From Adhaeribacter pallidiroseus (lineage in GTDB: Bacteria > Bacteroidota > Bacteroidia > Cytophagales > Hymenobacteraceae), in assembly GCF_003340495.1 (NCBI RefSeq), contig NZ_QASA01000001.1, forward strand, positions 6,014,001 to 6,078,000: a stretch of 64,000 bases of DNA, read 5' to 3'. The notes beneath the pieces were generated by a model. That model was not told the DNA's origin. It searched no databases and worked only from the letters and a program-made list of their open reading frames with translations. Positions 1-64,000 of the stretch are shown in pieces. Made by a program: the position numbers and the translations under genes. The first letter of the stretch is position 1; each line of letters starts with the position of its first letter.

Positions 1-1103
1 TTATCGTCGATCTGCGAATAAACAATTTCGTCTTCTTCGTCGAACTCGTCTTTAATATCACCCACAATTTCTTCGATTACATCTTCAAACGTAAGTAAGC
101 CGGAGGTGCCGCCGTATTCATCTACCACAATGGCCATGTGCACGTGCCGTTCTTGAAAATCCCGCAGCAAATCGTCTACTTTTTTAATTTCGGGCACAAA
201 GTAAGGCGGCCGGAGTAAAGTTTGCCAGGCAAAATCAGCGGGGGCATCCAGGTGCGGCAGTAAATCTTTTACGTACAATATACCTTCGATCTGGTCGATG
301 CTGCCGGCGTACACCGGTACACGGGAGTATTCCCATTGGTTAATTAACGGGATGAGTTCGTCGAGCCTTTGGGCAATATCAAAAGCCGCCATATCCATGC
401 GGGAACACATGATTTGTTTTACCGTGAGCGAACCAAAATTTACAATGCCTTTCAGAATTTCTTTTTCTTCGTGGGTAGAGTCCGGGATGCTGGCCTCATC
501 AATGGCTTGCTGCAATTCTTCTATTTTTTGGGTAGAGGGCCGGTTGCGGTAACGCTTTTCTACGAGATGAGTAATCGACAGCAGCAAATTAACAAATGGT
601 GCTAATACTTTTTGCGCCCCCTGCAATACGCCGGCCATCCGGCGGGCAGTTGTTAAGTTTTTTTGATTGGCGTATACTTTTGGTAAAACTTCCCCAAAAA
701 ATACGATTACTATTGTGAGCAACAAGGTAATACCAAAGAGCAAACCCGTATTAAAAACCGGCGCAGTAACTAGATTCCAGAAAAGATGCAGGCTAACAAT
801 GATAATGCTTACGTTAATAATATTATCTAAAACAAGCACCGTGGTAAGCAGCCGGCGCGGATTCTCCAGCAGTGCCGGAATGAGCTGCTCGGAACGTTTA
901 GCACTTTGCCGGCAGTAAAGCAGGTCTTTATCCGACAGGGAGAAAAAAGCAACCTCAGCACCGGAAACCAGGGCTGAGGCTGTTAACAAAATTAAAATAC
1001 AAATAACCGGAATATACGGCCATAAGCCCGAAATATCGGAAAAATATAACCACAAGGTAATTAACCAAGCGCTATAACTCGCCGGGTCGCCGCCCGAATC
1101 CAT
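1..1103 (-). CDS. gldE: Gliding motility-associated membrane protein GldE (3' end beyond window)
   Basis: An inner-membrane CNNM/CorC-type protein. The first 367 codons are visible; the C-terminus lies left of position 1. Translation from the ATG at 1103 gives MDSGGDPASYSAWL, a hydrophobic DUF21 region with a first membrane segment at about residues 27-54, then a CBS pair beginning near residue 231 (CSRMDMAAFDIAQR) and the acidic EEIVGDIKDEFDEE motif near 342. This order matches GldE of Flavobacterium, which supports GldD in gliding and T9SS assembly. It starts 36 bp after the ssb stop on the same strand, so ssb-gldE, and probably mutY, are likely co-transcribed. gldD would be expected just left of the window. 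It could be called a generic hemolysin-family transporter; the ssb/mutY neighbourhood favours GldE. Confidence 0.85.
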   Translation of the reverse strand, partial: MDSGGDPASYSAWLITLWLYFSDISGLWPYIPVICILILLTASALVSGAEVAFFSLSDKDLLYCRQSAKRSEQLIPALLENPRRLLTTVLVLDNIINVSIIIVSLHLFWNLVTAPVFNTGLLFGITLLLTIVIVFFGEVLPKVYANQKNLTTARRMAGVLQGAQKVLAPFVNLLLSITHLVEKRYRNRPSTQKIEELQQAIDEASIPDSTHEEKEILKGIVNFGSLTVKQIMCSRMDMAAFDIAQRLDELIPLINQWEYSRVPVYAGSIDQIEGILYVKDLLPHLDAPADFAWQTLLRPPYFVPEIKKVDDLLRDFQERHVHMAIVVDEYGGTSGLLTFEDVIEEIVGDIKDEFDEEDEIVYSQIDD

Positions 1104-1139
1104 GTTTTCCAAAATAAAGCTGTTTAGTGAAACATCGGG

Positions 1140-1583
1140 TTAGAAGGGTAGATCGTCCGGTTCGCCCTCAAAGGCAGGTGCCGGCGTTTCGTTCCGGTTA
1201 CCGGCGGAGGCATTACCCGCATCTTGGTTATTGCCGCCGGCGCCAGAATCACCTCGTCCGCCCAGCATCGTCATATTATCGGCCACTATTTCGGTAGAAT
1301 ACCGCTGAATGCCTTCTTTATCCTGGTAATTACTGGTTCTGATCTTGCCCTCAATATAAACGGATTGCCCTTTTTTTAAATATTTCTCGGCTACTTCGGC
1401 CAAACCCCGCCATACTACAATGTTATGCCACTCGGTGCGTTCCTGCTTTTCGCCGTTTTTGTCTTTAAAAGTTTCGGAAGTTGCAATCGGAAACCGAGCT
1501 ACGGCTACGCCGCCCTCTAAATGACGTACTTCCGGATCTTTGCCCAGATTACCCACTAAAATTGCTTTATTAACACTTGCCAT
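1140..1583 (-). CDS. ssb: Single-stranded DNA-binding protein
   Basis: 147 residues. An OB fold fills residues 1 to about 110, starting [20 protein letters not shown], followed by a Gly/Asn/Ala-rich linker and the acidic tip DDLPF that docks replication and repair partners. It coats ssDNA during replication, recombination and repair. It lies between mutY (49 bp upstream) and gldE (36 bp downstream) on the minus strand. Length and both ends fit a complete bacterial SSB. Confidence 0.97.
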
Positions 1584-1632
1584 AGAGTTTTGATTTAGGG
1601 AGATTACGGTTAAATTTTAAATTTAAAGATAA

Positions 1633-2718
1633 TTATTTTTTAATAGCATCCTGCAAATAGTCACTAATAAGTACAGCTTTAGGTAATTGCTCAATTTCTT
1701 CGTAAGAATAAGCAGCTAAACCCATGTTCTGCAATACTTCATCACTTAAACGAGATTTAAGCGGAATAAGATAAAATTTAGCTAATATTTTCTGGTGACT
1801 TAAAATACGCTTATACGTTTTGTGGGGTTCAATGATAATGGTATAATCCAAGGGTGGGTGAAAGCCAGCTAATTCCTGTTTTATTATTTCTATAGCTAAT
1901 GCTGGTTCGGTGTCATTAGGCAACAAATAAAAGTCATAAAGCCCTTGCCATACATCGCTTTCGGTACGTTTTTTTAAATAATACGTTTGCTCGTGCTTAA
2001 AAACCAGGTAATGGAAATACCGGGTGCGGCTAGCTTTGGCTTTTGTTTTGTGGGGCAGTACTTGTACCAGCCCGTGCTGAAAAGCATAGCACCCTTGCTG
2101 CAACGGACAAAACAAACAATCGGGCATATTGGGGGTACACTGAATAGCGCCAAATTCCATGATAGCCTGGTTATAAGTGTCCGGTTGATCAACAGAAATC
2201 AAGGAATCGGCCAATAATTGAAAAGCCTTTTTACCCGTTGGGCTGGCGGTATCTTCGGCTAAACCAAACACCCGCGCCAATACGCGGTAGACGTTTCCAT
2301 CTACTACCGCCACTTTTTCTTTGAAGGCAAAAGAAGCAATAGCAGCGGCGGTATACGGCCCAATTCCTTTTAATTGTAACAAACCTTTATAGGTGTTAGG
2401 AAATATTCCGTGGCATTCTACCGTTATGTACTTAGCGGTCTGGTGCATGTTGCGGGCGCGGGAGTAATAACCTAAGCCTTGCCAGTGGCGCAATACCTCG
2501 TCGGGGGGAGCGGCGGCCAGATCCTGAACGGTAGGGTAAGCAGCGATAAAATCCAGGTAATAAGGCAAGCCCTGGCTTACGCGGGTTTGCTGTAATATAA
2601 TTTCGGATAGCCAGATCGCGTACGGATCCCGGGTTTCGCGCCAGGGCAATGCCCGGTGGTGGCGTTCGTACCAGGTAAGCAAAGTATTTGCAAAAGCAAC
2701 AGGATCAGGAGCTAGCAT
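1633..2718 (-). CDS. mutY: A/G-specific adenine glycosylase
   Basis: 361 residues. It removes adenine mispaired with 8-oxoguanine in the GO repair system. Visible features are catalytic Glu39 in SEIILQQTRV, the helix-hairpin-helix LKGIGPYTAAAI (116-127), catalytic Asp140 in VVDGNVYRVLARVFG, and the 4Fe-4S cysteines C194, C201, C204 and C210 in the canonical C-x6-C-x2-C-x5-C spacing. The C-terminal third is the NUDIX-like 8-oxoG recognition domain. It is first of a minus-strand group with ssb and gldE and is divergent from the HU gene. Confidence 0.97.
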   Translation of the reverse strand: MLAPDPVAFANTLLTWYERHHRALPWRETRDPYAIWLSEIILQQTRVSQGLPYYLDFIAAYPTVQDLAAAPPDEVLRHWQGLGYYSRARNMHQTAKYITVECHGIFPNTYKGLLQLKGIGPYTAAAIASFAFKEKVAVVDGNVYRVLARVFGLAEDTASPTGKKAFQLLADSLISVDQPDTYNQAIMEFGAIQCTPNMPDCLFCPLQQGCYAFQHGLVQVLPHKTKAKASRTRYFHYLVFKHEQTYYLKKRTESDVWQGLYDFYLLPNDTEPALAIEIIKQELAGFHPPLDYTIIIEPHKTYKRILSHQKILAKFYLIPLKSRLSDEVLQNMGLAAYSYEEIEQLPKAVLISDYLQDAIKK

Positions 2719-2784
2719 TTGAGCGTTATTACATTTAAATAAAACCAGTGAAGTAACAATTAACGGCGATAAAATGATTTTTTG

Positions 2785-2825
2785 AGTAAATAGTTTTTAC
2801 TTATCGAAAAGTGGGAGTACCTTTG
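2785..2825 (+). promoter_or_regulatory. Bacteroidota-type promoter for the HU gene
   Basis: TACCTTTG at 2818-2825 matches the -7 consensus TAnnTTTG exactly. The upstream -33 element is poor (T-rich, no clean TTG at 19-21 nt). It leaves a leader of about 90 nt before the GTG at 2921. Confidence 0.55.
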
Positions 2826-2920
2826 TGCCCCGATTTAAAGTTAAGCAAGAGACAGAGTTAGCTTTAAAAAGGACGAACATAATTATTATTTTTTCTAACT
2901 AACAAACCAATTTTACCACA

Positions 2921-3226
2921 GTGACTAAAGCAGAAGTAATATCAGAAATTGCAGACAAGACGGGTATTGAGAAAACGGATGTAGCGGCTACAGTTGAAGC
3001 GTTCTTCAAAGTAGTAAAGGATTCCATGTCTAATGGCAACAATATTTATGTGAGAGGTTTCGGTAGCTTTGTCAATAAAAAAAGAGCAAAGAAAGTAGCC
3101 CGTAACATTTCTAAAAATACGGCTATTATTATTGATGAGCACTTTATCCCTTCTTTCAAACCTTCGAAATCATTTGTTCAGAAAATAAAGAACAGCAAAA
3201 AGCTGAACGTAGCTACTGTTTCTTAA
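2921..3226 (+). CDS. HU/IHF-family nucleoid DNA-binding protein
   Basis: 101 residues from a GTG start (2921). A histone-like dimeric DNA-bending protein: the N-terminal helices MTKAEVISEIADKTGIEK, then the conserved core YVRGFGSFVNKKRAKKVARN and the DNA-binding arm ending in PSFKPSKSFVQKIK. No in-frame ATG lies before the HU fold, so GTG is the only sensible start. It follows a good -7 element and precedes the TPR gene by 46 bp. HU versus IHF-like cannot be settled from sequence alone. Confidence 0.93.
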   Translation: MTKAEVISEIADKTGIEKTDVAATVEAFFKVVKDSMSNGNNIYVRGFGSFVNKKRAKKVARNISKNTAIIIDEHFIPSFKPSKSFVQKIKNSKKLNVATVS

Positions 3227-3272
3227 AAAATCAAACCGGCATCATAACCAATCTTTTAAATAATAATCCTGC

Positions 3273-4169
3273 TTGCAACTGAAAACGCTCCGACCTCAGA
3301 TTTTAGTAATAACAGCCGCTTTGGCGCTGATTATCGGTATGTTTTTTCTGCCCCGTGTTATTATTAATAAAGACAAGCAAGGTGCCCTCTCGAAAGCCGG
3401 TGCTGCCCGCGACAAAGGGGCGGCACCAGCGGCCGGAGAAGAAAGCCACGAAGGTCATGCCCACGCTCCCGGCGAAGGTCATGATGCCGAAGAAGTAGCC
3501 CACGTAGAAGCTACTCCTCAACAACTCGGAGAGCTGCAACTGCTTCGGCGGCAATACGATCAAGAGCAAAATAGCGGTAACCGTTTAAAATTAGCTACGC
3601 AGTTGGGCGAAAAATACGCGGCTATCAGTAAGTACGATAGTGCCGGTTATTTTTACGAGCAGGCTGCCAACGCTCGTCCCGGCGAAACGGCTTACCAAAA
3701 AGCCGCCGATCAGTATTTTGAGGCCTTTAGTTTTGCGGCTACCGAAGACCGCTCAAAAGTTTTAGGCGAGAAAGCGCGTAGCTTGTACGACAAAGTTTTA
3801 AAAAACAACCCGGCTAACCTGGATGCGAAAACCAACATTGCCATGACCTACATTGCCAGTGAATCGCCGATGCAGGGGATTACGTTGTTGCGGGAAGTTA
3901 TTACGGCCGATCCCAATAATGAAAAGGCATTGTTTAATTTAGGCATTCTTTCGATTCAATCTACGCAGTACGATAAAGCCGTAGAGCGCTTTGAAAAGCT
4001 GGTGAGTATTAATCCGAAACACGTACAAGGTAACTTTTACTTAGGCGTGGCCTTGGCGGAGTCTGGTAAAAAACAAGAAGCCGAAGTTGCTTTGAAAAAA
4101 GCAAAAACATTAAGCGATGATCCGGGATTTCAGACCTCGGTCGATAATGAATTAAGTAAATTAAAGTAA
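3273..4169 (+). CDS. Membrane-anchored tetratricopeptide repeat protein
   Basis: 298 residues from a TTG start. A single membrane helix (about 10-31, ILVITAALALIIGMFF) anchors the protein, a His/Gly-rich linker with HEGHAHAPGEGHD follows (about 57-72), and residues 110-298 form TPR units, for example the NPANLDAKTNIAMTYI and DPNNEKALFNLGILS blocks. Such proteins are scaffolds; the partner is unknown. This gene sits between HU and RNase G, a place often taken by a TPR protein in Cytophagales. The His-rich linker could bind metal (inference). The TTG start is the least certain point. Confidence 0.8.
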   Translation: MQLKTLRPQILVITAALALIIGMFFLPRVIINKDKQGALSKAGAARDKGAAPAAGEESHEGHAHAPGEGHDAEEVAHVEATPQQLGELQLLRRQYDQEQNSGNRLKLATQLGEKYAAISKYDSAGYFYEQAANARPGETAYQKAADQYFEAFSFAATEDRSKVLGEKARSLYDKVLKNNPANLDAKTNIAMTYIASESPMQGITLLREVITADPNNEKALFNLGILSIQSTQYDKAVERFEKLVSINPKHVQGNFYLGVALAESGKKQEAEVALKKAKTLSDDPGFQTSVDNELSKLK

Positions 4170-4248
4170 TGGTGTTTAGCCGATACCAGTAATTGGGAGC
4201 GGTTGAACAAGGAAAATAAATTTTTAAATTTTAAACAAAATTAAAGGT

Positions 4249-4338
4249 ATGCCTTGCGGTAAAAAAAGAAAAAGACATAAAATCTCTACCCACAAAAGAA
4301 AAAAACGTCTTCGTAAAAACAGACACAAGAAAAAATAA
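4249..4338 (+). CDS. 29-residue AURKAIP1/COX24-type ribosome-associated protein
   Basis: A tiny, very basic protein read from ATG 4249: MPCGKKRKRHKIS, then THKRKKRLRKNRHKKK. The KRxKHKisTHKRKKR pattern matches the AURKAIP1/COX24 domain small proteins that annotation pipelines call in Bacteroidota; related proteins are small-subunit ribosome components. About 60 percent of residues are Lys, Arg or His. GG at 4246-4247 just before the ATG is a weak ribosome binding site. It lies 79 bp after the TPR gene and is closed by a strong hairpin at 4361-4386. Confidence 0.85.
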   Translation: MPCGKKRKRHKISTHKRKKRLRKNRHKKK

Positions 4339-4360
4339 CCTTTGGTTATAATCTTGCAAG

Positions 4361-4390
4361 CCCACGTTGCAGTGCGCAATCGTGGGTTTT
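4361..4390 (+). terminator. Intrinsic terminator after the COX24-type gene
   Basis: CCCACGTTGC pairs with GCAATCGTGGG around an AGTGC loop with one bulged T, and TTTT follows. It separates the small gene from the downstream RNase G gene, although readthrough may feed rng. Confidence 0.75.
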
Positions 4391-4423
4391 GGTATTTTAA
4401 TTAACACCTAACCCTTAAAAATT

Positions 4424-6037
4424 GTGAGTAATGAATTAATTATCAATTCTACTCAGGATGGGGAACGAATCGCGCTTCTACAAGATAAAAGGTTGGTAGA
4501 ATATCATTTTGAAAGAAATGATACCAATTACACCGTAGGAGATATTTTTCTGGGCACCGTTAAAAAAGTAATGCCCGGGCTAAATGCTGCTTTTATTGAT
4601 ATCGGATACGAGAAAGATGCTTTTCTCCACTACCACGATTTGGGAGTTAACTTCCGGTCGTTGAGTAAATTCGTGAAAGTAGCGCAGACGCAAAAAAATG
4701 CTACGGCCCGGTTGGGCCAGTATAAGTTTGAACCAGAAATTGATAAGCTCGGTAAAATCGGCGAAGTGCTGAAAAAAGGGCAGCAAATGCTGGTGCAAAT
4801 TGTAAAAGAACCTATTTCCACTAAAGGCCCGCGGCTCTCCTGTGAGTTGTCGCTGGCGGGCAGGTATCTGGTGTTGGTTCCGTTTTCGAATACGGTAAGC
4901 GTATCTAAGAAAATAGTGAGCAAAGACGAACGCCAGCGCCTGAAAAGGCTGATTATGTCCATTAAGCCCGAAAACTTCGGGGTTATTATCCGGACAGTAG
5001 CCGAAGGCCGTGAAGTAGCAGAACTCGATAAAGATTTGCGCAGCATGGTGGCCAATTGGGAAGAAGGTTTTAACGTACTGCGTACAGCCAAAGAGCGCGA
5101 TAAAATTCTCGGCGAACTAGGAAGATCGTCGTCCATCCTGCGGGATATTTTAAACGAAAGTTTCGACAGCATTGTGGTAGATAATGACCGGCTGTACGAT
5201 GAAATTAAGACGTATATTGAGAAAATTGCGCCGGACAAAGCCCGGATTTTAAAAAATTATTCGGGCCGCGTAAAAACGTTTGAACAATACGGCATTGAGA
5301 AGCAGTTGAAATCGCTGTTTGGAAAAACCGTTAGCATACCGGGTGGGGGTTACCTCGTAATCGAACACACCGAAGCCCTCCACGTAATCGACGTGAATAG
5401 TGGTAATAAATCAAACACCGAAACCGATCAGGAAGCTACGGCCTTGAACGTAAACCTGACGGCCGCCCGCGAAGTAGTGCGGCAAATGCGGCTCCGGGAT
5501 TTAGGCGGGATTATCGTTACGGATTTTATCGATATGAAATCGGCCGAGAACCGCCAGAAAGTGTTTGATGTAGTAAAAGAAGAGATGAAAAGGGATCGGT
5601 CTAAATCCACGATTCTACCCATCTCTAAATTTGGGTTAATGCAGATTACCCGCCAGCGCGTACGGCCGGAGCAAAACATTGTAACCGGCGAAGTTTGTCC
5701 GACTTGTAACGGCACTGGTAAAATATCGGCCAGCATTTTGGTTACCGACGAAATCGAAAATACCATTGACGATTTACTGGTTAACCAAAATCAGAAGAAC
5801 ATTACGCTTTTTGTGCATCCGTTTTTACACGCGTATTACACCAAAGGTTTAATTTCAAAACAGCTGAAGTGGTTTTTCCATTACTATAAATGGATAAGCG
5901 TTATGAAAGATACTTCGCTGGGCCTAACGGAATACAAGGTAATGGACGAACGTAACGAAGAAATTGAAGTACACTCTAGTGCGGTAGAAGTAAACAGTGT
6001 ACAAGATAAATTTGAAGCCGTAGATGAAGTAGCTTAA
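4424..6037 (+). CDS. rng: Ribonuclease E/G family endoribonuclease
   Basis: 537 residues from GTG 4424. It processes rRNA and turns over mRNA. The S1 domain lies at about 38-130 (YTVGDIFLGTVKKVMPGLNA). The RNase E/G catalytic domain carries metal-binding Asp323 in HVIDVNSGN and Asp367 in IVTDFIDM, and the zinc-link CPTCNGTGK with Cys425 and Cys428. The length is that of RNase G; the long degradosome-scaffold tail of RNase E is absent. The place after HU/TPR/COX24 agrees with Bacteroidota gene order. A strong terminator follows. Confidence 0.95.
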   Translation: MSNELIINSTQDGERIALLQDKRLVEYHFERNDTNYTVGDIFLGTVKKVMPGLNAAFIDIGYEKDAFLHYHDLGVNFRSLSKFVKVAQTQKNATARLGQYKFEPEIDKLGKIGEVLKKGQQMLVQIVKEPISTKGPRLSCELSLAGRYLVLVPFSNTVSVSKKIVSKDERQRLKRLIMSIKPENFGVIIRTVAEGREVAELDKDLRSMVANWEEGFNVLRTAKERDKILGELGRSSSILRDILNESFDSIVVDNDRLYDEIKTYIEKIAPDKARILKNYSGRVKTFEQYGIEKQLKSLFGKTVSIPGGGYLVIEHTEALHVIDVNSGNKSNTETDQEATALNVNLTAAREVVRQMRLRDLGGIIVTDFIDMKSAENRQKVFDVVKEEMKRDRSKSTILPISKFGLMQITRQRVRPEQNIVTGEVCPTCNGTGKISASILVTDEIENTIDDLLVNQNQKNITLFVHPFLHAYYTKGLISKQLKWFFHYYKWISVMKDTSLGLTEYKVMDERNEEIEVHSSAVEVNSVQDKFEAVDEVA

Positions 6038-6061
6038 TAAGTTTCTATTATGCATAAACAA

Positions 6062-6096
6062 AAAACCCGCCTCTGCTTAAAGGCGGGTTTTTTGTT
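6062..6096 (+). terminator. Terminator after rng
   Basis: AAAACCCGCCT and AAGGCGGGTTTT form the stem around CTGCTTA, followed by a T-rich tail. It lies about 25 bp after the rng stop and may also serve the convergent barrel gene. Confidence 0.9.
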
Positions 6097-6145
6097 TCTA
6101 ATAAAAGCTCTTTTCAGCGTTGGTGACGATTTAAAACAAGAATTT

Positions 6146-6817
6146 TTAAAATTTAACACCTAAGTCCAGTGAAATAACATTATTCCGAAGTTCTATTTTA
6201 TCATTTTTACTTTCGTAATAATCGTCGATGCTTACCAAACCACGGTGATACGATAAACCACCGAACAATTTAGTAGTTTCACCAACCTGGTATTCGAGGC
6301 CGGTTCCTAAAATAACATCGGCATCCAACACGTTAAATCGTTTAGAATATTTTTCGTTATTGTTGGTTTGATCTAACTTTTCACCATTTACCTTGGCTCC
6401 CATGCGTGGATTCAACGAAAAACCAGTTTGGAAATAGACACGCATATCGGTGGCTACTTCGTTCGTAAATAATTTTACCGTTAAGGGGATTTCTAAATAC
6501 TGCAACGAAATTTCGTCTGTGATGCGGCCATTAGTAGATCCTGGTGTAATTAAGGAAGTAGGATATGAAACCGTACCGCCTTTGCCAGTAAAAGATAAAC
6601 CGGTGGAAAAAGCCGCGTTATCGGTAAAATATAAATCCGCAATTACACCAAATCCGAACCGGAAATTAGCGCCTTCTTTTTCAAAATTCACCTCGGAAGG
6701 TGCAATAATACGACTACCCGCAATAGAAGGAGTAATTTTAATACCAAGTTCTAATTCTTGAGCAAATGCAATGGAAGTGAACGCTAATAAGAACGAAAGA
6801 ATAAAGATTTTTTTCAT
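6146..6817 (-). CDS. Outer-membrane beta-barrel protein, PorT-like family
   Basis: 223 residues if started at the Met of MKKIFILSFLLAFTSIAFAQ (6817), which gives a perfect signal peptide cleaved after AFA; an upstream in-frame ATG at 6850 would put 11 residues before the signal and is unlikely. The mature part has alternating hydrophobic strands (GVIADLYFTDNAAFSTGLSF, LQYLEIPLTVKL) and ends in an aromatic residue (VISLDLGVKF), as in small OMP_b-brl_2 barrels. The function is unknown. It is convergent with rng and divergent from gldB. Confidence 0.8.
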   Translation of the reverse strand: MKKIFILSFLLAFTSIAFAQELELGIKITPSIAGSRIIAPSEVNFEKEGANFRFGFGVIADLYFTDNAAFSTGLSFTGKGGTVSYPTSLITPGSTNGRITDEISLQYLEIPLTVKLFTNEVATDMRVYFQTGFSLNPRMGAKVNGEKLDQTNNNEKYSKRFNVLDADVILGTGLEYQVGETTKLFGGLSYHRGLVSIDDYYESKNDKIELRNNVISLDLGVKF

Positions 6818-6864
6818 AGTTGTTGAATAATTAAACGGGGCATCAGCCAATCAGTATAATGTTT

Positions 6865-6872
6865 TAAGTTTG
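6865..6872 (+). promoter_or_regulatory. Possible -7 element for gldB
   Basis: TAAGTTTG matches TAnnTTTG but lies only 17 nt before the gldB ATG, which would leave a very short leader. No clear -33 TTG is seen. Confidence 0.3.
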
Positions 6873-6889
6873 TATCAAAAGTATATATA

Positions 6890-7888
6890 ATGCGCAATCA
6901 ATTAGTTGTTTTACTCGCTCTATTTTTTTTTGTTGGTTGTCAGAAAAAATCCTGCGAAATAGATCCCAAAATAGCCGCCATACCGGTAAATTTGAAAATA
7001 CAACGGCTAGAAAGAGCTTTATACGCCAGTAAGTCAAAAGAAGATGTACAACATTTCTTACAGACTAACCGCTTATTCACCCAGAAATACCTGCAAACCG
7101 ATCCTAACCGCTTGGATGTTAATTTAGTAACGTCATTATACGGTCTGGTTACTAATCCGGCTTTAGCTGAATTTGTAGCCCAAACAGAGCGAATTTTCGG
7201 CAACTTAGCGCCTCAGCAGCAGCAATTAGTGACCGCCTTCCAGCACATGAAGTATTATTACCCGCAAACCCAGGTACCAACGATTCAAACGTATATTTCC
7301 GGCTTATTGGGCCCTGACCTGATAGTTAGCGATAGCTTGATTGTGCTGGGCTTAGATTATTTCGTGGGTAAAAAAGGCAGATATCGGCCTAAACAACCTA
7401 ATTATATTTTACAACGATACGAACCCGCCAACCTGATTCCCACGGTAGTCTTGCAGCAATCGGCCAAGTACAACCTAACTGATGTGCAGGATAAACGCAT
7501 GATGGCCCAAATGATATATTACGGTAAATCGTACTATTTCACGGAACGCGTGCTGCCTTGTACCCCTGATTCTTTGATCATCGGGTTTACCGACCAGCAA
7601 ATAGCCGATGTGCGGTACAACGAAGGCAAAATATGGGCGCACCTGGTAGAGAAAAATTTATTATTCGAAACGAACCATTTTAGAACGGGAAAGTACCTGG
7701 AAGAACGCCCCACAGTGCCGGAAATTGACGAAAACTGTCCGGGTCGGATTGGCCGCTGGGTGGGCTGGCAAATTGTGCGCAAATACATGGAAGAAAATCC
7801 GGAAGTTACCTTACCGCAATTAATGGCCGAAAAAGACGCTCAAAAGATTTTTAACAGCGCGCATTACAAACCCAAACGCCGGGGTTAA
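6890..7888 (+). CDS. gldB: Gliding motility lipoprotein GldB
   Basis: 332 residues. The signal MRNQLVVLLALFFFVGCQ ends in a lipobox with Cys17. The body has features I associate with GldB: an early VNLKIQRLERAL strand/helix, MMAQMIYYGKSYYFTERVLP in the middle and a NEGKIWAHLVEKNLLFETN segment, with a C-terminal metalloprotease-like region RIGRWVGWQIVRKYM. GldB is a lipoprotein needed for gliding in Flavobacterium. It is monocistronic here, divergent from a barrel gene, and 6 kb from gldE. The alternative is a DUF2268-like lipoprotein; the fit to GldB is good. Confidence 0.8.
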   Translation: MRNQLVVLLALFFFVGCQKKSCEIDPKIAAIPVNLKIQRLERALYASKSKEDVQHFLQTNRLFTQKYLQTDPNRLDVNLVTSLYGLVTNPALAEFVAQTERIFGNLAPQQQQLVTAFQHMKYYYPQTQVPTIQTYISGLLGPDLIVSDSLIVLGLDYFVGKKGRYRPKQPNYILQRYEPANLIPTVVLQQSAKYNLTDVQDKRMMAQMIYYGKSYYFTERVLPCTPDSLIIGFTDQQIADVRYNEGKIWAHLVEKNLLFETNHFRTGKYLEERPTVPEIDENCPGRIGRWVGWQIVRKYMEENPEVTLPQLMAEKDAQKIFNSAHYKPKRRG

Positions 7889-8062
7889 AATATTCAATCT
7901 TAAACAGCTTATCAATTATTTAAAATTTTTTTAAAAATTAAACTTAGTCGCTTTTCAAAAGTTATCTGTAGCTTTTGGTAGAAAAACTTATTGGTAGGAA
8001 ATTAATAAAAATTTAAAAAAAACGTATTACTAGTATACTGCTGCTGTAGTTACCTAAGCTAA

Positions 8063-8629
8063 ATGAAAGGAATGAAGAGGTGCCCAAAGAAAATAACGGC
8101 TTATATTAGAATAGGATGTTTATGGTTGACTATAGTAGCTTGTAGTTGCAAGTCATCGGCGCAGCAAAAACACGAAGCACAGTCAAATGTTACTCCTGCA
8201 ACGCCCATGGATGGCAGAAAAGAAGTTACAGCGGTACCGATGAAACACCAAAAACAAATAGCGCTACCCGGCATTGCTCCCGGTCATTGCCGCATGTTAG
8301 GAATGGTAACGGCCATTTCACCGCAACCTGATGCCACCGCTACGGGTATTTGCGGGCAAACGCCTTGCCGGGCTAAAGTAAAAATTTTAAAAATTATCGG
8401 TTACGGGCATTCTTTTAACCAAACTTTGGTGCCGAATAAAGAAATAAACGCATATTTTGTTTTTTCCCTGAAACCAACGGCGCAATTGTTACCTGATTTA
8501 ACCCCTCCTTTGCCCGGTTTAAAAGTAAACAGCACCTTTATCGCCGATGTTTCTACGAACACCGAAGTAGTTGGTAATAGTCCGCCCTGGTACCAAGTAG
8601 AACTTTATCAAGTACAAGAAAGTAAATAA
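8063..8629 (+). CDS. Hypothetical secreted or lipoprotein
   Basis: 188 residues, family not recognised. An N-terminal hydrophobic stretch (GCLWLTIVACSCKSSAQ) ends in IVAC with Cys27, a plausible lipobox, or a signal cleaved after SSA. A low-complexity spacer follows, then a compact domain with four more cysteines (CRMLG, GICGQTPCRAKVKIL) and beta-strand patterning suggestive of a small barrel. It stands alone between gldB and the Asp-box protein. Base usage is like its neighbours. Confidence 0.6.
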   Translation: MKGMKRCPKKITAYIRIGCLWLTIVACSCKSSAQQKHEAQSNVTPATPMDGRKEVTAVPMKHQKQIALPGIAPGHCRMLGMVTAISPQPDATATGICGQTPCRAKVKILKIIGYGHSFNQTLVPNKEINAYFVFSLKPTAQLLPDLTPPLPGLKVNSTFIADVSTNTEVVGNSPPWYQVELYQVQESK

Positions 8630-8733
8630 CTTCTGGGGAGTTGCTTGGTACTGCTGGCTGTTTTATTTCGTTATGGAGTAAAATTAACAAGGTTTTGATA
8701 GACAAAATCCAGCATTAATATGTTGTATAAAAG

Positions 8734-8741
8734 TAGCTTTG
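8734..8741 (+). promoter_or_regulatory. Possible -7 element for the Asp-box T9SS protein
   Basis: TAGCTTTG fits TAnnTTTG, 50 nt before the ATG at 8791. The -33 element is not convincing. Confidence 0.35.
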
Positions 8742-8790
8742 ATGGTTACCAAACCTTGATTCTTTATTATTTTAAATTACGCTATTGCGC

Positions 8791-11646
8791 ATGATGCATC
8801 CAACCTCCCGAAATTCTTTTTTCCTGCCTTTTCTTTCTTTGCTCATTCTTTTTTGCGGCGTATTCCTGTTTGCTAAAAACACCTTATTACCCAGTAAAGA
8901 TGCCAAACTAGCTTCTTATTATATTCACCGGATTAAGAAAAAGGTGAAATCGGCCATTGGTTCCGAAGAAGACCCGGATGCCCGGGCCCGGTATGAATTT
9001 GAGCGGTTACGGAATCCGTTTACAAACCAAATTCCGGAAAACATTCGCGCCAAAGAACTTAGCTTTTCGGCCAAATTACCCCGGAATGCAGCCTTGTTAC
9101 GCGCTAAAAATGTAAATCCGGCTGCCCGTACTTTAATAGCCGACTGGAACCAGCGGGGTCCTTTTAATGTGGGGGGCCGTACCCGCGCCTTAGCTATTGA
9201 CGTAGCAAACGAAAGTATTATTCTGGCCGGTGGCGTATCGGGAGGCATGTGGCGCTCTACGGATAACGGAACTACCTGGGTAAAAACTACGGAACCCACT
9301 ATGCTGCACAGTGTAACAGCCTTAGCCCAGGATACCCGGCCCGGTAAAACAACTACCTGGTACCATGCCAGCGGTGAATTAGAAGGAAACTCGGCGGCGG
9401 CACCCAGCGCCAACTATCGCGGCAATGGTATTTATAAGTCTACGGATAATGGTGCTTCGTGGCAGATTTTACCGTCTACGCAAACTACCAATGCTACCAC
9501 CTTTAATAATGTTTTTCAATGGAATTGGCGTCTGGCAACGAACTCGGCTAATACCAACCAGGATGAACTCTACGCCGCTACCATTGGCGGTATTCAACGG
9601 TCTATTGACGGCGGAGCCACCTGGACCAACGCTTTAGGTACCAACAGTGCGGTGCAAAGTAATGATTACGCGCGCTACACCGATATTGCCATTAGCAGCC
9701 AGGGAATACGATATGCGACCATGAGCGAAGTAACTACGGATGGTACCGGCAGTTCGCCGGAGAAAGGTATTTTTCGTTCCGTTAACGGTACGGATTGGAC
9801 CGATATTACGCCCGCTAACTTTCCGGCTAATTTCGAGCGCATTGTGTTGGATATTGCGCCAGCTAACGAAAACGTGGTTTATTTTCTGGCGCATACGCCT
9901 GGCTTTGGTAAGTTTAATACTAGTATCTGGAAGTATACCTATGTATCGGGTAACGGCAGCGGGGCCGGTGGAACCTGGGAAAACCGGTCGGCTGGCGTGC
10001 CTGATTTCCGGACCGATATTGGCGATTACGATTCGCAGGGAAATTATAACATGCTGATTAAAGTTAAACCTGATAATCTTAACCAAGTGTTTATTGGCGG
10101 TACTAATCTGTATTTGTCTGCAAATGGTTTTGCAACCGGCGGGCAAACCCGCTGGGTAGGGGGGTACCTGGAAGATGTAAATCCGTATCCGAATCACCAT
10201 CCCGACCAGCATGTACTAACTTTTTACCCATCTAACCCCAACCGCCTGTTATCCGGGCACGATGGCGGATTGAGCCGGGCGAATAATATTAACACCACCG
10301 ATTCTATCCGCTACGAAGATCTGAATCGGGGTTACATTACTACCCAGGCGCACGGGATTGCCATTAATTTAAACGAACGGAATAACGAAATTTTAGGGGG
10401 ATTTCAGGATAATGGTTCCTGGGTAACGCAAGTACCGGAAGCCAATGCCGAATGGAGCGATTTGTTGTTTGGCGATGGAAGTTTTGCGGCCATTGCTACG
10501 AACTCCTGGCTGGTTTCGGCCCAGGAAGGATACATAATCCGGTATGCTTTTAACAATAACCAGTTTCAAGGGTATGCCCAAATAAATCCCATCGGGGTAG
10601 AAGGTTTTGATTTTATTAATCCGTACCTGCTCGATCCGAACAATCAGTATGTGATGTACTTGCCCAAAGGCGATTCTTTGTACCGGAACAGTGATATTTC
10701 GGCTATTCCGGTTTCTACCGGCGATTTAAACACCCAAACCCCTAACTGGCGGGTAATTAACACCCTAGATGCTTCCCTGGCCCGACGGATTACGGCGGTA
10801 GCCGTAAGCAAGCAACCCGCCGATATTGTTTATTTTGGAACGGAGAACGGCAAATTATTTAAGCTTACCAACCCGGCCGCCGCAAACCCCACCCGAACCA
10901 CCATTACCGGAACTAATTTCCCGCCGGGGTATATTGCCTGTATTACCGTTAACCCCAACGATGCCAACGAGGTAATAGTTACTTTTTCGAACTACGGGGT
11001 AATTAGCTTATTTCAAACCAAAGATGGCGGCACTACCTGGGCAGCGGTAGCGGGTAACTTAGAACAAAACCCTGATGGTACCGGCAACGGGCCTTCTACC
11101 CGGTGGGTAACTATTTTACCTTCTACGAACGCGGACGGGCAAACCAAATATTTTGTGGGAACCAGTACCGGTTTGTACGCCACCGCCAACCTGCAAGGCG
11201 CGCAAACTGTATGGCTGAAGGAAGGACAAACCACTATTGGCGATGTACCCGTAGATATGGTTTTATCGCGGGCAGTGGATAATTTAGTAGCGGTGGGTAC
11301 GCATGGAAACGGGGTGTATACCGTAAACTACAATATCGATATTGAAAACCCTGCTTCGGCCGATCAGGTGGTAGTTAGAGCTTATCCTTCGCCTTTTTCC
11401 AGCACGAATCCGGTAAATATTGAATACACCATTCCCCAGGCAAGTAGAGTTACCATAAAAATTTACGATGTAGCTGGCCGGTTGGTAGCTACTTTGTTTG
11501 ACGAAAGCAAACAACCGGGTAACAATGTAGTGCAATGGAATGGGCAATCGCCGGGCGGCGGCCGGGTGCACAGCGGTATTTACTTGTATACCGTTGCCAC
11601 CGCTTCCGATTTACAATCGGGTAGAATATTGTATCTGGGTGAATAG
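8791..11646 (+). CDS. T9SS-exported Asp-box (BNR/VPS10-like) propeller protein
   Basis: About 951 residues from ATG 8791 (ATG 8794 is equally possible). A signal/membrane segment at 10-30 leads to beta-propeller blades marked by Asp-boxes S-x-D-x-G-x-T-W: STDNGTTWVKT near 154, STDNGASWQ near 215, SIDGGATW near 270 and TKDGGTTW near 743. The last 90 residues from about 860 (AYPSPFSS, IKIYDVAGRLVATL, GRVHSGIYLYTV) form a type A sorting domain with an FlgD-Ig look, which targets proteins to the cell surface through T9SS. Substrate is unknown; a sialidase or xyloglucanase role cannot be claimed, because the blades are shared by many folds. A perfect terminator palindrome follows. Confidence 0.85.
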   Translation: MMHPTSRNSFFLPFLSLLILFCGVFLFAKNTLLPSKDAKLASYYIHRIKKKVKSAIGSEEDPDARARYEFERLRNPFTNQIPENIRAKELSFSAKLPRNAALLRAKNVNPAARTLIADWNQRGPFNVGGRTRALAIDVANESIILAGGVSGGMWRSTDNGTTWVKTTEPTMLHSVTALAQDTRPGKTTTWYHASGELEGNSAAAPSANYRGNGIYKSTDNGASWQILPSTQTTNATTFNNVFQWNWRLATNSANTNQDELYAATIGGIQRSIDGGATWTNALGTNSAVQSNDYARYTDIAISSQGIRYATMSEVTTDGTGSSPEKGIFRSVNGTDWTDITPANFPANFERIVLDIAPANENVVYFLAHTPGFGKFNTSIWKYTYVSGNGSGAGGTWENRSAGVPDFRTDIGDYDSQGNYNMLIKVKPDNLNQVFIGGTNLYLSANGFATGGQTRWVGGYLEDVNPYPNHHPDQHVLTFYPSNPNRLLSGHDGGLSRANNINTTDSIRYEDLNRGYITTQAHGIAINLNERNNEILGGFQDNGSWVTQVPEANAEWSDLLFGDGSFAAIATNSWLVSAQEGYIIRYAFNNNQFQGYAQINPIGVEGFDFINPYLLDPNNQYVMYLPKGDSLYRNSDISAIPVSTGDLNTQTPNWRVINTLDASLARRITAVAVSKQPADIVYFGTENGKLFKLTNPAAANPTRTTITGTNFPPGYIACITVNPNDANEVIVTFSNYGVISLFQTKDGGTTWAAVAGNLEQNPDGTGNGPSTRWVTILPSTNADGQTKYFVGTSTGLYATANLQGAQTVWLKEGQTTIGDVPVDMVLSRAVDNLVAVGTHGNGVYTVNYNIDIENPASADQVVVRAYPSPFSSTNPVNIEYTIPQASRVTIKIYDVAGRLVATLFDESKQPGNNVVQWNGQSPGGGRVHSGIYLYTVATASDLQSGRILYLGE

Positions 11647-11689
11647 CAACTTGCCGTGTGTAATGAATACGTTGAGAGGGTAAAATTTA

Positions 11690-11727
11690 AAAAAAGAGGC
11701 TGGTTGCATGCAACCAGCCTCTTTTTT
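11690..11727. terminator. Bidirectional terminator between the Asp-box gene and hemB
   Basis: A perfect palindrome of 19 nt per arm (AAAAAAGAGGCTGGTTGCA and its complement) with A-run and T-run flanks. It can stop both convergent transcripts. Confidence 0.92.
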
Positions 11728-11745
11728 AAATATAATGATTGCTGC

Positions 11746-12726
11746 TTAGCCCTTTTTTAAGTATTGGGCAGCTTCTTTCGCAAAGTAGGTAAGAATAATA
11801 TCGGCACCGGCCCGTTTCATGCTGAGTAAACATTCCATCATGGCTTTATCGCCATCAATCCAACCGTTTTGGGCAGCGGCTTTCACCATGGCATATTCGC
11901 CGCTTACGTTATAAGCCGCAATAGGCAAATGCGAGTTATCGCGTAATAACTTAATAATATCCAGGTAAGCCAGGGCGGGTTTTACCATTAAGTAATCGGC
12001 TCCCTCGACCGTATCCAGCTCAGCTTCCAGTAACGCTTCGCGGCTATTGGCTGGGTTCATCTGGTAGGTTTTCTTATCCCCAAATTTGGGCGCTGAAGCC
12101 AGGGCATCGCGGAAGGGACCGTAGAAGGCACCGGCGTATTTAGCTGTATAGCTCATAATAGCCACATTCTGAAACCCATGCTGGTCTAGCTTTTCCCGGA
12201 TAAAGCCTATCCGCCCATCCATCATGTCGGAAGGCGCAATAATATCGGCACCGGCCCGGGCTTGTTCCAAAGCCATTTTACCGAGAATCTCTAAAGTAGC
12301 ATCGTTTAAGATTTCGCCGTTGTCTACAATGCCGTCGTGACCATCCGAAGAATAAGGATCCATGGCCACATCAGTAACCAAAATAACTTCCGGAAAATTC
12401 TTTTTTACCTCCCGGATAAACGAAGGAAACAAACCTTCGGGATTAAAGCTTTGAGTAGCAAACCGGTCTTTTTGGCTTTCGGGAATGTTGGGGAAAGGCG
12501 CAAAGGCTTTTACCCCTAACTCCACGCAAGCCGCAATTTCGTCGAGCATTCTGTCGGTAGAATACCGGGCAATGCCGGGCATCGAAGTTATTTCTTCTTT
12601 TTTATTGGCACCTTCCAGTACAAAAATGGGATATATAAAATCGTGAACGGTAAGGTTATTTTCCTGAACCAGGTTCCGGATAACTTCTGTTCTCCGGTTC
12701 CGGCGCGGACGTCTGGTTAAGTTCAT
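11746..12726 (-). CDS. hemB: Porphobilinogen synthase (delta-aminolevulinate dehydratase)
   Basis: 326 residues. It condenses two 5-aminolevulinates to porphobilinogen in tetrapyrrole synthesis. The Schiff-base lysines are Lys196 (MSYTAKYAGAFYGPF) and Lys249 (YLMVKPALAYLD). At the metal site the zinc cysteines of the E. coli enzyme are replaced: the segment reads DVAMDPYSSDGHDG (119-132), the Asp/Ala form known from Mg-dependent enzymes such as Pseudomonas. The N-terminal arm MNLTRRPRRNRRTEVIRNLV is typical. It is monocistronic with a shared downstream terminator. Confidence 0.97.
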   Translation of the reverse strand: MNLTRRPRRNRRTEVIRNLVQENNLTVHDFIYPIFVLEGANKKEEITSMPGIARYSTDRMLDEIAACVELGVKAFAPFPNIPESQKDRFATQSFNPEGLFPSFIREVKKNFPEVILVTDVAMDPYSSDGHDGIVDNGEILNDATLEILGKMALEQARAGADIIAPSDMMDGRIGFIREKLDQHGFQNVAIMSYTAKYAGAFYGPFRDALASAPKFGDKKTYQMNPANSREALLEAELDTVEGADYLMVKPALAYLDIIKLLRDNSHLPIAAYNVSGEYAMVKAAAQNGWIDGDKAMMECLLSMKRAGADIILTYFAKEAAQYLKKG

Positions 12727-12822
12727 GGGGTAAAATTTAAAATTTTAATTTTTTAAGCTTTTTTAATTGCTTAGTTATACCACAAAGTTTAAACAGGCAC
12801 CGTTCCCTTGCAAGTAAATATC

Positions 12823-13671
12823 TTAGTTCTTTTGGCCTAAGTAAAACGGAGTATTGGTGGGCGTTAAAATGCCACTTTCGTAAGTGCCCGACGAACCACC
12901 CACCGGATTAAAATCAAATTCTAACCACTCGTACAGGTTGCTGTATTTTTCGCCGACGTACACTTGTTTCTGAATATTGTTGCGCGCACTTGTTACGGAA
13001 ATGTGGTATTCGGTTACCGGAATATCACTTAAATAGTAATTTTGGTCTGCATCGTTGGTAATGGTAAATGATTTAACAATAGTGCCGGCGGCGCCCGCCG
13101 GGGTGCCATCGAGGTATGTGGCGCCAACGGTAGGAGCCAGGGTAATGGTTACTTGGGTGCCGGCTACCATGGCCGGAACTACGGCATTATCGTTTACAAA
13201 ACGCAACGAACCGCCAAAATACCCCGCCCCACTTCTTACATCCGCTCCCCGGTCGGCAATGCGGCCGCTTAGTTTCCAGACAAAGTTTTTGGTTACACCT
13301 TTATCTCCGGCGGTAAAAGCATCGTAGTCCCGGTCGTCTGGCATACCCATCCGCAAAAGATACGTTTTGCCTTTGTAGGCTACTTCTTTCCAGGCGTATA
13401 TTTTCCAGCCGCCCACGGTAGATAAAGGCAAAGCATATTTTCCATCGGCACCGGTAGTGCCATCTACGTAAATGTTAGCCCCAGTGGGGTTTTCGGCTCT
13501 TACTTTTACCCCCGCCATAGGCTGGCCGTGTGTATCCAGTACCGTTCCGCTAACGGTATTGGCACCCGCGTTTTTATCTGGTTTGGGGTCGTCGTTTTTG
13601 GTAGTGCAGGCAGTAAAGAAAAAGCAAGCTATAAAGTTAAACAGGAAAAGAAGGACTAATTGTTTTTTCAT
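12823..13671 (-). CDS. Carboxypeptidase-regulatory-like lipoprotein
   Basis: 282 residues. The signal MKKQLVLLFLFNFIACFFFTAC gives a lipobox ending at Cys22. Residues about 38-95 (NTVSGTVLDTHGQPMAGVKV, GADGKYALPL) form a CarboxypepD_reg/CNA-B-like beta-sandwich common in Bacteroidota surface proteins. The remainder is beta-rich and unassigned (TQVTITLAPTVG, YYLSDIPVTEYHISVTS). Probably outer-membrane anchored. There is no SusC/D partner nearby. It lies alone between hemB and a membrane protein. Confidence 0.75.
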   Translation of the reverse strand: MKKQLVLLFLFNFIACFFFTACTTKNDDPKPDKNAGANTVSGTVLDTHGQPMAGVKVRAENPTGANIYVDGTTGADGKYALPLSTVGGWKIYAWKEVAYKGKTYLLRMGMPDDRDYDAFTAGDKGVTKNFVWKLSGRIADRGADVRSGAGYFGGSLRFVNDNAVVPAMVAGTQVTITLAPTVGATYLDGTPAGAAGTIVKSFTITNDADQNYYLSDIPVTEYHISVTSARNNIQKQVYVGEKYSNLYEWLEFDFNPVGGSSGTYESGILTPTNTPFYLGQKN

Positions 13672-13829
13672 GGTTAGTTGTAAATTTTAGAAGGATTTTA
13701 GAATCAGATTAGAAAAGGAAAAATGTATTTCGGGTTAAAAAACTGTTGAGAAAATCAAAAGAAATTCGGAAAATTTTAAAAAATGGTGGTTTGTGAACAG
13801 CAGCGGGAGCGGAGGAACGGGCTGGGAAA

Positions 13830-14426
13830 TTAGATTTTAGGAAATTCCAAGGTGTTTTCCGGGGAACAGGGTACGGTGTGGCGGTCGCGGGTTAAGAGCA
13901 CTACAATGGCCAGCAAACTCCAGGCAATAGCCGAGTAAATACTGCCGATTAAAAATGTACCTTGGCTCCGGCCCCAGAGCGTGATAACCAACATAGAAAC
14001 CGGGAACCACAGGCCAACCACTAACGGAACAAACCGGTGCCAGCCAGGCAATACTTTCGCGCGAACCACGGCTATGCCAACCAAGATCATGATCAGGTTG
14101 CTGATTGGCCAGAAGGTGTCCAGGATCCAGAACAAAGTAGTTCGTTCTTTGGGAAATAAAAGCAGGTAAATATTAGAAGCTTCGGCGAGCAGCAAAGTGC
14201 CGATAATAACCCACAGAATACCCTGGCCAAACCGGGAAGTGCCCGCGGCTTTCATCCGTTGCAACGCAACGATACTCGCCAGCCAAGCCGTAATATAAAT
14301 CAGCTCCCAGGCGCCGGTAAACCACGAATAGGCTAATTCTTGTTTGTAAACTTCTTCTAATTGCATGCCGATAAAAAGGAAAGGGGCGCCAATAAGGGCC
14401 AGCGTTCCGAGCGTTTTGTTGTTCAT
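13830..14426 (-). CDS. Polytopic membrane protein of unknown function
   Basis: 198 residues from MNNKTLGTLALIGAPFLFIG (14426); an earlier ATG at 14468 would add 14 polar residues and is less likely. About six hydrophobic segments can be seen (LGTLALIGAPFLFIG, LIYITAWLASIVAL, GILWVIIGTLLLAEASNIYLL, LIMILVGIAVV, FVPLVVGLWFPVSMLVI, AIAWSLLAIVVLLT). No family recognised. It is placed between a lipoprotein gene and the LytTR locus on the same strand, with no obvious operon link. Confidence 0.7.
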   Translation of the reverse strand: MNNKTLGTLALIGAPFLFIGMQLEEVYKQELAYSWFTGAWELIYITAWLASIVALQRMKAAGTSRFGQGILWVIIGTLLLAEASNIYLLLFPKERTTLFWILDTFWPISNLIMILVGIAVVRAKVLPGWHRFVPLVVGLWFPVSMLVITLWGRSQGTFLIGSIYSAIAWSLLAIVVLLTRDRHTVPCSPENTLEFPKI

Positions 14427-14667
14427 GAGTTTAGTTTTTTCGTTGTTTTTGTACAAAAGAATATGCAAGCGCCTGATTTGTGAATGGCTACCTGCGTCAT
14501 TGGCCTAATTACAAAACTCACCCGTAGAAAAAGCTGCTTGAATGGTATTGGCCGGCGGGCTTCTTTTTATCAATTAAGGATGAAGGCAACCGGAGAAAAA
14601 GCCTAAAGGCTAGCCAATTTGCGGAGTCGGGTTAAATGTCCGTATTAAAAAGGAGAGCTATATAGCC

Positions 14668-14715
14668 GGTAAAAGAAGAAGCCGCTTTCCTGCGAAAGCG
14701 GCTTCTTCTTTTACC
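14668..14715 (-). terminator. Long hairpin terminator of the LytS/LytTR transcription unit
   Basis: A perfect 21-bp stem (GGTAAAAGAAGAAGCCGCTTT with its complement) around the loop CCTGCG, with T-rich flanks. It lies downstream of the minus-strand LytTR gene. Confidence 0.8.
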
Positions 14716-14755
14716 AAGTGCGGGGAAGATAATAGAAATTTAAAACAGCATAGTT

Positions 14756-14980
14756 CTAAGCCTTTTCAATCTTTTCAGATGAATCTATTTGGCTACGAAA
14801 CGAACTAAGCTCCTCCCGTAGGATCAGAACAAATGGGAAAAGCTGGATAATTAAATATATAACCTTCAAGTAAGTATTTTTCGGGCGATACCGGCCAGAG
14901 TTTATCTCGAACGCTTGTCGGGCAGTATAGGAATAGCCAAAAACGCTGGACTTCTGTTGTGGGTGTTCCGGAAAGTTCAA
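14756..14980 (-). CDS. Doubtful small ORF with one membrane segment
   Basis: 74 codons from ATG 14980. The product has a soluble start (MNFPEHPQQKSSVFGYSYT), one hydrophobic stretch (VIYLIIQLFPFVLIL) and a charged end (SSEKIEKA). It sits between the LytTR gene and its terminator on the same strand, so it would be transcribed, but I know no family and coding bias is unclear. Confidence 0.25.
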   Translation of the reverse strand: MNFPEHPQQKSSVFGYSYTARQAFEINSGRYRPKNTYLKVIYLIIQLFPFVLILREELSSFRSQIDSSEKIEKA

Positions 14981-15041
14981 ATGCTTTGGTATTGCTTGCC
15001 TGGATGTAGGGTAAAAACTGTTTAAGGCAATCTTATTTTTA

Positions 15042-15818
15042 TTAGCCGCCTAACCATTTTTTAAATTCGGGAGCCCGGTCGCGGCTTACGTATACCTCTT
15101 CGTTGGGAGCAGGCTTTAAGGCTAACTTGTATTTACCATTAAAATGCACAAAAATATCGCTGATGGCCCGGCGTTGCACTAAATACTGGCGGCTAGCCCG
15201 AAAAAACCTGGTGCTATCTACCTGTTGCTCTACTTCTTCCAAAGTATGATCTAAAGAAAAATAACGGCCATCGTGGGTTTTTAAAAAAGTAACCCGGTCT
15301 TCGCTGTAAAAATAAGCCGCCTCGTTGGTGTCTATCGAAATAAGCCGCTGCCCTTGCCGTACCAGAAAGTATTCCCGGATAGGTTTGCTACTGGTTTGCG
15401 TGGTGCGCCGCAATTCCTGTAACAGTTCATCCAAGTTAGCGGTTGGCGGCTTGCCGTAAACCTGTTGCAGTTGCTGAAACTTAATTAAACTTTTCTGTAA
15501 ATCTTCGCGCTGAATAGGTTTGAGCAAATAGTCGATGCTGTGGACCTTAAAAGCTTGTAAAGCAAATTCGTCGTAAGCGGTAGTAAAAATTACCGGGCAG
15601 GTTACCTCTACTTCGCTGAAAATCTCAAAGCTTTGCCCGTCTACCAGTTCTATGTCCATCAGAATTAAATCCGGCATGGAATGGGAACGCAGAAACTGTA
15701 CGCTTTCTTCAATGCTATCGGCCGGGCCCAGAATCCGGGCTTCGGGTACAATGTGGCGTACCATTTCCAGCATGCGCTCGGCGGCAACGGTTTCATCTTC
15801 AATAATCAGAATTTTCAT
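15042..15818 (-). CDS. LytTR-family response regulator
   Basis: 258 residues. The receiver domain (1-120) has the acidic pair Glu7/Asp8, the phospho-acceptor Asp55 in LILMDIELVDG, Thr80 and Lys100 (DYLLKPIQ). A LytTR DNA-binding domain fills about 150-258 (REYFLVRQGQRLISIDTNEAAYFYSEDRV, RASRQYLVQRRAI). It overlaps the sensor kinase gene by 4 nt (ATGA), so the two are translationally coupled. Targets are unknown; no matching LytTR box repeat was recognised in this window. Confidence 0.93.
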   Translation of the reverse strand: MKILIIEDETVAAERMLEMVRHIVPEARILGPADSIEESVQFLRSHSMPDLILMDIELVDGQSFEIFSEVEVTCPVIFTTAYDEFALQAFKVHSIDYLLKPIQREDLQKSLIKFQQLQQVYGKPPTANLDELLQELRRTTQTSSKPIREYFLVRQGQRLISIDTNEAAYFYSEDRVTFLKTHDGRYFSLDHTLEEVEQQVDSTRFFRASRQYLVQRRAISDIFVHFNGKYKLALKPAPNEEVYVSRDRAPEFKKWLGG

Positions 15819-16840
15819 GCAGTTTCGGCTTTAATGAGCGGAACTTTTACTGTAAAAGATTCCGGTTCTTGCGTAATAATAATGGCGGGCTGGTCCAGTA
15901 TTTTGTACTTAGCGGCAATGTTTGCCAAACCTACTTTATTGGTAAGCACCTGGCCTCTTTTGGGTTGAAAATTGTTGCGGACCACCAACCAGTCCTGCTC
16001 ACTCCTGATACTAACCGTTAAAGGTTTGCGTACCGAAACCTGGTTGTGTTTCATGGCATTTTCCAGGAGTATTTGCAGCGTAAGCGGCGGAATCAAGTAA
16101 TTTTTTAAATTTTCCGCCACGTCTATGCCCAGCGAAATACCTTCGCCAAAGCGGGTGCGCAACAAGAAAAAATACGCCTGTGTAAATTGTAATTCCTGAT
16201 CTAAACCGATGAGCTCTTTTTCGTTACTCTGCAGCAAGTAGCGGTATACCTGGGCCAATTCCGCAATAAACTTTACAGCTTTCGCCGAGTCTGTTTCTAC
16301 TAAAGCGGTTAAGGTATTCAGGCTGTTAAATAAAAAGTGCGGTTTCACCTGGTTTTTCAGAGATTCGAGTTGGGCAATCAAATTAATTTTTTTGAGCTCC
16401 TCTGCTTCTTGCGTGGCTTTTTTCCAAGCTTCCATATAAAACAATAATTCGTAAAAAGCGGCTACCAAAACGCCGAATAAAAATGTATAAAGAAACCCAT
16501 ACAGCAGAAATATAGGTTTTACCGCTAAAATCTCTTGCGGACTTTCGTGCAAAAGCATTAAGGCTCCGTACAAAATAGCATTGGCCAGTAACACCCCCAA
16601 CAATTCTAAAAAGTATCTTTTAACCGACAGCTGTAAGGCATAACGCCGGTGAAAAAAAAGTACCACGGCCCGGCTGGTTTCCCAGATTACTACCGAAGCC
16701 AGCAGAATATTATCCAGCAAACCTTGTAGCGTAATTTTCCCTTCCATCTCCAGGGTGGCCGAACCAAAGAGCCCAAACCGGAGCAGGGCCACCACCATTA
16801 TTCCGATGATGCGTATTTGGTAGCTATGGGTAAGTTTCAA
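15815..16840 (-). CDS. LytS-type sensor histidine kinase
   Basis: 341 residues. The N-terminal half has about four membrane segments (IIGIMVVALLRFGLFG, LLDNILLASVVIW, YFLELLGVLLANAILYGALML, FLLYGFLYTFLFGVLVAAFY). The His_kinase domain has phosphorylated His168 in NQVKPHFLFNSLNTL, and an HATPase region has the N-box LLENAMKHN. No extracellular sensory domain is apparent, so the membrane region itself probably senses the signal. It is first gene of the coupled pair with the LytTR regulator. Confidence 0.93.
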   Translation of the reverse strand: MKLTHSYQIRIIGIMVVALLRFGLFGSATLEMEGKITLQGLLDNILLASVVIWETSRAVVLFFHRRYALQLSVKRYFLELLGVLLANAILYGALMLLHESPQEILAVKPIFLLYGFLYTFLFGVLVAAFYELLFYMEAWKKATQEAEELKKINLIAQLESLKNQVKPHFLFNSLNTLTALVETDSAKAVKFIAELAQVYRYLLQSNEKELIGLDQELQFTQAYFFLLRTRFGEGISLGIDVAENLKNYLIPPLTLQILLENAMKHNQVSVRKPLTVSIRSEQDWLVVRNNFQPKRGQVLTNKVGLANIAAKYKILDQPAIIITQEPESFTVKVPLIKAETA

Positions 16841-17192
16841 AAGACAGAAGGCTAAGCGTTTGGCTATCTACAAAGTAAGAAGCTTTGGGCTGCTTCGCAA
16901 ACAAGAATTTTACCCGAGCCCCCAACAAATAGCCTGAGTCGTAGAAAGAGCAGTCCGACTCGCCTCGCTTGCTTAAGGGTTCAGGATGCTTCTATCTTTT
17001 GTGCAGAATGGGGTAAACTGCGGAACGTAAGAAGAATTTTTAAATTTTGGCCGGCCTTTGCTTGTGCAAAACCTATATTGGTAAAATGAGCTGCCACAGT
17101 AGTTGGCGCTGAATTTAGGATTGGGATTAATGCAAAACAAAAAAGCCAGCTAGGCTGGCTTTCAGGTAAATCATGGTAAAACTAGAAGCGGC
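16841..17192. other. Intergenic region between the kinase gene and the ferritin-like pair
   Basis: About 350 bp with no ORF. It should contain the kinase promoter, but I see no exact TAnnTTTG. A terminator for the ferritin-like genes lies at 17142-17162. Confidence 0.6.
17138..17162 (-). terminator. Terminator after the ferritin-like genes
   Basis: AAAGCCAGC and GCTGGCTTT flank a TAG loop; the minus strand continues with a T-rich run. It lies about 30 bp past the stop of the frameshifted ferritin-like gene. Confidence 0.85.
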
Positions 17193-18043
17193 TTAGCCGG
17201 GTAGTTTTTGGCCTTCTTTAAAGAAATTATTTAAAATAGCTACTACCTGGGCCATTTCTAAAGGCTCATCAAAAGCTTCGGAAGCCGGGTTAGCGTTTAC
17301 GATATTGGCAATATTGACAGTAGCTTGCACCGTAGCTTCTTCGCCGTCGTAAATTGGTTGCGTAAACTCCGGTAAATTGCCCCGGTCTTTTAAAGTAATC
17401 CAGGGTTTGTTGTTGGTTAAGTTCTGGACATCGCGCCGCATGCGGCGGAAATAGGCGGCGTGCCTTGCCTCGGCCGAGTGTATTTGTAATGCCGTTTGCA
17501 ACACCGCATCGTTGGCCATAATAGCGGGTTTGGGAGCCTGTCCTTTGTACGCCCGGACACCAGTATCTTCAAAAGACTGCCCCAGCGCTAATACGGTAGG
17601 ATAGTCGTTAAATGGATCCGTTATTTTACCGCCCGCGGTATAATCAAACCGCGCTTCATCAATGGTGATGGGAGTGCCCCTAAATCGGTTATGGCTTTTT
17701 GTAAAGTAGCTACGTGGCCTTTTTCGTTATCCAGAATAGTTTGCAGGCCCGTTTTAAAATCGGCCGGCAGGCTGGTGCCCCGCTCTAAGGCTAAGCGGTA
17801 GTAAGTAGAATCGGTTAACTCGGCGGTTAAGGCAAAATTCAGAATCGCAATTATATCGGCGTTGTTGCCGGTCTGGCCGTAAGCTTTATTAAATACCGCT
17901 CCAAAAGCTACCGGAACAGCGGCCGCAGCCAACTTTTTGCCGAAACCACTCATGTACTTAAATACCTGGCGGCGGCTATCAAAGCGTTCGTAAACTTCCG
18001 GATCTACTTTTTCTATTTCTGTAAATATATTAAAGATATTCAT
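17193..18043 (-). pseudogene. Ferritin-like domain protein, interrupted by a -1 frameshift
   Basis: Two frames join into one gene of about 283 residues. Frame 1 (18043 to about 17678) reads MNIFNIFTEIEKVDPEVYE, then the ferritin-like helices ALTAELTDSTYYRLALE and LDNEKGHVATLQKAITDLG. Shifting at the GGGG run (plus-strand cccc 17677-17680) continues as GTPITIDEARFDYTAGG, PTVLALGQSFEDTGVRAY and IHSAEARHAAYFRRMRR down to 17193. One missing base in the run accounts for everything. Without the shift, frame 1 ends in an unrelated tail (LMKRGLIIPRAVK) at 17621. It lies 13 bp after its paralogue. This is either a true pseudogene or a sequencing indel. Confidence 0.85.
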
Positions 18044-18056
18044 GTTGTTTTCTTAA

Positions 18057-18851
18057 TTAACTGGTTGGCAAACTACTCGCATTAATGGTATTTTTGATAA
18101 ATGGCTTGGCTAAAGCCAGCACATCATTGGGCATGAGAGCTAAATCCAAACCCATCGCGTTTATAATGGCTTCGTCGCCGGGTTTAGTAGTGGCTCCCCC
18201 CCGGGCTGCAAAAGTATTTTTCTTTAACATTTCCCGGATCTCAGCCGCATGACGCGCTTCTACCGAAACAATTTTACCTGCTAATGCTAAGTTGGTGGCC
18301 GTGGTTAGTAATTTGCCAGCGCCGTTGTAAGCGCCTACCCCAATATCTTCGAAAGTACGGGCAGCGGTTAAAACAGCCGTTCTATCCGTCATGTTTACCA
18401 AAGAAAAATCTGGCGTTAGGGTTGGGATAGCCGCCGTGCCCAATACCGCTTTAAAAAAGTCGCGGTGCGCTACTTCGTGGTCGCGGATATCGGTGAGAAC
18501 AGATCGCTCGGTAGCATTAGAAAAAGTAGTATTAAAAGTGGCGCTTTTTACCAGCATATCATAAAACGCTGCTTCTAATTGCTCTAAAGCATAAGCATAA
18601 TTTAAAATTCCGGTATCACCCGAACCTAAATTCACCGCGGGTACTGCGTTCGGGTCAACGGGCGGAGTTGGTGGCGGGTCCACAACGCCGTTGAATTTTC
18701 CGTCATCGTCGTCGTTACAACCAGTCAGTAAAAGCGTGGTAAAGGCTGCTCCTGCACCAGCATATTTCAAAAAAGATCTTCTTTGGAGAGAAGAAGAAAT
18801 ATCAAGGGTACCATCCGCCTTTTTAGGCTGCGGATTTATAATTTTTGACAT
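18057..18851 (-). CDS. Tat-exported ferritin-like domain lipoprotein
   Basis: 264 residues. A twin-arginine motif (Arg24-Arg25 in QRRSFLKYAGAG) is followed by a hydrophobic stretch and a lipobox LLLTGC (Cys45). The four-helix ferritin-like domain carries Glu/His motifs on each helix: ALEQLEAAFYD, RDHEVAHRDFF, ARTFEDIGVGAY and VSVEARHAAEIREML. The family (DUF4439-like Ferritin_2) is abundant in Hymenobacteraceae; the metal and role are not established. It is the upstream member of a tandem pair with the frameshifted paralogue. Confidence 0.9.
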   Translation of the reverse strand: MSKIINPQPKKADGTLDISSSLQRRSFLKYAGAGAAFTTLLLTGCNDDDDGKFNGVVDPPPTPPVDPNAVPAVNLGSGDTGILNYAYALEQLEAAFYDMLVKSATFNTTFSNATERSVLTDIRDHEVAHRDFFKAVLGTAAIPTLTPDFSLVNMTDRTAVLTAARTFEDIGVGAYNGAGKLLTTATNLALAGKIVSVEARHAAEIREMLKKNTFAARGGATTKPGDEAIINAMGLDLALMPNDVLALAKPFIKNTINASSLPTS

Positions 18852-19563
18852 ATTTTAGCATTAAAGATTAAACTATAATTAATTAAATTAAAATGTTAAT
18901 GCTCGCTGATCTTTAAAGGCCTTTAAAAGTGCTTTTACATTTAGGTTTGCTTACGGGTTACTTTAAAAAAAGGATTTTAACTTAGTTTAGATGTCGATAA
19001 AAATACGGAGATGGAAAATAGAACTTTATTGGAATAAGCGGCTGTAATTTGGGTATTTTTTTGTACAAAAATTAGATGCGTAAAGATGATGCTTTATGAA
19101 ATTTCCGTATTTATACTTAAGAGGTAGCTAGTGGATTATGGTTGAAATTTGTATTTTTCTTGTAAAACTCTCCAAAACAAAAATCGCCCACCATGGTTTT
19201 GTATTTTAAAAAATATAATTGGTTTTATTTTTAGAATCAATAGCAGTTATTGTATTTTATAGATTGCTTATAGCCAGTATACTCATATTATGGGGGTAGT
19301 TGCCGGGAGTTTAATTAAGGCTTTTAAAAACCGGAATAATAATTACAACAGGTTTTATCTACAAATTCAGGGTAGCGGAAGGTAATCTTTTTGGTTCTTT
19401 GCCCCCGCGCAAAGTATTTTTAAAAAAATTGGTTTTTAGAATGCACATTCTAGATTAATCCGGCGGTAGTACCACCAGGAACAAGGAAAGCACAAGTTGT
19501 AAGTTACCTAAACCGCAGAGTAATGCACATTAGATATAGGTAACTAGCAAACCAACTTAAAAA
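18852..19563. other. AT-rich intergenic region, 712 bp
   Basis: No ORF over 60 codons, no tRNA-like cloverleaf and no terminator were seen. It must contain the promoter of the ferritin-like pair, but no perfect -7 element was found on the minus strand. Confidence 0.6.
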
Positions 19564-20802
19564 TTAAAAAGCCGCAATGGTTTTTTGAATAATATCGCAG
19601 CATTCGTGTAATTGTTCTTCCGTAATAACCAGTGGGGGAGCGAACCGGATAATATCGCCGTGCGTGGGTTTAGCCAATAAGCCATTTTCTTTTAAGGCTA
19701 AACATACATCCCAGGCGGTGCGGCCGTCCGGAGTAGGTTTAATAACAATGGCATTAAGCAAACCTCTGCCCCGTACCAGCTGCACGGTATCGGGGTATTG
19801 CTCTTGGATTTGCCGCATGCGTTCCCGGAAGATTTCGCCTTGTTTAAAGGCGTTTTCAATTAAGTTTTCTTCTCTAACTACTTCCAAAGCCGCCAGCGCT
19901 ACCGCACAGGCTAAAGGATTGCCGCCGTACGTAGAACCATGCTGGCCGGGCTTTAAGCACAACATAATGGCATCATCGGCCAGCACCGCTGACACTGGCA
20001 AAACACCCCCTGATAAAGCTTTTCCTAAGATTAGTACATCCGGACGAACGTTTTCGTAATCCGATGCTAGTAATTTACCCGTACGGGCAATGCCGGTCTG
20101 TATTTCATCTACCAGCAGCAATACCTGGTGTTTTTCGCAAAGCGCTTTGGCTTGGGCTAAATACCCTGCGGATGGGACATAAACGCCGGCCTCTCCTTGT
20201 ATCGGCTCTACCAGAAAACCACACACATGCGGATTTTGCAAAGCTTCTTCCAAAGCGGCTAAATCATCATAAGGCACTACTTTATAACCCGGCATAAAAG
20301 GGCCAAACCCACCGGTAGAATCCGGATCGGTAGAAAAAGAAATGATGCCGGTAGTGCGGCCATGGAAATTATGCTCTACCACTACAATCTCGGCCTGGTA
20401 CCGGGGAATGCCTTTTTCTTCGTAGCCCCATTTGCGCGCTAACTTTATGGCTGTTTCTACGGCTTCGGCCCCCGAATTCATGAGCAAAGCTTTCTCGTAG
20501 CCAAAATAATCGCAGATATATTTCTCGCATTCGCCCAGTTTATCGTTGTAAAAAGCCCGTGAAGTAAGCGTTAATAATGGCGCTTGGTCCATCAGGGCCT
20601 GAACAATTTTAGGATGGCAGTGGCCTTGGTTTACCGCGCTATAAGCCGAGAGAAAATCAAAATATTGCTTGCCTTCCACATCCCATAAGTAAACGCCTTC
20701 GCCACGGGCTAAAACTACTGGTAACGGATGGTAATTATGCGCTCCGTATTTTTCTTCTAAGGCAATGGCTTGTTGGCTGGAGGTAATGCTTATTGGGTTC
20801 AT
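19564..20802 (-). CDS. rocD: Ornithine-oxo-acid transaminase
   Basis: 412 residues. A class III PLP aminotransferase converting ornithine and 2-oxoglutarate to glutamate semialdehyde and glutamate. Visible features are the PLP-phosphate loop [20 protein letters not shown] (108-127), Asp232 in [16 protein letters not shown], and the Schiff-base Lys261 in [17 protein letters not shown]. Length and motif spacing match RocD/OAT rather than acetylornithine aminotransferase. It is monocistronic, with no arginine-catabolism genes adjacent. Confidence 0.95.
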
Positions 20803-20981
20803 GGCAGGTTACATTAAAATACTTTAGCACTCAGAATAGATGCAAAAATTTAAAAAAATACCTGTTTTTTAAATTTTTGCTTTGCCTTGCTTAAAATTAC
20901 TTAAAACCTGGCGCTATTCAAAAACTGGTTTTATGCAACTAGGCTTGTACTTTTACAAACGTATTTAATAATTGTTTTCTT

Positions 20982-21137
20982 TTGAGCACCGATAAACTTC
21001 CACCGCTGCAGCCCGGCGATTATTACTTTAACGAACAAGGATTAATGGTTTTTACAGCCGCTTATCATTTAAAGCGTGGGTATTGTTGTAAAAACGGTTG
21101 CAAACACTGCCCCTATGGTTTTAAGAAGAAGCATTAA
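20982..21137 (+). CDS. DUF5522 domain protein, 51 residues
   Basis: Read from TTG 20982: MSTDKLPPLQPGDYYFNEQG, then LMVFTAAYHLKRGYCCKNGC and KHCPYGFKKKH. The Cys motif CC-x3-C-x2-C followed by PYG is the hallmark of DUF5522, a small probable metal-binding protein seen in many Bacteroidota; no function is known. No in-frame ATG precedes the conserved part and an upstream stop lies at 20940, so TTG is the likely start. Confidence 0.8.
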   Translation: MSTDKLPPLQPGDYYFNEQGLMVFTAAYHLKRGYCCKNGCKHCPYGFKKKH

Positions 21138-21272
21138 GTATCATTCTTATAAATTTAAGTATTCCAGAGAAGCCCAATTTACTTTATTATTATGCTTTAA
21201 ATTCTGCTGCGTAAAGTCGAATTTCTGACACTAAAGAGCTATTTTTTAAATTTATTTGAGTTAGGGGTTTGA

Positions 21273-21307
21273 TTGTCTGCTATTTTTTCGGATATTTGCG
21301 TCCCTTT
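21273..21307 (+). promoter_or_regulatory. Probable promoter for rpmB
   Basis: The -7-like GATATTTG near 21292-21299 differs from TAnnTTTG at one base, and a TTG lies about 20 nt upstream. A short leader runs to the ATG at 21336. Confidence 0.4.
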
Positions 21308-21335
21308 AAAATAAACGAATTAGATAAAGATAGAA

Positions 21336-21575
21336 ATGGCCAGAGTTTGTGACTTAACCGGAAAAAGACCACAGGTTGGTAATAACGTATCCCACGCAAA
21401 TAATAAAACCAAGCGTAAGTTTTACCCTAATTTACAGAAAAAGAAATTTTATGTACCGGAAGAAGATGCCTGGATCACTTTAAAAGTATCTACTTCGGCG
21501 ATCCGTACTATTAATAAAAACGGTATTTCGGCGGTGCTGAAAAAAGCAGTAGCTGACGGTTACATCGTTTACTAA
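21336..21575 (+). CDS. rpmB: 50S ribosomal protein L28
   Basis: 79 residues. It opens with [20 protein letters not shown], the L28 signature, and continues with [20 protein letters not shown]. It is a structural protein of the large subunit. The aminopeptidase gene starts 10 bp after the stop, so both may share a transcript. Confidence 0.97.
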
Positions 21576-21585
21576 ATTTAAATTA

Positions 21586-23019
21586 ATGTCGGCTCTCCGG
21601 CTTATCCTGCTGCTGGCAGGAATTAGTTTCGGCGTAGGTGCTTATGCGCAGTCCGAAGTTAGTCCGGAGAAACCCACTGATTTTTTGAATAAAGATTTTC
21701 ACCGGCAACGGAGAGAGCTGCTGATTAAACAACTGCCGGCTCACTCCGTTGCTGTTTTTTTTGCCAATCCAATTCGTAATCGGGCCAACGATGTGGATTA
21801 TCATTATCACCAAGATCCGGATTTTTATTACTTAACCGGTTACCGCGAACCGAACGCGGTTTTGGTATTGTTTGCGCCGGAAAAAACAATAGCCGGTAAA
21901 CCCACCCACGAACTTATCTTTATTCAGCCCCGCGACCCGAAGCAGGAACAATGGAACGGCAAGCGCCTCGGCGAAAAAGGCGTAGCTGAACAACTAGGAT
22001 TTCATAACATCTTACTTAACTCGGGCTTTGCTGACTTTAATCTGGATGCAGCCACTTTTACCGGTGGTATTTTAATTAAAGAATTACCCGAAGATACCCG
22101 CGATAACTCACGCGACAAAGCCGATTTATTTAGCCTGGTGCAACAATTCAAACAAAAAGTAAATTACCCGGGCAACACGAAGGTTAATAATACTATTCTG
22201 CCCACCATCCTGGACCGGATGCGGGAAGTAAAAACCCCCGAAGAGTTAACATTACTACGAAAAGCAATTTCTATCTCGGCCGTAGGGCAGCAAGAAGTCA
22301 TGAAAGCCATGCAACCCACTATGTCAGAAACAGAGGTACAAGGGTTGCATGAGTTTGTGTATAAAAAATACGGTTCGGAGTACGAAGGGTATCCCTCTAT
22401 TGTGGGTGCGGGTAATAACGCCTGCGTGTTGCATTACATTGAAAACGACAAACCCCAACTCGGAAACAACTTGGTTTTAATGGATGTAGGCGCCGAGTAC
22501 CACGGTTATACTGCCGATGTAACGCGCACCATTCCGGCTACCGGTACTTTTACGCCCGAGCAAAAACAATTGTATCAACTGGTACTGGAGGCGCAAGAAG
22601 CCGGATTTGCGCAATGCCAGGTAGGGAAGCCTTTTGTTGCGCCGCACCAAGCGGCCCAGCGAGTTATTGCGCAAGGTTTAAAAAAGTTAGGTATTATTAA
22701 AAAAGAAGAAGATGCCAGCCTGTATTTTCCGCACGGCACATCGCATTATTTAGGTTTGGATGTACATGATCCCGGTACCTACGGCCCATTTCAGGCTAAC
22801 ACGGTTATTACCGTGGAACCCGGCATTTACATACCCGAAGGAAGTCCTTGTAATAAAAAGTGGTGGGGCATGGGTATCCGCATCGAAGATGATATTTTAA
22901 TTACCGAAAAAGGATGGGAGAACTTATCGGTAGCGGCGCCCCGTACTATTGCGGAAATAGAAGCGTTTATGGCAAAGCCCAGTGCCTTCGATGATTTGGT
23001 GTTGCCCGCGTTGAAATAA
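21586..23019 (+). CDS. Secreted aminopeptidase P family metallopeptidase
   Basis: About 477 residues. A signal peptide (LRLILLLAGISFGVGAYAQ) implies export, unlike cytoplasmic PepP. An AMP_N domain (about 35-170) precedes the pita-bread domain with dinuclear metal ligands: Asp300 and Asp311 (LVLMDVGAEYHGYTADVTRT), the His in FPHGTSHYLGLDVHDPG near 382, Glu in VEPGIYIPEG near 410 and Glu in GIRIEDDILIT near 433. It removes N-terminal residues before proline. It follows rpmB by 10 bp. Confidence 0.93.
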   Translation: MSALRLILLLAGISFGVGAYAQSEVSPEKPTDFLNKDFHRQRRELLIKQLPAHSVAVFFANPIRNRANDVDYHYHQDPDFYYLTGYREPNAVLVLFAPEKTIAGKPTHELIFIQPRDPKQEQWNGKRLGEKGVAEQLGFHNILLNSGFADFNLDAATFTGGILIKELPEDTRDNSRDKADLFSLVQQFKQKVNYPGNTKVNNTILPTILDRMREVKTPEELTLLRKAISISAVGQQEVMKAMQPTMSETEVQGLHEFVYKKYGSEYEGYPSIVGAGNNACVLHYIENDKPQLGNNLVLMDVGAEYHGYTADVTRTIPATGTFTPEQKQLYQLVLEAQEAGFAQCQVGKPFVAPHQAAQRVIAQGLKKLGIIKKEEDASLYFPHGTSHYLGLDVHDPGTYGPFQANTVITVEPGIYIPEGSPCNKKWWGMGIRIEDDILITEKGWENLSVAAPRTIAEIEAFMAKPSAFDDLVLPALK

Positions 23020-23072
23020 GACTTTTGCCTAAAAAATTTAAACTTAGGCTTACAGTTCTATTTATTCCTAAA

Positions 23073-23765
23073 TTACTCGTGACTTACTTTTTTTGTAGCA
23101 AAGGAGCTAATCTGTTTTACTATATTCCGGAAGCCGGCGTAGAGTACAATATCGGTAAACATTTCAAATTCTTTTTTGTAGCCGGCAACCAAGCCAATCT
23201 TTTCCGACTTGTAGGTATTAGTAGCGGACCAGGGCATCCAGCCAACGTTACGCTTATGTTTTTGCATGTACAGGTTTATGGCTAATTCTACCTGGTAACG
23301 ATTCACTTCCTGGTTAAAAACTTTAAGTAGATCTTTCTTTTTCACAATCCGCTCACCCGATAACAAAATATCCCCGCGGTCAAATTTTACGAACCAGGGA
23401 GCATTGATGCGGCGCAAAATAAGCATATCCAGATTATGCCGAGTTATGGCTTGAATAGCTTTTTCAATTTCGGTTTTATCAATGTCCCGTAAATCGGCAT
23501 CCATTAATAAAATATTCTCGTGTTGGGCTATTTGTAAACCATGCCGAATCGCCGCTGCCTTGCCTTGGTTATAAGGTAAGCGAATGAGTTCTACCGTAGG
23601 CCAGTAATCCGGAATAATATCAGCCGTATCATCATCCGAGCCATCATCTACACAAATTATTTGCGTAATATTCTTTATTTGCGTAACCACTTCCAAAACC
23701 TGAAAAACCCGATATTCTTCATTATAAAAAGGGATAATACAAGTAGTTTGGTTGTTTAGGTACAT
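23073..23765 (-). CDS. Family 2 glycosyltransferase
   Basis: 230 residues. A GT-A fold: CIIPFYNEEYRVFQVLEVV at the start, VDDGSDDDTADII, YNQGKAAAIRHGL and the metal-binding DxD as LLMDADLRD near 90. It lacks membrane segments, so it would act in the cytoplasm. Acceptor and donor are unknown; no polysaccharide cluster is adjacent. It is convergent with the aminopeptidase gene, 53 bp apart. Confidence 0.9.
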   Translation of the reverse strand: MYLNNQTTCIIPFYNEEYRVFQVLEVVTQIKNITQIICVDDGSDDDTADIIPDYWPTVELIRLPYNQGKAAAIRHGLQIAQHENILLMDADLRDIDKTEIEKAIQAITRHNLDMLILRRINAPWFVKFDRGDILLSGERIVKKKDLLKVFNQEVNRYQVELAINLYMQKHKRNVGWMPWSATNTYKSEKIGLVAGYKKEFEMFTDIVLYAGFRNIVKQISSFATKKVSHE

Positions 23766-23787
23766 GTTTTAGCAGCTAGTAGGTCGA

Positions 23788-23822
23788 CAAAGTTAAAGTT
23801 TAAAGATGAAATTAATTGTCAA
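23788..23822 (-). promoter_or_regulatory. Possible promoter of the glycosyltransferase gene
   Basis: The minus strand reads TAACTTTG (exact TAnnTTTG), with a TTG 24 nt further upstream, slightly longer than usual spacing. Confidence 0.4.
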
Positions 23823-24177
23823 AAAAATCAGTAATTAGTACAAATACGGAAATAGTAGTTAAATAGGTTCTATGGTTTGTTAAAGTTACCGCAATATTAC
23901 GTTTATTCTGCAGTTCAAATTTTTTCGTGGCTAAAGAGTTGTAAGCTGGTTATTTGATACTGCTTAATTTGGTATTTGTAAGCAATACTTTTAAGTATGA
24001 ATGGCATATCGGATTTTAAAAAGGCAAAGTTTAAAAAACAGCTTTAAAATAAAACTAAATGCTAGATATGCGGTACTGTTTAAGGGGTAATTAATTAAAT
24101 AGCGTATTTTTACGGATAGAAGTAGAAACCAAGAGTATGCTTGTTGGGGGCAAGTATAAATTTTTAGATTTTTGAAC

Positions 24178-24208
24178 TTGTAAATAAAAGTTTAATCCGC
24201 TATATTTG
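24178..24208 (+). promoter_or_regulatory. Promoter of rpmG-DUF4295-ftsY
   Basis: TTG (24178-24180), a 20-nt spacer, then TATATTTG (24201-24208). This is a near-ideal Bacteroidota -33/-7 pair, 26 nt before the rpmG ATG. Confidence 0.75.
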
Positions 24209-24234
24209 CAGTCCTAATTCAAAATACAGTTGAG

Positions 24235-24417
24235 ATGGCTAAAAAAGGAAACCGAGTACAGGTAATAATGGAATGCACCGAGCAGAAAAATTCCGGCGTT
24301 CCAGGTACTTCCCGATATATTACTACCAAAAATCGCAAGAACACCCCAGAGCGGTTAGAAATGAAAAAATTTAACCCGAACCTGAGAAAAGTTACTGTAC
24401 ACAAAGAAATTAAATAA
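24235..24417 (+). CDS. rpmG: 50S ribosomal protein L33
   Basis: 60 residues: [40 protein letters not shown] and ending KVTVHKEIK, all typical of L33. Only one Cys remains, so this is a zinc-free (C-minus) form. It is immediately followed by the DUF4295 gene (2 bp) and then ftsY, a conserved Bacteroidota order. Confidence 0.97.
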
Positions 24418-24419
24418 CC

Positions 24420-24575
24420 ATGGCTAAGAAAGTAGTTGCGACCCTGAAAACCTCCACTGGTAAAGATTGGGCAAAAGTTATAAAAGCAGTAAAATCACCT
24501 AAAACGGGTGCTTATACCTTTAGAGAAGAAATGGTGCCTGTAGATAAAGTGCAGGAATTTTTAGCAGCCAAATAA
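24420..24575 (+). CDS. DUF4295 small protein
   Basis: 51 residues from ATG 24420: MAKKVVATLKTSTGKDWAKV, IKAVKSPKTGAYTFREEM, VPVDKVQEFLAAK. DUF4295 proteins sit between rpmG and ftsY across Bacteroidota and are probably ribosome-associated (an inference from context and basic charge). Followed by a terminator at 24605-24634. Confidence 0.9.
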   Translation: MAKKVVATLKTSTGKDWAKVIKAVKSPKTGAYTFREEMVPVDKVQEFLAAK

Positions 24576-24604
24576 TTGCGGCTATTGCTTTAAAATAATA
24601 CCAG

Positions 24605-24634
24605 AAAGTCCCACAATCTTTGTCGGGACTTTTT
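24605..24634 (+). terminator. Terminator or attenuator between DUF4295 and ftsY
   Basis: AAAGTCCC and GGGACTTT form the stem, with a T-run behind. It lies 58 bp before the ftsY ATG, so ftsY expression needs readthrough or an unrecognised promoter. Confidence 0.8.
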
Positions 24635-24692
24635 CTGTTTATAGTTACGCAGATTAGATTATTTATTATACCGTTCAGAAGTAATTACCACC

Positions 24693-25649
24693 ATGGGACT
24701 TTTTGACTTCTTCAGTAAAGAAAAAAAAGAATCGCTGGATAAAGGTTTGGAAAAAACCAAAACCAGCTTTTTCGACCAACTCAGCAAAGCGGTGGTCGGA
24801 AAATCGAAAGTAGACGAAGAAGTACTGGACGATTTGGAAGATACGCTCGTGCACTCGGATGTGGGGGTGCAAACTACTATTAAAATTATTAAACGCATCG
24901 AAGACCGGGTGGCCCGCGATAAGTACGTGAGTACGTCGGAACTGGACCGGATCTTGCGGGAAGAAATTGCCGCTTTACTCGAAGAAAATAACTCGGGCAA
25001 GGCTACGGCTGAATTTGTTTTACCCGCTAATATAAAGCCTTACGTGATTATGGTGGTAGGGGTAAACGGCGTAGGTAAAACTACTACCATTGGTAAGCTG
25101 GCCGCGCAGTTTCATAAAGCCGGCAAAAAAGTAGTACTGGGAGCCGCCGATACTTTCCGGGCCGCCGCCGTAGACCAGCTTATTATTTGGGGCGAACGGG
25201 TAGGCGTGCCGGTTATTTCGCACGGCATGAATACCGATCCGGCTTCGGTGGCTTTTGATGCGGTAAAAAGAGGTGTAGAAATGGAAGCGGACGTGGTGAT
25301 TATTGATACTGCCGGCCGCCTGCACAACAAAGTAGGCTTAATGAACGAGCTTACCAAAATTAAGCGCGTGATGCAGAAGTTTATTGAACAAGCGCCGCAC
25401 GAAGTGTTGCTGGTGCTCGATGGCAGCACCGGCCAGAACGCCGTTATTCAGGCCCGTGAATTTACCAAAGCTACGGATGTTACCGCATTGGCAATTACTA
25501 AACTAGACGGAACCGCCAAAGGGGGCGTAGTGATTGGCATCTCCGATGAATTTAAAATTCCGGTGAAATACATTGGTGTGGGTGAGAAAATCGACGACTT
25601 GCAGGTGTTTGACAAGCACGAATTTGTAGATTCGCTGTTCTCGAAGTAA
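24693..25649 (+). CDS. ftsY: Signal recognition particle receptor FtsY
   Basis: 318 residues. The SRP-receptor GTPase that docks ribosome-SRP complexes at the inner membrane. A short amphipathic/acidic N-terminus (MGLFDFFSKEKKESLD), then the N domain to about 110, and the G domain with GVNGVGKTTTIGKLA (123-137), DTFRAAAVDQL (153-163), DTAGRLHNK (205-213) and TKLDGTAKGG (269-278). The long acidic A domain of E. coli is absent, as usual in this phylum. Confidence 0.97.
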   Translation: MGLFDFFSKEKKESLDKGLEKTKTSFFDQLSKAVVGKSKVDEEVLDDLEDTLVHSDVGVQTTIKIIKRIEDRVARDKYVSTSELDRILREEIAALLEENNSGKATAEFVLPANIKPYVIMVVGVNGVGKTTTIGKLAAQFHKAGKKVVLGAADTFRAAAVDQLIIWGERVGVPVISHGMNTDPASVAFDAVKRGVEMEADVVIIDTAGRLHNKVGLMNELTKIKRVMQKFIEQAPHEVLLVLDGSTGQNAVIQAREFTKATDVTALAITKLDGTAKGGVVIGISDEFKIPVKYIGVGEKIDDLQVFDKHEFVDSLFSK

Positions 25650-25717
25650 AAAATTTAAAAAAGCAGAGAACCTGTCTATAAGTTAACCTAAATTTTATTT
25701 ACCATCATTTATACAGG

Positions 25718-25744
25718 AGCGTAGGGAAATATCTACGCTTTTTT
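25718..25744 (+). terminator. Terminator after ftsY
   Basis: AGCGTAG and CTACGCT form the stem around GGAAATAT, followed by a T5 run, about 70 bp past the ftsY stop. Confidence 0.75.
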
Positions 25745-25816
25745 GTTTACCAGGTAGTGTAAGCTAAGTCCACCTGACCTGCTTACCTCCGGTGTAATAA
25801 AAACGGTTTAAAAGTA

Positions 25817-26260
25817 TTAAGCGAAAGAAGGTTGTAAATGCCCGTTAACTTGCTGGCAACTTTTTAACCAGATAAGTCCGGCTTCGCGGGAGGTAAAAAT
25901 ACGAACTTGCAATAGTTGGCCAATTAAACTTACTTGCATTACCTCGCCAGCCTGTTCGCCAAATGAATCTGGCAACGCAACATGGGCCAGGTAACGAACT
26001 CCTGCCTCCACTGCTTTCGGTAACCATTCTTTTTTCAACCAAGGTACCGCTGATTCCCAGGGGCCGGTAAAAAGGGCATTGTCGTTTAACTTATAAGGGC
26101 ATTTTACTTGCTGGGTAAGTTCCAGGCCTAATTGACAAGCTTTTTTTAAATCAGCTTGCGAGGAGTAACCAATCCAAAAAGTATCAATAATATTTAGTTC
26201 CGGATTGTATTCAATTTCATAGAACGTTTTATTGAATACGTTTTGAGCGGTTTTACGCAT
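25817..26260 (-). CDS. Hypothetical protein, possibly STAS-like
   Basis: 147 residues. The start NKTFYEIEYNPELNIIDTFW and an alternating strand/helix plan resemble the short SpoIIAA/STAS-like hypothetical proteins common in Cytophagales; this is a weak, fold-level impression. There is no signal peptide. It stands alone between ftsY and rimO, convergent with ftsY. No catalytic motif seen. Confidence 0.6.
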   Translation of the reverse strand: MRKTAQNVFNKTFYEIEYNPELNIIDTFWIGYSSQADLKKACQLGLELTQQVKCPYKLNDNALFTGPWESAVPWLKKEWLPKAVEAGVRYLAHVALPDSFGEQAGEVMQVSLIGQLLQVRIFTSREAGLIWLKSCQQVNGHLQPSFA

Positions 26261-26625
26261 GAGGTAAAAAAGTGATTTTCAGCGGTAATGAAGCTGTTTA
26301 TCTTAAATATATTTAAGAAAGATTAAACCTGTTTACTTATTTCATAATTTAATAAATAAAGTTTTTTCGTAACGGGTAATCATAAAGCAACCGCTATATC
26401 CGGAAGTACAGACTTATAATTTCGGGGTAGGCCATTGGAGTATTTTATTTTTTAAATTTTTCTGCTTTTTCTAAACAGTAGACAATCAACCTTTTTAGTG
26501 AAACCAATACCCAGCCTAAGTATTTTATTCCCCAAACAAATCGTACCTTTGCCAACCGTTTCAAAACGAACCAATCTACATAAAAGAGGGTTTCTGTTTT
26601 ACATTATTCCATCACCGAAATATTC
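26261..26625. other. Intergenic region upstream of rimO
   Basis: No gene seen. It contains a -7 element for rimO at 26544-26551 and one TTTAAATTT motif near 26453. Confidence 0.6.
26544..26551 (+). promoter_or_regulatory. -7 element of the rimO promoter
   Basis: TACCTTTG is an exact TAnnTTTG, identical to the HU element. The -33 is T-rich but lacks a clear TTG. The GTG start follows about 75 nt later. Confidence 0.5.
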
Positions 26626-27975
26626 GTGAAAGTAAGAACATTAAAAAAAGATAAGGTAAACGTAATTACGCTGGGTTGTTCTAAAAACCTGGTGGATTCC
26701 GAAGTATTAATGGGGCAATTGCGCGGCAACGATTTTGCGGTTACCCACGAAAGCGAGAAGAACGATGCCAACATCATTATTATAAATACCTGCGGTTTTA
26801 TCGATAACGCCAAGCAGGAATCCATTGACACCATTCTGCAATACGCCGACGAGAAAGAAGCCGGCAATATTGATAAATTATACGTTACGGGTTGTTTGTC
26901 GCAGCGCTACAAAGATTCGCTGGAAGCCGAAATTCCGCAGGTGGATGCCTATTTTGGTACGCTGGAAATGCCGCAGCTGCTCAAAACCTTAGAGGCTGAT
27001 TACAAGCATGAATTAATTGGCGAACGCTTGCTTACTACGCCCAAGCACTACGCTTATTTTAAAATTGCCGAAGGCTGCAACCGTCCTTGTTCTTTCTGCG
27101 CTATTCCGCTGATGCGCGGCAAACACGTGGATCGCTCCATCGAAGATTTAGTAAAAGAAGCCAATCGGTTGGCCGCGATGGGTACGAAAGAACTTATTTT
27201 AATCGCCCAGGATTTAACCTACTACGGTTTGCAGCACTACGGTGAACGCAAACTAGCCGATTTGTTACGGAATTTATCGGATGTGCCCGGTATTGATTGG
27301 ATCCGGATGCAGTACGCTTATCCGTCGCAGTTTCCGATGGAAGCGCTGGAAGTAATGGCGGAACGCGCGAATATCTGCAAATATCTGGATATGCCTTTGC
27401 AGCACATCTCCGATAACATGCTTAAAACCATGCGCCGCGGAATAAGTAAACGCCGGACCATTGAATTAGTAGATACCATCCGGCAACGGGTACCCAGTAT
27501 TGCTTTGCGGACTACTTTAATTGCCGGCCACCCGGGCGAAACCGAGCAGGATTTTGAAGAACTATACGACTTCGTAGAAAAAACGCGCTTCGACCGGTTG
27601 GGCATTTTTACGTATTCGCACGAAGAAAATACCCACGCACACACGCTGGGCGACACCGTACCCGACGAAGTAAAACAAGAACGGGCCGACGCCATTATGG
27701 AACTACAGCAAGGCATTTCGCTGGAAATGAACGAAGCGCGCGTGGGACAAACGTATCAAGTATTGTTCGACCGGAAAGAGAGCGGTTATTACGTAGGACG
27801 TACGCAATACGACTCCCCGGAAGTAGACAACGAAGTATTAGTACCCGCCAGCAATCAATACATCCGGATTGGTGATTTTGCGCCGGTTAAAATAGTGAGC
27901 TGCACCGACTTTGATTTGTATGGGGAAGTAATAAACGAAGCAGCTGCTTTAAACAAAATGCTTTTAACGCATTAA
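26626..27975 (+). CDS. rimO: Ribosomal protein S12 methylthiotransferase RimO
   Basis: 449 residues from GTG 26626. It methylthiolates an aspartate of S12. The N-terminal MTTase domain carries the auxiliary cluster cysteines Cys18 (VITLGCSKN), Cys56 (NTCGFID) and Cys90 (VTGCLSQRY); the radical SAM motif CNRPCSFC gives Cys151, Cys155 and Cys158. A C-terminal TRAM domain (about 370-445) binds RNA. LVDSEVLMGQL after GCSKN distinguishes RimO from MiaB. Strong terminator downstream. Confidence 0.97.
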   Translation: MKVRTLKKDKVNVITLGCSKNLVDSEVLMGQLRGNDFAVTHESEKNDANIIIINTCGFIDNAKQESIDTILQYADEKEAGNIDKLYVTGCLSQRYKDSLEAEIPQVDAYFGTLEMPQLLKTLEADYKHELIGERLLTTPKHYAYFKIAEGCNRPCSFCAIPLMRGKHVDRSIEDLVKEANRLAAMGTKELILIAQDLTYYGLQHYGERKLADLLRNLSDVPGIDWIRMQYAYPSQFPMEALEVMAERANICKYLDMPLQHISDNMLKTMRRGISKRRTIELVDTIRQRVPSIALRTTLIAGHPGETEQDFEELYDFVEKTRFDRLGIFTYSHEENTHAHTLGDTVPDEVKQERADAIMELQQGISLEMNEARVGQTYQVLFDRKESGYYVGRTQYDSPEVDNEVLVPASNQYIRIGDFAPVKIVSCTDFDLYGEVINEAAALNKMLLTH

Positions 27976-28306
27976 AAGCAGCCGTAAAATTTAAAAATTT
28001 AAAAAAGGATGCCCAAGTGGGTATCCTTTTTTTGTATAGTCTAAAACCTAGCAGCAGAATCTATTCTTAATTTGCTAATTTTTTTAAATTTTACTTCGGG
28101 TTTAAACTTTGTACTTGGCTCGGAAGTAATTATCGGGGCAGCATAACTATTTGCATGCATTTTTGTTACTCTTCGTAAACTTAAATTACCGGCTGCTTCC
28201 CCGATAAAAGAGTTAAAAGTGTTTTCAGAGAAAATCCCTACTAAACTTCTAAAATAACATGTTACTTTGCGATACGGCGCCAGCCGACCACCAAAAATGC
28301 CTCCGA
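27976..28306. other. Intergenic region between rimO and bshC
   Basis: It holds the rimO terminator and two TTTAAATTT-type motifs. No exact promoter motif for bshC was found. Confidence 0.6.
28002..28033 (+). terminator. Terminator after rimO
   Basis: GGATGCCCA and TGGGTATCC pair (one G-T) around AG, with A-run and T-run flanks. Confidence 0.88.
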
Positions 28307-29869
28307 ATGAAAATTTCGCAATTAGATTACAGTGCTACCAACGCTTTTTCGTCGCTTGTAATTGATTATTTACAGCAAAATTCCAAGCTAGCTCCTTTTT
28401 ATCATCGTTTCCCAACGCCCGAAAACCTGAAAGAACAGCTCACCGAAAAACAATTTACCCCGGAGCAGCGGAACTTACTGTGTCAGGAATTAGAGCGCCA
28501 ATACGCTTCTTTGTCCGAAGTGCCCGCTAAGGTTCGGAAAAACCTGGATTTGCTGCAACAACCCAATACGTTTACCATTACCACCGGGCACCAATTAAGC
28601 CTTTTTACCGGTCCGCTTTATTTTATTTACAAAATAATAAGCGCCATTAAAACGGCGGAGCACCTGCAAGAGCAATATCCCGCGTATAACTTTGTGCCGA
28701 TTTATTGGATGGCCACCGAAGATCACGATTTTGCTGAGATTAATCATTTTACTTTGTTCGGTAAACCTTACGCCTGGGAAACTGATCAAAAAGGAGCCGT
28801 AGGTCGTTTTAAAACCGATACTATTTTTTCGTTAATTGAATCCCTACCCGAAAATTACCCGCTTTTTGAACAAGCGTACACCAAGTTTGATACCTTAGCC
28901 GCCGCTACCCGCTTTTTGGCGAACGAGCTTTTTGGCGAATTTGGTTTAATCAGCATCGATGCCGATGCACCAGCCTTAAAACAAGCTTTAAAGCCAGTAA
29001 TTACGAAAGAGTTAACAGAACAAACGGCGTACAAACTGGTAACCGCCACTAACGAAAAACTAGCCACCGCCGGTTATAAAACGCAAGTAACTCCGCGCGA
29101 AATCAACTTATTTTACCTGGATGATAACGTGCGCGAACGATTGGTTCGGGAAGAAGACCACTACCGGGTTTTAAACACCAATTTAACTTTTAGCCAGGAA
29201 GAAATTTTAAATTTAGTTGAAACCCAACCGGAAAAATTTAGCCCGAACGTAATTCTACGGCCGCTTTACGAAGAAATTTTACTGCCTAATTTGTGTTACA
29301 TCGGCGGTGGCGCCGAGATTGCGTACTGGTTCCAGCTGAAAGATTTGTTCGATTATTACCAGGTTTCTTTCCCGGCTTTAATGTTGCGAAATTCCGGTTT
29401 GTACATTGCCAAAAATCACGCAGCCCGGATGCAGAAACTAGGTTTGCAACCCACCGATTTGTTTCAGGATTTACCGACGCTTAAAAAACAGGTAACCGCC
29501 GCTTACCAAGACGAAGAATTGCACCTGAACGAAGAAAAGAAACAAGTGGAAGCGGCTTTTGCCCAAGTAGAAAAGTTGGCCGCCGCCATTGACCCGACCT
29601 TAACCAAAACCGTAGCAGCCGAAGCGCAAAAGGCTTTTAACGCTTTAACCGTACTGGAAAAGAAAATTGTAAAAGCCAACGATACCAAGTACGAGACGGT
29701 CTATAATCAGCTTACTTCTTTAAAAGATAAATTATTCCCGAACGGCACCTTGCAGGAACGCATCGATAACCTGCTAACTTACCAGACCAATAATCCAAAT
29801 TTTATTCAACACGTGTACGAGGCTTTTGAGCCTTTTGCCGCTAAGTTTACCATTCTGGAAGAAGAATAA
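28307..29869 (+). CDS. bshC: Bacillithiol biosynthesis cysteine-adding enzyme BshC
   Basis: 520 residues from MKISQLDYSATNAFS (28307); an upstream in-frame ATG at 28259 would add 16 unrelated residues. BshC adds cysteine to GlcN-malate to finish bacillithiol, the glutathione substitute of Firmicutes and Bacteroidota. Recognisable parts are TITTGHQLSLFTGPLYFIYK, IYWMATEDHDFAEINH and YIGGGAEIAYWFQLKDLFD, and a C-terminal coiled coil (about 420-500, rich in Glu/Lys/Ala). bshA and bshB are not in the window. The cyclo-ligase gene begins 3 bp after the stop, so the two form an operon. Confidence 0.93.
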   Translation: MKISQLDYSATNAFSSLVIDYLQQNSKLAPFYHRFPTPENLKEQLTEKQFTPEQRNLLCQELERQYASLSEVPAKVRKNLDLLQQPNTFTITTGHQLSLFTGPLYFIYKIISAIKTAEHLQEQYPAYNFVPIYWMATEDHDFAEINHFTLFGKPYAWETDQKGAVGRFKTDTIFSLIESLPENYPLFEQAYTKFDTLAAATRFLANELFGEFGLISIDADAPALKQALKPVITKELTEQTAYKLVTATNEKLATAGYKTQVTPREINLFYLDDNVRERLVREEDHYRVLNTNLTFSQEEILNLVETQPEKFSPNVILRPLYEEILLPNLCYIGGGAEIAYWFQLKDLFDYYQVSFPALMLRNSGLYIAKNHAARMQKLGLQPTDLFQDLPTLKKQVTAAYQDEELHLNEEKKQVEAAFAQVEKLAAAIDPTLTKTVAAEAQKAFNALTVLEKKIVKANDTKYETVYNQLTSLKDKLFPNGTLQERIDNLLTYQTNNPNFIQHVYEAFEPFAAKFTILEEE

Positions 29870-29872
29870 ATA

Positions 29873-30451
29873 ATGCAGAAAGCAACGCTGCGCCAGGAAA
29901 TGCTGCTAAAACGCCAAAGCTATTTGCCCGCCGAAATTACGGCGCGCAGTCAGCAGATTTGTCAGCAATTTTTTAAAAATTTCCCGGTAAGCGGCTTACG
30001 TACCATTCATGTTTTTTTACCGATTGCCTCCAAAAATGAAGTAAACACTTGGTTTATCATTCAGCATTTACAAGCTAATTTTCCGGATATTAAAATTGCC
30101 GTACCGGTTACCGATGGAGCTAATCAAACGCTTTCGCATGGTTTACTTACGCCCGAAACGGATTTACAATCAAATAAATGGGGAATTCCGGAGCCTGTTA
30201 AGGCGACTGGTGTAACGGAATCTTTAATGGACTTGGTACTGGTACCATTGCTGGCTTTCGATGAAAAAGGACACCGGGTAGGCTATGGCAAAGGCTATTA
30301 CGACCGTTTTTTAAATTTATGCCGACCCGATACGATTTCAGTTGGTTTATCTTTAGAAGAACTGCCTGTTCCCTTAATTCAGGATATCCACGAAGGAGAT
30401 CATACTTTGCAGTTTGTCGTAACACCTGCTACTATTTATTTCTTTACTTAA
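29873..30451 (+). CDS. 5-formyltetrahydrofolate cyclo-ligase
   Basis: 192 residues. It converts 5-formyl-THF to 5,10-methenyl-THF with ATP (ygfA/MTHFS family). The signature GHRVGYGKGYYDRFL near 140-155 holds the nucleotide and folate contacts; the N-terminus KATLRQEMLLKRQSY and LVPLLAFDEKG are also typical. It starts 3 bp after bshC. Confidence 0.92.
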   Translation: MQKATLRQEMLLKRQSYLPAEITARSQQICQQFFKNFPVSGLRTIHVFLPIASKNEVNTWFIIQHLQANFPDIKIAVPVTDGANQTLSHGLLTPETDLQSNKWGIPEPVKATGVTESLMDLVLVPLLAFDEKGHRVGYGKGYYDRFLNLCRPDTISVGLSLEELPVPLIQDIHEGDHTLQFVVTPATIYFFT

Positions 30452-30514
30452 AAATAGAGCGTAGCAGGGTAAAAATTTAAAAATTTACCCAGCCTTGCTG
30501 GTCTAAATATATTT

Positions 30515-31159
30515 ATGCAACAAAAAGATACAACGCTGTATTACATCTACGATGCCTTGTGCGGCTGGTGTTATGGGTTTGGCCCGGTAATCGTAAAACT
30601 GCACGAAAAATACACCGATTCATTAGAATTTAAGGTTATAAGCGGCGGTATGATTACGGGTAGCCGGGTAGGGCCCATAACCAACATGGCTACGTACATT
30701 AGACAGGCCAGCCCCAGGGTAACCGAAACAACCGGGGTAACTTTTGGGGAAGCTTACTTAAACGGGTTACTGTCGGATGTTACGTACATCAGTAATTCTA
30801 CGCCGCCGGCCATCGCCCTTTGTATCTTAAAAGAAGCGCAACCTGGTAAGCAGGTAACATGGGCCCACGCCATTCAAAAACTCATGTTTCAGGGAGGAAA
30901 AAGTTTAAACGAACCAACGGCTTATCTGCCATTAGCCGAACAAGCGGAGATTTCTGCCGAAACTTTTACCCAAAAATTTGCGGACCCAGCTTATTTGGCT
31001 AAAGCACAGGAAGAATTTGCCGGGGCCCAGCAATGGGGTATTACGGGTTTCCCGGCGGTAGTGCTGCAAAAGCAGGATCAATTGTACTTGGTAGCGAACG
31101 GGTTTGTTCCTTATAATCAGATAAGTGCTACCATAAACAAAGTGCTTTCGGAAGAATAA
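30515..31159 (+). CDS. DsbA-family thiol oxidoreductase
   Basis: 214 residues. A thioredoxin fold with an inserted helical domain. The N-terminal strand LYYIYDALCGWCYGFGPV carries the Cys16-Gly-Trp-Cys19 redox pair, and the cis-Pro loop is GITGFPAVVL near 175. No signal peptide, so it acts in the cytoplasm, as in FrnE-like proteins. It sits 63 bp after the cyclo-ligase and just before the MarR/Old Yellow Enzyme locus, which suggests thiol-stress chemistry (inference). Confidence 0.88.
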   Translation: MQQKDTTLYYIYDALCGWCYGFGPVIVKLHEKYTDSLEFKVISGGMITGSRVGPITNMATYIRQASPRVTETTGVTFGEAYLNGLLSDVTYISNSTPPAIALCILKEAQPGKQVTWAHAIQKLMFQGGKSLNEPTAYLPLAEQAEISAETFTQKFADPAYLAKAQEEFAGAQQWGITGFPAVVLQKQDQLYLVANGFVPYNQISATINKVLSEE

Positions 31160-31191
31160 TTTAAAAATTTAAAACATTGTAGTTACCATTG

Positions 31192-31221
31192 TTGTATATA
31201 CAAATATAGCTTGTACCTTTA
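31192..31221 (+). promoter_or_regulatory. marR promoter with overlapping palindromic operator
   Basis: TTGTATATACAA (31192-31203) is a perfect 12-nt palindrome. Its first TTG also forms a -33 element, followed after 19 nt by TACCTTTA (31214-31221), one base from the -7 consensus. A repressor on the palindrome would block the promoter. The same palindrome recurs after marR. Confidence 0.7.
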
Positions 31222-31253
31222 GGTCAGTAGTTTAACCATTACCTTAAACCGTT

Positions 31254-31703
31254 TTGAAACTCGAAGACGAAATAAAACAGAAAAGCTTTAAATCGCCGTA
31301 CCACCGGATGATGGTAAACATTATGTTTACGGGCAATTTTCTGCAAAAGCGGTTGCTATGTATGATGCGCGAATTCAATATTTCGCCCCAGCAGCACAAT
31401 GTATTAAGTATTTTGCGGGGCCAGCATCCCGATCCTTGTTCTTTGGGCGATATTCAGGAGCGCATGCTCGACCGTATGAGCAACGCGACCCGCTTAGTAG
31501 ATAAACTGCTCGAAAAAGATTTGGTGGCTCGCTGCCAATGCCCTAATAACCGCCGCAAAATTGAAATTACCATTACCGAGGCGGGCTTAGCTTTATTAAA
31601 GCAAATAGAAGCAAAAATTCCTCCCTTCGAAGAGTTGTTCCCGGCCATTAGTTCCGAGGAAGCTAGTGCATTGGGGCAGTTGTTAGATAAATCGCGGGAG
31701 TAA
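31254..31703 (+). CDS. MarR-family transcriptional regulator
   Basis: 149 residues from TTG 31254. A winged-helix dimeric regulator: the HTH covers about 44-90 (SPQQHNVLSILRGQ, CSLGDIQERMLDRMSNATRL) and the wing is CQCPNNRRKIEITITEAG. Cys36, Cys62, Cys94 and Cys96 are candidates for thiol-based sensing, with two of them at the wing. The same 12-nt palindrome occurs 51 nt upstream of its start and again between it and the Old Yellow Enzyme gene, so it probably represses both. A MhqR/OhrR-like role is an inference. Confidence 0.9.
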   Translation: MKLEDEIKQKSFKSPYHRMMVNIMFTGNFLQKRLLCMMREFNISPQQHNVLSILRGQHPDPCSLGDIQERMLDRMSNATRLVDKLLEKDLVARCQCPNNRRKIEITITEAGLALLKQIEAKIPPFEELFPAISSEEASALGQLLDKSRE

Positions 31704-31721
31704 AAAATTTTAAACAAAAAC

Positions 31722-31748
31722 TTGTATATACAACTATTGTAATCACAA
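31722..31748 (+). promoter_or_regulatory. Second MarR operator, upstream of the Old Yellow Enzyme gene
   Basis: TTGTATATACAA (31722-31733) is identical to the site before marR. Four bases later TTGTAATCACAA (31737-31748) repeats the outer half-sites TTGT and ACAA. The pair ends 26 nt before the ATG at 31775. Confidence 0.7.
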
Positions 31749-31774
31749 AAATTAAAAAATTAACAAAAAAAAAC

Positions 31775-32881
31775 ATGGAAAATCAACCACTTTTAACTTC
31801 TTACCAATTAGGTCCTTTCGCTTTAAAAAACCGGGTAGTAATGGCTCCCATGACGCGGAGCCGGGCCGCTAATCCTGATAACGCTGCTACTAAGTTAACC
31901 GCCCAGTATTACGAGCAACGGGCTTCGGCCGGTTTAATTATTTCGGAAGGTACGCAAGTAAGTGCCCAGGGCGTAGGTTACATTAATACGCCCGGTATTT
32001 ACTCCGAAGCGCAGGTAAAAGGCTGGCAACTGGTAACCAACGCCGTACACGCGAAAGAAGGAAAAATATTTGCGCAGTTATGGCACGTCGGCCGGATTTC
32101 GCACCCCGACTTTCATAACGGTGAACTGCCGGTGGCGCCTTCGGCCATTAACCCGAACGATAAATCTTTTACCCCGCTGGGTTTTAAAGATACGGTAACG
32201 CCTCGCGCCCTGGAAACCCACGAAGTACAAGCCATTGTACAGGATTTTAAAAAAGCTGCCGCCAATGCATTAGAAGCAGGCTTTGATGGGGTAGAACTAC
32301 ACGCCAGTAATGGCTATTTATTTCAGCAGTTTTTCAACAAAGTATCGAACCAGCGCACCGACCAATACGGCGGCTCCATCGAAAACCGGGCGCGTTTTTT
32401 ATTCGAAACCCTGGAGGCGCTGAAAGAAGTAATTAGTTTAAATAAAGTAGGCATACGGCTTAATCCATCGTTGCACGGCATGAGCGGCATTACCATCGAC
32501 GAAGAAACTATTCCGACTTTTGAATACATTGTACAGCGTTTAAACGACTACCACCTGGCTTACGTGCATTTATCGGAGCCCTTTACGCCCGTAGAAAACG
32601 TACCTTACGCGGTTACCGAAATTGCGAAGCACTTCCGGCCTTTATACAACGGTACTTTAATCATTAACAAAGGCTTTAGCCAGGAAACCGGTAACCAAAT
32701 AATTGCCGCTGGTTTAGCGGATTTAGTAGCTTTTGGCGTACCGTTTATTGCTAATCCGGATTTACCGGAACGTTTTGCCCAAAATGTGGAATTAAATGCA
32801 CCTGATAAAAATACTTTTTACGCCGGCGACGAAAACGGTTACATCGACTATCCGGCGTTAACGGAAGTAGAAGCCATCTAA
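31775..32881 (+). CDS. Old Yellow Enzyme-type alkene reductase (NemA-like)
   Basis: 368 residues. An FMN TIM barrel that reduces activated C=C bonds of enals, enones, maleimides and nitro-compounds. It has the family start LGPFALKNRVVMAPMTRSRA, FAQLWHVGRISHPDF, the substrate-binding His/Asn in GVELHASNGYLFQQFF, and NQRTDQYGGSIENRARFLFE. The last part NPDLPERFAQN is typical of the NemA/XenA subgroup. The preceding double operator predicts induction by electrophiles. Strong terminator follows. Confidence 0.95.
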   Translation: MENQPLLTSYQLGPFALKNRVVMAPMTRSRAANPDNAATKLTAQYYEQRASAGLIISEGTQVSAQGVGYINTPGIYSEAQVKGWQLVTNAVHAKEGKIFAQLWHVGRISHPDFHNGELPVAPSAINPNDKSFTPLGFKDTVTPRALETHEVQAIVQDFKKAAANALEAGFDGVELHASNGYLFQQFFNKVSNQRTDQYGGSIENRARFLFETLEALKEVISLNKVGIRLNPSLHGMSGITIDEETIPTFEYIVQRLNDYHLAYVHLSEPFTPVENVPYAVTEIAKHFRPLYNGTLIINKGFSQETGNQIIAAGLADLVAFGVPFIANPDLPERFAQNVELNAPDKNTFYAGDENGYIDYPALTEVEAI

Positions 32882-32907
32882 TTTTTTAAATTTTTGTTTT
32901 ATGTTCG

Positions 32908-32940
32908 AGGCCGGCTGGATTATTTCCGCCGGCCTTTTTT
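32908..32940 (+). terminator. Terminator after the Old Yellow Enzyme gene
   Basis: GGCCGGC and GCCGGCC flank a 12-nt loop, followed by T6. Confidence 0.9.
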
Positions 32941-33044
32941 AGTAAATTGTTTCTCAGGCAGAATTAAAACAAACGCGTAGTTTACGGGTATTAAGTAGAT
33001 TAATAGATTTCTAGGCTCTGATTTTTTAAATTTTAACTAAAATT

Positions 33045-34082
33045 ATGAAATACAACTTATTAGGAAATACCGGGGTGCTGGTTTCGGAACTGTGCTTCGG
33101 TACCATGACTTTCGGGGGACAAGGTTATTGGGAGGCCATTGGCAAGCAAACCCAGGACGAAGCCACCAACTTATTGAAATCCGTTGTTGATGCAGGCATC
33201 AATTTTATTGATACGGCTAACGTGTACTCCTTCGGGCAATCCGAGCAATTACTGGGCGAAGGCATAAAACAGGCCGGTCTGGCGCGCAACGAGTTGTTTA
33301 TTGCTACCAAAGTGCGGGGCCGCATGGCGCCCGGCGTTAACCAAATTGGCTTATCGCGCTATCATATCATGCAATCCGTAGAAGAAAGTTTGCAGCGCCT
33401 GCAACTAGATCATATTGATTTGCTGTATGTGCACGGCGTAGATGCGGTAACTTCGGTAGAGCAAATTGTACACAGCCTGCACGATGTGGTTACCAGCGGC
33501 AAGGTGCGGTACGTGGGCGTATGTAACTGGCCGGCCTGGATGGTGATGAAAGCCCTGGGTATTGCGAAACAGCGCGGCTGGCACGAGTTTGTGGCCATGC
33601 AGTATTTTTACGCGGCCGCTAACCGCGATGTGGAGCAAGAATTAATTCCGTTGGCTCTGGAAGAACAAGTAGGTTTTATGCCTTGGAGCCCGCTGGCCGG
33701 TGGCTTTTTATCCGGCAAATTTACCCGCAACCAAACCAACACCGGCGGTCAATCGCGGCGCGACTCTTTTGACTTTCCGGTGATTGATAAAGAAAAAGCC
33801 TACGATGTTATTGATGTATTGATTCGTTTAGGCGAAAGCTATAACGTATCGGCGGCGGAAATAGCTTTAGCTTGGGTGCGGCAGCAAAAAGGCGTAACCA
33901 GCACCATTATCGGGGCAAAAACGCCGGAACAATTAGCCTCTAACATTCACTCCACAACTTTCGAACTCTCAGCTACAGATTTAGATGAACTAAATGCCGT
34001 AAGTTTACCGGAAAAAAGATATCCGGGCTGGATGGTAGAACGGCAAATGGGCGACCGTTTACCAGCAGCGGATAAAAAATAA
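33045..34082 (+). CDS. Aldo/keto reductase
   Basis: 345 residues. An NADPH-dependent TIM-barrel reductase with the full catalytic tetrad: Asp56, Tyr61 (FIDTANVYSFGQSE), Lys89 (LFIATKVRG) and His130 (LLYVHGVD). C-terminal nucleotide-binding TSTIIGAKTPEQL is present. The start MKYNLLGNTGVLVSELCFGT resembles YajO/PhdY-type members acting on aldehydes and ketones; the substrate is unknown. It is a separate unit between two terminators next to the electrophile-response genes. Confidence 0.93.
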   Translation: MKYNLLGNTGVLVSELCFGTMTFGGQGYWEAIGKQTQDEATNLLKSVVDAGINFIDTANVYSFGQSEQLLGEGIKQAGLARNELFIATKVRGRMAPGVNQIGLSRYHIMQSVEESLQRLQLDHIDLLYVHGVDAVTSVEQIVHSLHDVVTSGKVRYVGVCNWPAWMVMKALGIAKQRGWHEFVAMQYFYAAANRDVEQELIPLALEEQVGFMPWSPLAGGFLSGKFTRNQTNTGGQSRRDSFDFPVIDKEKAYDVIDVLIRLGESYNVSAAEIALAWVRQQKGVTSTIIGAKTPEQLASNIHSTTFELSATDLDELNAVSLPEKRYPGWMVERQMGDRLPAADKK

Positions 34083-34090
34083 AAATTTAA

Positions 34091-34129
34091 AAAAAGAAGG
34101 TCCAAGATGATTCCTTGGGACCTTCTTTT
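34091..34129 (+). terminator. Terminator after the aldo/keto reductase gene
   Basis: AAAGAAGGTCC and GGACCTTCTTT pair, with inner AAG/CTT, followed by TTT. One bulge. Confidence 0.85.
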
Positions 34130-34248
34130 AAACAACTAGGTAAAATCCGGTTACTTTTACTATTTGCTATAATGGCATAGGTTTTTGTAACGTAATTATT
34201 TACTCCAATAAAAGTTGAATATCTAATATCTAGTGTCTAATCTCCAAC

Positions 34249-34968
34249 TCATTGAGGATTGGTAGACCACATGCCGGCTTCTTTGATAAATACCCGCCGG
34301 TTTAGTTTAAGCTGAGCAATTACTAATTCGGCCAAATCTTCGGGTTGCATTACTTTTTCAGGGTTGCCGTCGGTGAGTTTGTTTGCGATAGCTAACTCGG
34401 TGGCTACGGTACTGGGTGTTAAGGCGCTTACCCGGATATTATGTTTCCGTACTTCCTGCATCAACGATTCGGTTAGGCCCATTACGCCAAATTTGGAAGC
34501 GCTGTAGGCACTGGTAAGAGCCGCTCCCCGCTGGCCCGCCGTCGACGAAATATTGATAATATCACCGGTTTGGCGTTCAATCATCTCGGGCAGCACGGCG
34601 CGGGTCATGTAATACACGCCTAGTAAATTTACCTTAATAATGTTTTCCCATTCGGTAGGTTCCATCTCCAGGAATTTGGCAAAGGTACCCGTACCGGCAT
34701 TGTTTATTAAAATATCTATGGGGCCCAGATTCTTTTTTATTTGCGTGGCAGCAGCATCTACGGCGTTTCTATTGGCTACATCGGCAACTACAACCGAGGT
34801 TTTAACCCCCAGCCCTTGAATCTGGTTGGCTACGCCCTGTAACTGGCTGGAGTTGCGGGCTAGTAATCCAACGTGTACTCCTTCTTTGGCTAAAGCAATG
34901 GCGATGGCCCGGCCAATGCCTTTTCCGGCGCCGGTAACCAGGGCAATTTTGCCTTTTAATGATTCCAT
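34249..34968 (-). CDS. SDR oxidoreductase, FabG-like
   Basis: 239 residues. A classical short-chain dehydrogenase: cofactor loop [12 protein letters not shown] (12-23), [11 protein letters not shown] (89-92), Asn114, Ser141/Ser142 ([11 protein letters not shown]) and the Tyr155/Lys159 pair (SAYSASKFG). Usually called 3-ketoacyl-ACP reductase, but with no fatty-acid genes nearby a general carbonyl reductase is equally likely. Divergent from the SelW-like gene. Confidence 0.9.
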
Positions 34969-35185
34969 ATTTTTAGGTATTTAGTATAACGCTCGTTCTA
35001 AATTAATACAGTAAATATAATTTGTTTACCGGTAACTACTAAGCCTTAGCTTTGTTTGTATACTACGTCCAAAACAAACGTTTTTTTAATTTTTTAGTAG
35101 GTTTCCGCCAAACTATTAATATAACAAAAAGGAAAATCTACGTTACTCCCTGGGTGAACGTACGGAACAACAAAAAGCTAATTAC

Positions 35186-35222
35186 CAGTAACTAACAACT
35201 AATAACTAATAACTAACAACTA
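35186..35222. repeat. Short direct repeats of a TAACTAA unit
   Basis: TAACTAACAACTAA, TAACTAA and TAACTAACAACTA stand next to each other just before the SelW-like start at 35232. It may be a variable-length simple repeat. Confidence 0.55.
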
Positions 35223-35231
35223 TCTACTCCT

Positions 35232-35510
35232 ATGCCTGCGCCTCGTTTAGAAATTAATTACTGCACGCAATGCCGCTGGTTGCTACGGGCTGCCTGGCTC
35301 GCGCAGGAAGTGTTAACTACCTTTGAACTCGAAATGGGCGAAGTGGCCTTAGTGCCGGGCACGGGTGGGGTACTGGATATCCGGCTAAACGATGAATTAA
35401 TTTTCTCGCGCAAAGAGGCGGGCCGTTTTCCGGAAGCGAAAGAAGTTAAACAACTCATCCGCGATATGATTGCCCCCGACAAGCCCCTGGGCCACAGCGA
35501 CCGCAAGTAG
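35232..35510 (+). CDS. SelT/SelW/SelH (Rdx) family protein
   Basis: 92 residues. A thioredoxin-like fold with an N-terminal redox pair Cys11-Thr-Gln-Cys14 (INYCTQCRWLLRAAW); the Sec of eukaryotic SelW is Cys here. GTGGVLDIRLNDELIFSRKE and a FPEAKEVKQLIRD helix complete the Rdx pattern. Role: small thiol oxidoreductase of unknown partner. Hairpin terminator follows. Confidence 0.93.
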   Translation: MPAPRLEINYCTQCRWLLRAAWLAQEVLTTFELEMGEVALVPGTGGVLDIRLNDELIFSRKEAGRFPEAKEVKQLIRDMIAPDKPLGHSDRK

Positions 35511-35524
35511 AACCGGTGCTTATA

Positions 35525-35555
35525 AAAAAAAACTTACCGAAGGGGTAAGTTTTTT
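35525..35555 (+). terminator. Terminator after the SelW-like gene
   Basis: AAAACTTACC and GGTAAGTTTT form the stem around GAAGG, with a T-run. It also faces the convergent VOC gene. Confidence 0.85.
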
Positions 35556-35576
35556 AAATTTTTGCTAAAAAGCAGC

Positions 35577-36050
35577 TTATTCTTTGGCATCGTTTACTTC
35601 TATCCAGTGGCCATCCGGGTCCTGAAAATACACTTGCTTTACGCCGTCAGTGCGTAAAGTATATTCCTGAGGTTTGCCTGCCCAGTTCTCAAATTTAATA
35701 TTGGCTTTATTTAACCGCGCAATAAAATCTTCTACGGAGGCCACGCTAAAGCATAAATGTTCGCCTTTATCGTAGCTGGTTTCACGTTTTTTGCCTTGTA
35801 TTAAATGTAAATGCGCTTTTTCGCCCACGGTAAACCAAGTGTGCAAGCCATCCTTAAAAGGCTCAGGTATTTGTTTTAACTGTAAAAAATTCTCGTAAAA
35901 GCTGGTGGTGGTTTTTAAATCGTTTACGTGCAACGCAATGTGATTGAGCCAGGTAGGTCCGCCGGAAGTAGAACCCGCCGTTTGAGCAAAGGCTTGATTA
36001 TTTTTAAAAAAAAGGCAACTAGCCAGGCAAAGGCAAACTAAATATTTCAT
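35577..36050 (-). CDS. Secreted VOC (glyoxalase-fold) protein
   Basis: 157 residues with a signal peptide (MKYLVCLCLASCLFF to AFAQ), unusual for a VOC protein, which would place it in the periplasm. Paired beta-alpha-beta modules: WLNHIALHVNDLKTTTSFYE with His37, AHLHLIQG, GEHLCFSV with His98, and DPDGHWIEVND with Glu153, arranged as metal ligands. It resembles lactoylglutathione lyase or a ring-cleavage dioxygenase, but substrate is unknown. Confidence 0.88.
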   Translation of the reverse strand: MKYLVCLCLASCLFFKNNQAFAQTAGSTSGGPTWLNHIALHVNDLKTTTSFYENFLQLKQIPEPFKDGLHTWFTVGEKAHLHLIQGKKRETSYDKGEHLCFSVASVEDFIARLNKANIKFENWAGKPQEYTLRTDGVKQVYFQDPDGHWIEVNDAKE

Positions 36051-36268
36051 AAAGAGAGGTTAAGATTTTTGATCAGTTACGAAGATAGAAAATTATTACG
36101 CTTCACAACCGAATGGCTGGTCAAATTGATTTAAAAAGTTTGATTCCCGTTTTAGATTTGCTGTTTCATTTGTAATAAAGATTTGTAACTTAGCGTTAAT
36201 TAATTTATTCAATAAAAACACTGGTAAGTACTACAAAGTAGTTTTTTGCTTGTAAAATCGCTCGGTTT

Positions 36269-36745
36269 ATGGATGTCTTAAATCAGCAGTATAAATTGAT
36301 GCAAAGTGCCCGGGCCGTTTTGTTTAGTTATTTGGATACGGTAACCATCGCGCATTTTACGGAAGAATTACTCACTTTTGGGGCCAGCAGTATGCGCCAT
36401 TTATTGGTACACACGGCTAACACGTACCAGTTTTGGTTAGGTGGTTTTGCGCAAATCCAGGAATTACCTATAATTCAACCATTAACGGTGATTAATATAA
36501 ATGAGGTACGCCGGATTTTTCGGGATGTAAACGAGTTAACCGAAAAGTTTTTAGAGCATTTTCAGGATAAGTGGCTAACCCCGGTTATTGGCGAAATACC
36601 CTGGCGGAAAACAACGAAAGAAGCCACGCCGCTGGCGCTATTTACGCACGTAATTACCCACGAATGCCATCATAAAGGCCAGGTAGTTTCCATGAGCCGG
36701 CAATTAGGTTATACGCCACCCGATTCGGACTTGCTCCGGTTTTAA
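36269..36745 (+). CDS. DinB-family four-helix metal-binding protein
   Basis: 158 residues. Helices carry the expected His ligands: SSMRHLLVHTANTYQFW (His44/His48 region) and VITHECHHKGQVVSMSRQLG (His131, His134, His135). LGYTPPDSDLLRF is a typical DinB end. In Firmicutes and Bacteroidota such proteins are often thiol (bacillithiol/mycothiol)-dependent transferases, which would fit bshC in the neighbourhood (inference). Confidence 0.9.
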   Translation: MDVLNQQYKLMQSARAVLFSYLDTVTIAHFTEELLTFGASSMRHLLVHTANTYQFWLGGFAQIQELPIIQPLTVININEVRRIFRDVNELTEKFLEHFQDKWLTPVIGEIPWRKTTKEATPLALFTHVITHECHHKGQVVSMSRQLGYTPPDSDLLRF

Positions 36746-36815
36746 AGTAACTTTTATTAAGCTTAAAAGTTAAAGAAAAGAAAGAGAGTTTTGTAAACAT
36801 TTAAACTGAATAATC

Positions 36816-36926
36816 ATGGGAAAAGCACAAGATGCCAAAAAGGAAGTAAAGAAAAAACCTACTAAAACCGAAAAAGAGAAAAGAGCCGAAAAGCAGGAAA
36901 AAAAGAATAAACCCAAGTATGACTAA
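36816..36926 (+). CDS. 36-residue Lys/Glu-rich protein
   Basis: Read from ATG 36816: MGKAQDAKKEVKKKPTKTEK, then EKRAEKQEKKNKPKYD. Nearly half the residues are Lys, with alternating Glu: a charged single helix. It resembles short uncharacterised Bacteroidota proteins that begin MGKxQDxKKExKK. It lies between dinB and a hairpin terminator, which supports it as a real transcript. Confidence 0.6.
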   Translation: MGKAQDAKKEVKKKPTKTEKEKRAEKQEKKNKPKYD

Positions 36927-36996
36927 CTATTGCCCTTTACTTTTAAACAACAACAAGCCAATTCTGAAAAAAGCTTTGGCTTTTTATTTATCGGCT

Positions 36997-37030
36997 AAAA
37001 GTCCTACCGGTGCGTACCAGTAGGACTTTT
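36997..37030 (+). terminator. Terminator after the Lys-rich ORF
   Basis: AAAAGTCCTAC and GTAGGACTTTT pair around a 12-nt loop; T-rich tail. It ends 57 bp before the GH20 start. Confidence 0.88.
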
Positions 37031-37087
37031 ATTTTAATATAAAACCCGGTGCGTTTTTCTTTTTTGTTTAGTTTACTCCATTGCGAA

Positions 37088-39685
37088 ATGTCTACTTCTA
37101 CTAACCACTATTTTAAAATTTTTTGGGTCGCGTTAGGGACTATTTTTTTAAATTTTACTCTGGCTAGGAGCCAGCCCGCTGCGTTAGATCCACAGAAGTT
37201 AGTGACAAACTGGGAGATAAACGAAAATAATTATCAGAACAAAGCGCAGTTTTTATCTACTCTAACCTTTACGAATAAATCAACGGGCGCTTTGCCCGCT
37301 ACCGGCTGGAAAATTTATTTTAACTATAACCGCTCTATTATTCCGAGCTCGGTGCGCGGAACCGTAAATATCCAGCACCTGAACGGCGATTTATTTGAAA
37401 TAACTCCGCGGCCCGATTTTAGAATAATGGTAACGGGCAACTCCACCCGCATTTCATTTATTACCGGCGGCTCTGCGCTAAATATTACCGATGCCCCTTC
37501 GGGCTTTTATTTTGTTCAGGATACTAATCCCCGGCAGGGTTTAGCGATGGCACCCGTAACGGTTACCGTGCCCACGCAAGCCGAACAAAGTTTGCCCGGT
37601 GGCGGTAACAGCCCCACTATTACACTGGCTACTCCCGAAGCAATATTTCAGCAAAATAAAGCTACCGAAGATATGGTAGCTACTAAATTGCCCCAGGTTT
37701 TTCCAACGCCGGCTAGTTACCGCGAAACCAATACGGAGTTTATTTTAACACCAGACATACCTATTATTACCCCTGCTGATTATTTTCCAGAGGCCGAGAT
37801 GCTGGCTAACGATCTGGCCGCGGTATTTGGTAAAAAATTAACCTTTAAAAATACTGGCGAGGGTAAGGCCATCCGCTTAATAAAAAAAGAAGGCTTAGGA
37901 CCAGAAGCATACGAATTACGGGTTACGCCCCAAGAAATCATTATTAACGCTACTGCCCCCGCGGGCATGTTTTACGGCATGCAATCTTTAAAAACTATGC
38001 TGCCGGGTACCGCCCTGGATGGCAAACTAAAAAGTGTATCTATTAAAGGAGTAGAAATAACTGATTCTCCCCGGTTTAATCATCGGGCCGTGATGCTGGA
38101 TGTGGCGCGTAATTTTCAGCCGAAAAAGCAAGTATTAAAAATTCTTGACTTAATGGCTTTGTATAAGCTAAACGTATTGCATTTTCACTTAAACGACGAT
38201 GAAGGCTGGCGCTTGGAAATTAAAACCTTGCCCGAACTCACGGAGTTTGGCTCGAAACGCGCGCATACCCTGGATAGCCGCAATAACTTACCACCTTCGT
38301 ACGGATCTGGCCCGGTAAGTACCGGCCCACCGGGTTCCGGTTTTTACACCCGCGCTGATTTTGTGGAAATTTTAAAATATGCCCGCGATCGCAACATAAA
38401 AGTAATCCCGGAAATTGAGACGCCGGGCCATGCCCGCGCCGCTATTAAAGCCATGGATGCCCGATACACGCGCCTTTTAGGAGCAGGACAAAGAGAGGCA
38501 GCCGAAAAATACCTGCTCCGCGATATCAACGATAAATCCGAATACCAATCGGTGCAGAACTGGAACGATAACGTGATAAACGTAGCTTTGCCCTCGGTGT
38601 ATAATTTTATGGAAACCGTAGTAGATGAGGTGCGGGAAATGTACAAGGAAGCCGGCGCTACGCTGCAAACCATTCATTTCGGCGGCGACGAAGTACCGAA
38701 CGGGGTTTGGGTAAAATCGCCGCAAGTGCAAAAATTGATGCAGCAAGACGAACGCTTTACTTCCGTGGACGATATGTGGTATTACTACTTCGGGAAAGTA
38801 AACGAAATTTTAAAAACCCGCAATTTGTACCTATCGGGTTGGGAAGAAGTAGCCATGCGCAAAACCGAAATAGATGGCCAGAAGCATTACATTCCCAATC
38901 CGAGCCTGGTAAACGAAAACATTCACGTAGATGTCTGGAATAATGTTTTGGGAAGCGGGGCCGAAGATTTACCTTATCGTTTGGCCAACGCCGGTTACAA
39001 GGTAGTGCTCTCCAACGTAACCCATTTGTACATGGATATGGCTTATAACAACACCTTCGAAGAACCCGGTTTTTACTGGGGCAGTTACGTAGACGTAGAT
39101 AAACCATTCCGCTTTATTCCGTTTAACTACTACAAAAACACCAAAACCGATAAGTTTGGGAAACTCCTGCCCAGAACCATTTTTGCGGGGAAAGAGCGGC
39201 TCACCGAGTTTGGAAAAAACAACATTGTGGGCATTCAGGGCTTACTGTGGGCCGAAACTATTATCAGCCCGGAACGCATGGAGTACATGCTGCTACCCAA
39301 ATTACTGGGATTAGCCGAGCGCGCCTGGGCCCCGGAGCCCGACTGGGCCCTGGAGAAAGATTCCGTAAAAAGCGAAGCGCAATACCAGCAAGCCTGGTCG
39401 CAGTTTGCCAATGTACTCGGCAAACGGGAACTGTCCCGCCTGGACCGGTACCGCGGCGGCTTCCGGTACCGCTTACCCTTGCCCGGCGCCATTGTGCAGA
39501 ATGGCAAAGTTACGGCCAACGTGCAATTGCCCGGTTTAACTATCCGTTATACTGCCGATGGTACGGAACCCACCGTAAAAAGTAAACTGTACACTGGCCC
39601 AATCATTGAAACCGGCGCCATTAAACTCCGGACTTTTGATAGTACCGGTAGGGGTGGTAAAAGCGTGCGGGTAGTGAATTTGTAA
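37088..39685 (+). CDS. GH20 beta-N-acetylhexosaminidase
   Basis: 865 residues from ATG 37088 (MSTSTNHYFKIFWVAL; an earlier GTG at 37049 is in frame). Signal or membrane segment first, then a CHB_HEX carbohydrate-binding domain (about 30-190, NNYQNKAQFLSTLTFTN), GH20b (220-330) and the catalytic barrel with LHFHLNDDEGWRLEI and the Asp534-Glu535 acid/base pair in HFGGDEVPNGVW. A CHB_HEX_C beta domain ends the protein. It removes terminal GlcNAc/GalNAc, as in chitin or peptidoglycan recycling. No SusCD or other GH partners nearby, and no T9SS sorting domain. Confidence 0.95.
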   Translation: MSTSTNHYFKIFWVALGTIFLNFTLARSQPAALDPQKLVTNWEINENNYQNKAQFLSTLTFTNKSTGALPATGWKIYFNYNRSIIPSSVRGTVNIQHLNGDLFEITPRPDFRIMVTGNSTRISFITGGSALNITDAPSGFYFVQDTNPRQGLAMAPVTVTVPTQAEQSLPGGGNSPTITLATPEAIFQQNKATEDMVATKLPQVFPTPASYRETNTEFILTPDIPIITPADYFPEAEMLANDLAAVFGKKLTFKNTGEGKAIRLIKKEGLGPEAYELRVTPQEIIINATAPAGMFYGMQSLKTMLPGTALDGKLKSVSIKGVEITDSPRFNHRAVMLDVARNFQPKKQVLKILDLMALYKLNVLHFHLNDDEGWRLEIKTLPELTEFGSKRAHTLDSRNNLPPSYGSGPVSTGPPGSGFYTRADFVEILKYARDRNIKVIPEIETPGHARAAIKAMDARYTRLLGAGQREAAEKYLLRDINDKSEYQSVQNWNDNVINVALPSVYNFMETVVDEVREMYKEAGATLQTIHFGGDEVPNGVWVKSPQVQKLMQQDERFTSVDDMWYYYFGKVNEILKTRNLYLSGWEEVAMRKTEIDGQKHYIPNPSLVNENIHVDVWNNVLGSGAEDLPYRLANAGYKVVLSNVTHLYMDMAYNNTFEEPGFYWGSYVDVDKPFRFIPFNYYKNTKTDKFGKLLPRTIFAGKERLTEFGKNNIVGIQGLLWAETIISPERMEYMLLPKLLGLAERAWAPEPDWALEKDSVKSEAQYQQAWSQFANVLGKRELSRLDRYRGGFRYRLPLPGAIVQNGKVTANVQLPGLTIRYTADGTEPTVKSKLYTGPIIETGAIKLRTFDSTGRGGKSVRVVNL

Positions 39686-39726
39686 TAAATCTTAAAAAAG
39701 CTTCTGTTTAAATATTGCAGTAGGAT

Positions 39727-39768
39727 AAAAAGCGAAAGAACCGGGTTTCCCCGGTTTTTTGCTTTTTA
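39727..39768 (+). terminator. Terminator after the GH20 gene
   Basis: AACCGGG and CCCGGTT stem around TTTC, within longer AAAAAGC/GCTTTTT flanks. Confidence 0.85.
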
Positions 39769-39919
39769 CTTAATAGTATTTTTCTATTTGATTTTTTAAA
39801 TGCGTAAGATATAGTAAAATAGGTGGTTATGTAATTAGCCCGGATAAATATTGTGAAGTATAAGAATAGGCTTGCAACTATATTGTTTGCAAATGGGTCA
39901 TAAACTAAAAACCCCTACC

Positions 39920-40297
39920 ATGAGATACGCCTTAATCTTAGCTTTCTTAGCAATAACTACACTTGCTTGTAAAAAGGAGGAATTTAACAAAAGTACCTAC
40001 CGCGTTAAAAATAATACTCCTTATACCTTTACCAATGTGTATATAAAAGTTGGAACAACTGAAAATGATTATGGCCGCATAAATTCCCAGGAAACATCCA
40101 CTTACAAAAAGTTTGGCAGTAAAGATTACCCCTATATTAAAATAAGCTCCGAAGGTAAAGATTACGAATTTAAAATTTTACCTTTTGAGGCACCCCCATC
40201 CGGAACAAAAGTAAGTAAAAGGGCAGCGGCTCCTTTAACGTTTGTAGTTGATGTTAATTCAACTACCAATGGTTTAGATTACCACTTTGAAGAATAA
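39920..40297 (+). CDS. Small hypothetical lipoprotein
   Basis: 125 residues from ATG 39920 (MRYALILAFLAITTLACKK, lipobox Cys17); the earlier in-frame start at 39872 puts 16 polar residues first and is unlikely. The mature part is beta-rich (TYRVKNNTPYTFTNVYIKVG, YPYIKISSEGKDYEFKIL). No family recognised. It is followed by another lipoprotein gene on the same strand. Confidence 0.65.
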   Translation: MRYALILAFLAITTLACKKEEFNKSTYRVKNNTPYTFTNVYIKVGTTENDYGRINSQETSTYKKFGSKDYPYIKISSEGKDYEFKILPFEAPPSGTKVSKRAAAPLTFVVDVNSTTNGLDYHFEE

Positions 40298-40438
40298 GAT
40301 TTAACAGTTGGTACAAACCTTTTGCTGTTCGTGGATTCTTTACCTCGTTATAAATACTGGATTTACTATAACAGTAGCGGTATTTAAACTAATCAGAAGA
40401 TCTTCCGGCAAATCACTCAGCAGATTCAGTATTAGCAA

Positions 40439-40888
40439 TTGATACAATATTTTTTAAAAAATTACCCATTAAGAATTTATATACCTTTCCTGAAACAAAC
40501 AATTACTTTTTTTGCCATCCTTTTAGTAATGGTAAGCTGTAGCAAAGACAATGACATAAGCCATAAATTTACAGGTAAGTGGGAATATGAAAGATACATT
40601 GGTTATCCATTTACAGATACTGCTCTACCTCCTGGCAACGGACAGACTATTACGCTCACGAACAATGGCATTTTTGAAAGTAGAAAACAGGATACTGTTC
40701 TTTTTGTAGGAAAGTATACGATTAAGCAAAGAAAGGATTGTTATAAACGAGATAATACCTGGTTGCTTTCAACCGATGATCCATATTTTAAAGAAGTATA
40801 TATTAATATCGAAAATAATAAGCTTACCTTATCTCAACCAAACTGTTATGCAGACGGTGGAATTATCTATTATAGAAGGTTGAAGTAA
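40439..40888 (+). CDS. Small hypothetical lipoprotein, lipocalin-like pattern
   Basis: 149 residues from TTG 40439; no better ATG precedes the signal. The lipobox is ILLVMVSC near Cys34. Then HKFTGKWEYERYIGYPF, NGQTITLTNNGIFESR and a strand-rich rest recall the Bacteroidota lipocalin-like hypothetical lipoproteins. AT-richer than its neighbours. Ligand unknown. Confidence 0.6.
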   Translation: MIQYFLKNYPLRIYIPFLKQTITFFAILLVMVSCSKDNDISHKFTGKWEYERYIGYPFTDTALPPGNGQTITLTNNGIFESRKQDTVLFVGKYTIKQRKDCYKRDNTWLLSTDDPYFKEVYINIENNKLTLSQPNCYADGGIIYYRRLK

Positions 40889-40972
40889 TAAAAGCAAGTA
40901 GTTCTGAATATCAGTAATTGCACCCTAGGGTTATCCTTACTCAATAGCTAAATATTTAAATTTTTAACCAGA

Positions 40973-42415
40973 TTACTCCCCGTAATGAATCAGATTGCGG
41001 GCCATGCCGTTGAAAATAAAATAATGGAAAGGTAAAACCGAATACCAATACAAGCGCCCCATCAAACCTTTCGGGCGGAAAGTAGCGGTTTGTACTAAGT
41101 GGTTTTGTTCTTCTTTTTTTAAAATTTTAAATTCGAGCCAGGCTTCGCCAGGCAATTTCATTTCGGCGTACAGCAGCAAGCGTTTTTCTTTTTTGTCGGC
41201 GTGCAGCACGCGCCAGAAATCAAGCGCATCGCCAGGGTTTAAAGTAGCAAAGTTGGTGCGGCCCCGCCGCAAACCTACGCCGCCAAAAAGCTTATCGATA
41301 AAACCCCGCAACCGCCATAAGCCATCCAGGTAATACCAGCCTTGCAGGCCCCCAATCCGAAAAATATTATTCACCACCGCCTCGGGAGAGCGGGTAAAAA
41401 CAAAGTCGCGGCGGTCTTTAAAGCAGCCTTCTTCGGGCACCTGAATAAACTCGGTAACTCGTAAGGGACTTTCGCTATTCGAAAAAGAATCTTTCCAACT
41501 GGAGGCTACCTCGTTTTGCGCAATGCGGGCAAAGGCCAGTTCCACCGATTCTTTATAACTCATGAGTGGTAACGGCACTAAATCGGTAATGCCCAGGTTG
41601 CGGCAAACAACTTCGTTTTTCATAGAGTCCACCAGGCTGCGCGCTAGAGCAAAAGAAGTGGCGGTAACAAAATAAAGCCAGTACGACGATAACTTGGGCG
41701 AAAGTACCGGTACCGAAATAATCCAGCGTTTTAATCCCCGCACTTCGGCAAAAATAGCCAGCATCTGCTTGTACGTTAAAATCTCCGCGCCGCCAATATC
41801 AAATACTTTATTGTACGTTTCCGGTTTATCTATTACGCCTACCAAATACTCCATTACGTTGCGGATGCCGATGGGCTGGCACCGCGACTGGAGCCACTTT
41901 GGGGCAATCATAACGGGTAGTTTTTCGACTAAATCCCGGATGATCTCGAACGAAGCACTGCCGGAACCAATAATAATAGCGGCCCGCAGCACCGTAACCG
42001 GTATGTTAGCGGTAGTCAGAATTTCTTCGACGTGCTTGCGCGAATTTAAGTGACGGGATAATTCAGCGTCGTTGGCAATGCCACCCAGGTAAATAATTTG
42101 CCGGCAAGCAGTGGTTTTTAAATATTCGCTAAAATTTTGTGCTGTTTTTGCTTCCAGATCATTAAAGTGCCGGTACGAGGTACTCATGGAATGGATGAGG
42201 TAAAAAGCAATGTCAAAATCGGTAGGTAACTCCGCTAAACTGGCGGCATTCAGAAAATCAGCTTCCAGTATATGAATGTGGGGCTGCATGCTTTCCGGCA
42301 CCGCAAAGCGGTTGCGGTCGCGCACGGTGCCGTATACCTCGTGGCCCAGACTTACCAGGTAATACACTAATCGTTTGCCAATGTAGCCCGTGGCACCGGT
42401 TACCAACATTTTCAT
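40973..42415 (-). CDS. NAD(P)-binding SDR with C-terminal DUF2867
   Basis: 480 residues. An atypical SDR: MKMLVTGATGYIGKRLVYYL with the GxxGxxG loop at residues 6-12, LIHSMSTSY, and an NmrA-like body to about 300. Residues 330-480 are DUF2867, a START-like domain (EEGCFKDRRDFVFTRSPEAVV, FWRVLHADKKEKRLLLYAEMKLPGEAW). Probably membrane-lipid or quinone related, but no reaction is known. Monocistronic. Confidence 0.9.
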   Translation of the reverse strand: MKMLVTGATGYIGKRLVYYLVSLGHEVYGTVRDRNRFAVPESMQPHIHILEADFLNAASLAELPTDFDIAFYLIHSMSTSYRHFNDLEAKTAQNFSEYLKTTACRQIIYLGGIANDAELSRHLNSRKHVEEILTTANIPVTVLRAAIIIGSGSASFEIIRDLVEKLPVMIAPKWLQSRCQPIGIRNVMEYLVGVIDKPETYNKVFDIGGAEILTYKQMLAIFAEVRGLKRWIISVPVLSPKLSSYWLYFVTATSFALARSLVDSMKNEVVCRNLGITDLVPLPLMSYKESVELAFARIAQNEVASSWKDSFSNSESPLRVTEFIQVPEEGCFKDRRDFVFTRSPEAVVNNIFRIGGLQGWYYLDGLWRLRGFIDKLFGGVGLRRGRTNFATLNPGDALDFWRVLHADKKEKRLLLYAEMKLPGEAWLEFKILKKEEQNHLVQTATFRPKGLMGRLYWYSVLPFHYFIFNGMARNLIHYGE

Positions 42416-42813
42416 AAAGAAGTAACCTTAAACCGCACAAATAGTTTAGCGGCTTCTGTTGCCCCAACTATAGGAGCAAGCAAATTTTTAATTTTTAGTA
42501 ATTAAGTTAGAAAGAAGTTTAATGGAAGATAATGGTGTCCCAAATCTGCTTTAGCCGGTAATTATTCACCCGGGATAGATACCAAAGAAGAGTAAGCAGA
42601 TTCTTATGATAGCGGAGGAGCGGACCTGTATTCTGAGCATCATCCCAAAAGGTTTGATTTTTACTCTCATTCGCCTAAGAAAGGCTTATTTAGACGTAGA
42701 ATGCGAAAAATAAACCAACAATTTAATAAGTTTTATTAGTCTTTAATTATAGGATGCGTATAACAGAGTAATATTCACTATACCTATAATAACTATTTAA
42801 ATTTAAAGAAACT
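42416..42813. other. Intergenic region upstream of the PorT-type barrel
   Basis: Nearly 400 bp without gene or hairpin. A TTTAAATTTAAAG motif lies just before the start. No exact promoter motif seen. Confidence 0.6.
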
Positions 42814-43491
42814 ATGTTTAGCAATTATTTTTTTAAAAAATTACCAGGATTAGGATTGGTTGTTTGCTTATTACTGGGAGCTGGTCAGGTAAAAGCCCAA
42901 GAAGACAATCCGGGACCTAGATTTGGTATTAAGGGAGGCGTAAACTTTTCGCAACTCTATGTAGACCAACCTGAAGCCGAAGACGAAAACATAAAAGTGG
43001 GTGTGAACCTAGGTGTTTTTGCGAAAGTGCCGATTACTAGTTTTCTGGCTATTCAACCCGAGTTACTTTATACCAGCGCGGGTTCCAAGATTACTTACGG
43101 TGGTTCTACTTTCGAAAATGTATTTGGTATTGAGCCCGGTGAAGTGCGGTTCAATTTAAACTACATTCAGGTGCCTATTGCTCTTGCAGTTAATATCGGT
43201 CCATTAAACGTGCATGCAGGTCCTTATTTGGCTTACTTGGCATCGGCTAATATTAAAGACATGAAAAAGTCTGATTTAAATACGAATGAATTTAAAGAGC
43301 TAGACCGGGATGATTTTAACACTTTTGATTACGGAGCGGTAATTGGTGTTGGATTTGATGTGGGTAATCTTACCCTGGGGGCTCGTTATAATTACGGCTT
43401 GCGCGAAGTAGGTAATACTCGTTTAGCTGGTGAATTAACCAAAGATTCCAAGAACTCCGTGGCCCAGATTTATATCGGCATTGGCCTCTAG
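42814..43491 (+). CDS. PorT-type outer-membrane beta-barrel protein
   Basis: 225 residues. Signal peptide (LPGLGLVVCLLLGAGQVKAQ), then RFGIKGGVNFSQLYVD, a hallmark of OMP_b-brl_2/PorT-like barrels, strands such as FLAIQPELLYTSAGSKI and FNLNYIQVPIALAVNIG, and an SVAQIYIGIGL end. An eight-stranded barrel with no known cargo. Terminator at 43529-43562. Confidence 0.88.
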   Translation: MFSNYFFKKLPGLGLVVCLLLGAGQVKAQEDNPGPRFGIKGGVNFSQLYVDQPEAEDENIKVGVNLGVFAKVPITSFLAIQPELLYTSAGSKITYGGSTFENVFGIEPGEVRFNLNYIQVPIALAVNIGPLNVHAGPYLAYLASANIKDMKKSDLNTNEFKELDRDDFNTFDYGAVIGVGFDVGNLTLGARYNYGLREVGNTRLAGELTKDSKNSVAQIYIGIGL

Positions 43492-43528
43492 TTTCGTAAG
43501 CCTATCATTTAGGAGATCAACAATTGAG

Positions 43529-43562
43529 AAACCTTGCTTCTAATTGGGGGGCAAGGTTTTTT
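43529..43562 (+). terminator. Terminator after the PorT-type barrel gene
   Basis: AACCTTGC and GCAAGGTT stem followed by T4-6. Confidence 0.82.
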
Positions 43563-43595
43563 AATGCTTTTTAAAAATTCTTTACCTGTAAGTTT

Positions 43596-44780
43596 ATGAA
43601 AATGAAATTTTATCTATCCCTGCTTTTATTGGTAGTAAGTGGGCCGGCATTCTCCCAGTATAAAACGGTGCTGTTTAACTACGAACGCGCTTATTTCGAC
43701 GATGGCCAGCCTTTACCGGCCGAAAGCAAATTTATTATCACGGGCGAAGCCAGCGCCTTGGTTGATATTGTAGAAGTAAAAGTATATCATTCCGCCAACA
43801 CCGATAAAGCTCCTTTTTATCAAAATACCTGGGAACATAAGGCGAACAATCCGGCTACTTCTTTTACTTTACCCGTTAACCAACCGTTGCGCGGCAACGA
43901 AGAATATACCTTTCTGATAAATTATTACGCTAAAATATCCCAGGAGCAGCAGCAACAATTAGTTAGCCAGATCAACACGGCTCTGGGTGCTTACATTGAT
44001 CAATCGTACCAGGTAGAACGCTCCGGAATTGCCATGCTGCAACACCCCAGAACCATGCGCAATGATTTAAACGCGATCGTAAACCAAGGTCTTTCGCTGC
44101 ACCGCAACATTATCAACTACACTTTTCCGGGTTTTTCTGACCTGGTGTACCTGAAACTAAAACAATTGAGTGAGGTAAATTTGCAAAAGGCCCGTTTTAA
44201 TGTTTTTAAGCAAGAAGACGACAATACCAAATCGGTAAAGCTCCGGTATGCGCAAGAACAAATTGCTGCCTTAAAAACCTTGTTAAATCAAGAAGTGGCC
44301 CAGTACGGCGGCGTGCAGTTATATGCGCTTACAGATAGCAAAAAAGTGGCAGACTACAATACCGAAAAAACCAAAAATGCTCTGGCTCTTAACGTAGGTT
44401 ACGGCGGCGTATATTATTCCGGCTCATTTGATAACCTGACGTATGATGCTTCGCCGTACGCGGGTATTTCTATTCCGTTCGGTAAAGAGCCGTTTGCTTC
44501 GCCTTTTATGGCCCGTACCAGCATCTCCACCGGAGTATTTTTAAAAAATTTAGATTTTGGGCCCGGCAACGAAGCCACCGGACCAGTAGTGCGACGACCC
44601 GTTTATCTGGCTTTGGGTTACCGGATCCTACCTTTCATCCGGTTAAATGCCGGGGCCACGGTTTTGCAAAATAAACTAAACAGCAGTACCAACACCGATT
44701 TAAATCTGGATAAAGTATACATCCGGCCGTTTGTGGGTTTAAGTATGGAAGTTAATTTATGGTTGAACTTAAACCGGTAA
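43596..44780 (+). CDS. Hypothetical secreted protein coupled to OmpA
   Basis: 394 residues with a signal peptide (FYLSLLLLVVSGPAFSQ). Residues 20-110 form a beta domain (TVLFNYERAYFDDGQPLP), 115-260 are helical and Gln/Leu-rich (QEQQQQLVSQINTALGAY, YAQEQIAALKTLL), and the C-terminus is barrel-like (ALALNVGYGGVYYSG, FIRLNAGATVL, FVGLSMEVNLWLNL). Its stop overlaps the OmpA start (TAATG), so the products are made together and probably work together in the envelope. No family recognised. Confidence 0.75.
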   Translation: MKMKFYLSLLLLVVSGPAFSQYKTVLFNYERAYFDDGQPLPAESKFIITGEASALVDIVEVKVYHSANTDKAPFYQNTWEHKANNPATSFTLPVNQPLRGNEEYTFLINYYAKISQEQQQQLVSQINTALGAYIDQSYQVERSGIAMLQHPRTMRNDLNAIVNQGLSLHRNIINYTFPGFSDLVYLKLKQLSEVNLQKARFNVFKQEDDNTKSVKLRYAQEQIAALKTLLNQEVAQYGGVQLYALTDSKKVADYNTEKTKNALALNVGYGGVYYSGSFDNLTYDASPYAGISIPFGKEPFASPFMARTSISTGVFLKNLDFGPGNEATGPVVRRPVYLALGYRILPFIRLNAGATVLQNKLNSSTNTDLNLDKVYIRPFVGLSMEVNLWLNLNR

Positions 44781-46612
44781 TGATGAAAAGCTCCCTCTTT
44801 GTATTTTTTTCCATTTTGAGCTGGTTACCTAGTTACGCCCAGCACAACCTGTATAAGTGGCAGGTAAAAGGCTATACGGGTATCGCGCATTATTTTAACA
44901 CCAACCAAAAAACGATTGATTACCTGCAACCCGATGATAATATGTGGTACCGCCTGGAAATTGGCCACAGTTTAGGTAAAACGTTTGGGCTGGCGGCCAG
45001 TGCTTCCATGGGTAATATCAGGGGTTTGGCCCCACTGGGCGGCTATTTTACCACGGAAGCGCGCATGACCTCGTTACGACTTTATTTTTACACCGATAAT
45101 GGTTGGTTGTTAAAAGAATCATCGTTGGTAGCGCCTTACTTTTTTGGCGGATATGGCTTAAGTTCCCTGCAAGATGCTCCCCGCCACGATCAATACCAGC
45201 AAGCGCTACCATTTGGTTTGGGTTTTAAATTTCGGGTAGCCGATAGATGGCAAATAGATTTTCAGACCGAAGCGGTTTATCATACTACTGAATCGGAGAA
45301 CGACCTGTTTCCCCAGCAGAATAAATACAATAATAGTTTTCTGCATACAGGTGTGTCTTTGGCGTATAATTTTGGCTTTAAGCCTTCCAGTTTCAAGGCT
45401 TCTCGGTTTTACTCTAATATAACCCCATCTATAACCCCATCAACCGCTCCGGGAACAACTGCTGTACCCATCGCTCCCGGTACACTCCCAATAACGGATT
45501 CGCTGTATCAAACACCCGATACTACTATTGCTAAGCTAAATACCCGGTCTACTACTTTAGCTTCGCCCGAGTCCCGGGCAGTAACGCCCAGAATGGTGGT
45601 AATACGCGATACGGTTTTGGTGAAAGAGAATAACTATTCCTCGGTATCAGATACTCTAAGCGCTACGGCATTTAGAAAACAAATTGTGGATAGTATGGCT
45701 ACCGTAAACAATAATCAAAATAAGACTCGTGAAAGTGTTATAAGCCAAGATGCTGAACTAACGGCCGCGCAAAGAAAGGCGATCCGGGATCGGGAAAAAG
45801 CTTTGGCCGAGTATGATCAGCGTACCCGACGGGCAAACGCTCTTCGACAATCCCAAATTGCCCGCACTCCCGAACCATTAAGGCCAACCTCTGTTTATCG
45901 GCCCCCCGCTACTACCCGCGTTTACCAACCAACTCCCCGGGTATATTCGAGTAGATCAACTCCGGTGATTCCGGTTACTCCAAGTGCTACCGTACTGCTG
46001 GATAATGATCGAAGAAACCTGGAAGAAGTAAACCGCAAAAACCTGCAATTGCGTTATGCTTACGACTCCTTAAATACCTTAAATAGCCGCGATACCACCT
46101 TGAGCACGCAGTTAAGACAACAAAATAGAGCTTTTAATAGCCTGGATAACAGGTTAAGGCGGTACATGCAAGACCAGGCTAATTTAAACGATAGCTTGCG
46201 GCAAAGATTAAATTTTTATGAAGGAGCGTTAGCCCGCACGCCACAGGCTACCTCTTTAGCGCCACCAGTTACCTCTTTACCAGTTAATGAAACTGCATTT
46301 GATACTACGGTTTTCTTCAATAAAAACAGTTCGCAAATTCTGTCCTTAAATTTTAATAATTTATTGGGGTGCGCCGCTTATTTGAAAGCCAATCCGGAGC
46401 AAAGACTACAACTTACCGGCTATGCCGATCGCTCGGGTAAACCGGAGTATAATTTATTGTTAAGCCGGAAAAGAGTAGAAGCCGTTTCAAATTTTCTGCA
46501 ATACCGGGGGATAGCCAAAGAACGTATATTCATGCAATATTTTGGCGAAGCTAATTCCAAGGACCCATTGGTTCCTCTGGATAGAAAAGTAATATTGAAT
46601 ATTATCGATTAG
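44780..46612 (+). CDS. OmpA-family protein with N-terminal barrel and coiled-coil linker
   Basis: 610 residues from ATG 44780, overlapping the previous stop by 1 nt. Signal peptide to YAQ, then a beta-barrel-like part to about 215. A Thr/Pro/Arg-rich linker (TPSITPSTAPGTTAVPIAPG) leads to a charged coiled coil (about 400-490), ending in an OmpA peptidoglycan-binding domain with LTGYADRSGKPEYN and LLLSRKRVEAVSNFL, where Asp and Arg bind diaminopimelate. It ties the outer membrane to the wall. Terminator at 46632-46675. Confidence 0.88.
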   Translation: MMKSSLFVFFSILSWLPSYAQHNLYKWQVKGYTGIAHYFNTNQKTIDYLQPDDNMWYRLEIGHSLGKTFGLAASASMGNIRGLAPLGGYFTTEARMTSLRLYFYTDNGWLLKESSLVAPYFFGGYGLSSLQDAPRHDQYQQALPFGLGFKFRVADRWQIDFQTEAVYHTTESENDLFPQQNKYNNSFLHTGVSLAYNFGFKPSSFKASRFYSNITPSITPSTAPGTTAVPIAPGTLPITDSLYQTPDTTIAKLNTRSTTLASPESRAVTPRMVVIRDTVLVKENNYSSVSDTLSATAFRKQIVDSMATVNNNQNKTRESVISQDAELTAAQRKAIRDREKALAEYDQRTRRANALRQSQIARTPEPLRPTSVYRPPATTRVYQPTPRVYSSRSTPVIPVTPSATVLLDNDRRNLEEVNRKNLQLRYAYDSLNTLNSRDTTLSTQLRQQNRAFNSLDNRLRRYMQDQANLNDSLRQRLNFYEGALARTPQATSLAPPVTSLPVNETAFDTTVFFNKNSSQILSLNFNNLLGCAAYLKANPEQRLQLTGYADRSGKPEYNLLLSRKRVEAVSNFLQYRGIAKERIFMQYFGEANSKDPLVPLDRKVILNIID

Positions 46613-46631
46613 ATTACATTCCATTTTCTAT

Positions 46632-46675
46632 AAAAGGTAGCTAACCACTTTTAAGTGGTTAGCTACCTTTTTTTG
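46632..46675 (+). terminator. Terminator after the OmpA-family gene
   Basis: AAAAGGTAGCTAACCACTT and its complement, a 19-bp perfect stem around TT, followed by T-run. Confidence 0.92.
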
Positions 46676-46892
46676 TTTTTAGTTATAAATAAAGTGCTTC
46701 GAGGATTGGTTTGGATACAGTTTTCAGCGGATAGAAAAGTTAAAATTTAAAAAATTAGACAATTAATGTAGAAATGTTAGTGTGCTAACCCAAATAGGGG
46801 AGCAGGCAGCGGATTAGGAGAAATGGTATTGTTGTTGTATAGCGATTTTAATATATAACAAGCAAAAATTTTAAAATTCTTTTAATCAGCTT

Positions 46893-47828
46893 ATGCAAAC
46901 ATTTCTACTTCGTAAGGTTTGGGTATTTTTGGTGCTCTTTTTACCAACTAAATTATGGGCGCAAACCGTAGATTCTGCCGCTTTAGAACGTGAGCAAATC
47001 GAAAAGTCTTTTACGTACCAAACAGGTACCCTTACATTAGGCGACAATCTGGCCAAACTACAGGTACCTAAAGGTTATAAATTTTTAAATGCCCAGCAGA
47101 GCCAGTACGTTATTAATCAGCTCTGGGGAAATCCACCGGATAGTTCTACTTTAGGAATGCTGTTCCCCGAGCAAGATTCACCGCTTACCGAAAACTCCTA
47201 TGCCGTTCATATTAGCTACTCCGAAGAAGGTTACATTAAAGATGATGATGCGCAGGATTTAGATTACGCGGATTTGCTCAAAGAAATGCAGCAAGATACC
47301 CGCGATTACAACCAAGAACGGGTGTTGGCTGGCTATCCGGCCGTAGAATTAGTGGGTTGGGCCAGTGCCCCTTTTTACGATGTCGCCAATCATAAGCTGC
47401 ATTGGGCCAAAGAACTTACATTTGGCGAAGAAGAGGAGAGTACTTTAAATTATAACGTGCGGGTATTAGGCCGCAAAGGTTATTTACTACTAAATGTAAT
47501 TGCCCCGATGCAGGTGTTACCTTCCGTTAAAAAGAATATTCCGAGTATATTAATGGCCGTAAATTTTACGGAAGGCAATCAATATACCGACTTTAACCCG
47601 GATATGGACGAAGTAGCCAAGTACGGTATTGGTGGCTTAATTGCGGGTAAAGTTTTGGCAAAGGCCGGTTTTTTTGTATTACTTTTAAAATTTTGGAAGG
47701 TAGTGGCTGCCGCGGCTATGGGCGTTTTTTATTATCTTAAAAAGAAATTAAGTGGTAAAGAAGAAACACAACCGGAATTGGTGTTAGCCAACGAAACAAC
47801 CATCGATTCTTCTCCACCGGTTCAATAA
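46893..47828 (+). CDS. DUF2167 membrane protein
   Basis: 311 residues. Signal peptide (VWVFLVLFLPTKLWAQ), then DUF2167 core: YQTGTLTLGDNLAKLQVPKG, LLFPEQDSPLTENSYAVHISYS and VELVGWASAPFYD. Two C-terminal hydrophobic segments (IGGLIAGKVLAKAGFFVLLL, VVAAAAMGVFYYL) anchor it with a Lys-rich tail. DUF2167 proteins are found in many proteobacteria and Bacteroidota without known function. Perfect terminator follows. Confidence 0.88.
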   Translation: MQTFLLRKVWVFLVLFLPTKLWAQTVDSAALEREQIEKSFTYQTGTLTLGDNLAKLQVPKGYKFLNAQQSQYVINQLWGNPPDSSTLGMLFPEQDSPLTENSYAVHISYSEEGYIKDDDAQDLDYADLLKEMQQDTRDYNQERVLAGYPAVELVGWASAPFYDVANHKLHWAKELTFGEEEESTLNYNVRVLGRKGYLLLNVIAPMQVLPSVKKNIPSILMAVNFTEGNQYTDFNPDMDEVAKYGIGGLIAGKVLAKAGFFVLLLKFWKVVAAAAMGVFYYLKKKLSGKEETQPELVLANETTIDSSPPVQ

Positions 47829-47844
47829 AACAATACCATAAAGA

Positions 47845-47876
47845 AAAAGCCCGAATGATAACATTCGGGCTTTTTT
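47845..47876 (+). terminator. Terminator after the DUF2167 gene
   Basis: AAAGCCCGAATG and CATTCGGGCTTT around ATAA, with T6. Confidence 0.92.
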
Positions 47877-47952
47877 GTACCTGCATTTCTAATCTAATAT
47901 TTAAAAAATATACAATAAGTTTATGCCTGATTTTGTAAAATAATAGTCAATT

Positions 47953-50900
47953 TTATTTTAGTATGACTTTCACTATTACTTTTTCCTGACCACTCATCAG
48001 GTGTAAGAAGTAAAATCCTTTTTTCCATTGTTTGGCAGGTACTTGTAATAGGGCAGCCGTACTTTTTTGTTGGTAGGTTTGATAAACCTGACTGCCCAAA
48101 GCATCCGTAACTTTAATTTCTACGCTACTTACTTGCTTGGGGAACTTTACAAATACATCTCCGGAGGAAGGATTGGGATACACCTGCACTTCTTTTAAAA
48201 CCCTGGACTGTGAACTAGTAAAAACAAACTCTTCGGATTGAAAATAACACCCATCTTTGTAAATGAATACTTTATACGTACCCGGAGTTTTCGTTTTTAA
48301 GAAGCTTTTATTTTCATAAGGCAGCGCTTGCCGATTTAAATACCAGTAATAATATAAGCCATATTTTTCTGCGGTAAATAAAGTGTCCTGTTTTTGAAAT
48401 ATGCGGGCATCAAACGGCGTAGGGCCTACGTTTATTTCTACGGGTAAGCTCTCGCAGTTTTGAATAGTTTGGGTGACAAAATATTTCTTTTCCTCGGCCG
48501 GCACTGAAATCCAGGTACCTGAATTTATCGGTTGTTGAAGTTCTTTATCAGAATACCATTTTAAATTTTCGCCAGCCGCTTGTAAAATTAAGGTCATACC
48601 GGTATAAGGGTTACAATACGTGTATCTATTATTGGCATCTAACACTGGTTTCTCCGGTCTTTCTAAAATGGTAATGGTTACTTTATTAGCAACACTTTGT
48701 ACATTGTTTTTGGTTTGGGTTACGTAAACTACCTGCGTTACCCGAGGTTGGAAAGTGCCGCTGGCTAACTTAATAGTTAATTTCTGGTCTTTAAACCATT
48801 CAATTTTCTCTCCTATAGCTTTTAAAGTAATTTCTCGGCCACACCGATAAATAAGCGTGTCGTTAATCAGGGGAGCTTCGGGTTTGAAAAAGAAATCTCC
48901 AACCATTGAAAAAGCGGAACCTCGGTAAGCGGCATCTACTGTTTGTACCTTCCAGGTATAAGCTCCAACGGGTAAGTTTTTTAAGGTTAATTTAGAAAGA
49001 GCGCGACCAGGCGCAAGCTTTTGCCGGTTACCCGTGAACGGATCTAGAAAAGCTTTAGTAATAGCTTTTCCATTGCGATAAAGAACAACATCGTAAGTTA
49101 GGCCCGCGGATGGAGTTAGGTCGTCGGTTGCCGCTTTCCAACTCAGGTGCATGCCTTTTTCGTCTTGCACGGCTAAAAGATTAGTAGGCGGTTGAGGAGC
49201 CTGATTAGGTAAGCTGCTGGGGCCCACAATTATTTGATTTATTAATACTATGGCTCTTCCTTCGGTACTTGCATAAGGCCCTCTCAAGTAAATATCCAGG
49301 TCACCGTCATTGTCAAAATCAAACAATCGGCCTTGGTTCTGATCATAGTAAACGAAAGGCGGTATGTATTCGGAAAAGGAGTCATTACCCTCGTTCAGGT
49401 AAATACCAAAAGGGGTAGTGCCCAGATAAAAATCTTGATCTCCATCATGATCAACGTCTGCCCATTCGCAATCATTTATATTCACTGATGGGAAATCGCC
49501 CTTTACCAAGATAAAAACTGGTAAACCGTTGGCATCTACTCCCTGATTTTTATAAAGTTCGCCATTGCCAATATAGCTAGAGGTGTATTTACGCAGAATA
49601 AATACATCTGTCCAACCATCATTATTATAATCTACTAACCGGATGGGATGTCCATCACTTGAGGGTATCACAACTTTAGTTTGGATTAGTTTGCTGCCAT
49701 TATTATTTATAAAGTAATAACCTGAGCCGCCTTCATAAGTGTTAGCGTATTGCAGCAGGTCTTCATCTCCATCTCGGTCGTAATCATTTGATACAAACCC
49801 ATAACTACATCCTTCACAAGAATAAGGACCTTCTTTTTTAAAATAAAATTGCCATTGCCGTTGTTTTGGAAAACTCTTTTGGGCCAAGGAAAAGCAGCAC
49901 CTGCTTCAAAGGTAAAAGCATCTAAATCATTATCAGAGTCTATATCCCACCATCCCAGAATGCTTTGTGGTTTGTTCGTAAATACACTTGGTTCCGTTTG
50001 AAATTGATTATTTCCTTTATTACTATTTAATTCAGAAATATTTTGATAGTTACTACCAGACCCAAACCGAAATAAATCGAGCTGTTGATCGCCATTAAAA
50101 TCGAAAAATTGTAATTCTTGCGTGTAAGTTATATTATTTGAATTTAGAGAATGACTGATCCAACCTGTTTTAGTATTTTCTACAATCTTTATATTACCCG
50201 TTTTCCTTGATTCCATAGTAGGATTACCAAAAACAGACAGATCCAAGCGTCCATCATTATTATAATCAGCTACTTCTACTTTCGTTTCAACCATGCTGGG
50301 CAGACCAGGTTTTTGTTTTAACGCAAATAGACCGGTATTCCAGGTTACCTGATTAGAACCGGCAGAAGATTGATCTTTTATTAAGGCAGATACCCGGTAG
50401 GTATATCTTTTATTATAACTTAGTTTAGCATCGGTATAAGTAATGCTATTGGGAGGCAACTGTGCAATAATCGAAAAGTCCGTATCAGCAGTCCGGCGTT
50501 CCACTATGATTTTGGTTTCGCCGGTAATTACTTCTTGCCAGGTAAGGCGTACCTTATTTAGTAGAATTCGTTCCACCACCAGCTTTTGGGGGCCATTCAA
50601 AATTTGAAATCGCTGCGGCTTGGAAAAAGCAGATGACTGAAAAGAAGCGTTAATTGTTTGCACTTGTACGCTATATTCCCCCGCCGGAAGATTGTTAATG
50701 CTATAACTAGTTTGGTTTCCAGCATTGCCAGGCCCCAACCGGCGCCGGAAAGTGCCGGTTTCATTTGTTTCGGAGTGCATTATAATTTTACCAGCCGCAT
50801 TTTTTATTATTAAGTTGTAACTAATGGCTGGAGCTGGATAATTACTAGGAACGGGAGACCAGGAAATTTTAGTTTGATTGCCAGGTTTAACGCTAATGTT

Positions 50901-53759
50901 GGTAGGCACCGGAATACTTGGTAAGGGCTTACTTTTGGTAGAGCGGAGTTTATTCTCGTAAAAATTATAAAAACCTTCGTGGTATAGATCTAAATCGCCG
51001 TCGTTCTCTAAATCCGTAATTAAAAGCCGGTCTTCCCAATAGTATGGGTATGGCAATACGGTTGGAAAATAGTTGCCATCTCCCTGGGACTGCAATATTG
51101 TGAGACGATCGCGGCTGGATAGAAGTAAATCTGGTTGCCCGTTTAAATCAATATCCGCCGTTTGAACATCTAAGACCCCAGAGAGTTGCGCGTTTGTTAT
51201 TGTAATTTCGCGCTCACTGTTAAATTGTAAATTGCCCTTGCCTTCGTATACCAGCAGATAATCCTCCCCGCCGGAATTGCTTCGAATAATATCTAAATTG
51301 CCATCCTGATTATAGTCTACGAGCCAAAAGCCCCCTAAACTGGGTATTTCAGTCTCCTGCGCAGCAAAAGTATTTCCTTTTAAATTATAAAAGATTTTAG
51401 CTTTTTCATTCGTTACGTGGCTGCCGCCAAACAGAATATCGGCAAAACCATCATTATTCAAATCGCCTACTGCAAAATCACCTATTAATTGGCTGTACTC
51501 CGGAATAAAGTGATAAGAAGCCGCCGCAAAAGAAAAACTACTGCCTTGTAGCAAAAGTTGGTATCCATTACCTACGTAATCGCCATTGTAATGAGAAAAT
51601 AAAAGATCCGGGCGACCATCGTGGTTAAAATCCTCCACGGCTAACTGAAGCACTAAGTTATAACGGGGCGAAGTATATGCTTTCTGGAAGAGGCCATTCT
51701 TATTTTCAAAAACGTAAACAAAATGTTCGACCGTTGCACAAAAATCCTGATCGCCATCATTGTCTATATCCCGAAAAATAAAGTTTCGAGCTTCGATGCC
51801 TCCTTCCATCGCCGTTGCTAATTCGGAAGCGGTAAAAGTACCGTTGCCATTATTTTTAATTAAAGTAGTGGGCGGGCCGATATAACCTTTTCTGGCGAGC
51901 ATGCCAAAGTCGTAATCGCCATCATTGTCCACATCCGCTGCTTGACCAATTCCGGGAACAGCACGGGGACGCGGAGCGGGAAAGGTTTTTTTGACAAACT
52001 GTTTGGTATTGACTTGCACTTGGTTACTGGGAGCAGATAATACGCCTCCTTGTTCGACTTTAACGACATAGTCATAAGTGCGATTGGTAAAGATGGATGA
52101 ATCTTCGAAAAAAATAATAGTAGCAGGTAAGGTGGCTATTTGCTGAAGTGGCATGTTAGCCGATCGCCGGAAAATAATTACTTTTTGACTGGAATCGCCT
52201 TGATAAGCCCAGCGCAATTGTACCCGGGTTAATGCCGGTTGTTTGAACACCAGGTTAGTTGGGCCGGGCGCAACTGTAAAAGATTGGTATGTTGAAAAAG
52301 CAGAATTGCGCCCAGCAGCATCTACGGCTTGTAGGCGCCATTGGTAATTGCCAGCCGGTAAATGCTTGAGCTCTAGTTTATTTAAGATTTGTTTATGGGG
52401 GTTTTGCGGCCATAATGAACGGCCATCAGGTAAACTCAGGGAAGATTTATATAACTTATTGTTTAATTTTAATTCTAAGTTGTAAGAAATAGTACCTGGC
52501 GCCTTAATAGGATCCCAGGAAAGTAAAACGTTTTGTTTTTGATCTGATTGAAGCTTAGTGGGGACTGGTAGCTTAAAACCAGGTTTTACCGCTGAATTCT
52601 GATAACTTTCAAATTGGGGTTCTTGGTTATAGGTACTGCTGGAAATATAAAATAAATCCAAAGCTTGATCCTGGTTCAAATCCACCAGATCTAAATGACG
52701 GGCCGTTGCTGGTATATTTAGATCTTTCTGTTCAAATTGGATGCTGGTTTTATTAGATTGATTCAGGTAAATAACTGTTTTTGGTTGGGAGGCTACTTCT
52801 CCGGTACAAATCAAATCTGGTAAACCATCTTGGTTGATATCACCAATATCTACTTTTGGAAACAGGAAATCAGTGATTTGGTACGCATTTTCAAAATTCG
52901 GCTGGCCGGTTTGAATAAAAAGATTACGCAGAATAATGCATCGTCCATAATCCGTTATTAAAAACAAATCTAAGTCACGATCTCCATCCAAATCCGACCA
53001 AAGCATTTTTCCATAATCAGCAAATTTGGATAGTAACTCCTGATTTATTACTTCAAACAAACCATCTCCTCTATTAATATGTAAAAAAATTGGATTAGAA
53101 TTAGTATGGCCTTTGGCACCAGCAAAATCAGGTAGCCCATCATTATTAACATCGGCAAAAGCAAAAGATTGTAGGGAGGCAGACAAGGGATGGGGTGCTT
53201 GTGTAAAGGTATTTTGTTGATTTAAGTAAACAACCGGTGCAAAAGAAGTAGGATCAGTAGTAATAATGTCTAGATCAGCATCACTGTCTATATCTAGCCA
53301 ATGTAGTATGGGTTTGCTGCTGTTTGTACTTATTTCAGGTAAATCTTGCAGCGTAAAAGAAAGGCGATTGCTATTACGAGCTACCCGAAGCCGATTAAAA
53401 TCCTGAATTAAAAAATCTATATCGCCATCTTGATCATAATCACCAAATATATAGCTAAGGGGCGTTAAATCTACCGGAGCACCAAAAGGGTTCATCACTT
53501 CAATAAACTTACCGTTTCTATTTTCATAAAGCCGGACACTTTCTTTTTTGTTTTCCCAATTATTCTGATTAAATACCAGCGCATCCAAATCTTTATCGCC
53601 ATCTGCATCTAGCCATTCAAATTGCGCAAAAGAATCGGGTAGAGGTGTAAACTCCAGATTTTTACGTTGCAAGTTTTGGGAATAAGTTAAATAGCTAAGC
53701 AGGTAGAAAAGGTTGAAAAACAGGAAAAATTTAAAAAAGTAAAGTAGAGGCTGTTTCAT
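47953..53759 (-). CDS. Giant FG-GAP/fibronectin type III T9SS surface protein, split by a -1 frameshift
   Basis: Frame 1 runs 53759-49707 (1350 codons) and frame 2 reaches 47953. They join at A AAA AAG (minus strand 49839-49833) into one 1935-residue product: FILKK then EGPYSCEGCSYGF. A signal anchor (LLYFFKFFLFFNLFYLLSYL) is followed by three modules, each of VCBS/FG-GAP blades (Asp-rich loops such as DYDQDGDIDFLIQD, DIDNDGDQDFCA, DYDRDGDEDLLQY) plus fibronectin III domains (NLPAGEYSVQVQT, HLPAGNYQWRLQAVDAAGR, NLPVGAYTWKVQTVDAAYR). Ig-like repeats with Cys precede a type A sorting domain (VYPNPSSGDVFVKFPK). Frame 2 lacks its own signal, so alone it could not be exported. Calcium-binding adhesin or enzyme carrier is inference. 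Confidence 0.85.
49828..49839 (-). other. Slippery heptamer A AAA AAG at the frame junction
   Basis: Minus-strand reading is TTA AAA AAG AAG, giving the canonical -1 slip motif in the correct phase. The -1 codon GAA begins at 49833 and lies in the downstream frame. A weak 5-bp hairpin (TCCTT/AAGGA) begins 4 nt later. Confidence 0.7.
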
Positions 53760-54253
53760 AAATGTAGGTGCAGTAGGGTTATAAGTTAATAGCCGATTCT
53801 TATAGGTACTTTCCGTTAATCTAAATTGTAAAGTACAAAAAGTTAAATATATAGATATTGCTTTTAATTAGCTTAAAACCTCGTCTACTTTATATAGGAA
53901 TTGTTAAATTTTAAAGTGCCTGTAGCGCTTTCCTGTAACTGATTCGGATTTAGGAGCTTTGATAAGCAAGCTTACACGGAGTTCAAAAGCTTTAAGGCGC
54001 CGTTATCAAGTTAAATGTTAAATCGAAAAAATACGATTTAAAATATCCGGAGTATATGCTTAGCCGGAAATGATAACTTGGTTATTATAAAAAAACCTTT
54101 ATTCATTAGTTTAATCAAGTCCCGAATGTATGAGGTAGTGAGGTGATTTTATTTCCATCAATTTTAAATTACATTATGCTTTTCCATTTATTTTATTCAT
54201 TTTTCTGAATTAAATCTGAGAACTGATTTCTAATTTATTTGCCTTTGATTACT
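53760..54253. other. Divergent intergenic region
   Basis: About 490 AT-rich bases between the giant T9SS gene and the Kelch gene. No ORF, tRNA or hairpin terminator seen, and no exact TAnnTTTG on either strand. Confidence 0.6.
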
Positions 54254-55237
54254 ATGAAAAATAAACGTGTACTAATGCCTTTTGTAGTTGTTGCTTGCTT
54301 GGTTTGCTTTGGTTTTTACCATAAAATGGCGATTCCCTGGAAAACGGTTGCCCCGGAAAACTTACCACTACCGCGCCACGAAAATGCTTTTGCCCGGGTG
54401 GGTGATGCTTTCTTTCTTTTGGGTGGCCGGCAGGTAAAACCCGTAGAACGCTACGATACAAAAACCAACCGGTGGGAAAAACGGGCCGCTCCACCCTTAG
54501 AAATGAGTCATTTTCAAGCGGTAACATTTAAAGATGAAATTTACGTAGTAGGCGCTTTTACCGGTGGCTATCCGCACGAAGTTCCCATTCCCCGTATCTA
54601 TATTTATAATCCTAAACAAGATGCCTGGCGCGAAGGACCCGAAATTCCGGCTGACCGCCGACGAGGCTCGGCTGGCGTAACCGTTTATCAGAATAAAATT
54701 TATGTGGTATGCGGTATTACCGATGGCCACTGGGATGGGCAGGTAAACTGGTTCGATGAATATAACCCGGCCACCAATACCTGGCGCAAATTACCCAATG
54801 CGCCCCGTACCCGCGATCATGTTTCCGTAGCGGTAGCCGATAACCAGTTGGTAGTTGCGGGTGGTCGCCGTTCTACCGCCCGCGTAGATTCTGTGTTAAA
54901 TACTACGGTTGCCCAGGTAGATGTTTTTGATTTTAAAAACAATAAATGGCGTACTGCTCCGGCGGCTCAGAATATTCCTACCCAGCGGGCGGGTTGTACG
55001 GCTGTTCCTTTGGGCAGTAAAGTAATCATAATCGGGGGCGAAAGTCCGCAACTGGTATCACATAACGAAACCGAAGCTTTTGATGTGAAAACCAATACCT
55101 GGCAAAAATTAGCGCCCATGCAAACGGGCCGTCACGGTACCCAAGCGGTGGTTTACCAGAACAAGGTATTTATAGCGGCTGGCTCAGGCAACCACGGTGG
55201 CGGTCCGGAATTAAACTCTATGGAAGTTATGGAATAA
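54254..55237 (+). CDS. Kelch-repeat beta-propeller protein
   Basis: 327 residues from ATG 54254; an in-frame TTG at 54239 is less likely. The N-terminus VLMPFVVVACLVCFGFYH is a signal or anchor. About five Kelch blades follow with the Gly-Gly and Tyr...Trp pattern: DAFFLLGGRQVKPVERYDTK, KIYVVCGITDGHWDG, NQLVVAGGRRSTARVD, KVIIIGGESPQLV and KVFIAAGSGNHGGGPE. Resembles N-acetylneuraminate epimerase or galactose oxidase-like propellers, but with no copper ligands recognised. Located just upstream of glpK. Confidence 0.88.
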   Translation: MKNKRVLMPFVVVACLVCFGFYHKMAIPWKTVAPENLPLPRHENAFARVGDAFFLLGGRQVKPVERYDTKTNRWEKRAAPPLEMSHFQAVTFKDEIYVVGAFTGGYPHEVPIPRIYIYNPKQDAWREGPEIPADRRRGSAGVTVYQNKIYVVCGITDGHWDGQVNWFDEYNPATNTWRKLPNAPRTRDHVSVAVADNQLVVAGGRRSTARVDSVLNTTVAQVDVFDFKNNKWRTAPAAQNIPTQRAGCTAVPLGSKVIIIGGESPQLVSHNETEAFDVKTNTWQKLAPMQTGRHGTQAVVYQNKVFIAAGSGNHGGGPELNSMEVME

Positions 55238-55387
55238 AGCAAGTTTTGTTGGAAGCAGAACTGCTGCATCCGGAAAGGCCAAATTTTTAAATTTTGGTAA
55301 AGCTTGTAACCTTACAATGCTTGCTAAAAAGATTAGCTGCGGGCCTTAAAGCTTAAATTCGTGTATCTGAAACACTAAAATGCGCCT

Positions 55388-56878
55388 ATGAAAGACTATA
55401 TTCTTGCCTTCGACCAAGGTACTACCAGTTCGCGGGCTATTGTGTTTAACCGGCAGGGAAAAATAGTGTCGCTAGCCCAAAAAGAGTTTACGCAAATATA
55501 TCCGCAACCCGGCTGGGTGGAGCACGATGCCAGCGAAATCTGGTCGACACAGGTAGGGGTAGCCGCCGAAGCTATTTCCAAAGCCAGTTTACAGGCCACC
55601 GATATAGCCGCCATTGGCATTACCAACCAGCGTGAAACCACTATAATTTGGGACCGGGAAACGGGCAAAGTTATTTACAACGCTATTGTGTGGCAAGACC
55701 GGCGTACTGCTGATTTTTGCGATGAACTCAAGCAACGCGGTTACGAAGATTTAATTCGGGAAAAAACAGGTTTGGTAATTGATGCCTATTTTTCGGCGAC
55801 TAAAGTTTACTGGCTCCTGGAAAACATACCCGGTGCCCGGGCCAAAGCCGAGGCGGGTCAGTTAGCTTTTGGTACGGTTGATTCGTGGTTAATTTATAAT
55901 TTAACGGGTCGGCAGGTGCACGTAACAGATGTAACAAATGCTTCCCGTACCTTACTTTATAACATTCACACGCTTGCCTGGGACGAAGAACTTCTGGATT
56001 TATTCCGGATTCCGGCTAGTTTGTTGCCCGAAGTAAAATCGTCGAGCGAAATTGTGGGCGAAACCAGCGCCGCTTTGTTTGCTACCCGCATTCCGATAGC
56101 GGGTATTGCCGGCGACCAGCAAGCCGCATTATTCGGGCAAATGTGTACGCAGCCCGGCATGGTAAAAAATACCTATGGTACGGGTTGTTTTATGCTGATG
56201 AATATTGGCGAGAAACCCATTATATCCACGCATAAACTAGTAACAACCATCGCCTGGAAAATAAATAACCAAGTACACTATGCCTTAGAAGGCAGTATTT
56301 TTATCGCGGGTGCCGTAGTACAATGGCTGCGTGATGGCTTGGGTCTGATTTCCACTTCTGCGGAGATTGAAGATTTAGCGGGCACGGTGAGCAGCAGCGA
56401 AGGGGTGTATATGGTGCCGGCTTTTGCCGGTTTAGGCGCTCCCCATTGGAACCAACACGCCCGAGGTACCATTGTGGGCCTGACCCGGGGTACTACTAAC
56501 GCCCACCTGGCCCGGGCAGCTCTGGAAAGCATTGCGTACCAAACCCGGGAAGTATTAAAAGCCATGGAAGCCGATGCCGATATGCAAATTGCCGAACTCC
56601 GCGTGGATGGTGGCGCCACTGTTAATAATTTACTACTACAATTTCAGGCTGATATTTTATCGGCCCGGGTAGTGCGACCGGAAGTAACCGAGGTAACTGC
56701 TATTGGGGCTGCCTATTTAGCCGGCTTGGCTACGGGCTATTGGTCGAGTTTAGAAGGTATTCAGCAGCAATGGCAAATAGAACGGAGCTTTGAACCAGAA
56801 GCAAATTTTGAATCGGAAGAATTAATAAAAGGCTGGAACCGAGCAGTAAAAGCAGCGAAGGCTTGGGCCGACAGTTAA
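55388..56878 (+). CDS. glpK: Glycerol kinase
   Basis: 496 residues, close to the family length. An FGGY kinase phosphorylating glycerol: the phosphate loop [15 protein letters not shown] at the N-terminus, [30 protein letters not shown], the ADP loop [17 protein letters not shown], and [13 protein letters not shown] with [20 protein letters not shown]. Starts an operon with the unknown 193-residue gene and glpF. No glpD in the window. Confidence 0.97.
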
Positions 56879-56902
56879 TTTTAAAATTGAGATGTAATTA
56901 AA

Positions 56903-57484
56903 ATGACTAAGTATGAAGGGGTTTCTATTATTACTTCACTTATTGCTCTAACTATATCGTTAGCGACTATATATTATCAGTTTTTTTATAAAGTTCAGGA
57001 AGTTCAGTTAAGCATAATTGATACTGATTTTAATTTAATTGATACTGTAAGTATAGAAAGTAGATTGATTTATCATAATAGAGGAAATCAATATTCAACA
57101 ATAACCCAGAATTACTTTGTTTTTTATCAGAATAAAGAAAATTATTTAAATAGTATTAAATTTTCAAACAAAGAAAATACTATAACTTTAAATGATGCTT
57201 ATGATCCGCTGGTTTTAATTCCAGGAGAACAACATTTAAAGCTTGTTAAACAAAAATTGTTTTTTCCTAAAGTCCCTTTTAGTAATTACAAGATTAATCC
57301 TAAAAATAAAATCAAGATTGGATTAGTAATTAGTTTTATGAATTTTGATGGAGTCCAAACATCCGAGTTAATCGAATTAGGATGGTTAAATTTAAATGTT
57401 TATCAAGGAATAGAAAACTTTCATATCGACTTTAAATCTAAAAAACTAGAAGGGGATGTAACGCATGCTAGCATGGAAATGTAA
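56903..57484 (+). CDS. AT-rich membrane-anchored protein of unknown function
   Basis: 193 residues. One N-terminal membrane helix (GVSIITSLIALTISLATIYY) and a strand-rich, Asn/Ile/Lys-heavy exterior (LIDTVSIESRLIYHNRGNQY, KIKIGLVISFMNFDG). It has no family resemblance I know. The composition is strikingly more AT-rich than glpK and glpF on either side, with codons ending in A/T. It lies 24 bp after glpK and 36 bp before glpF, interrupting the usual pair. It may be horizontally acquired (inference). Confidence 0.7.
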   Translation: MTKYEGVSIITSLIALTISLATIYYQFFYKVQEVQLSIIDTDFNLIDTVSIESRLIYHNRGNQYSTITQNYFVFYQNKENYLNSIKFSNKENTITLNDAYDPLVLIPGEQHLKLVKQKLFFPKVPFSNYKINPKNKIKIGLVISFMNFDGVQTSELIELGWLNLNVYQGIENFHIDFKSKKLEGDVTHASMEM

Positions 57485-57520
57485 TGCTCATACCCTATAA
57501 ACTTTATTAGTTAAAAAGCT

Positions 57521-58249
57521 ATGACCCCTTTCACATCTGAATTAATCGGAACTATGTTTGTGATTTTATTAGGTAATGGCGTAGTAGCTAACGTACTGTT
57601 AAAAGGTACTAAAGGCTATAACAGTGGTTGGTTGGTTATTACTACTGGTTGGGCTTTGGCAGTTTTTGCCGGGGTAGTAGTAGCGGCTCCGTATAGCGGA
57701 GCCCATTTAAATCCGGCTGTAACTATAGCTTTGGCCTTAGCCGGTAAGTTTAACTGGGATCAGGTAGGTATGTTTATTTTGGCGCAATTGCTGGGTGCCA
57801 TGTTGGGCGCTTTGCTGGTGTGGTTATTATACAAGCGGCACTTTGATGATACCGAAGATCCGTTGCTACAATTAGCGGTTTTTAGTACCAGTCCGGCCAT
57901 CCGGCATCCTTGGGCCAATCTATTTAGCGAAGCCGTAGGTACTTTTGTTTTAATTTTTGTAATTTTCTACGTTACCAATCCCGAAATGGGACCAGATAAA
58001 ACGCCAATTGGCATGGGTTCCTTAGGGGCTATTCCGGTTTCGTTTCTGGTGTGGGGCATTGGCCTAAGTTTAGGTGGTCCTACGGGCTATGCCATTAATC
58101 CGGCCCGTGATTTTGGTCCCCGTTTGGTACACGCCATTATTCCTATGAAAAATAAATGCCACAGCGATTGGCACTACGCCTGGGTACCAGTTGCTGGTCC
58201 AATCTTAGGCGCCAGTATAGCTGCCATTTTGTATTTACAACTGCAATAA
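57521..58249 (+). CDS. glpF: Glycerol uptake facilitator (aquaglyceroporin)
   Basis: 242 residues, MIP family with six helices and two half-helices. The NPA motifs are HLNPAVT (Asn64-Pro65-Ala66) and INPARDFGPR (193-201). Asp197 after the second Arg marks the glycerol-conducting class rather than a strict water channel. It takes up glycerol for GlpK in the same operon. Confidence 0.96.
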   Translation: MTPFTSELIGTMFVILLGNGVVANVLLKGTKGYNSGWLVITTGWALAVFAGVVVAAPYSGAHLNPAVTIALALAGKFNWDQVGMFILAQLLGAMLGALLVWLLYKRHFDDTEDPLLQLAVFSTSPAIRHPWANLFSEAVGTFVLIFVIFYVTNPEMGPDKTPIGMGSLGAIPVSFLVWGIGLSLGGPTGYAINPARDFGPRLVHAIIPMKNKCHSDWHYAWVPVAGPILGASIAAILYLQLQ

Positions 58250-58437
58250 ATTAAAAAAGCTAAGCAGTAGTTGGAGGAGTTTGTTACCCGACAATCAAAC
58301 CTTTGTACATTACAGCGCTAGGGTATATTATAATCTAAAATATTTTAAGTACTTATCTGTAATTAACCAATCCTAAAATAGCGAGTCTGCTGATGAAATA
58401 AATAAGCCGAATAATAATTATAAAAAACTAGTAGTAA

Positions 58438-58466
58438 AGCCGCCAACAGACACCGTTGGCTTTTTT
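58438..58466 (+). terminator. Terminator, probably of the glp operon
   Basis: GCCAAC and GTTGGC stem around AGACACC, followed by T6. It lies 190 bp past the glpF stop. Confidence 0.75.
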
Positions 58467-58623
58467 ATTACCTCCTGCAGGAGCTACTAGTAGATACTTA
58501 TTTCTAAAATTATTAGTAAACATACCCTTTAAAACTTCTAAAATTTAAAAAATTTAGGAAAGTTCTACTTTTTTTGAGCGACCGGTTATTCCTGTAAACT
58601 TATTACTAAATAAATTAGTTAAT

Positions 58624-58631
58624 TATCTTTG
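58624..58631 (+). promoter_or_regulatory. -7 element before the 48-codon ORF
   Basis: TATCTTTG is an exact TAnnTTTG, 83 nt before ATG 58714. The -33 element is TTA-like at best. Confidence 0.45.
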
Positions 58632-58713
58632 AAATGTAGAAAAAAAGATGGTTTTTGCCAAATATATTAGTAATAAAACGCCGTATACAATAAGCTAAAT
58701 AGGTTGTCGTGTC

Positions 58714-58860
58714 ATGAAAATTAAAAAAACTCGCGCAAATTCTTCTACGGATTGGCAGGAAAAAATTATTATTGGTATTAAAGCTTTAGCGTTTCTAAGC
58801 GCTTTATTCGAGCTGGTGAAAGAAGTTTTTAAATTTTTAAAAGAAATGGGAGTTTTTTGA
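58714..58860 (+). CDS. 48-residue amphipathic small protein
   Basis: Read from ATG 58714: MKIKKTRANSSTDWQEKIII, then GIKALAFLSALFELVKEVFK and FLKEMGVF. A basic head, a hydrophobic helix and a Lys/Phe amphipathic tail would suit a membrane-associated small protein. An exact -7 element upstream supports expression. No family recognised. Confidence 0.45.
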   Translation: MKIKKTRANSSTDWQEKIIIGIKALAFLSALFELVKEVFKFLKEMGVF

Positions 58861-59138
58861 TGCCCAAAGCAAACAGAGCGGAGCTAAATAACTTATTTTA
58901 ACTATTTTAAATAGCTAAGTAAATTAGTAATAGTTAACTCGAAAAAAGGATTACTAATCTGCCTGTGTTGTATTAAATGCTGAACCTTAAACAAATCTGT
59001 ACTAAATACAACTAGCACCTAAAGTATGCCTGCTCTTATTAATACAAGAAAAAAGGAATGTACCTTTTTGGCTAAAAATTAACTTAGGTGTTGGGAGTAG
59101 GTAGTTATAAGCTAGGCTGTTAACAACTGCTACCAACA

Positions 59139-59162
59139 AAAAAAAGCCTCGAAACAAGGCTA
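59139..59162 (-). terminator. Terminator facing the minus strand
   Basis: Minus strand AGCCT and AGGCT pair around TGTTTCG, followed by T8-9. It lies 240 bp past the stop of the gene at 59399. Confidence 0.7.
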
Positions 59163-59294
59163 TAGTGTACTAAATTATAGGCTACTGGCTTTTATCGATG
59201 TAATATCCGGACAATAAATAATTTATAACGAACCACTTCTTAATAGTACGACAAACCCGTGCCAAGCCTATTGGTTACTGCACCTCGTTAAAAG

Positions 59295-59332
59295 GTTTCT
59301 GCTACTCCGTACGGCCCTGGAGCAGCAGAAAC
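59295..59332. repeat. Strong inverted repeat in intergenic DNA
   Basis: GTTTCTGCT pairs with AGCAGAAAC, then CTCC with GGAG inside, around GTACGGCCCT. There is no T-run on the plus side; the minus side continues CTTTTAACG. It could be an RNA element or terminator of the 59399 gene. Confidence 0.65.
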
Positions 59333-59398
59333 TTTGGTACTAGAGTTAACCGCGATCATCGGTTTATTCCGGATACAAGCTTTATGGAAAATAACCAG

Positions 59399-60220
59399 CT
59401 ATTTAGTAGCAGCTGTGGCTGCGTACTGCGTTAAATCAACGGGAGAAAAAGAGGTAAATACACTTTCGGGTAGTTCATTAAAAACCTGAATATCGGTAAT
59501 CTGGCGTTCGCCCCGGTCGCCGGAAAGTTTAATAGAACCGTAAGTCTGGTAGTTTTTCCAGGGAAGAATAAAATTTGGTTCGGGCTGGCTGGCATCCTGA
59601 AAATAAGCCCACTGCGTTACTAAATGGCTGTTTTTATCCACGTAAATTTTGTAACCGTTATTAGGAGTTGTTCCTACACCTTTAAAAGTAAGACGTAAAA
59701 CGTCGGCCTGAGTACCGGCCTGGGTGGTGTCTTCGCCAATGTACTTTAAGGTTAAACCAGAGTCTTTTAGTTTAAAAGGCATAAAAACCCAATACGAATC
59801 ATTAATCCAGTCTTTTTTTCCTTGATCTAAGTATTTAACCAACGAATCGGGCTGAGTTACTTCGGCGCCTTGCCGGAATACTTGGCCTTTACCATTATTA
59901 ATGTTAACTAAAACTTTTGTGTCGTTTTTCAGATAATCAATCCGTACTTGGCCCGTGTATTTATCCCAGATGAGTTTCCGGTTACCAAAAAAGTTCCAGG
60001 CCAGGTAATGGGTCGCATCCCAGTTATGGCGACCTCCTTGAGCCGCCATTACTTTATCGGCAATAACAATAGCTTGAGGGTCGGAGCCGGCCAGATCAAA
60101 TCCTTCCATCGGCGGGTTTTCCTCTGATTTACTGGCACCAGCATTATTTTGCTGACAACTTCCCAGAGCCATTACTAAGCTGATGAGTACATAACAAAAA
60201 TTCTTCTTAAACATTTTCAT
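59399..60220 (-). CDS. Hypothetical lipoprotein, LolA-like beta pattern
   Basis: 273 residues. Lipobox VMALGSC (Cys22). The mature part has IADKVMAAQGGRHNWDATHY, WDKYTGQVRIDYLKNDTKVL, DWINDSYWVFMPFKLKDSGL, and GYKIYVDKNSHLVTQWAYF: alternating strands like a LolA/LolB-type beta-sheet lipoprotein, seen in many Bacteroidota hypothetical proteins. The ligand is unknown. It is followed on the minus strand by a hairpin and terminator. Confidence 0.75.
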   Translation of the reverse strand: MKMFKKNFCYVLISLVMALGSCQQNNAGASKSEENPPMEGFDLAGSDPQAIVIADKVMAAQGGRHNWDATHYLAWNFFGNRKLIWDKYTGQVRIDYLKNDTKVLVNINNGKGQVFRQGAEVTQPDSLVKYLDQGKKDWINDSYWVFMPFKLKDSGLTLKYIGEDTTQAGTQADVLRLTFKGVGTTPNNGYKIYVDKNSHLVTQWAYFQDASQPEPNFILPWKNYQTYGSIKLSGDRGERQITDIQVFNELPESVFTSFSPVDLTQYAATAATK

Positions 60221-60354
60221 AAAAGGATCTGGAGTTAAGGTTAAAATATTAAAATTTAAATAACTTTTCTTCGCCCTAGAACTATAGGCTGTTTTTTAAT
60301 TTTTCGGCTTGCTAGATCACCCGTTGCAATCGGGCAGTTAATGAAAACGAACTG

Positions 60355-60582
60355 TTACTTCGGTCGGAATCTATAGATTAATCCGGTGCCTGCCAGCCAG
60401 CCCAGCAACAACCAGCCATTGAGCACGGAGCTATACCAAGGAGCACCATTTAGCCAAGCGCTTGTGTTGGTAATAAGTACCGCCATTAAAAACAAGAAAG
60501 GAAAAAGCTGCAGCCAGGGTGCCAGCTTGCCGGAAGATAAGTGTAGCTTTTGGGCCAGTTTGGTAGTGTATTTTTTTACCAT
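60355..60582 (-). CDS. Small two-helix membrane protein
   Basis: 75 residues. Two hydrophobic helices (LAPWLQLFPFLFLMAVLI, LNGWLLLGWLAGTGLIY) with basic ends (MVKKYTTKLAQK, RFRPK). Composition matches its neighbours. It lies 134 bp upstream of the lipoprotein gene, same strand. No family recognised. Confidence 0.55.
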   Translation of the reverse strand: MVKKYTTKLAQKLHLSSGKLAPWLQLFPFLFLMAVLITNTSAWLNGAPWYSSVLNGWLLLGWLAGTGLIYRFRPK

Positions 60583-60773
60583 TGCTGCATTGTTATTTAT
60601 ATTCTCAGAAAGGCCATTTACCCGCGGTATTTTGTTAATCTTCCGGTTTAGTTACGTAAAAATATGTATTTTAGTAAATCAGGCATTTACGGATGAGCGG
60701 TGCCTTAGTATGCTTTGTTTTGGTGATCATTTATCAGAATCTAAACAAACAACAAAATATACCAATAAATAAA

Positions 60774-60866
60774 ATGAAAACTATAAAAAATGTATTTTCA
60801 ACTTTTTGGGTTAGCGGGAGCTTGGTTGTTTTTACCCTAGCTAGGCAGGAATCAGATAAAAATTAA
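60774..60866 (+). pseudogene. Possible remnant of a lipoprotein gene
   Basis: MKTIKNVFSTFWVSGSLVVF then TLARQESDKN and stop. It has a signal-like start, but TLAR replaces the TLxGC expected of a lipobox, and the frame ends just after. Could also be a chance ORF. Confidence 0.25.
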
Positions 60867-61005
60867 ACGTAAAATCCAGACAAAATAGGAGAAACTCTTT
60901 TACTGCTATTCCGGATGAGCTGGTAGGCACTTGTTACATTAACCCGAATGTTATTTTAACTACTAAGAAGAAATAAGGTGCTTCTTAAAAGAGCAGGATT
61001 TTTCG

Positions 61006-61068
61006 AAATTTCGTGCCATGGCGTTAGCCCAATAGGGTAAAATGCCATGGAGTACATCACCGAAATTT
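61006..61068. repeat. Nested inverted repeat
   Basis: AAATTTCG (61006-61013) pairs with CGAAATTT (61061-61068); inside, CCATGG (61016-61021) pairs with CCATGG (61045-61050); inside that, CCC AATA GGG (61028-61037). Three concentric stems give an interrupted hairpin. Confidence 0.6.
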
Positions 61069-61635
61069 TAATGTAACCGGCCAGGTAAAGCAATACTAAT
61101 TTAAAAGGTTAGGATAGGGTACAAAACTAACCCGAACGCTTTCTTTTTTGGTTCAGTCCGGCAAAATAAGTCTGATGCAACTTTTCCGGTTAGTTATTAT
61201 CTACAGTATTTATCGTTGAAGTTAGGACCAGATAAGCAGTTCAGGTAATAATTTCCTGCTTAAAATCAGCCTTAAGATAAAAGCAGATAACGCAGCAGAG
61301 CTACTGAAACCTTATAATTTTATGATTTTTTAAAAAAACTTACGTTTTTAGGCCTTACAGATAGTTAAGGGATACGCACAAGGCCAGAGTGGCTGCTGAT
61401 ATTCGCGTACTAAATATTTAGAAAGTAAGATTAACAGTAAAAGCAACTTTACTAATGAAATAAGAAATTTATTTCGGCTGCAAACCTATCCGGAAAAATT
61501 ATTACCGATGAACCAGAATGTTTTAGAACAACCACAAGAAATGCGTAAAGCTTAGACGCTAGTTGCACCAATGCAATGATTAAAGTAGCGTTCAGATAAG
61601 TAAAGAATTTTCAGTTAAATCTTAAAATAAGCAAT

Positions 61636-61902
61636 TTATAGTAGCAAATTATTCTGTTGGTTTATCTCGGAAAGATCTATCAGGGCTAAGTAAGAATCTA
61701 AATGCGAGCAGCAGCTAAAACTTTTAATCGCGTGAATTTCGTTGTCGGCCAAACGGTACCAAATCTCGGCATAAAATTTCCCCATGGAATACAGGCAAAC
61801 ATTGCAATTATGGCTGTAGCGAATTGCCAGGAAATCTCCTTGCCCCCAAATTAAGTTGGTTTTTTGCTGTAAATTTTTTTGTTTGAAATCGGCTAAATTC
61901 AT
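61636..61902 (-). CDS. Small conserved-looking hypothetical protein
   Basis: 88 residues. Rich in aromatic residues and Cys: SHNCNVCLYSMGKFYAEIWY, NEIHAIKSFSCCSHLDSYL, ending LIDLSEINQQ. The pattern resembles short uncharacterised proteins of Hymenobacteraceae. Start ATG 61902. A regulator or metal-binding role is open. Confidence 0.6.
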   Translation of the reverse strand: MNLADFKQKNLQQKTNLIWGQGDFLAIRYSHNCNVCLYSMGKFYAEIWYRLADNEIHAIKSFSCCSHLDSYLALIDLSEINQQNNLLL

Positions 61903-62212
61903 CTTTGTATATAATAATATAAATAGATAAAAGTTTTAGCTTTTGTAAGCGTATTTAGCTTCTGTTTTGATTAAAAATTTAAAAAATCGGATTTGATGGA
62001 GCTTTTGCTGTTTTAAATATGGTAAGCCAAGTAAGTAGTGGTTCGTTGTTCAATTTATAAGCAGTAAAACACAAGCATTATAATATCAGGCCGGCGACTT
62101 ACTAGAGGAGTATTATTTGATTTGAAAATGGAAACAGATAGCATCTTCGCTGCTATAATTTAAAATTTAATATTACCAGTAATTAGCCTGAAACCTGCAG
62201 CGGGCCCTGGGT
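61903..62212. other. Intergenic region
   Basis: About 310 bp with one TTTAAAAAA-type AT motif. Nothing else recognised. Confidence 0.5.
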
Positions 62213-63067
62213 TTAAGCCTTTTCTTGTACTGCGTTGCTGGCAGCTTCCCAACCAATAATAGCGGCTTTCCGAATGTTTCCCCAATGGTAACCACCTATA
62301 ACACCTGTTGCTTGAATAATACGGTGGCACGGAATCAGAAAGGCTACTGGATTGTCGCCGATGGCTGTGCCCACGGCCCGGGAAGCATTGGGTAAATTTA
62401 TTTTTTTGGCTATTTTGCCGTATGTAGTTAATTGGCCATGGGGTATTTTCAAAAGGGCTTCCCATACTTTTAATTGAAACTCGGTGCCTTTCAGGTGTAG
62501 TTTAATCTGGTTTAACTGGCTCCAATCGTGATTAAAAATATACAAAGCATTTTGCTGTGCTGTATCTACTAGTTGCTGATAACTAGCCTTTGGAAACTTG
62601 GCCTGCAATTTTAAAAAAGCGGCTTGTTCTTCTTCGGCAAATGCCAGGTAGCAAATACCTTTACTGGTAGAAGCCACTAGGACTGTACCAAACGGACTAT
62701 CGGCGAAACTATAATTAATAGCCAGGTTCTCGCCCCCATTTTTATATTCGCCGGGTGTCATGCCTTCTAGGTTCACGAATAAGTCGTGCAAGCGGCCCGG
62801 TCCCGACAATCCACTGGCGTAAGCCGCCTCAAACAAGGTAGCCTGCTGCTCTTGCAACATTTGCTTGGCATATTGTACCGTTAGGTATTGTAGAAATTTT
62901 TTTGGACTAACGCCGGCCCATTCGGTAAAAAGCTTTTGAAAATGGAAAGGACTCAGGTGTATTTTTTCGGCTATTTCGTCTAAACCTGGCTGGGTCTTAA
63001 AATTGCTTTTTAAGTAAGTAATGGCCGCAGCAATACGGCTATAATTAGTCTGCGTTTGGGCTCCCAT
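62213..63067 (-). CDS. AraC-type HTH fused to O6-alkylguanine methyltransferase
   Basis: 284 residues. An AraC/XylS double-helix-turn-helix domain (1-110, LDEIAEKIHLSPFHFQKLF, PGRLHDLFVNLEGMTPGEYK) precedes a methylated-DNA-[protein]-cysteine methyltransferase domain with active Cys247 in LIPCHRIIQATG and the Asn hinge GTAIGDNPVAF. It repairs O6-methylguanine and probably regulates transcription after alkylation. The N-terminal zinc-cysteine phosphotriester domain of E. coli Ada is absent, so this is the Ada-like short form. Confidence 0.95.
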   Translation of the reverse strand: MGAQTQTNYSRIAAAITYLKSNFKTQPGLDEIAEKIHLSPFHFQKLFTEWAGVSPKKFLQYLTVQYAKQMLQEQQATLFEAAYASGLSGPGRLHDLFVNLEGMTPGEYKNGGENLAINYSFADSPFGTVLVASTSKGICYLAFAEEEQAAFLKLQAKFPKASYQQLVDTAQQNALYIFNHDWSQLNQIKLHLKGTEFQLKVWEALLKIPHGQLTTYGKIAKKINLPNASRAVGTAIGDNPVAFLIPCHRIIQATGVIGGYHWGNIRKAAIIGWEAASNAVQEKA

Positions 63068-63249
63068 CTTTTCATTGATTAACTTAACAAATGTAATTTT
63101 TAAAAACGGAGTGAACCACCCGAAACTTGCGGTGTTTTAAAAAATGCTGATTAACGACTTGCCGAAGTTAAAAAATTAAAATTATATAAGTTTAAAAGAG
63201 CTGATGGTACTTAATACCGTTGATTACTATTTGCTTTTGTTTGTAGAGA

Positions 63250-64000
63250 TTATTTCTGCTTATTCCAGAGCCGTAAACCTAAACGGTACTCAATTACATC
63301 GGCTTTAATGAGATCGTGCAGTTTTAAACCAGCAGCTACGTAAATAAATCGGGTAATGGGGTAGCGCATTTCTAAACGCTGGTAAAAAGGCGCATCTGAT
63401 TTGTAGGGCCGGTAAGCATACCAGCCCACGTAAGTCCCAAATCCTAACTTACCAATAGCTAACTCGTGCCCAAAATTAAACGCAACTCTTTTTATATCCG
63501 GCGAAGTGCCCGGTTTTACCCGCGGGTCCCAATTACGGCGCGGGATTAACGACGGATCGTAAAAGCCTTCTAGTCCTAGCAGTAGAGTACTTTTTGGATT
63601 AAGTTGGCGCATGGCCGCGATAGCCGCGGATTTAACCACGTACGAAACTGTATCAAAATCGTCGCGTTGTTTAACGCCGGCGCTCCCGCTTATAGTAAAA
63701 GTTAACGGGTGGTTTACGACTGGCCACGGCTGCACCAGGCGATCAATCGTTCGATAACTGTAAAAATTTACGCCCAGGCTAAGAGTGCCAATGTTTATTC
63801 CCAAGTTTGGTTTAGAATTGCCACCATTAGAATAATGGTTTATACCGGCTGCTGCAACTACCGAAAACGTAGAATTAATAAGGCGTTCGTATTCGGTTCG
63901 TAGTTGAATAACGGCATTGAAGGGGGCACTGATTACGTTATTCGTGGCATTTAGGCGGCGGTCAAAATGATTACTGAAATACGCCAATCCGGTACCGATG
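63250..64000 (-). CDS. Acyloxyacyl hydrolase (PagL/LpxR-like), 5' end beyond the window
   Basis: At least 250 residues; the N-terminus lies right of 64000 (the frame stays open as IGTGLAYFSNHFD). The visible part contains HYSNGGNSKPNLGINIG, resembling the catalytic His-x-Ser region of PagL-like lipid A deacylases in Bacteroidota, and barrel strands to a final EYRLGLRLW. It would trim acyl chains of lipid A in the outer membrane. The first Met seen in frame is not the true start. Confidence 0.8.
   Translation of the reverse strand, partial: IGTGLAYFSNHFDRRLNATNNVISAPFNAVIQLRTEYERLINSTFSVVAAAGINHYSNGGNSKPNLGINIGTLSLGVNFYSYRTIDRLVQPWPVVNHPLTFTISGSAGVKQRDDFDTVSYVVKSAAIAAMRQLNPKSTLLLGLEGFYDPSLIPRRNWDPRVKPGTSPDIKRVAFNFGHELAIGKLGFGTYVGWYAYRPYKSDAPFYQRLEMRYPITRFIYVAAGLKLHDLIKADVIEYRLGLRLWNKQK

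Follow-up and report, generated by a model that had tools for sequence, protein, structure and literature searches.

Frameshifting and frame breaks in bacterial genes

In Escherichia coli the dnaX gene is translated with a -1 frameshift at the heptamer A AAA AAG, the product of frameshifting being the shorter one (PMC3711429, PMC4066793). For E. coli the same heptamer is listed with the motifs that frameshift most efficiently, provided that stimulators are present (PMC4066793). The upstream SD-like element is an optional part of such sites. Frame breaks without homologous breaks elsewhere are described as singletons in the GeneTack survey, which attributes non-orphan singletons to likely indel mutation or sequencing error; for orphan singletons a third are also expected to be gene overlaps (PMC3711429). 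Long-read bacterial assemblies carry one-base homopolymer indels that split genes, many per genome (PMC8812927).

The locus described here lies on the minus strand of a 64,000-nucleotide stretch of Adhaeribacter pallidiroseus DNA (the window), and shares with E. coli dnaX both the heptamer and its phase. Unlike dnaX it has no upstream SD-like element, convincing hairpin or known conservation, and its frameshift product would be the longer one rather than the shorter. Like the GeneTack singletons its frame break has no counterpart in homologues, and the homologues that it has are distant ones only. The one-base, gene-splitting pattern is that of the long-read homopolymer errors, with the error itself here being one that we infer. 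In domain content, and in having its sorting domain at the C-terminus, the encoded protein matches the known FG-GAP proteins of Bacteroidota exported by the type 9 secretion system (T9SS), which combine FG-GAP_3 with Por_Secre_tail; compared with these it has three propeller modules per chain, and searches of the genus gave no orthologue.

One protein over two frames

A large T9SS protein divided between two minus-strand frames had been proposed at this locus, and open reading frames and codon reading agree with that proposal in the frames, their coordinates and the position and phase of the heptamer. The upstream frame (frame 1) runs from the ATG at 53759 to the TAA at 49707 and encodes 1350 aa, and the downstream frame (frame 2) is open from stop to stop over 49905-47953, with the preceding TGA at 49908, giving an overlap of 199 bases on the minus strand. 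The heptamer A AAA AAG, a run of six A residues (A6) followed by G, occupies 49839-49833 in the phase that a -1 slip requires, such that frame 1 reads TTA AAA AAG AAG and a -1 slip moves the GAA at 49833 into frame 2, as originally claimed. The joined read-through protein has 1935 aa (1309 + 626), with the C-terminal 41 residues of frame 1 forming an out-of-frame tail.

The N-terminus of frame 1 is hydrophobic by inspection of the translation, and Pfam matches in this frame comprise nine FG-GAP_3 stretches and fn3. In frame 2 there are three more FG-GAP_3 stretches together with Ig_7 and Por_Secre_tail, in accordance with the FG-GAP and sorting-domain content expected of it. Por_Secre_tail, the T9SS C-terminal sorting domain, lies at 47962-48183 on the minus strand and is of type A, with matches to both PF18962 (E 2.6e-12) and TIGR04183 (E 4.6e-12) passing the cut-off. 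The protein is a threefold repeat of modules A, B and C, which align with one another over most of their length, with C aligned across the junction. As laid out from these matches, frame 1 comprises FG-GAP propellers 1 and 2 with fn3-like domains followed by blades 1-3 of propeller 3, and frame 2 comprises blades 4-7 of propeller 3, a region resembling the fn3 parts of the other modules, Ig_7 and the sorting domain. Calcium loops, recognised by eye as D-x-[DN]-x-[DN] or a close variant of it, number seven per module, and in module C, the third propeller, the break falls between loops 3 and 4. Chance is not a sufficient account of the break, because both sides are clearly coding and are parts of one repeat module; this is one gene spanning two frames, predicted to encode a 1935-aa T9SS-exported triple FG-GAP propeller protein.

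A search of 59 relatives, its own genome included, gave a match in at least 45 and no orthologue among the matches listed, the best listed place outside its own genome showing 31% identity over part of the protein. The eight genomes of the genus, its own and those of seven sister species, yielded no orthologue, and neither did the matches listed in 204 family genomes, again including its own. When the joined protein was searched against wider genome contigs, from which its own and very near genomes were possibly excluded, 13 pattern matches were returned and none was confirmed. Four distant homologues were recovered, two from the genus (L231, L232), one from the family (L233) and one from the order (L234), all encoded in single frames of 1418-2145 aa. 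All four align with module C across the junction in one frame, at 24-27% identity over 483-569 columns, and these alignments show that the module is normally uninterrupted while saying nothing of whether it is so in the target gene. The conservation of the break, raised in the original prediction, could be followed to uninterrupted frames in four of four distant homologues, with no orthologue found in which the heptamer might be compared.

Position of the frame change

Candidate junctions were scored with a blade profile built from 45 units (modules A and B and the four homologues). Of 64 candidates, 19 scored within 3 bits of the top score, defining a frame-change zone of about 55 bases at 49841-49787 on the minus strand. 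The A6 run lies inside this zone and is the sole homopolymer run in the 199-base overlap, counting runs of A or T of at least five and of G or C of at least four. Since the overlap has no other homopolymer, the frame most likely changes at the A6 run. The claim that the two frames meet exactly at the heptamer goes too far: A6 falls within the zone, and homology resolves the junction only to 49841-49787.

The heptamer itself is ordinary and is not avoided in this genome, with 40 in-phase occurrences in 452 genes (199,827 codons, the target gene counted) and, in a first set of 250 genes, 24 observed against 16 expected from codon use. Frame 1 alone contains 11 in-phase heptamers of the form X XXY YYZ, the one at 49839-49833 among them. 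Removing one base from the A7 runs of the 452 genes leaves A AAA AAG in phase in 35 of 211 runs and A AAA AAN in phase in 87 of 211, and a heptamer at the site of an indel is therefore unsurprising.

Other broken genes in the same assembly

The assembly that contains the target gene (G000) consists of three contigs. Its completeness is given as 99.97%, a counterpoint to assembly error. Peptidase_M41 (ftsH) has one match in each of eight genomes of the genus, and the ftsH open frame is 577 aa in G000 against 705-727 aa in six of the seven sister species (632 aa in the seventh, where it lies at a contig end). Each of the six intact FtsH proteins of the sister species aligns with this locus of G000 in two segments that lie in different frames, next to a G8 run.

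A second broken gene lies in the window itself, a ferritin gene at 17193-18052 on the minus strand in which Ferritin_2 is split over two frames by a -1 break between profile positions 67 and 71. The ferritin frame is 177 aa in G000 against 276-310 aa, free of stops, for the best homologues in six of the seven sister species, the match in the seventh (G003, 281 aa) having an internal TAA. A second ferritin-like match in G000, open over 280 aa, also has an internal TAA, and loss of ferritin may therefore be tolerable. A tblastn search with the sister ferritins (longest frame per locus) had as its sole match 12744-11749, elsewhere in the window, and was not used.

By Pfam, a gene with a CCP_MauG domain and an FG-GAP/ASPIC gene are each one gene split over two frames, and a TonB receptor and a Malectin protein are probably split likewise. 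A frame-break scan of 464 kb of G000 gave 25 candidates, of which 22 are -1; the set includes eight stretches picked for lying close to short frames with a sorting domain, as well as some true gene overlaps. Two candidates were rejected as breaks. The moaC/mobA pair (L093, +1) overlaps by 38 bases, just as a pair in the sister genome G004 (L182) does, and is therefore taken as a real gene overlap, and the MoxR/DUF58 pair (L099) is two genes by Pfam.

Comparison with sister species

Ab initio frame-break scans over-call, and weight was therefore placed on a homology test in which open frames of at least 200 aa from four other genomes of the genus were searched in each genome, in rotation. One procedure was used for G000 and for the sister-species genomes G002, G003, G004 and G006, with G002 sampled from one contig only. 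G000 had six broken places against 105 intact ones, the latter being matches binned by position rather than hand-checked genes, and broken places in the sisters numbered 0 of 61 (G002), 1 of 53 (G006), 0 of 82 (G004) and 0 of 65 (G003). Broken places are thus 6 of 111 in G000 against 1 of 261 in the four sisters (Fisher p = 0.0034). All six G000 breaks are -1, the single sister break is +1, and ftsH lies outside the six. Within about 16 bases of each G000 break there is a run of four to six equal bases (six of six, a raw count). The -1 breaks in unrelated genes lie by short runs of G, C, T and A, among them G4, G5, C5 and T6.

Eight of the 41 G000 sources were picked near short Por_Secre_tail frames and 32 stretches were unselected, and with the unselected stretches only, 3 of 88 places are broken in G000 compared with 1 of 261 in the sisters (p = 0.051). 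The ab initio scan separates the genomes weakly, with five candidates in 640 kb of unselected G000 sequence (all -1) and six in 1.6 Mb of the sisters; as five of these six are also -1, direction is not diagnostic in that scan. The homopolymer run-length spectrum, used as a test for under-calling, showed no depletion in G000 and was uninformative. The p-value of the unselected set, the weak ab initio scan, the undepleted run lengths and the possibly tolerable loss of ferritin stand as counterpoints to assembly error.

A probable one-base shortfall in the A-run

We consider it probable that the gene is split by the lack of one base in the A-run at 49834-49839, most likely through an assembly error. 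The gene would read as broken because this run is one base too short in this genome sequence, and the missing base would come from a homopolymer-length error of the assembly, making recoding unnecessary. That the shortfall is an error rather than a real deletion we infer, with support from one protein extending over two frames, the mid-domain break and the -1 breaks close to short homopolymer runs in other, unrelated genes; single-base shortfalls at short homopolymer runs appear to be scattered over the assembly. The loss of one base from the A-run, which the original prediction had held as the rival of frameshifting, is thus favoured, with A6 inside the break zone and -1 breaks in unrelated genes. 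Split genes of this assembly need a read check before claims of recoding, phase variation or gene loss are made.

Next in rank is a true loss of one base from the A-run through replication slippage, leaving either a recent pseudogene or an on/off switch set by run length, a reading that we regard as unlikely. DNA polymerase slips readily on A-runs, and apart from the junction no stop interrupts either frame. No orthologue was found in the seven sister species or, among the matches listed, in the 204 family genomes, and the gene may therefore be dispensable. Frame transitions include pseudogenes and phase variation, the latter often affecting genes of the cell surface and of secretion (PMC3711429). 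Against a real deletion, the other breaks, which run in the same direction, fall in the sole ftsH and in a ferritin gene. A run of six is also short for a phase-variable switch. The minimum run length used in PMC3711429 is seven. At this single site a real indel would look alike.

Programmed frameshifting and slippage as less likely readings

A programmed -1 frameshift of the ribosome at A AAA AAG, which would yield a short form that lacks the sorting domain and a long form that carries it, is improbable. The heptamer stands in the slippery phase and is of a kind that is efficient in E. coli given stimulators, the sole tRNA-Lys found (by a pattern search that is non-exhaustive) has the anticodon TTT, which would favour slippage, and the 75-base downstream fold has a z of -2.10, with 7 of 200 shuffles equally good. 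The fold z is, however, -1.58 at 55 bases, -1.07 at 95 and -0.42 at 120, so that with one length of four low the predicted stability is at best mild, in keeping with the weak hairpin noted from the start. None of the five SD-like motif forms of PMC4066793 occurs 6-17 bases upstream of the heptamer, and an in-phase A AAA AAG was looked for in the genome's own dnaX gene and is absent. The commonness of the heptamer in ordinary genes (40 in phase in 452 genes) also argues against programming, as do the four uninterrupted distant homologues and the failure of the searches to find an orthologue that could share the site.

The unshifted product would end mid-domain after three of the seven blades of propeller 3, and three sevenths of a propeller is an unlikely functional end for a short form. 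The proposal that a short form is exported while a long form is anchored is disfavoured by the mid-propeller end of the short form, the failure to find a strong stimulator, the ordinariness of the heptamer and the -1 breaks of the same assembly in unrelated genes, the sole ftsH included. The fuller version, in which A6 is real and frameshifting gives a released form truncated in mid-propeller and an anchored full-length T9SS form, is more improbable still. If true, frameshifting would mean translational control of T9SS anchoring; beyond the heptamer nothing here calls for it.

Transcriptional slippage on the A-run, restoring the frame in part of the mRNA, is highly improbable, for although RNA polymerase can slip on A-runs, selection against slippage shows at varying length (PMC1088944), at nine in a large proportion of genomes against six here, and the other breaks of this genome lie near runs of G, C and T.

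Other split frames in the genome

Within the window, two frames share one ferritin-like gene on the minus strand (17193-18052), the change between them being in the -1 direction with a G4 run close by. Homologues of this gene in six of the seven sister species are held in a single frame of 276-310 aa. Outside the window, ftsH also lies in two frames (stretch L088, 10153-12329, plus strand) with a G8 run adjoining the split, and this is the sole ftsH of the Adhaeribacter pallidiroseus genome, in which there is one Peptidase_M41 match.

Longer series of frames were seen in two further stretches of the same genome, also outside the window. In L087 (3803-7172, minus strand) three frames together span one FG-GAP/ASPIC-UnbV region, with a G6 run at one of its two frame changes; the other may mark the border between two genes. 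In L089 (3670-8268, plus strand) six overlapping frames form a chain through a region rich in G runs, with four of the five changes in the -1 direction. A MauG (di-haem cytochrome c peroxidase) domain is likewise divided between two frames in L086 (17722-18836, minus strand), again outside the window.

The moaC-like and mobA-like frames of L093 (12694-14407, plus strand), in the same Adhaeribacter pallidiroseus genome, overlap by 38 bases with a +1 change of frame. This arrangement is probably a genuine gene overlap, since the same 38-base, +1 overlap is present in the frame pair of a sister species (G004, stretch L182, 11908-13624, plus strand); the family scan covered the L093 pair.

Short frames with a T9SS sorting domain

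The T9SS sorting domain has 102 matches across the genome. In L044, L045, L047 and L055, all outside the window, it is carried on short open frames of 128-219 aa, which may be small genes or the tails of broken genes.
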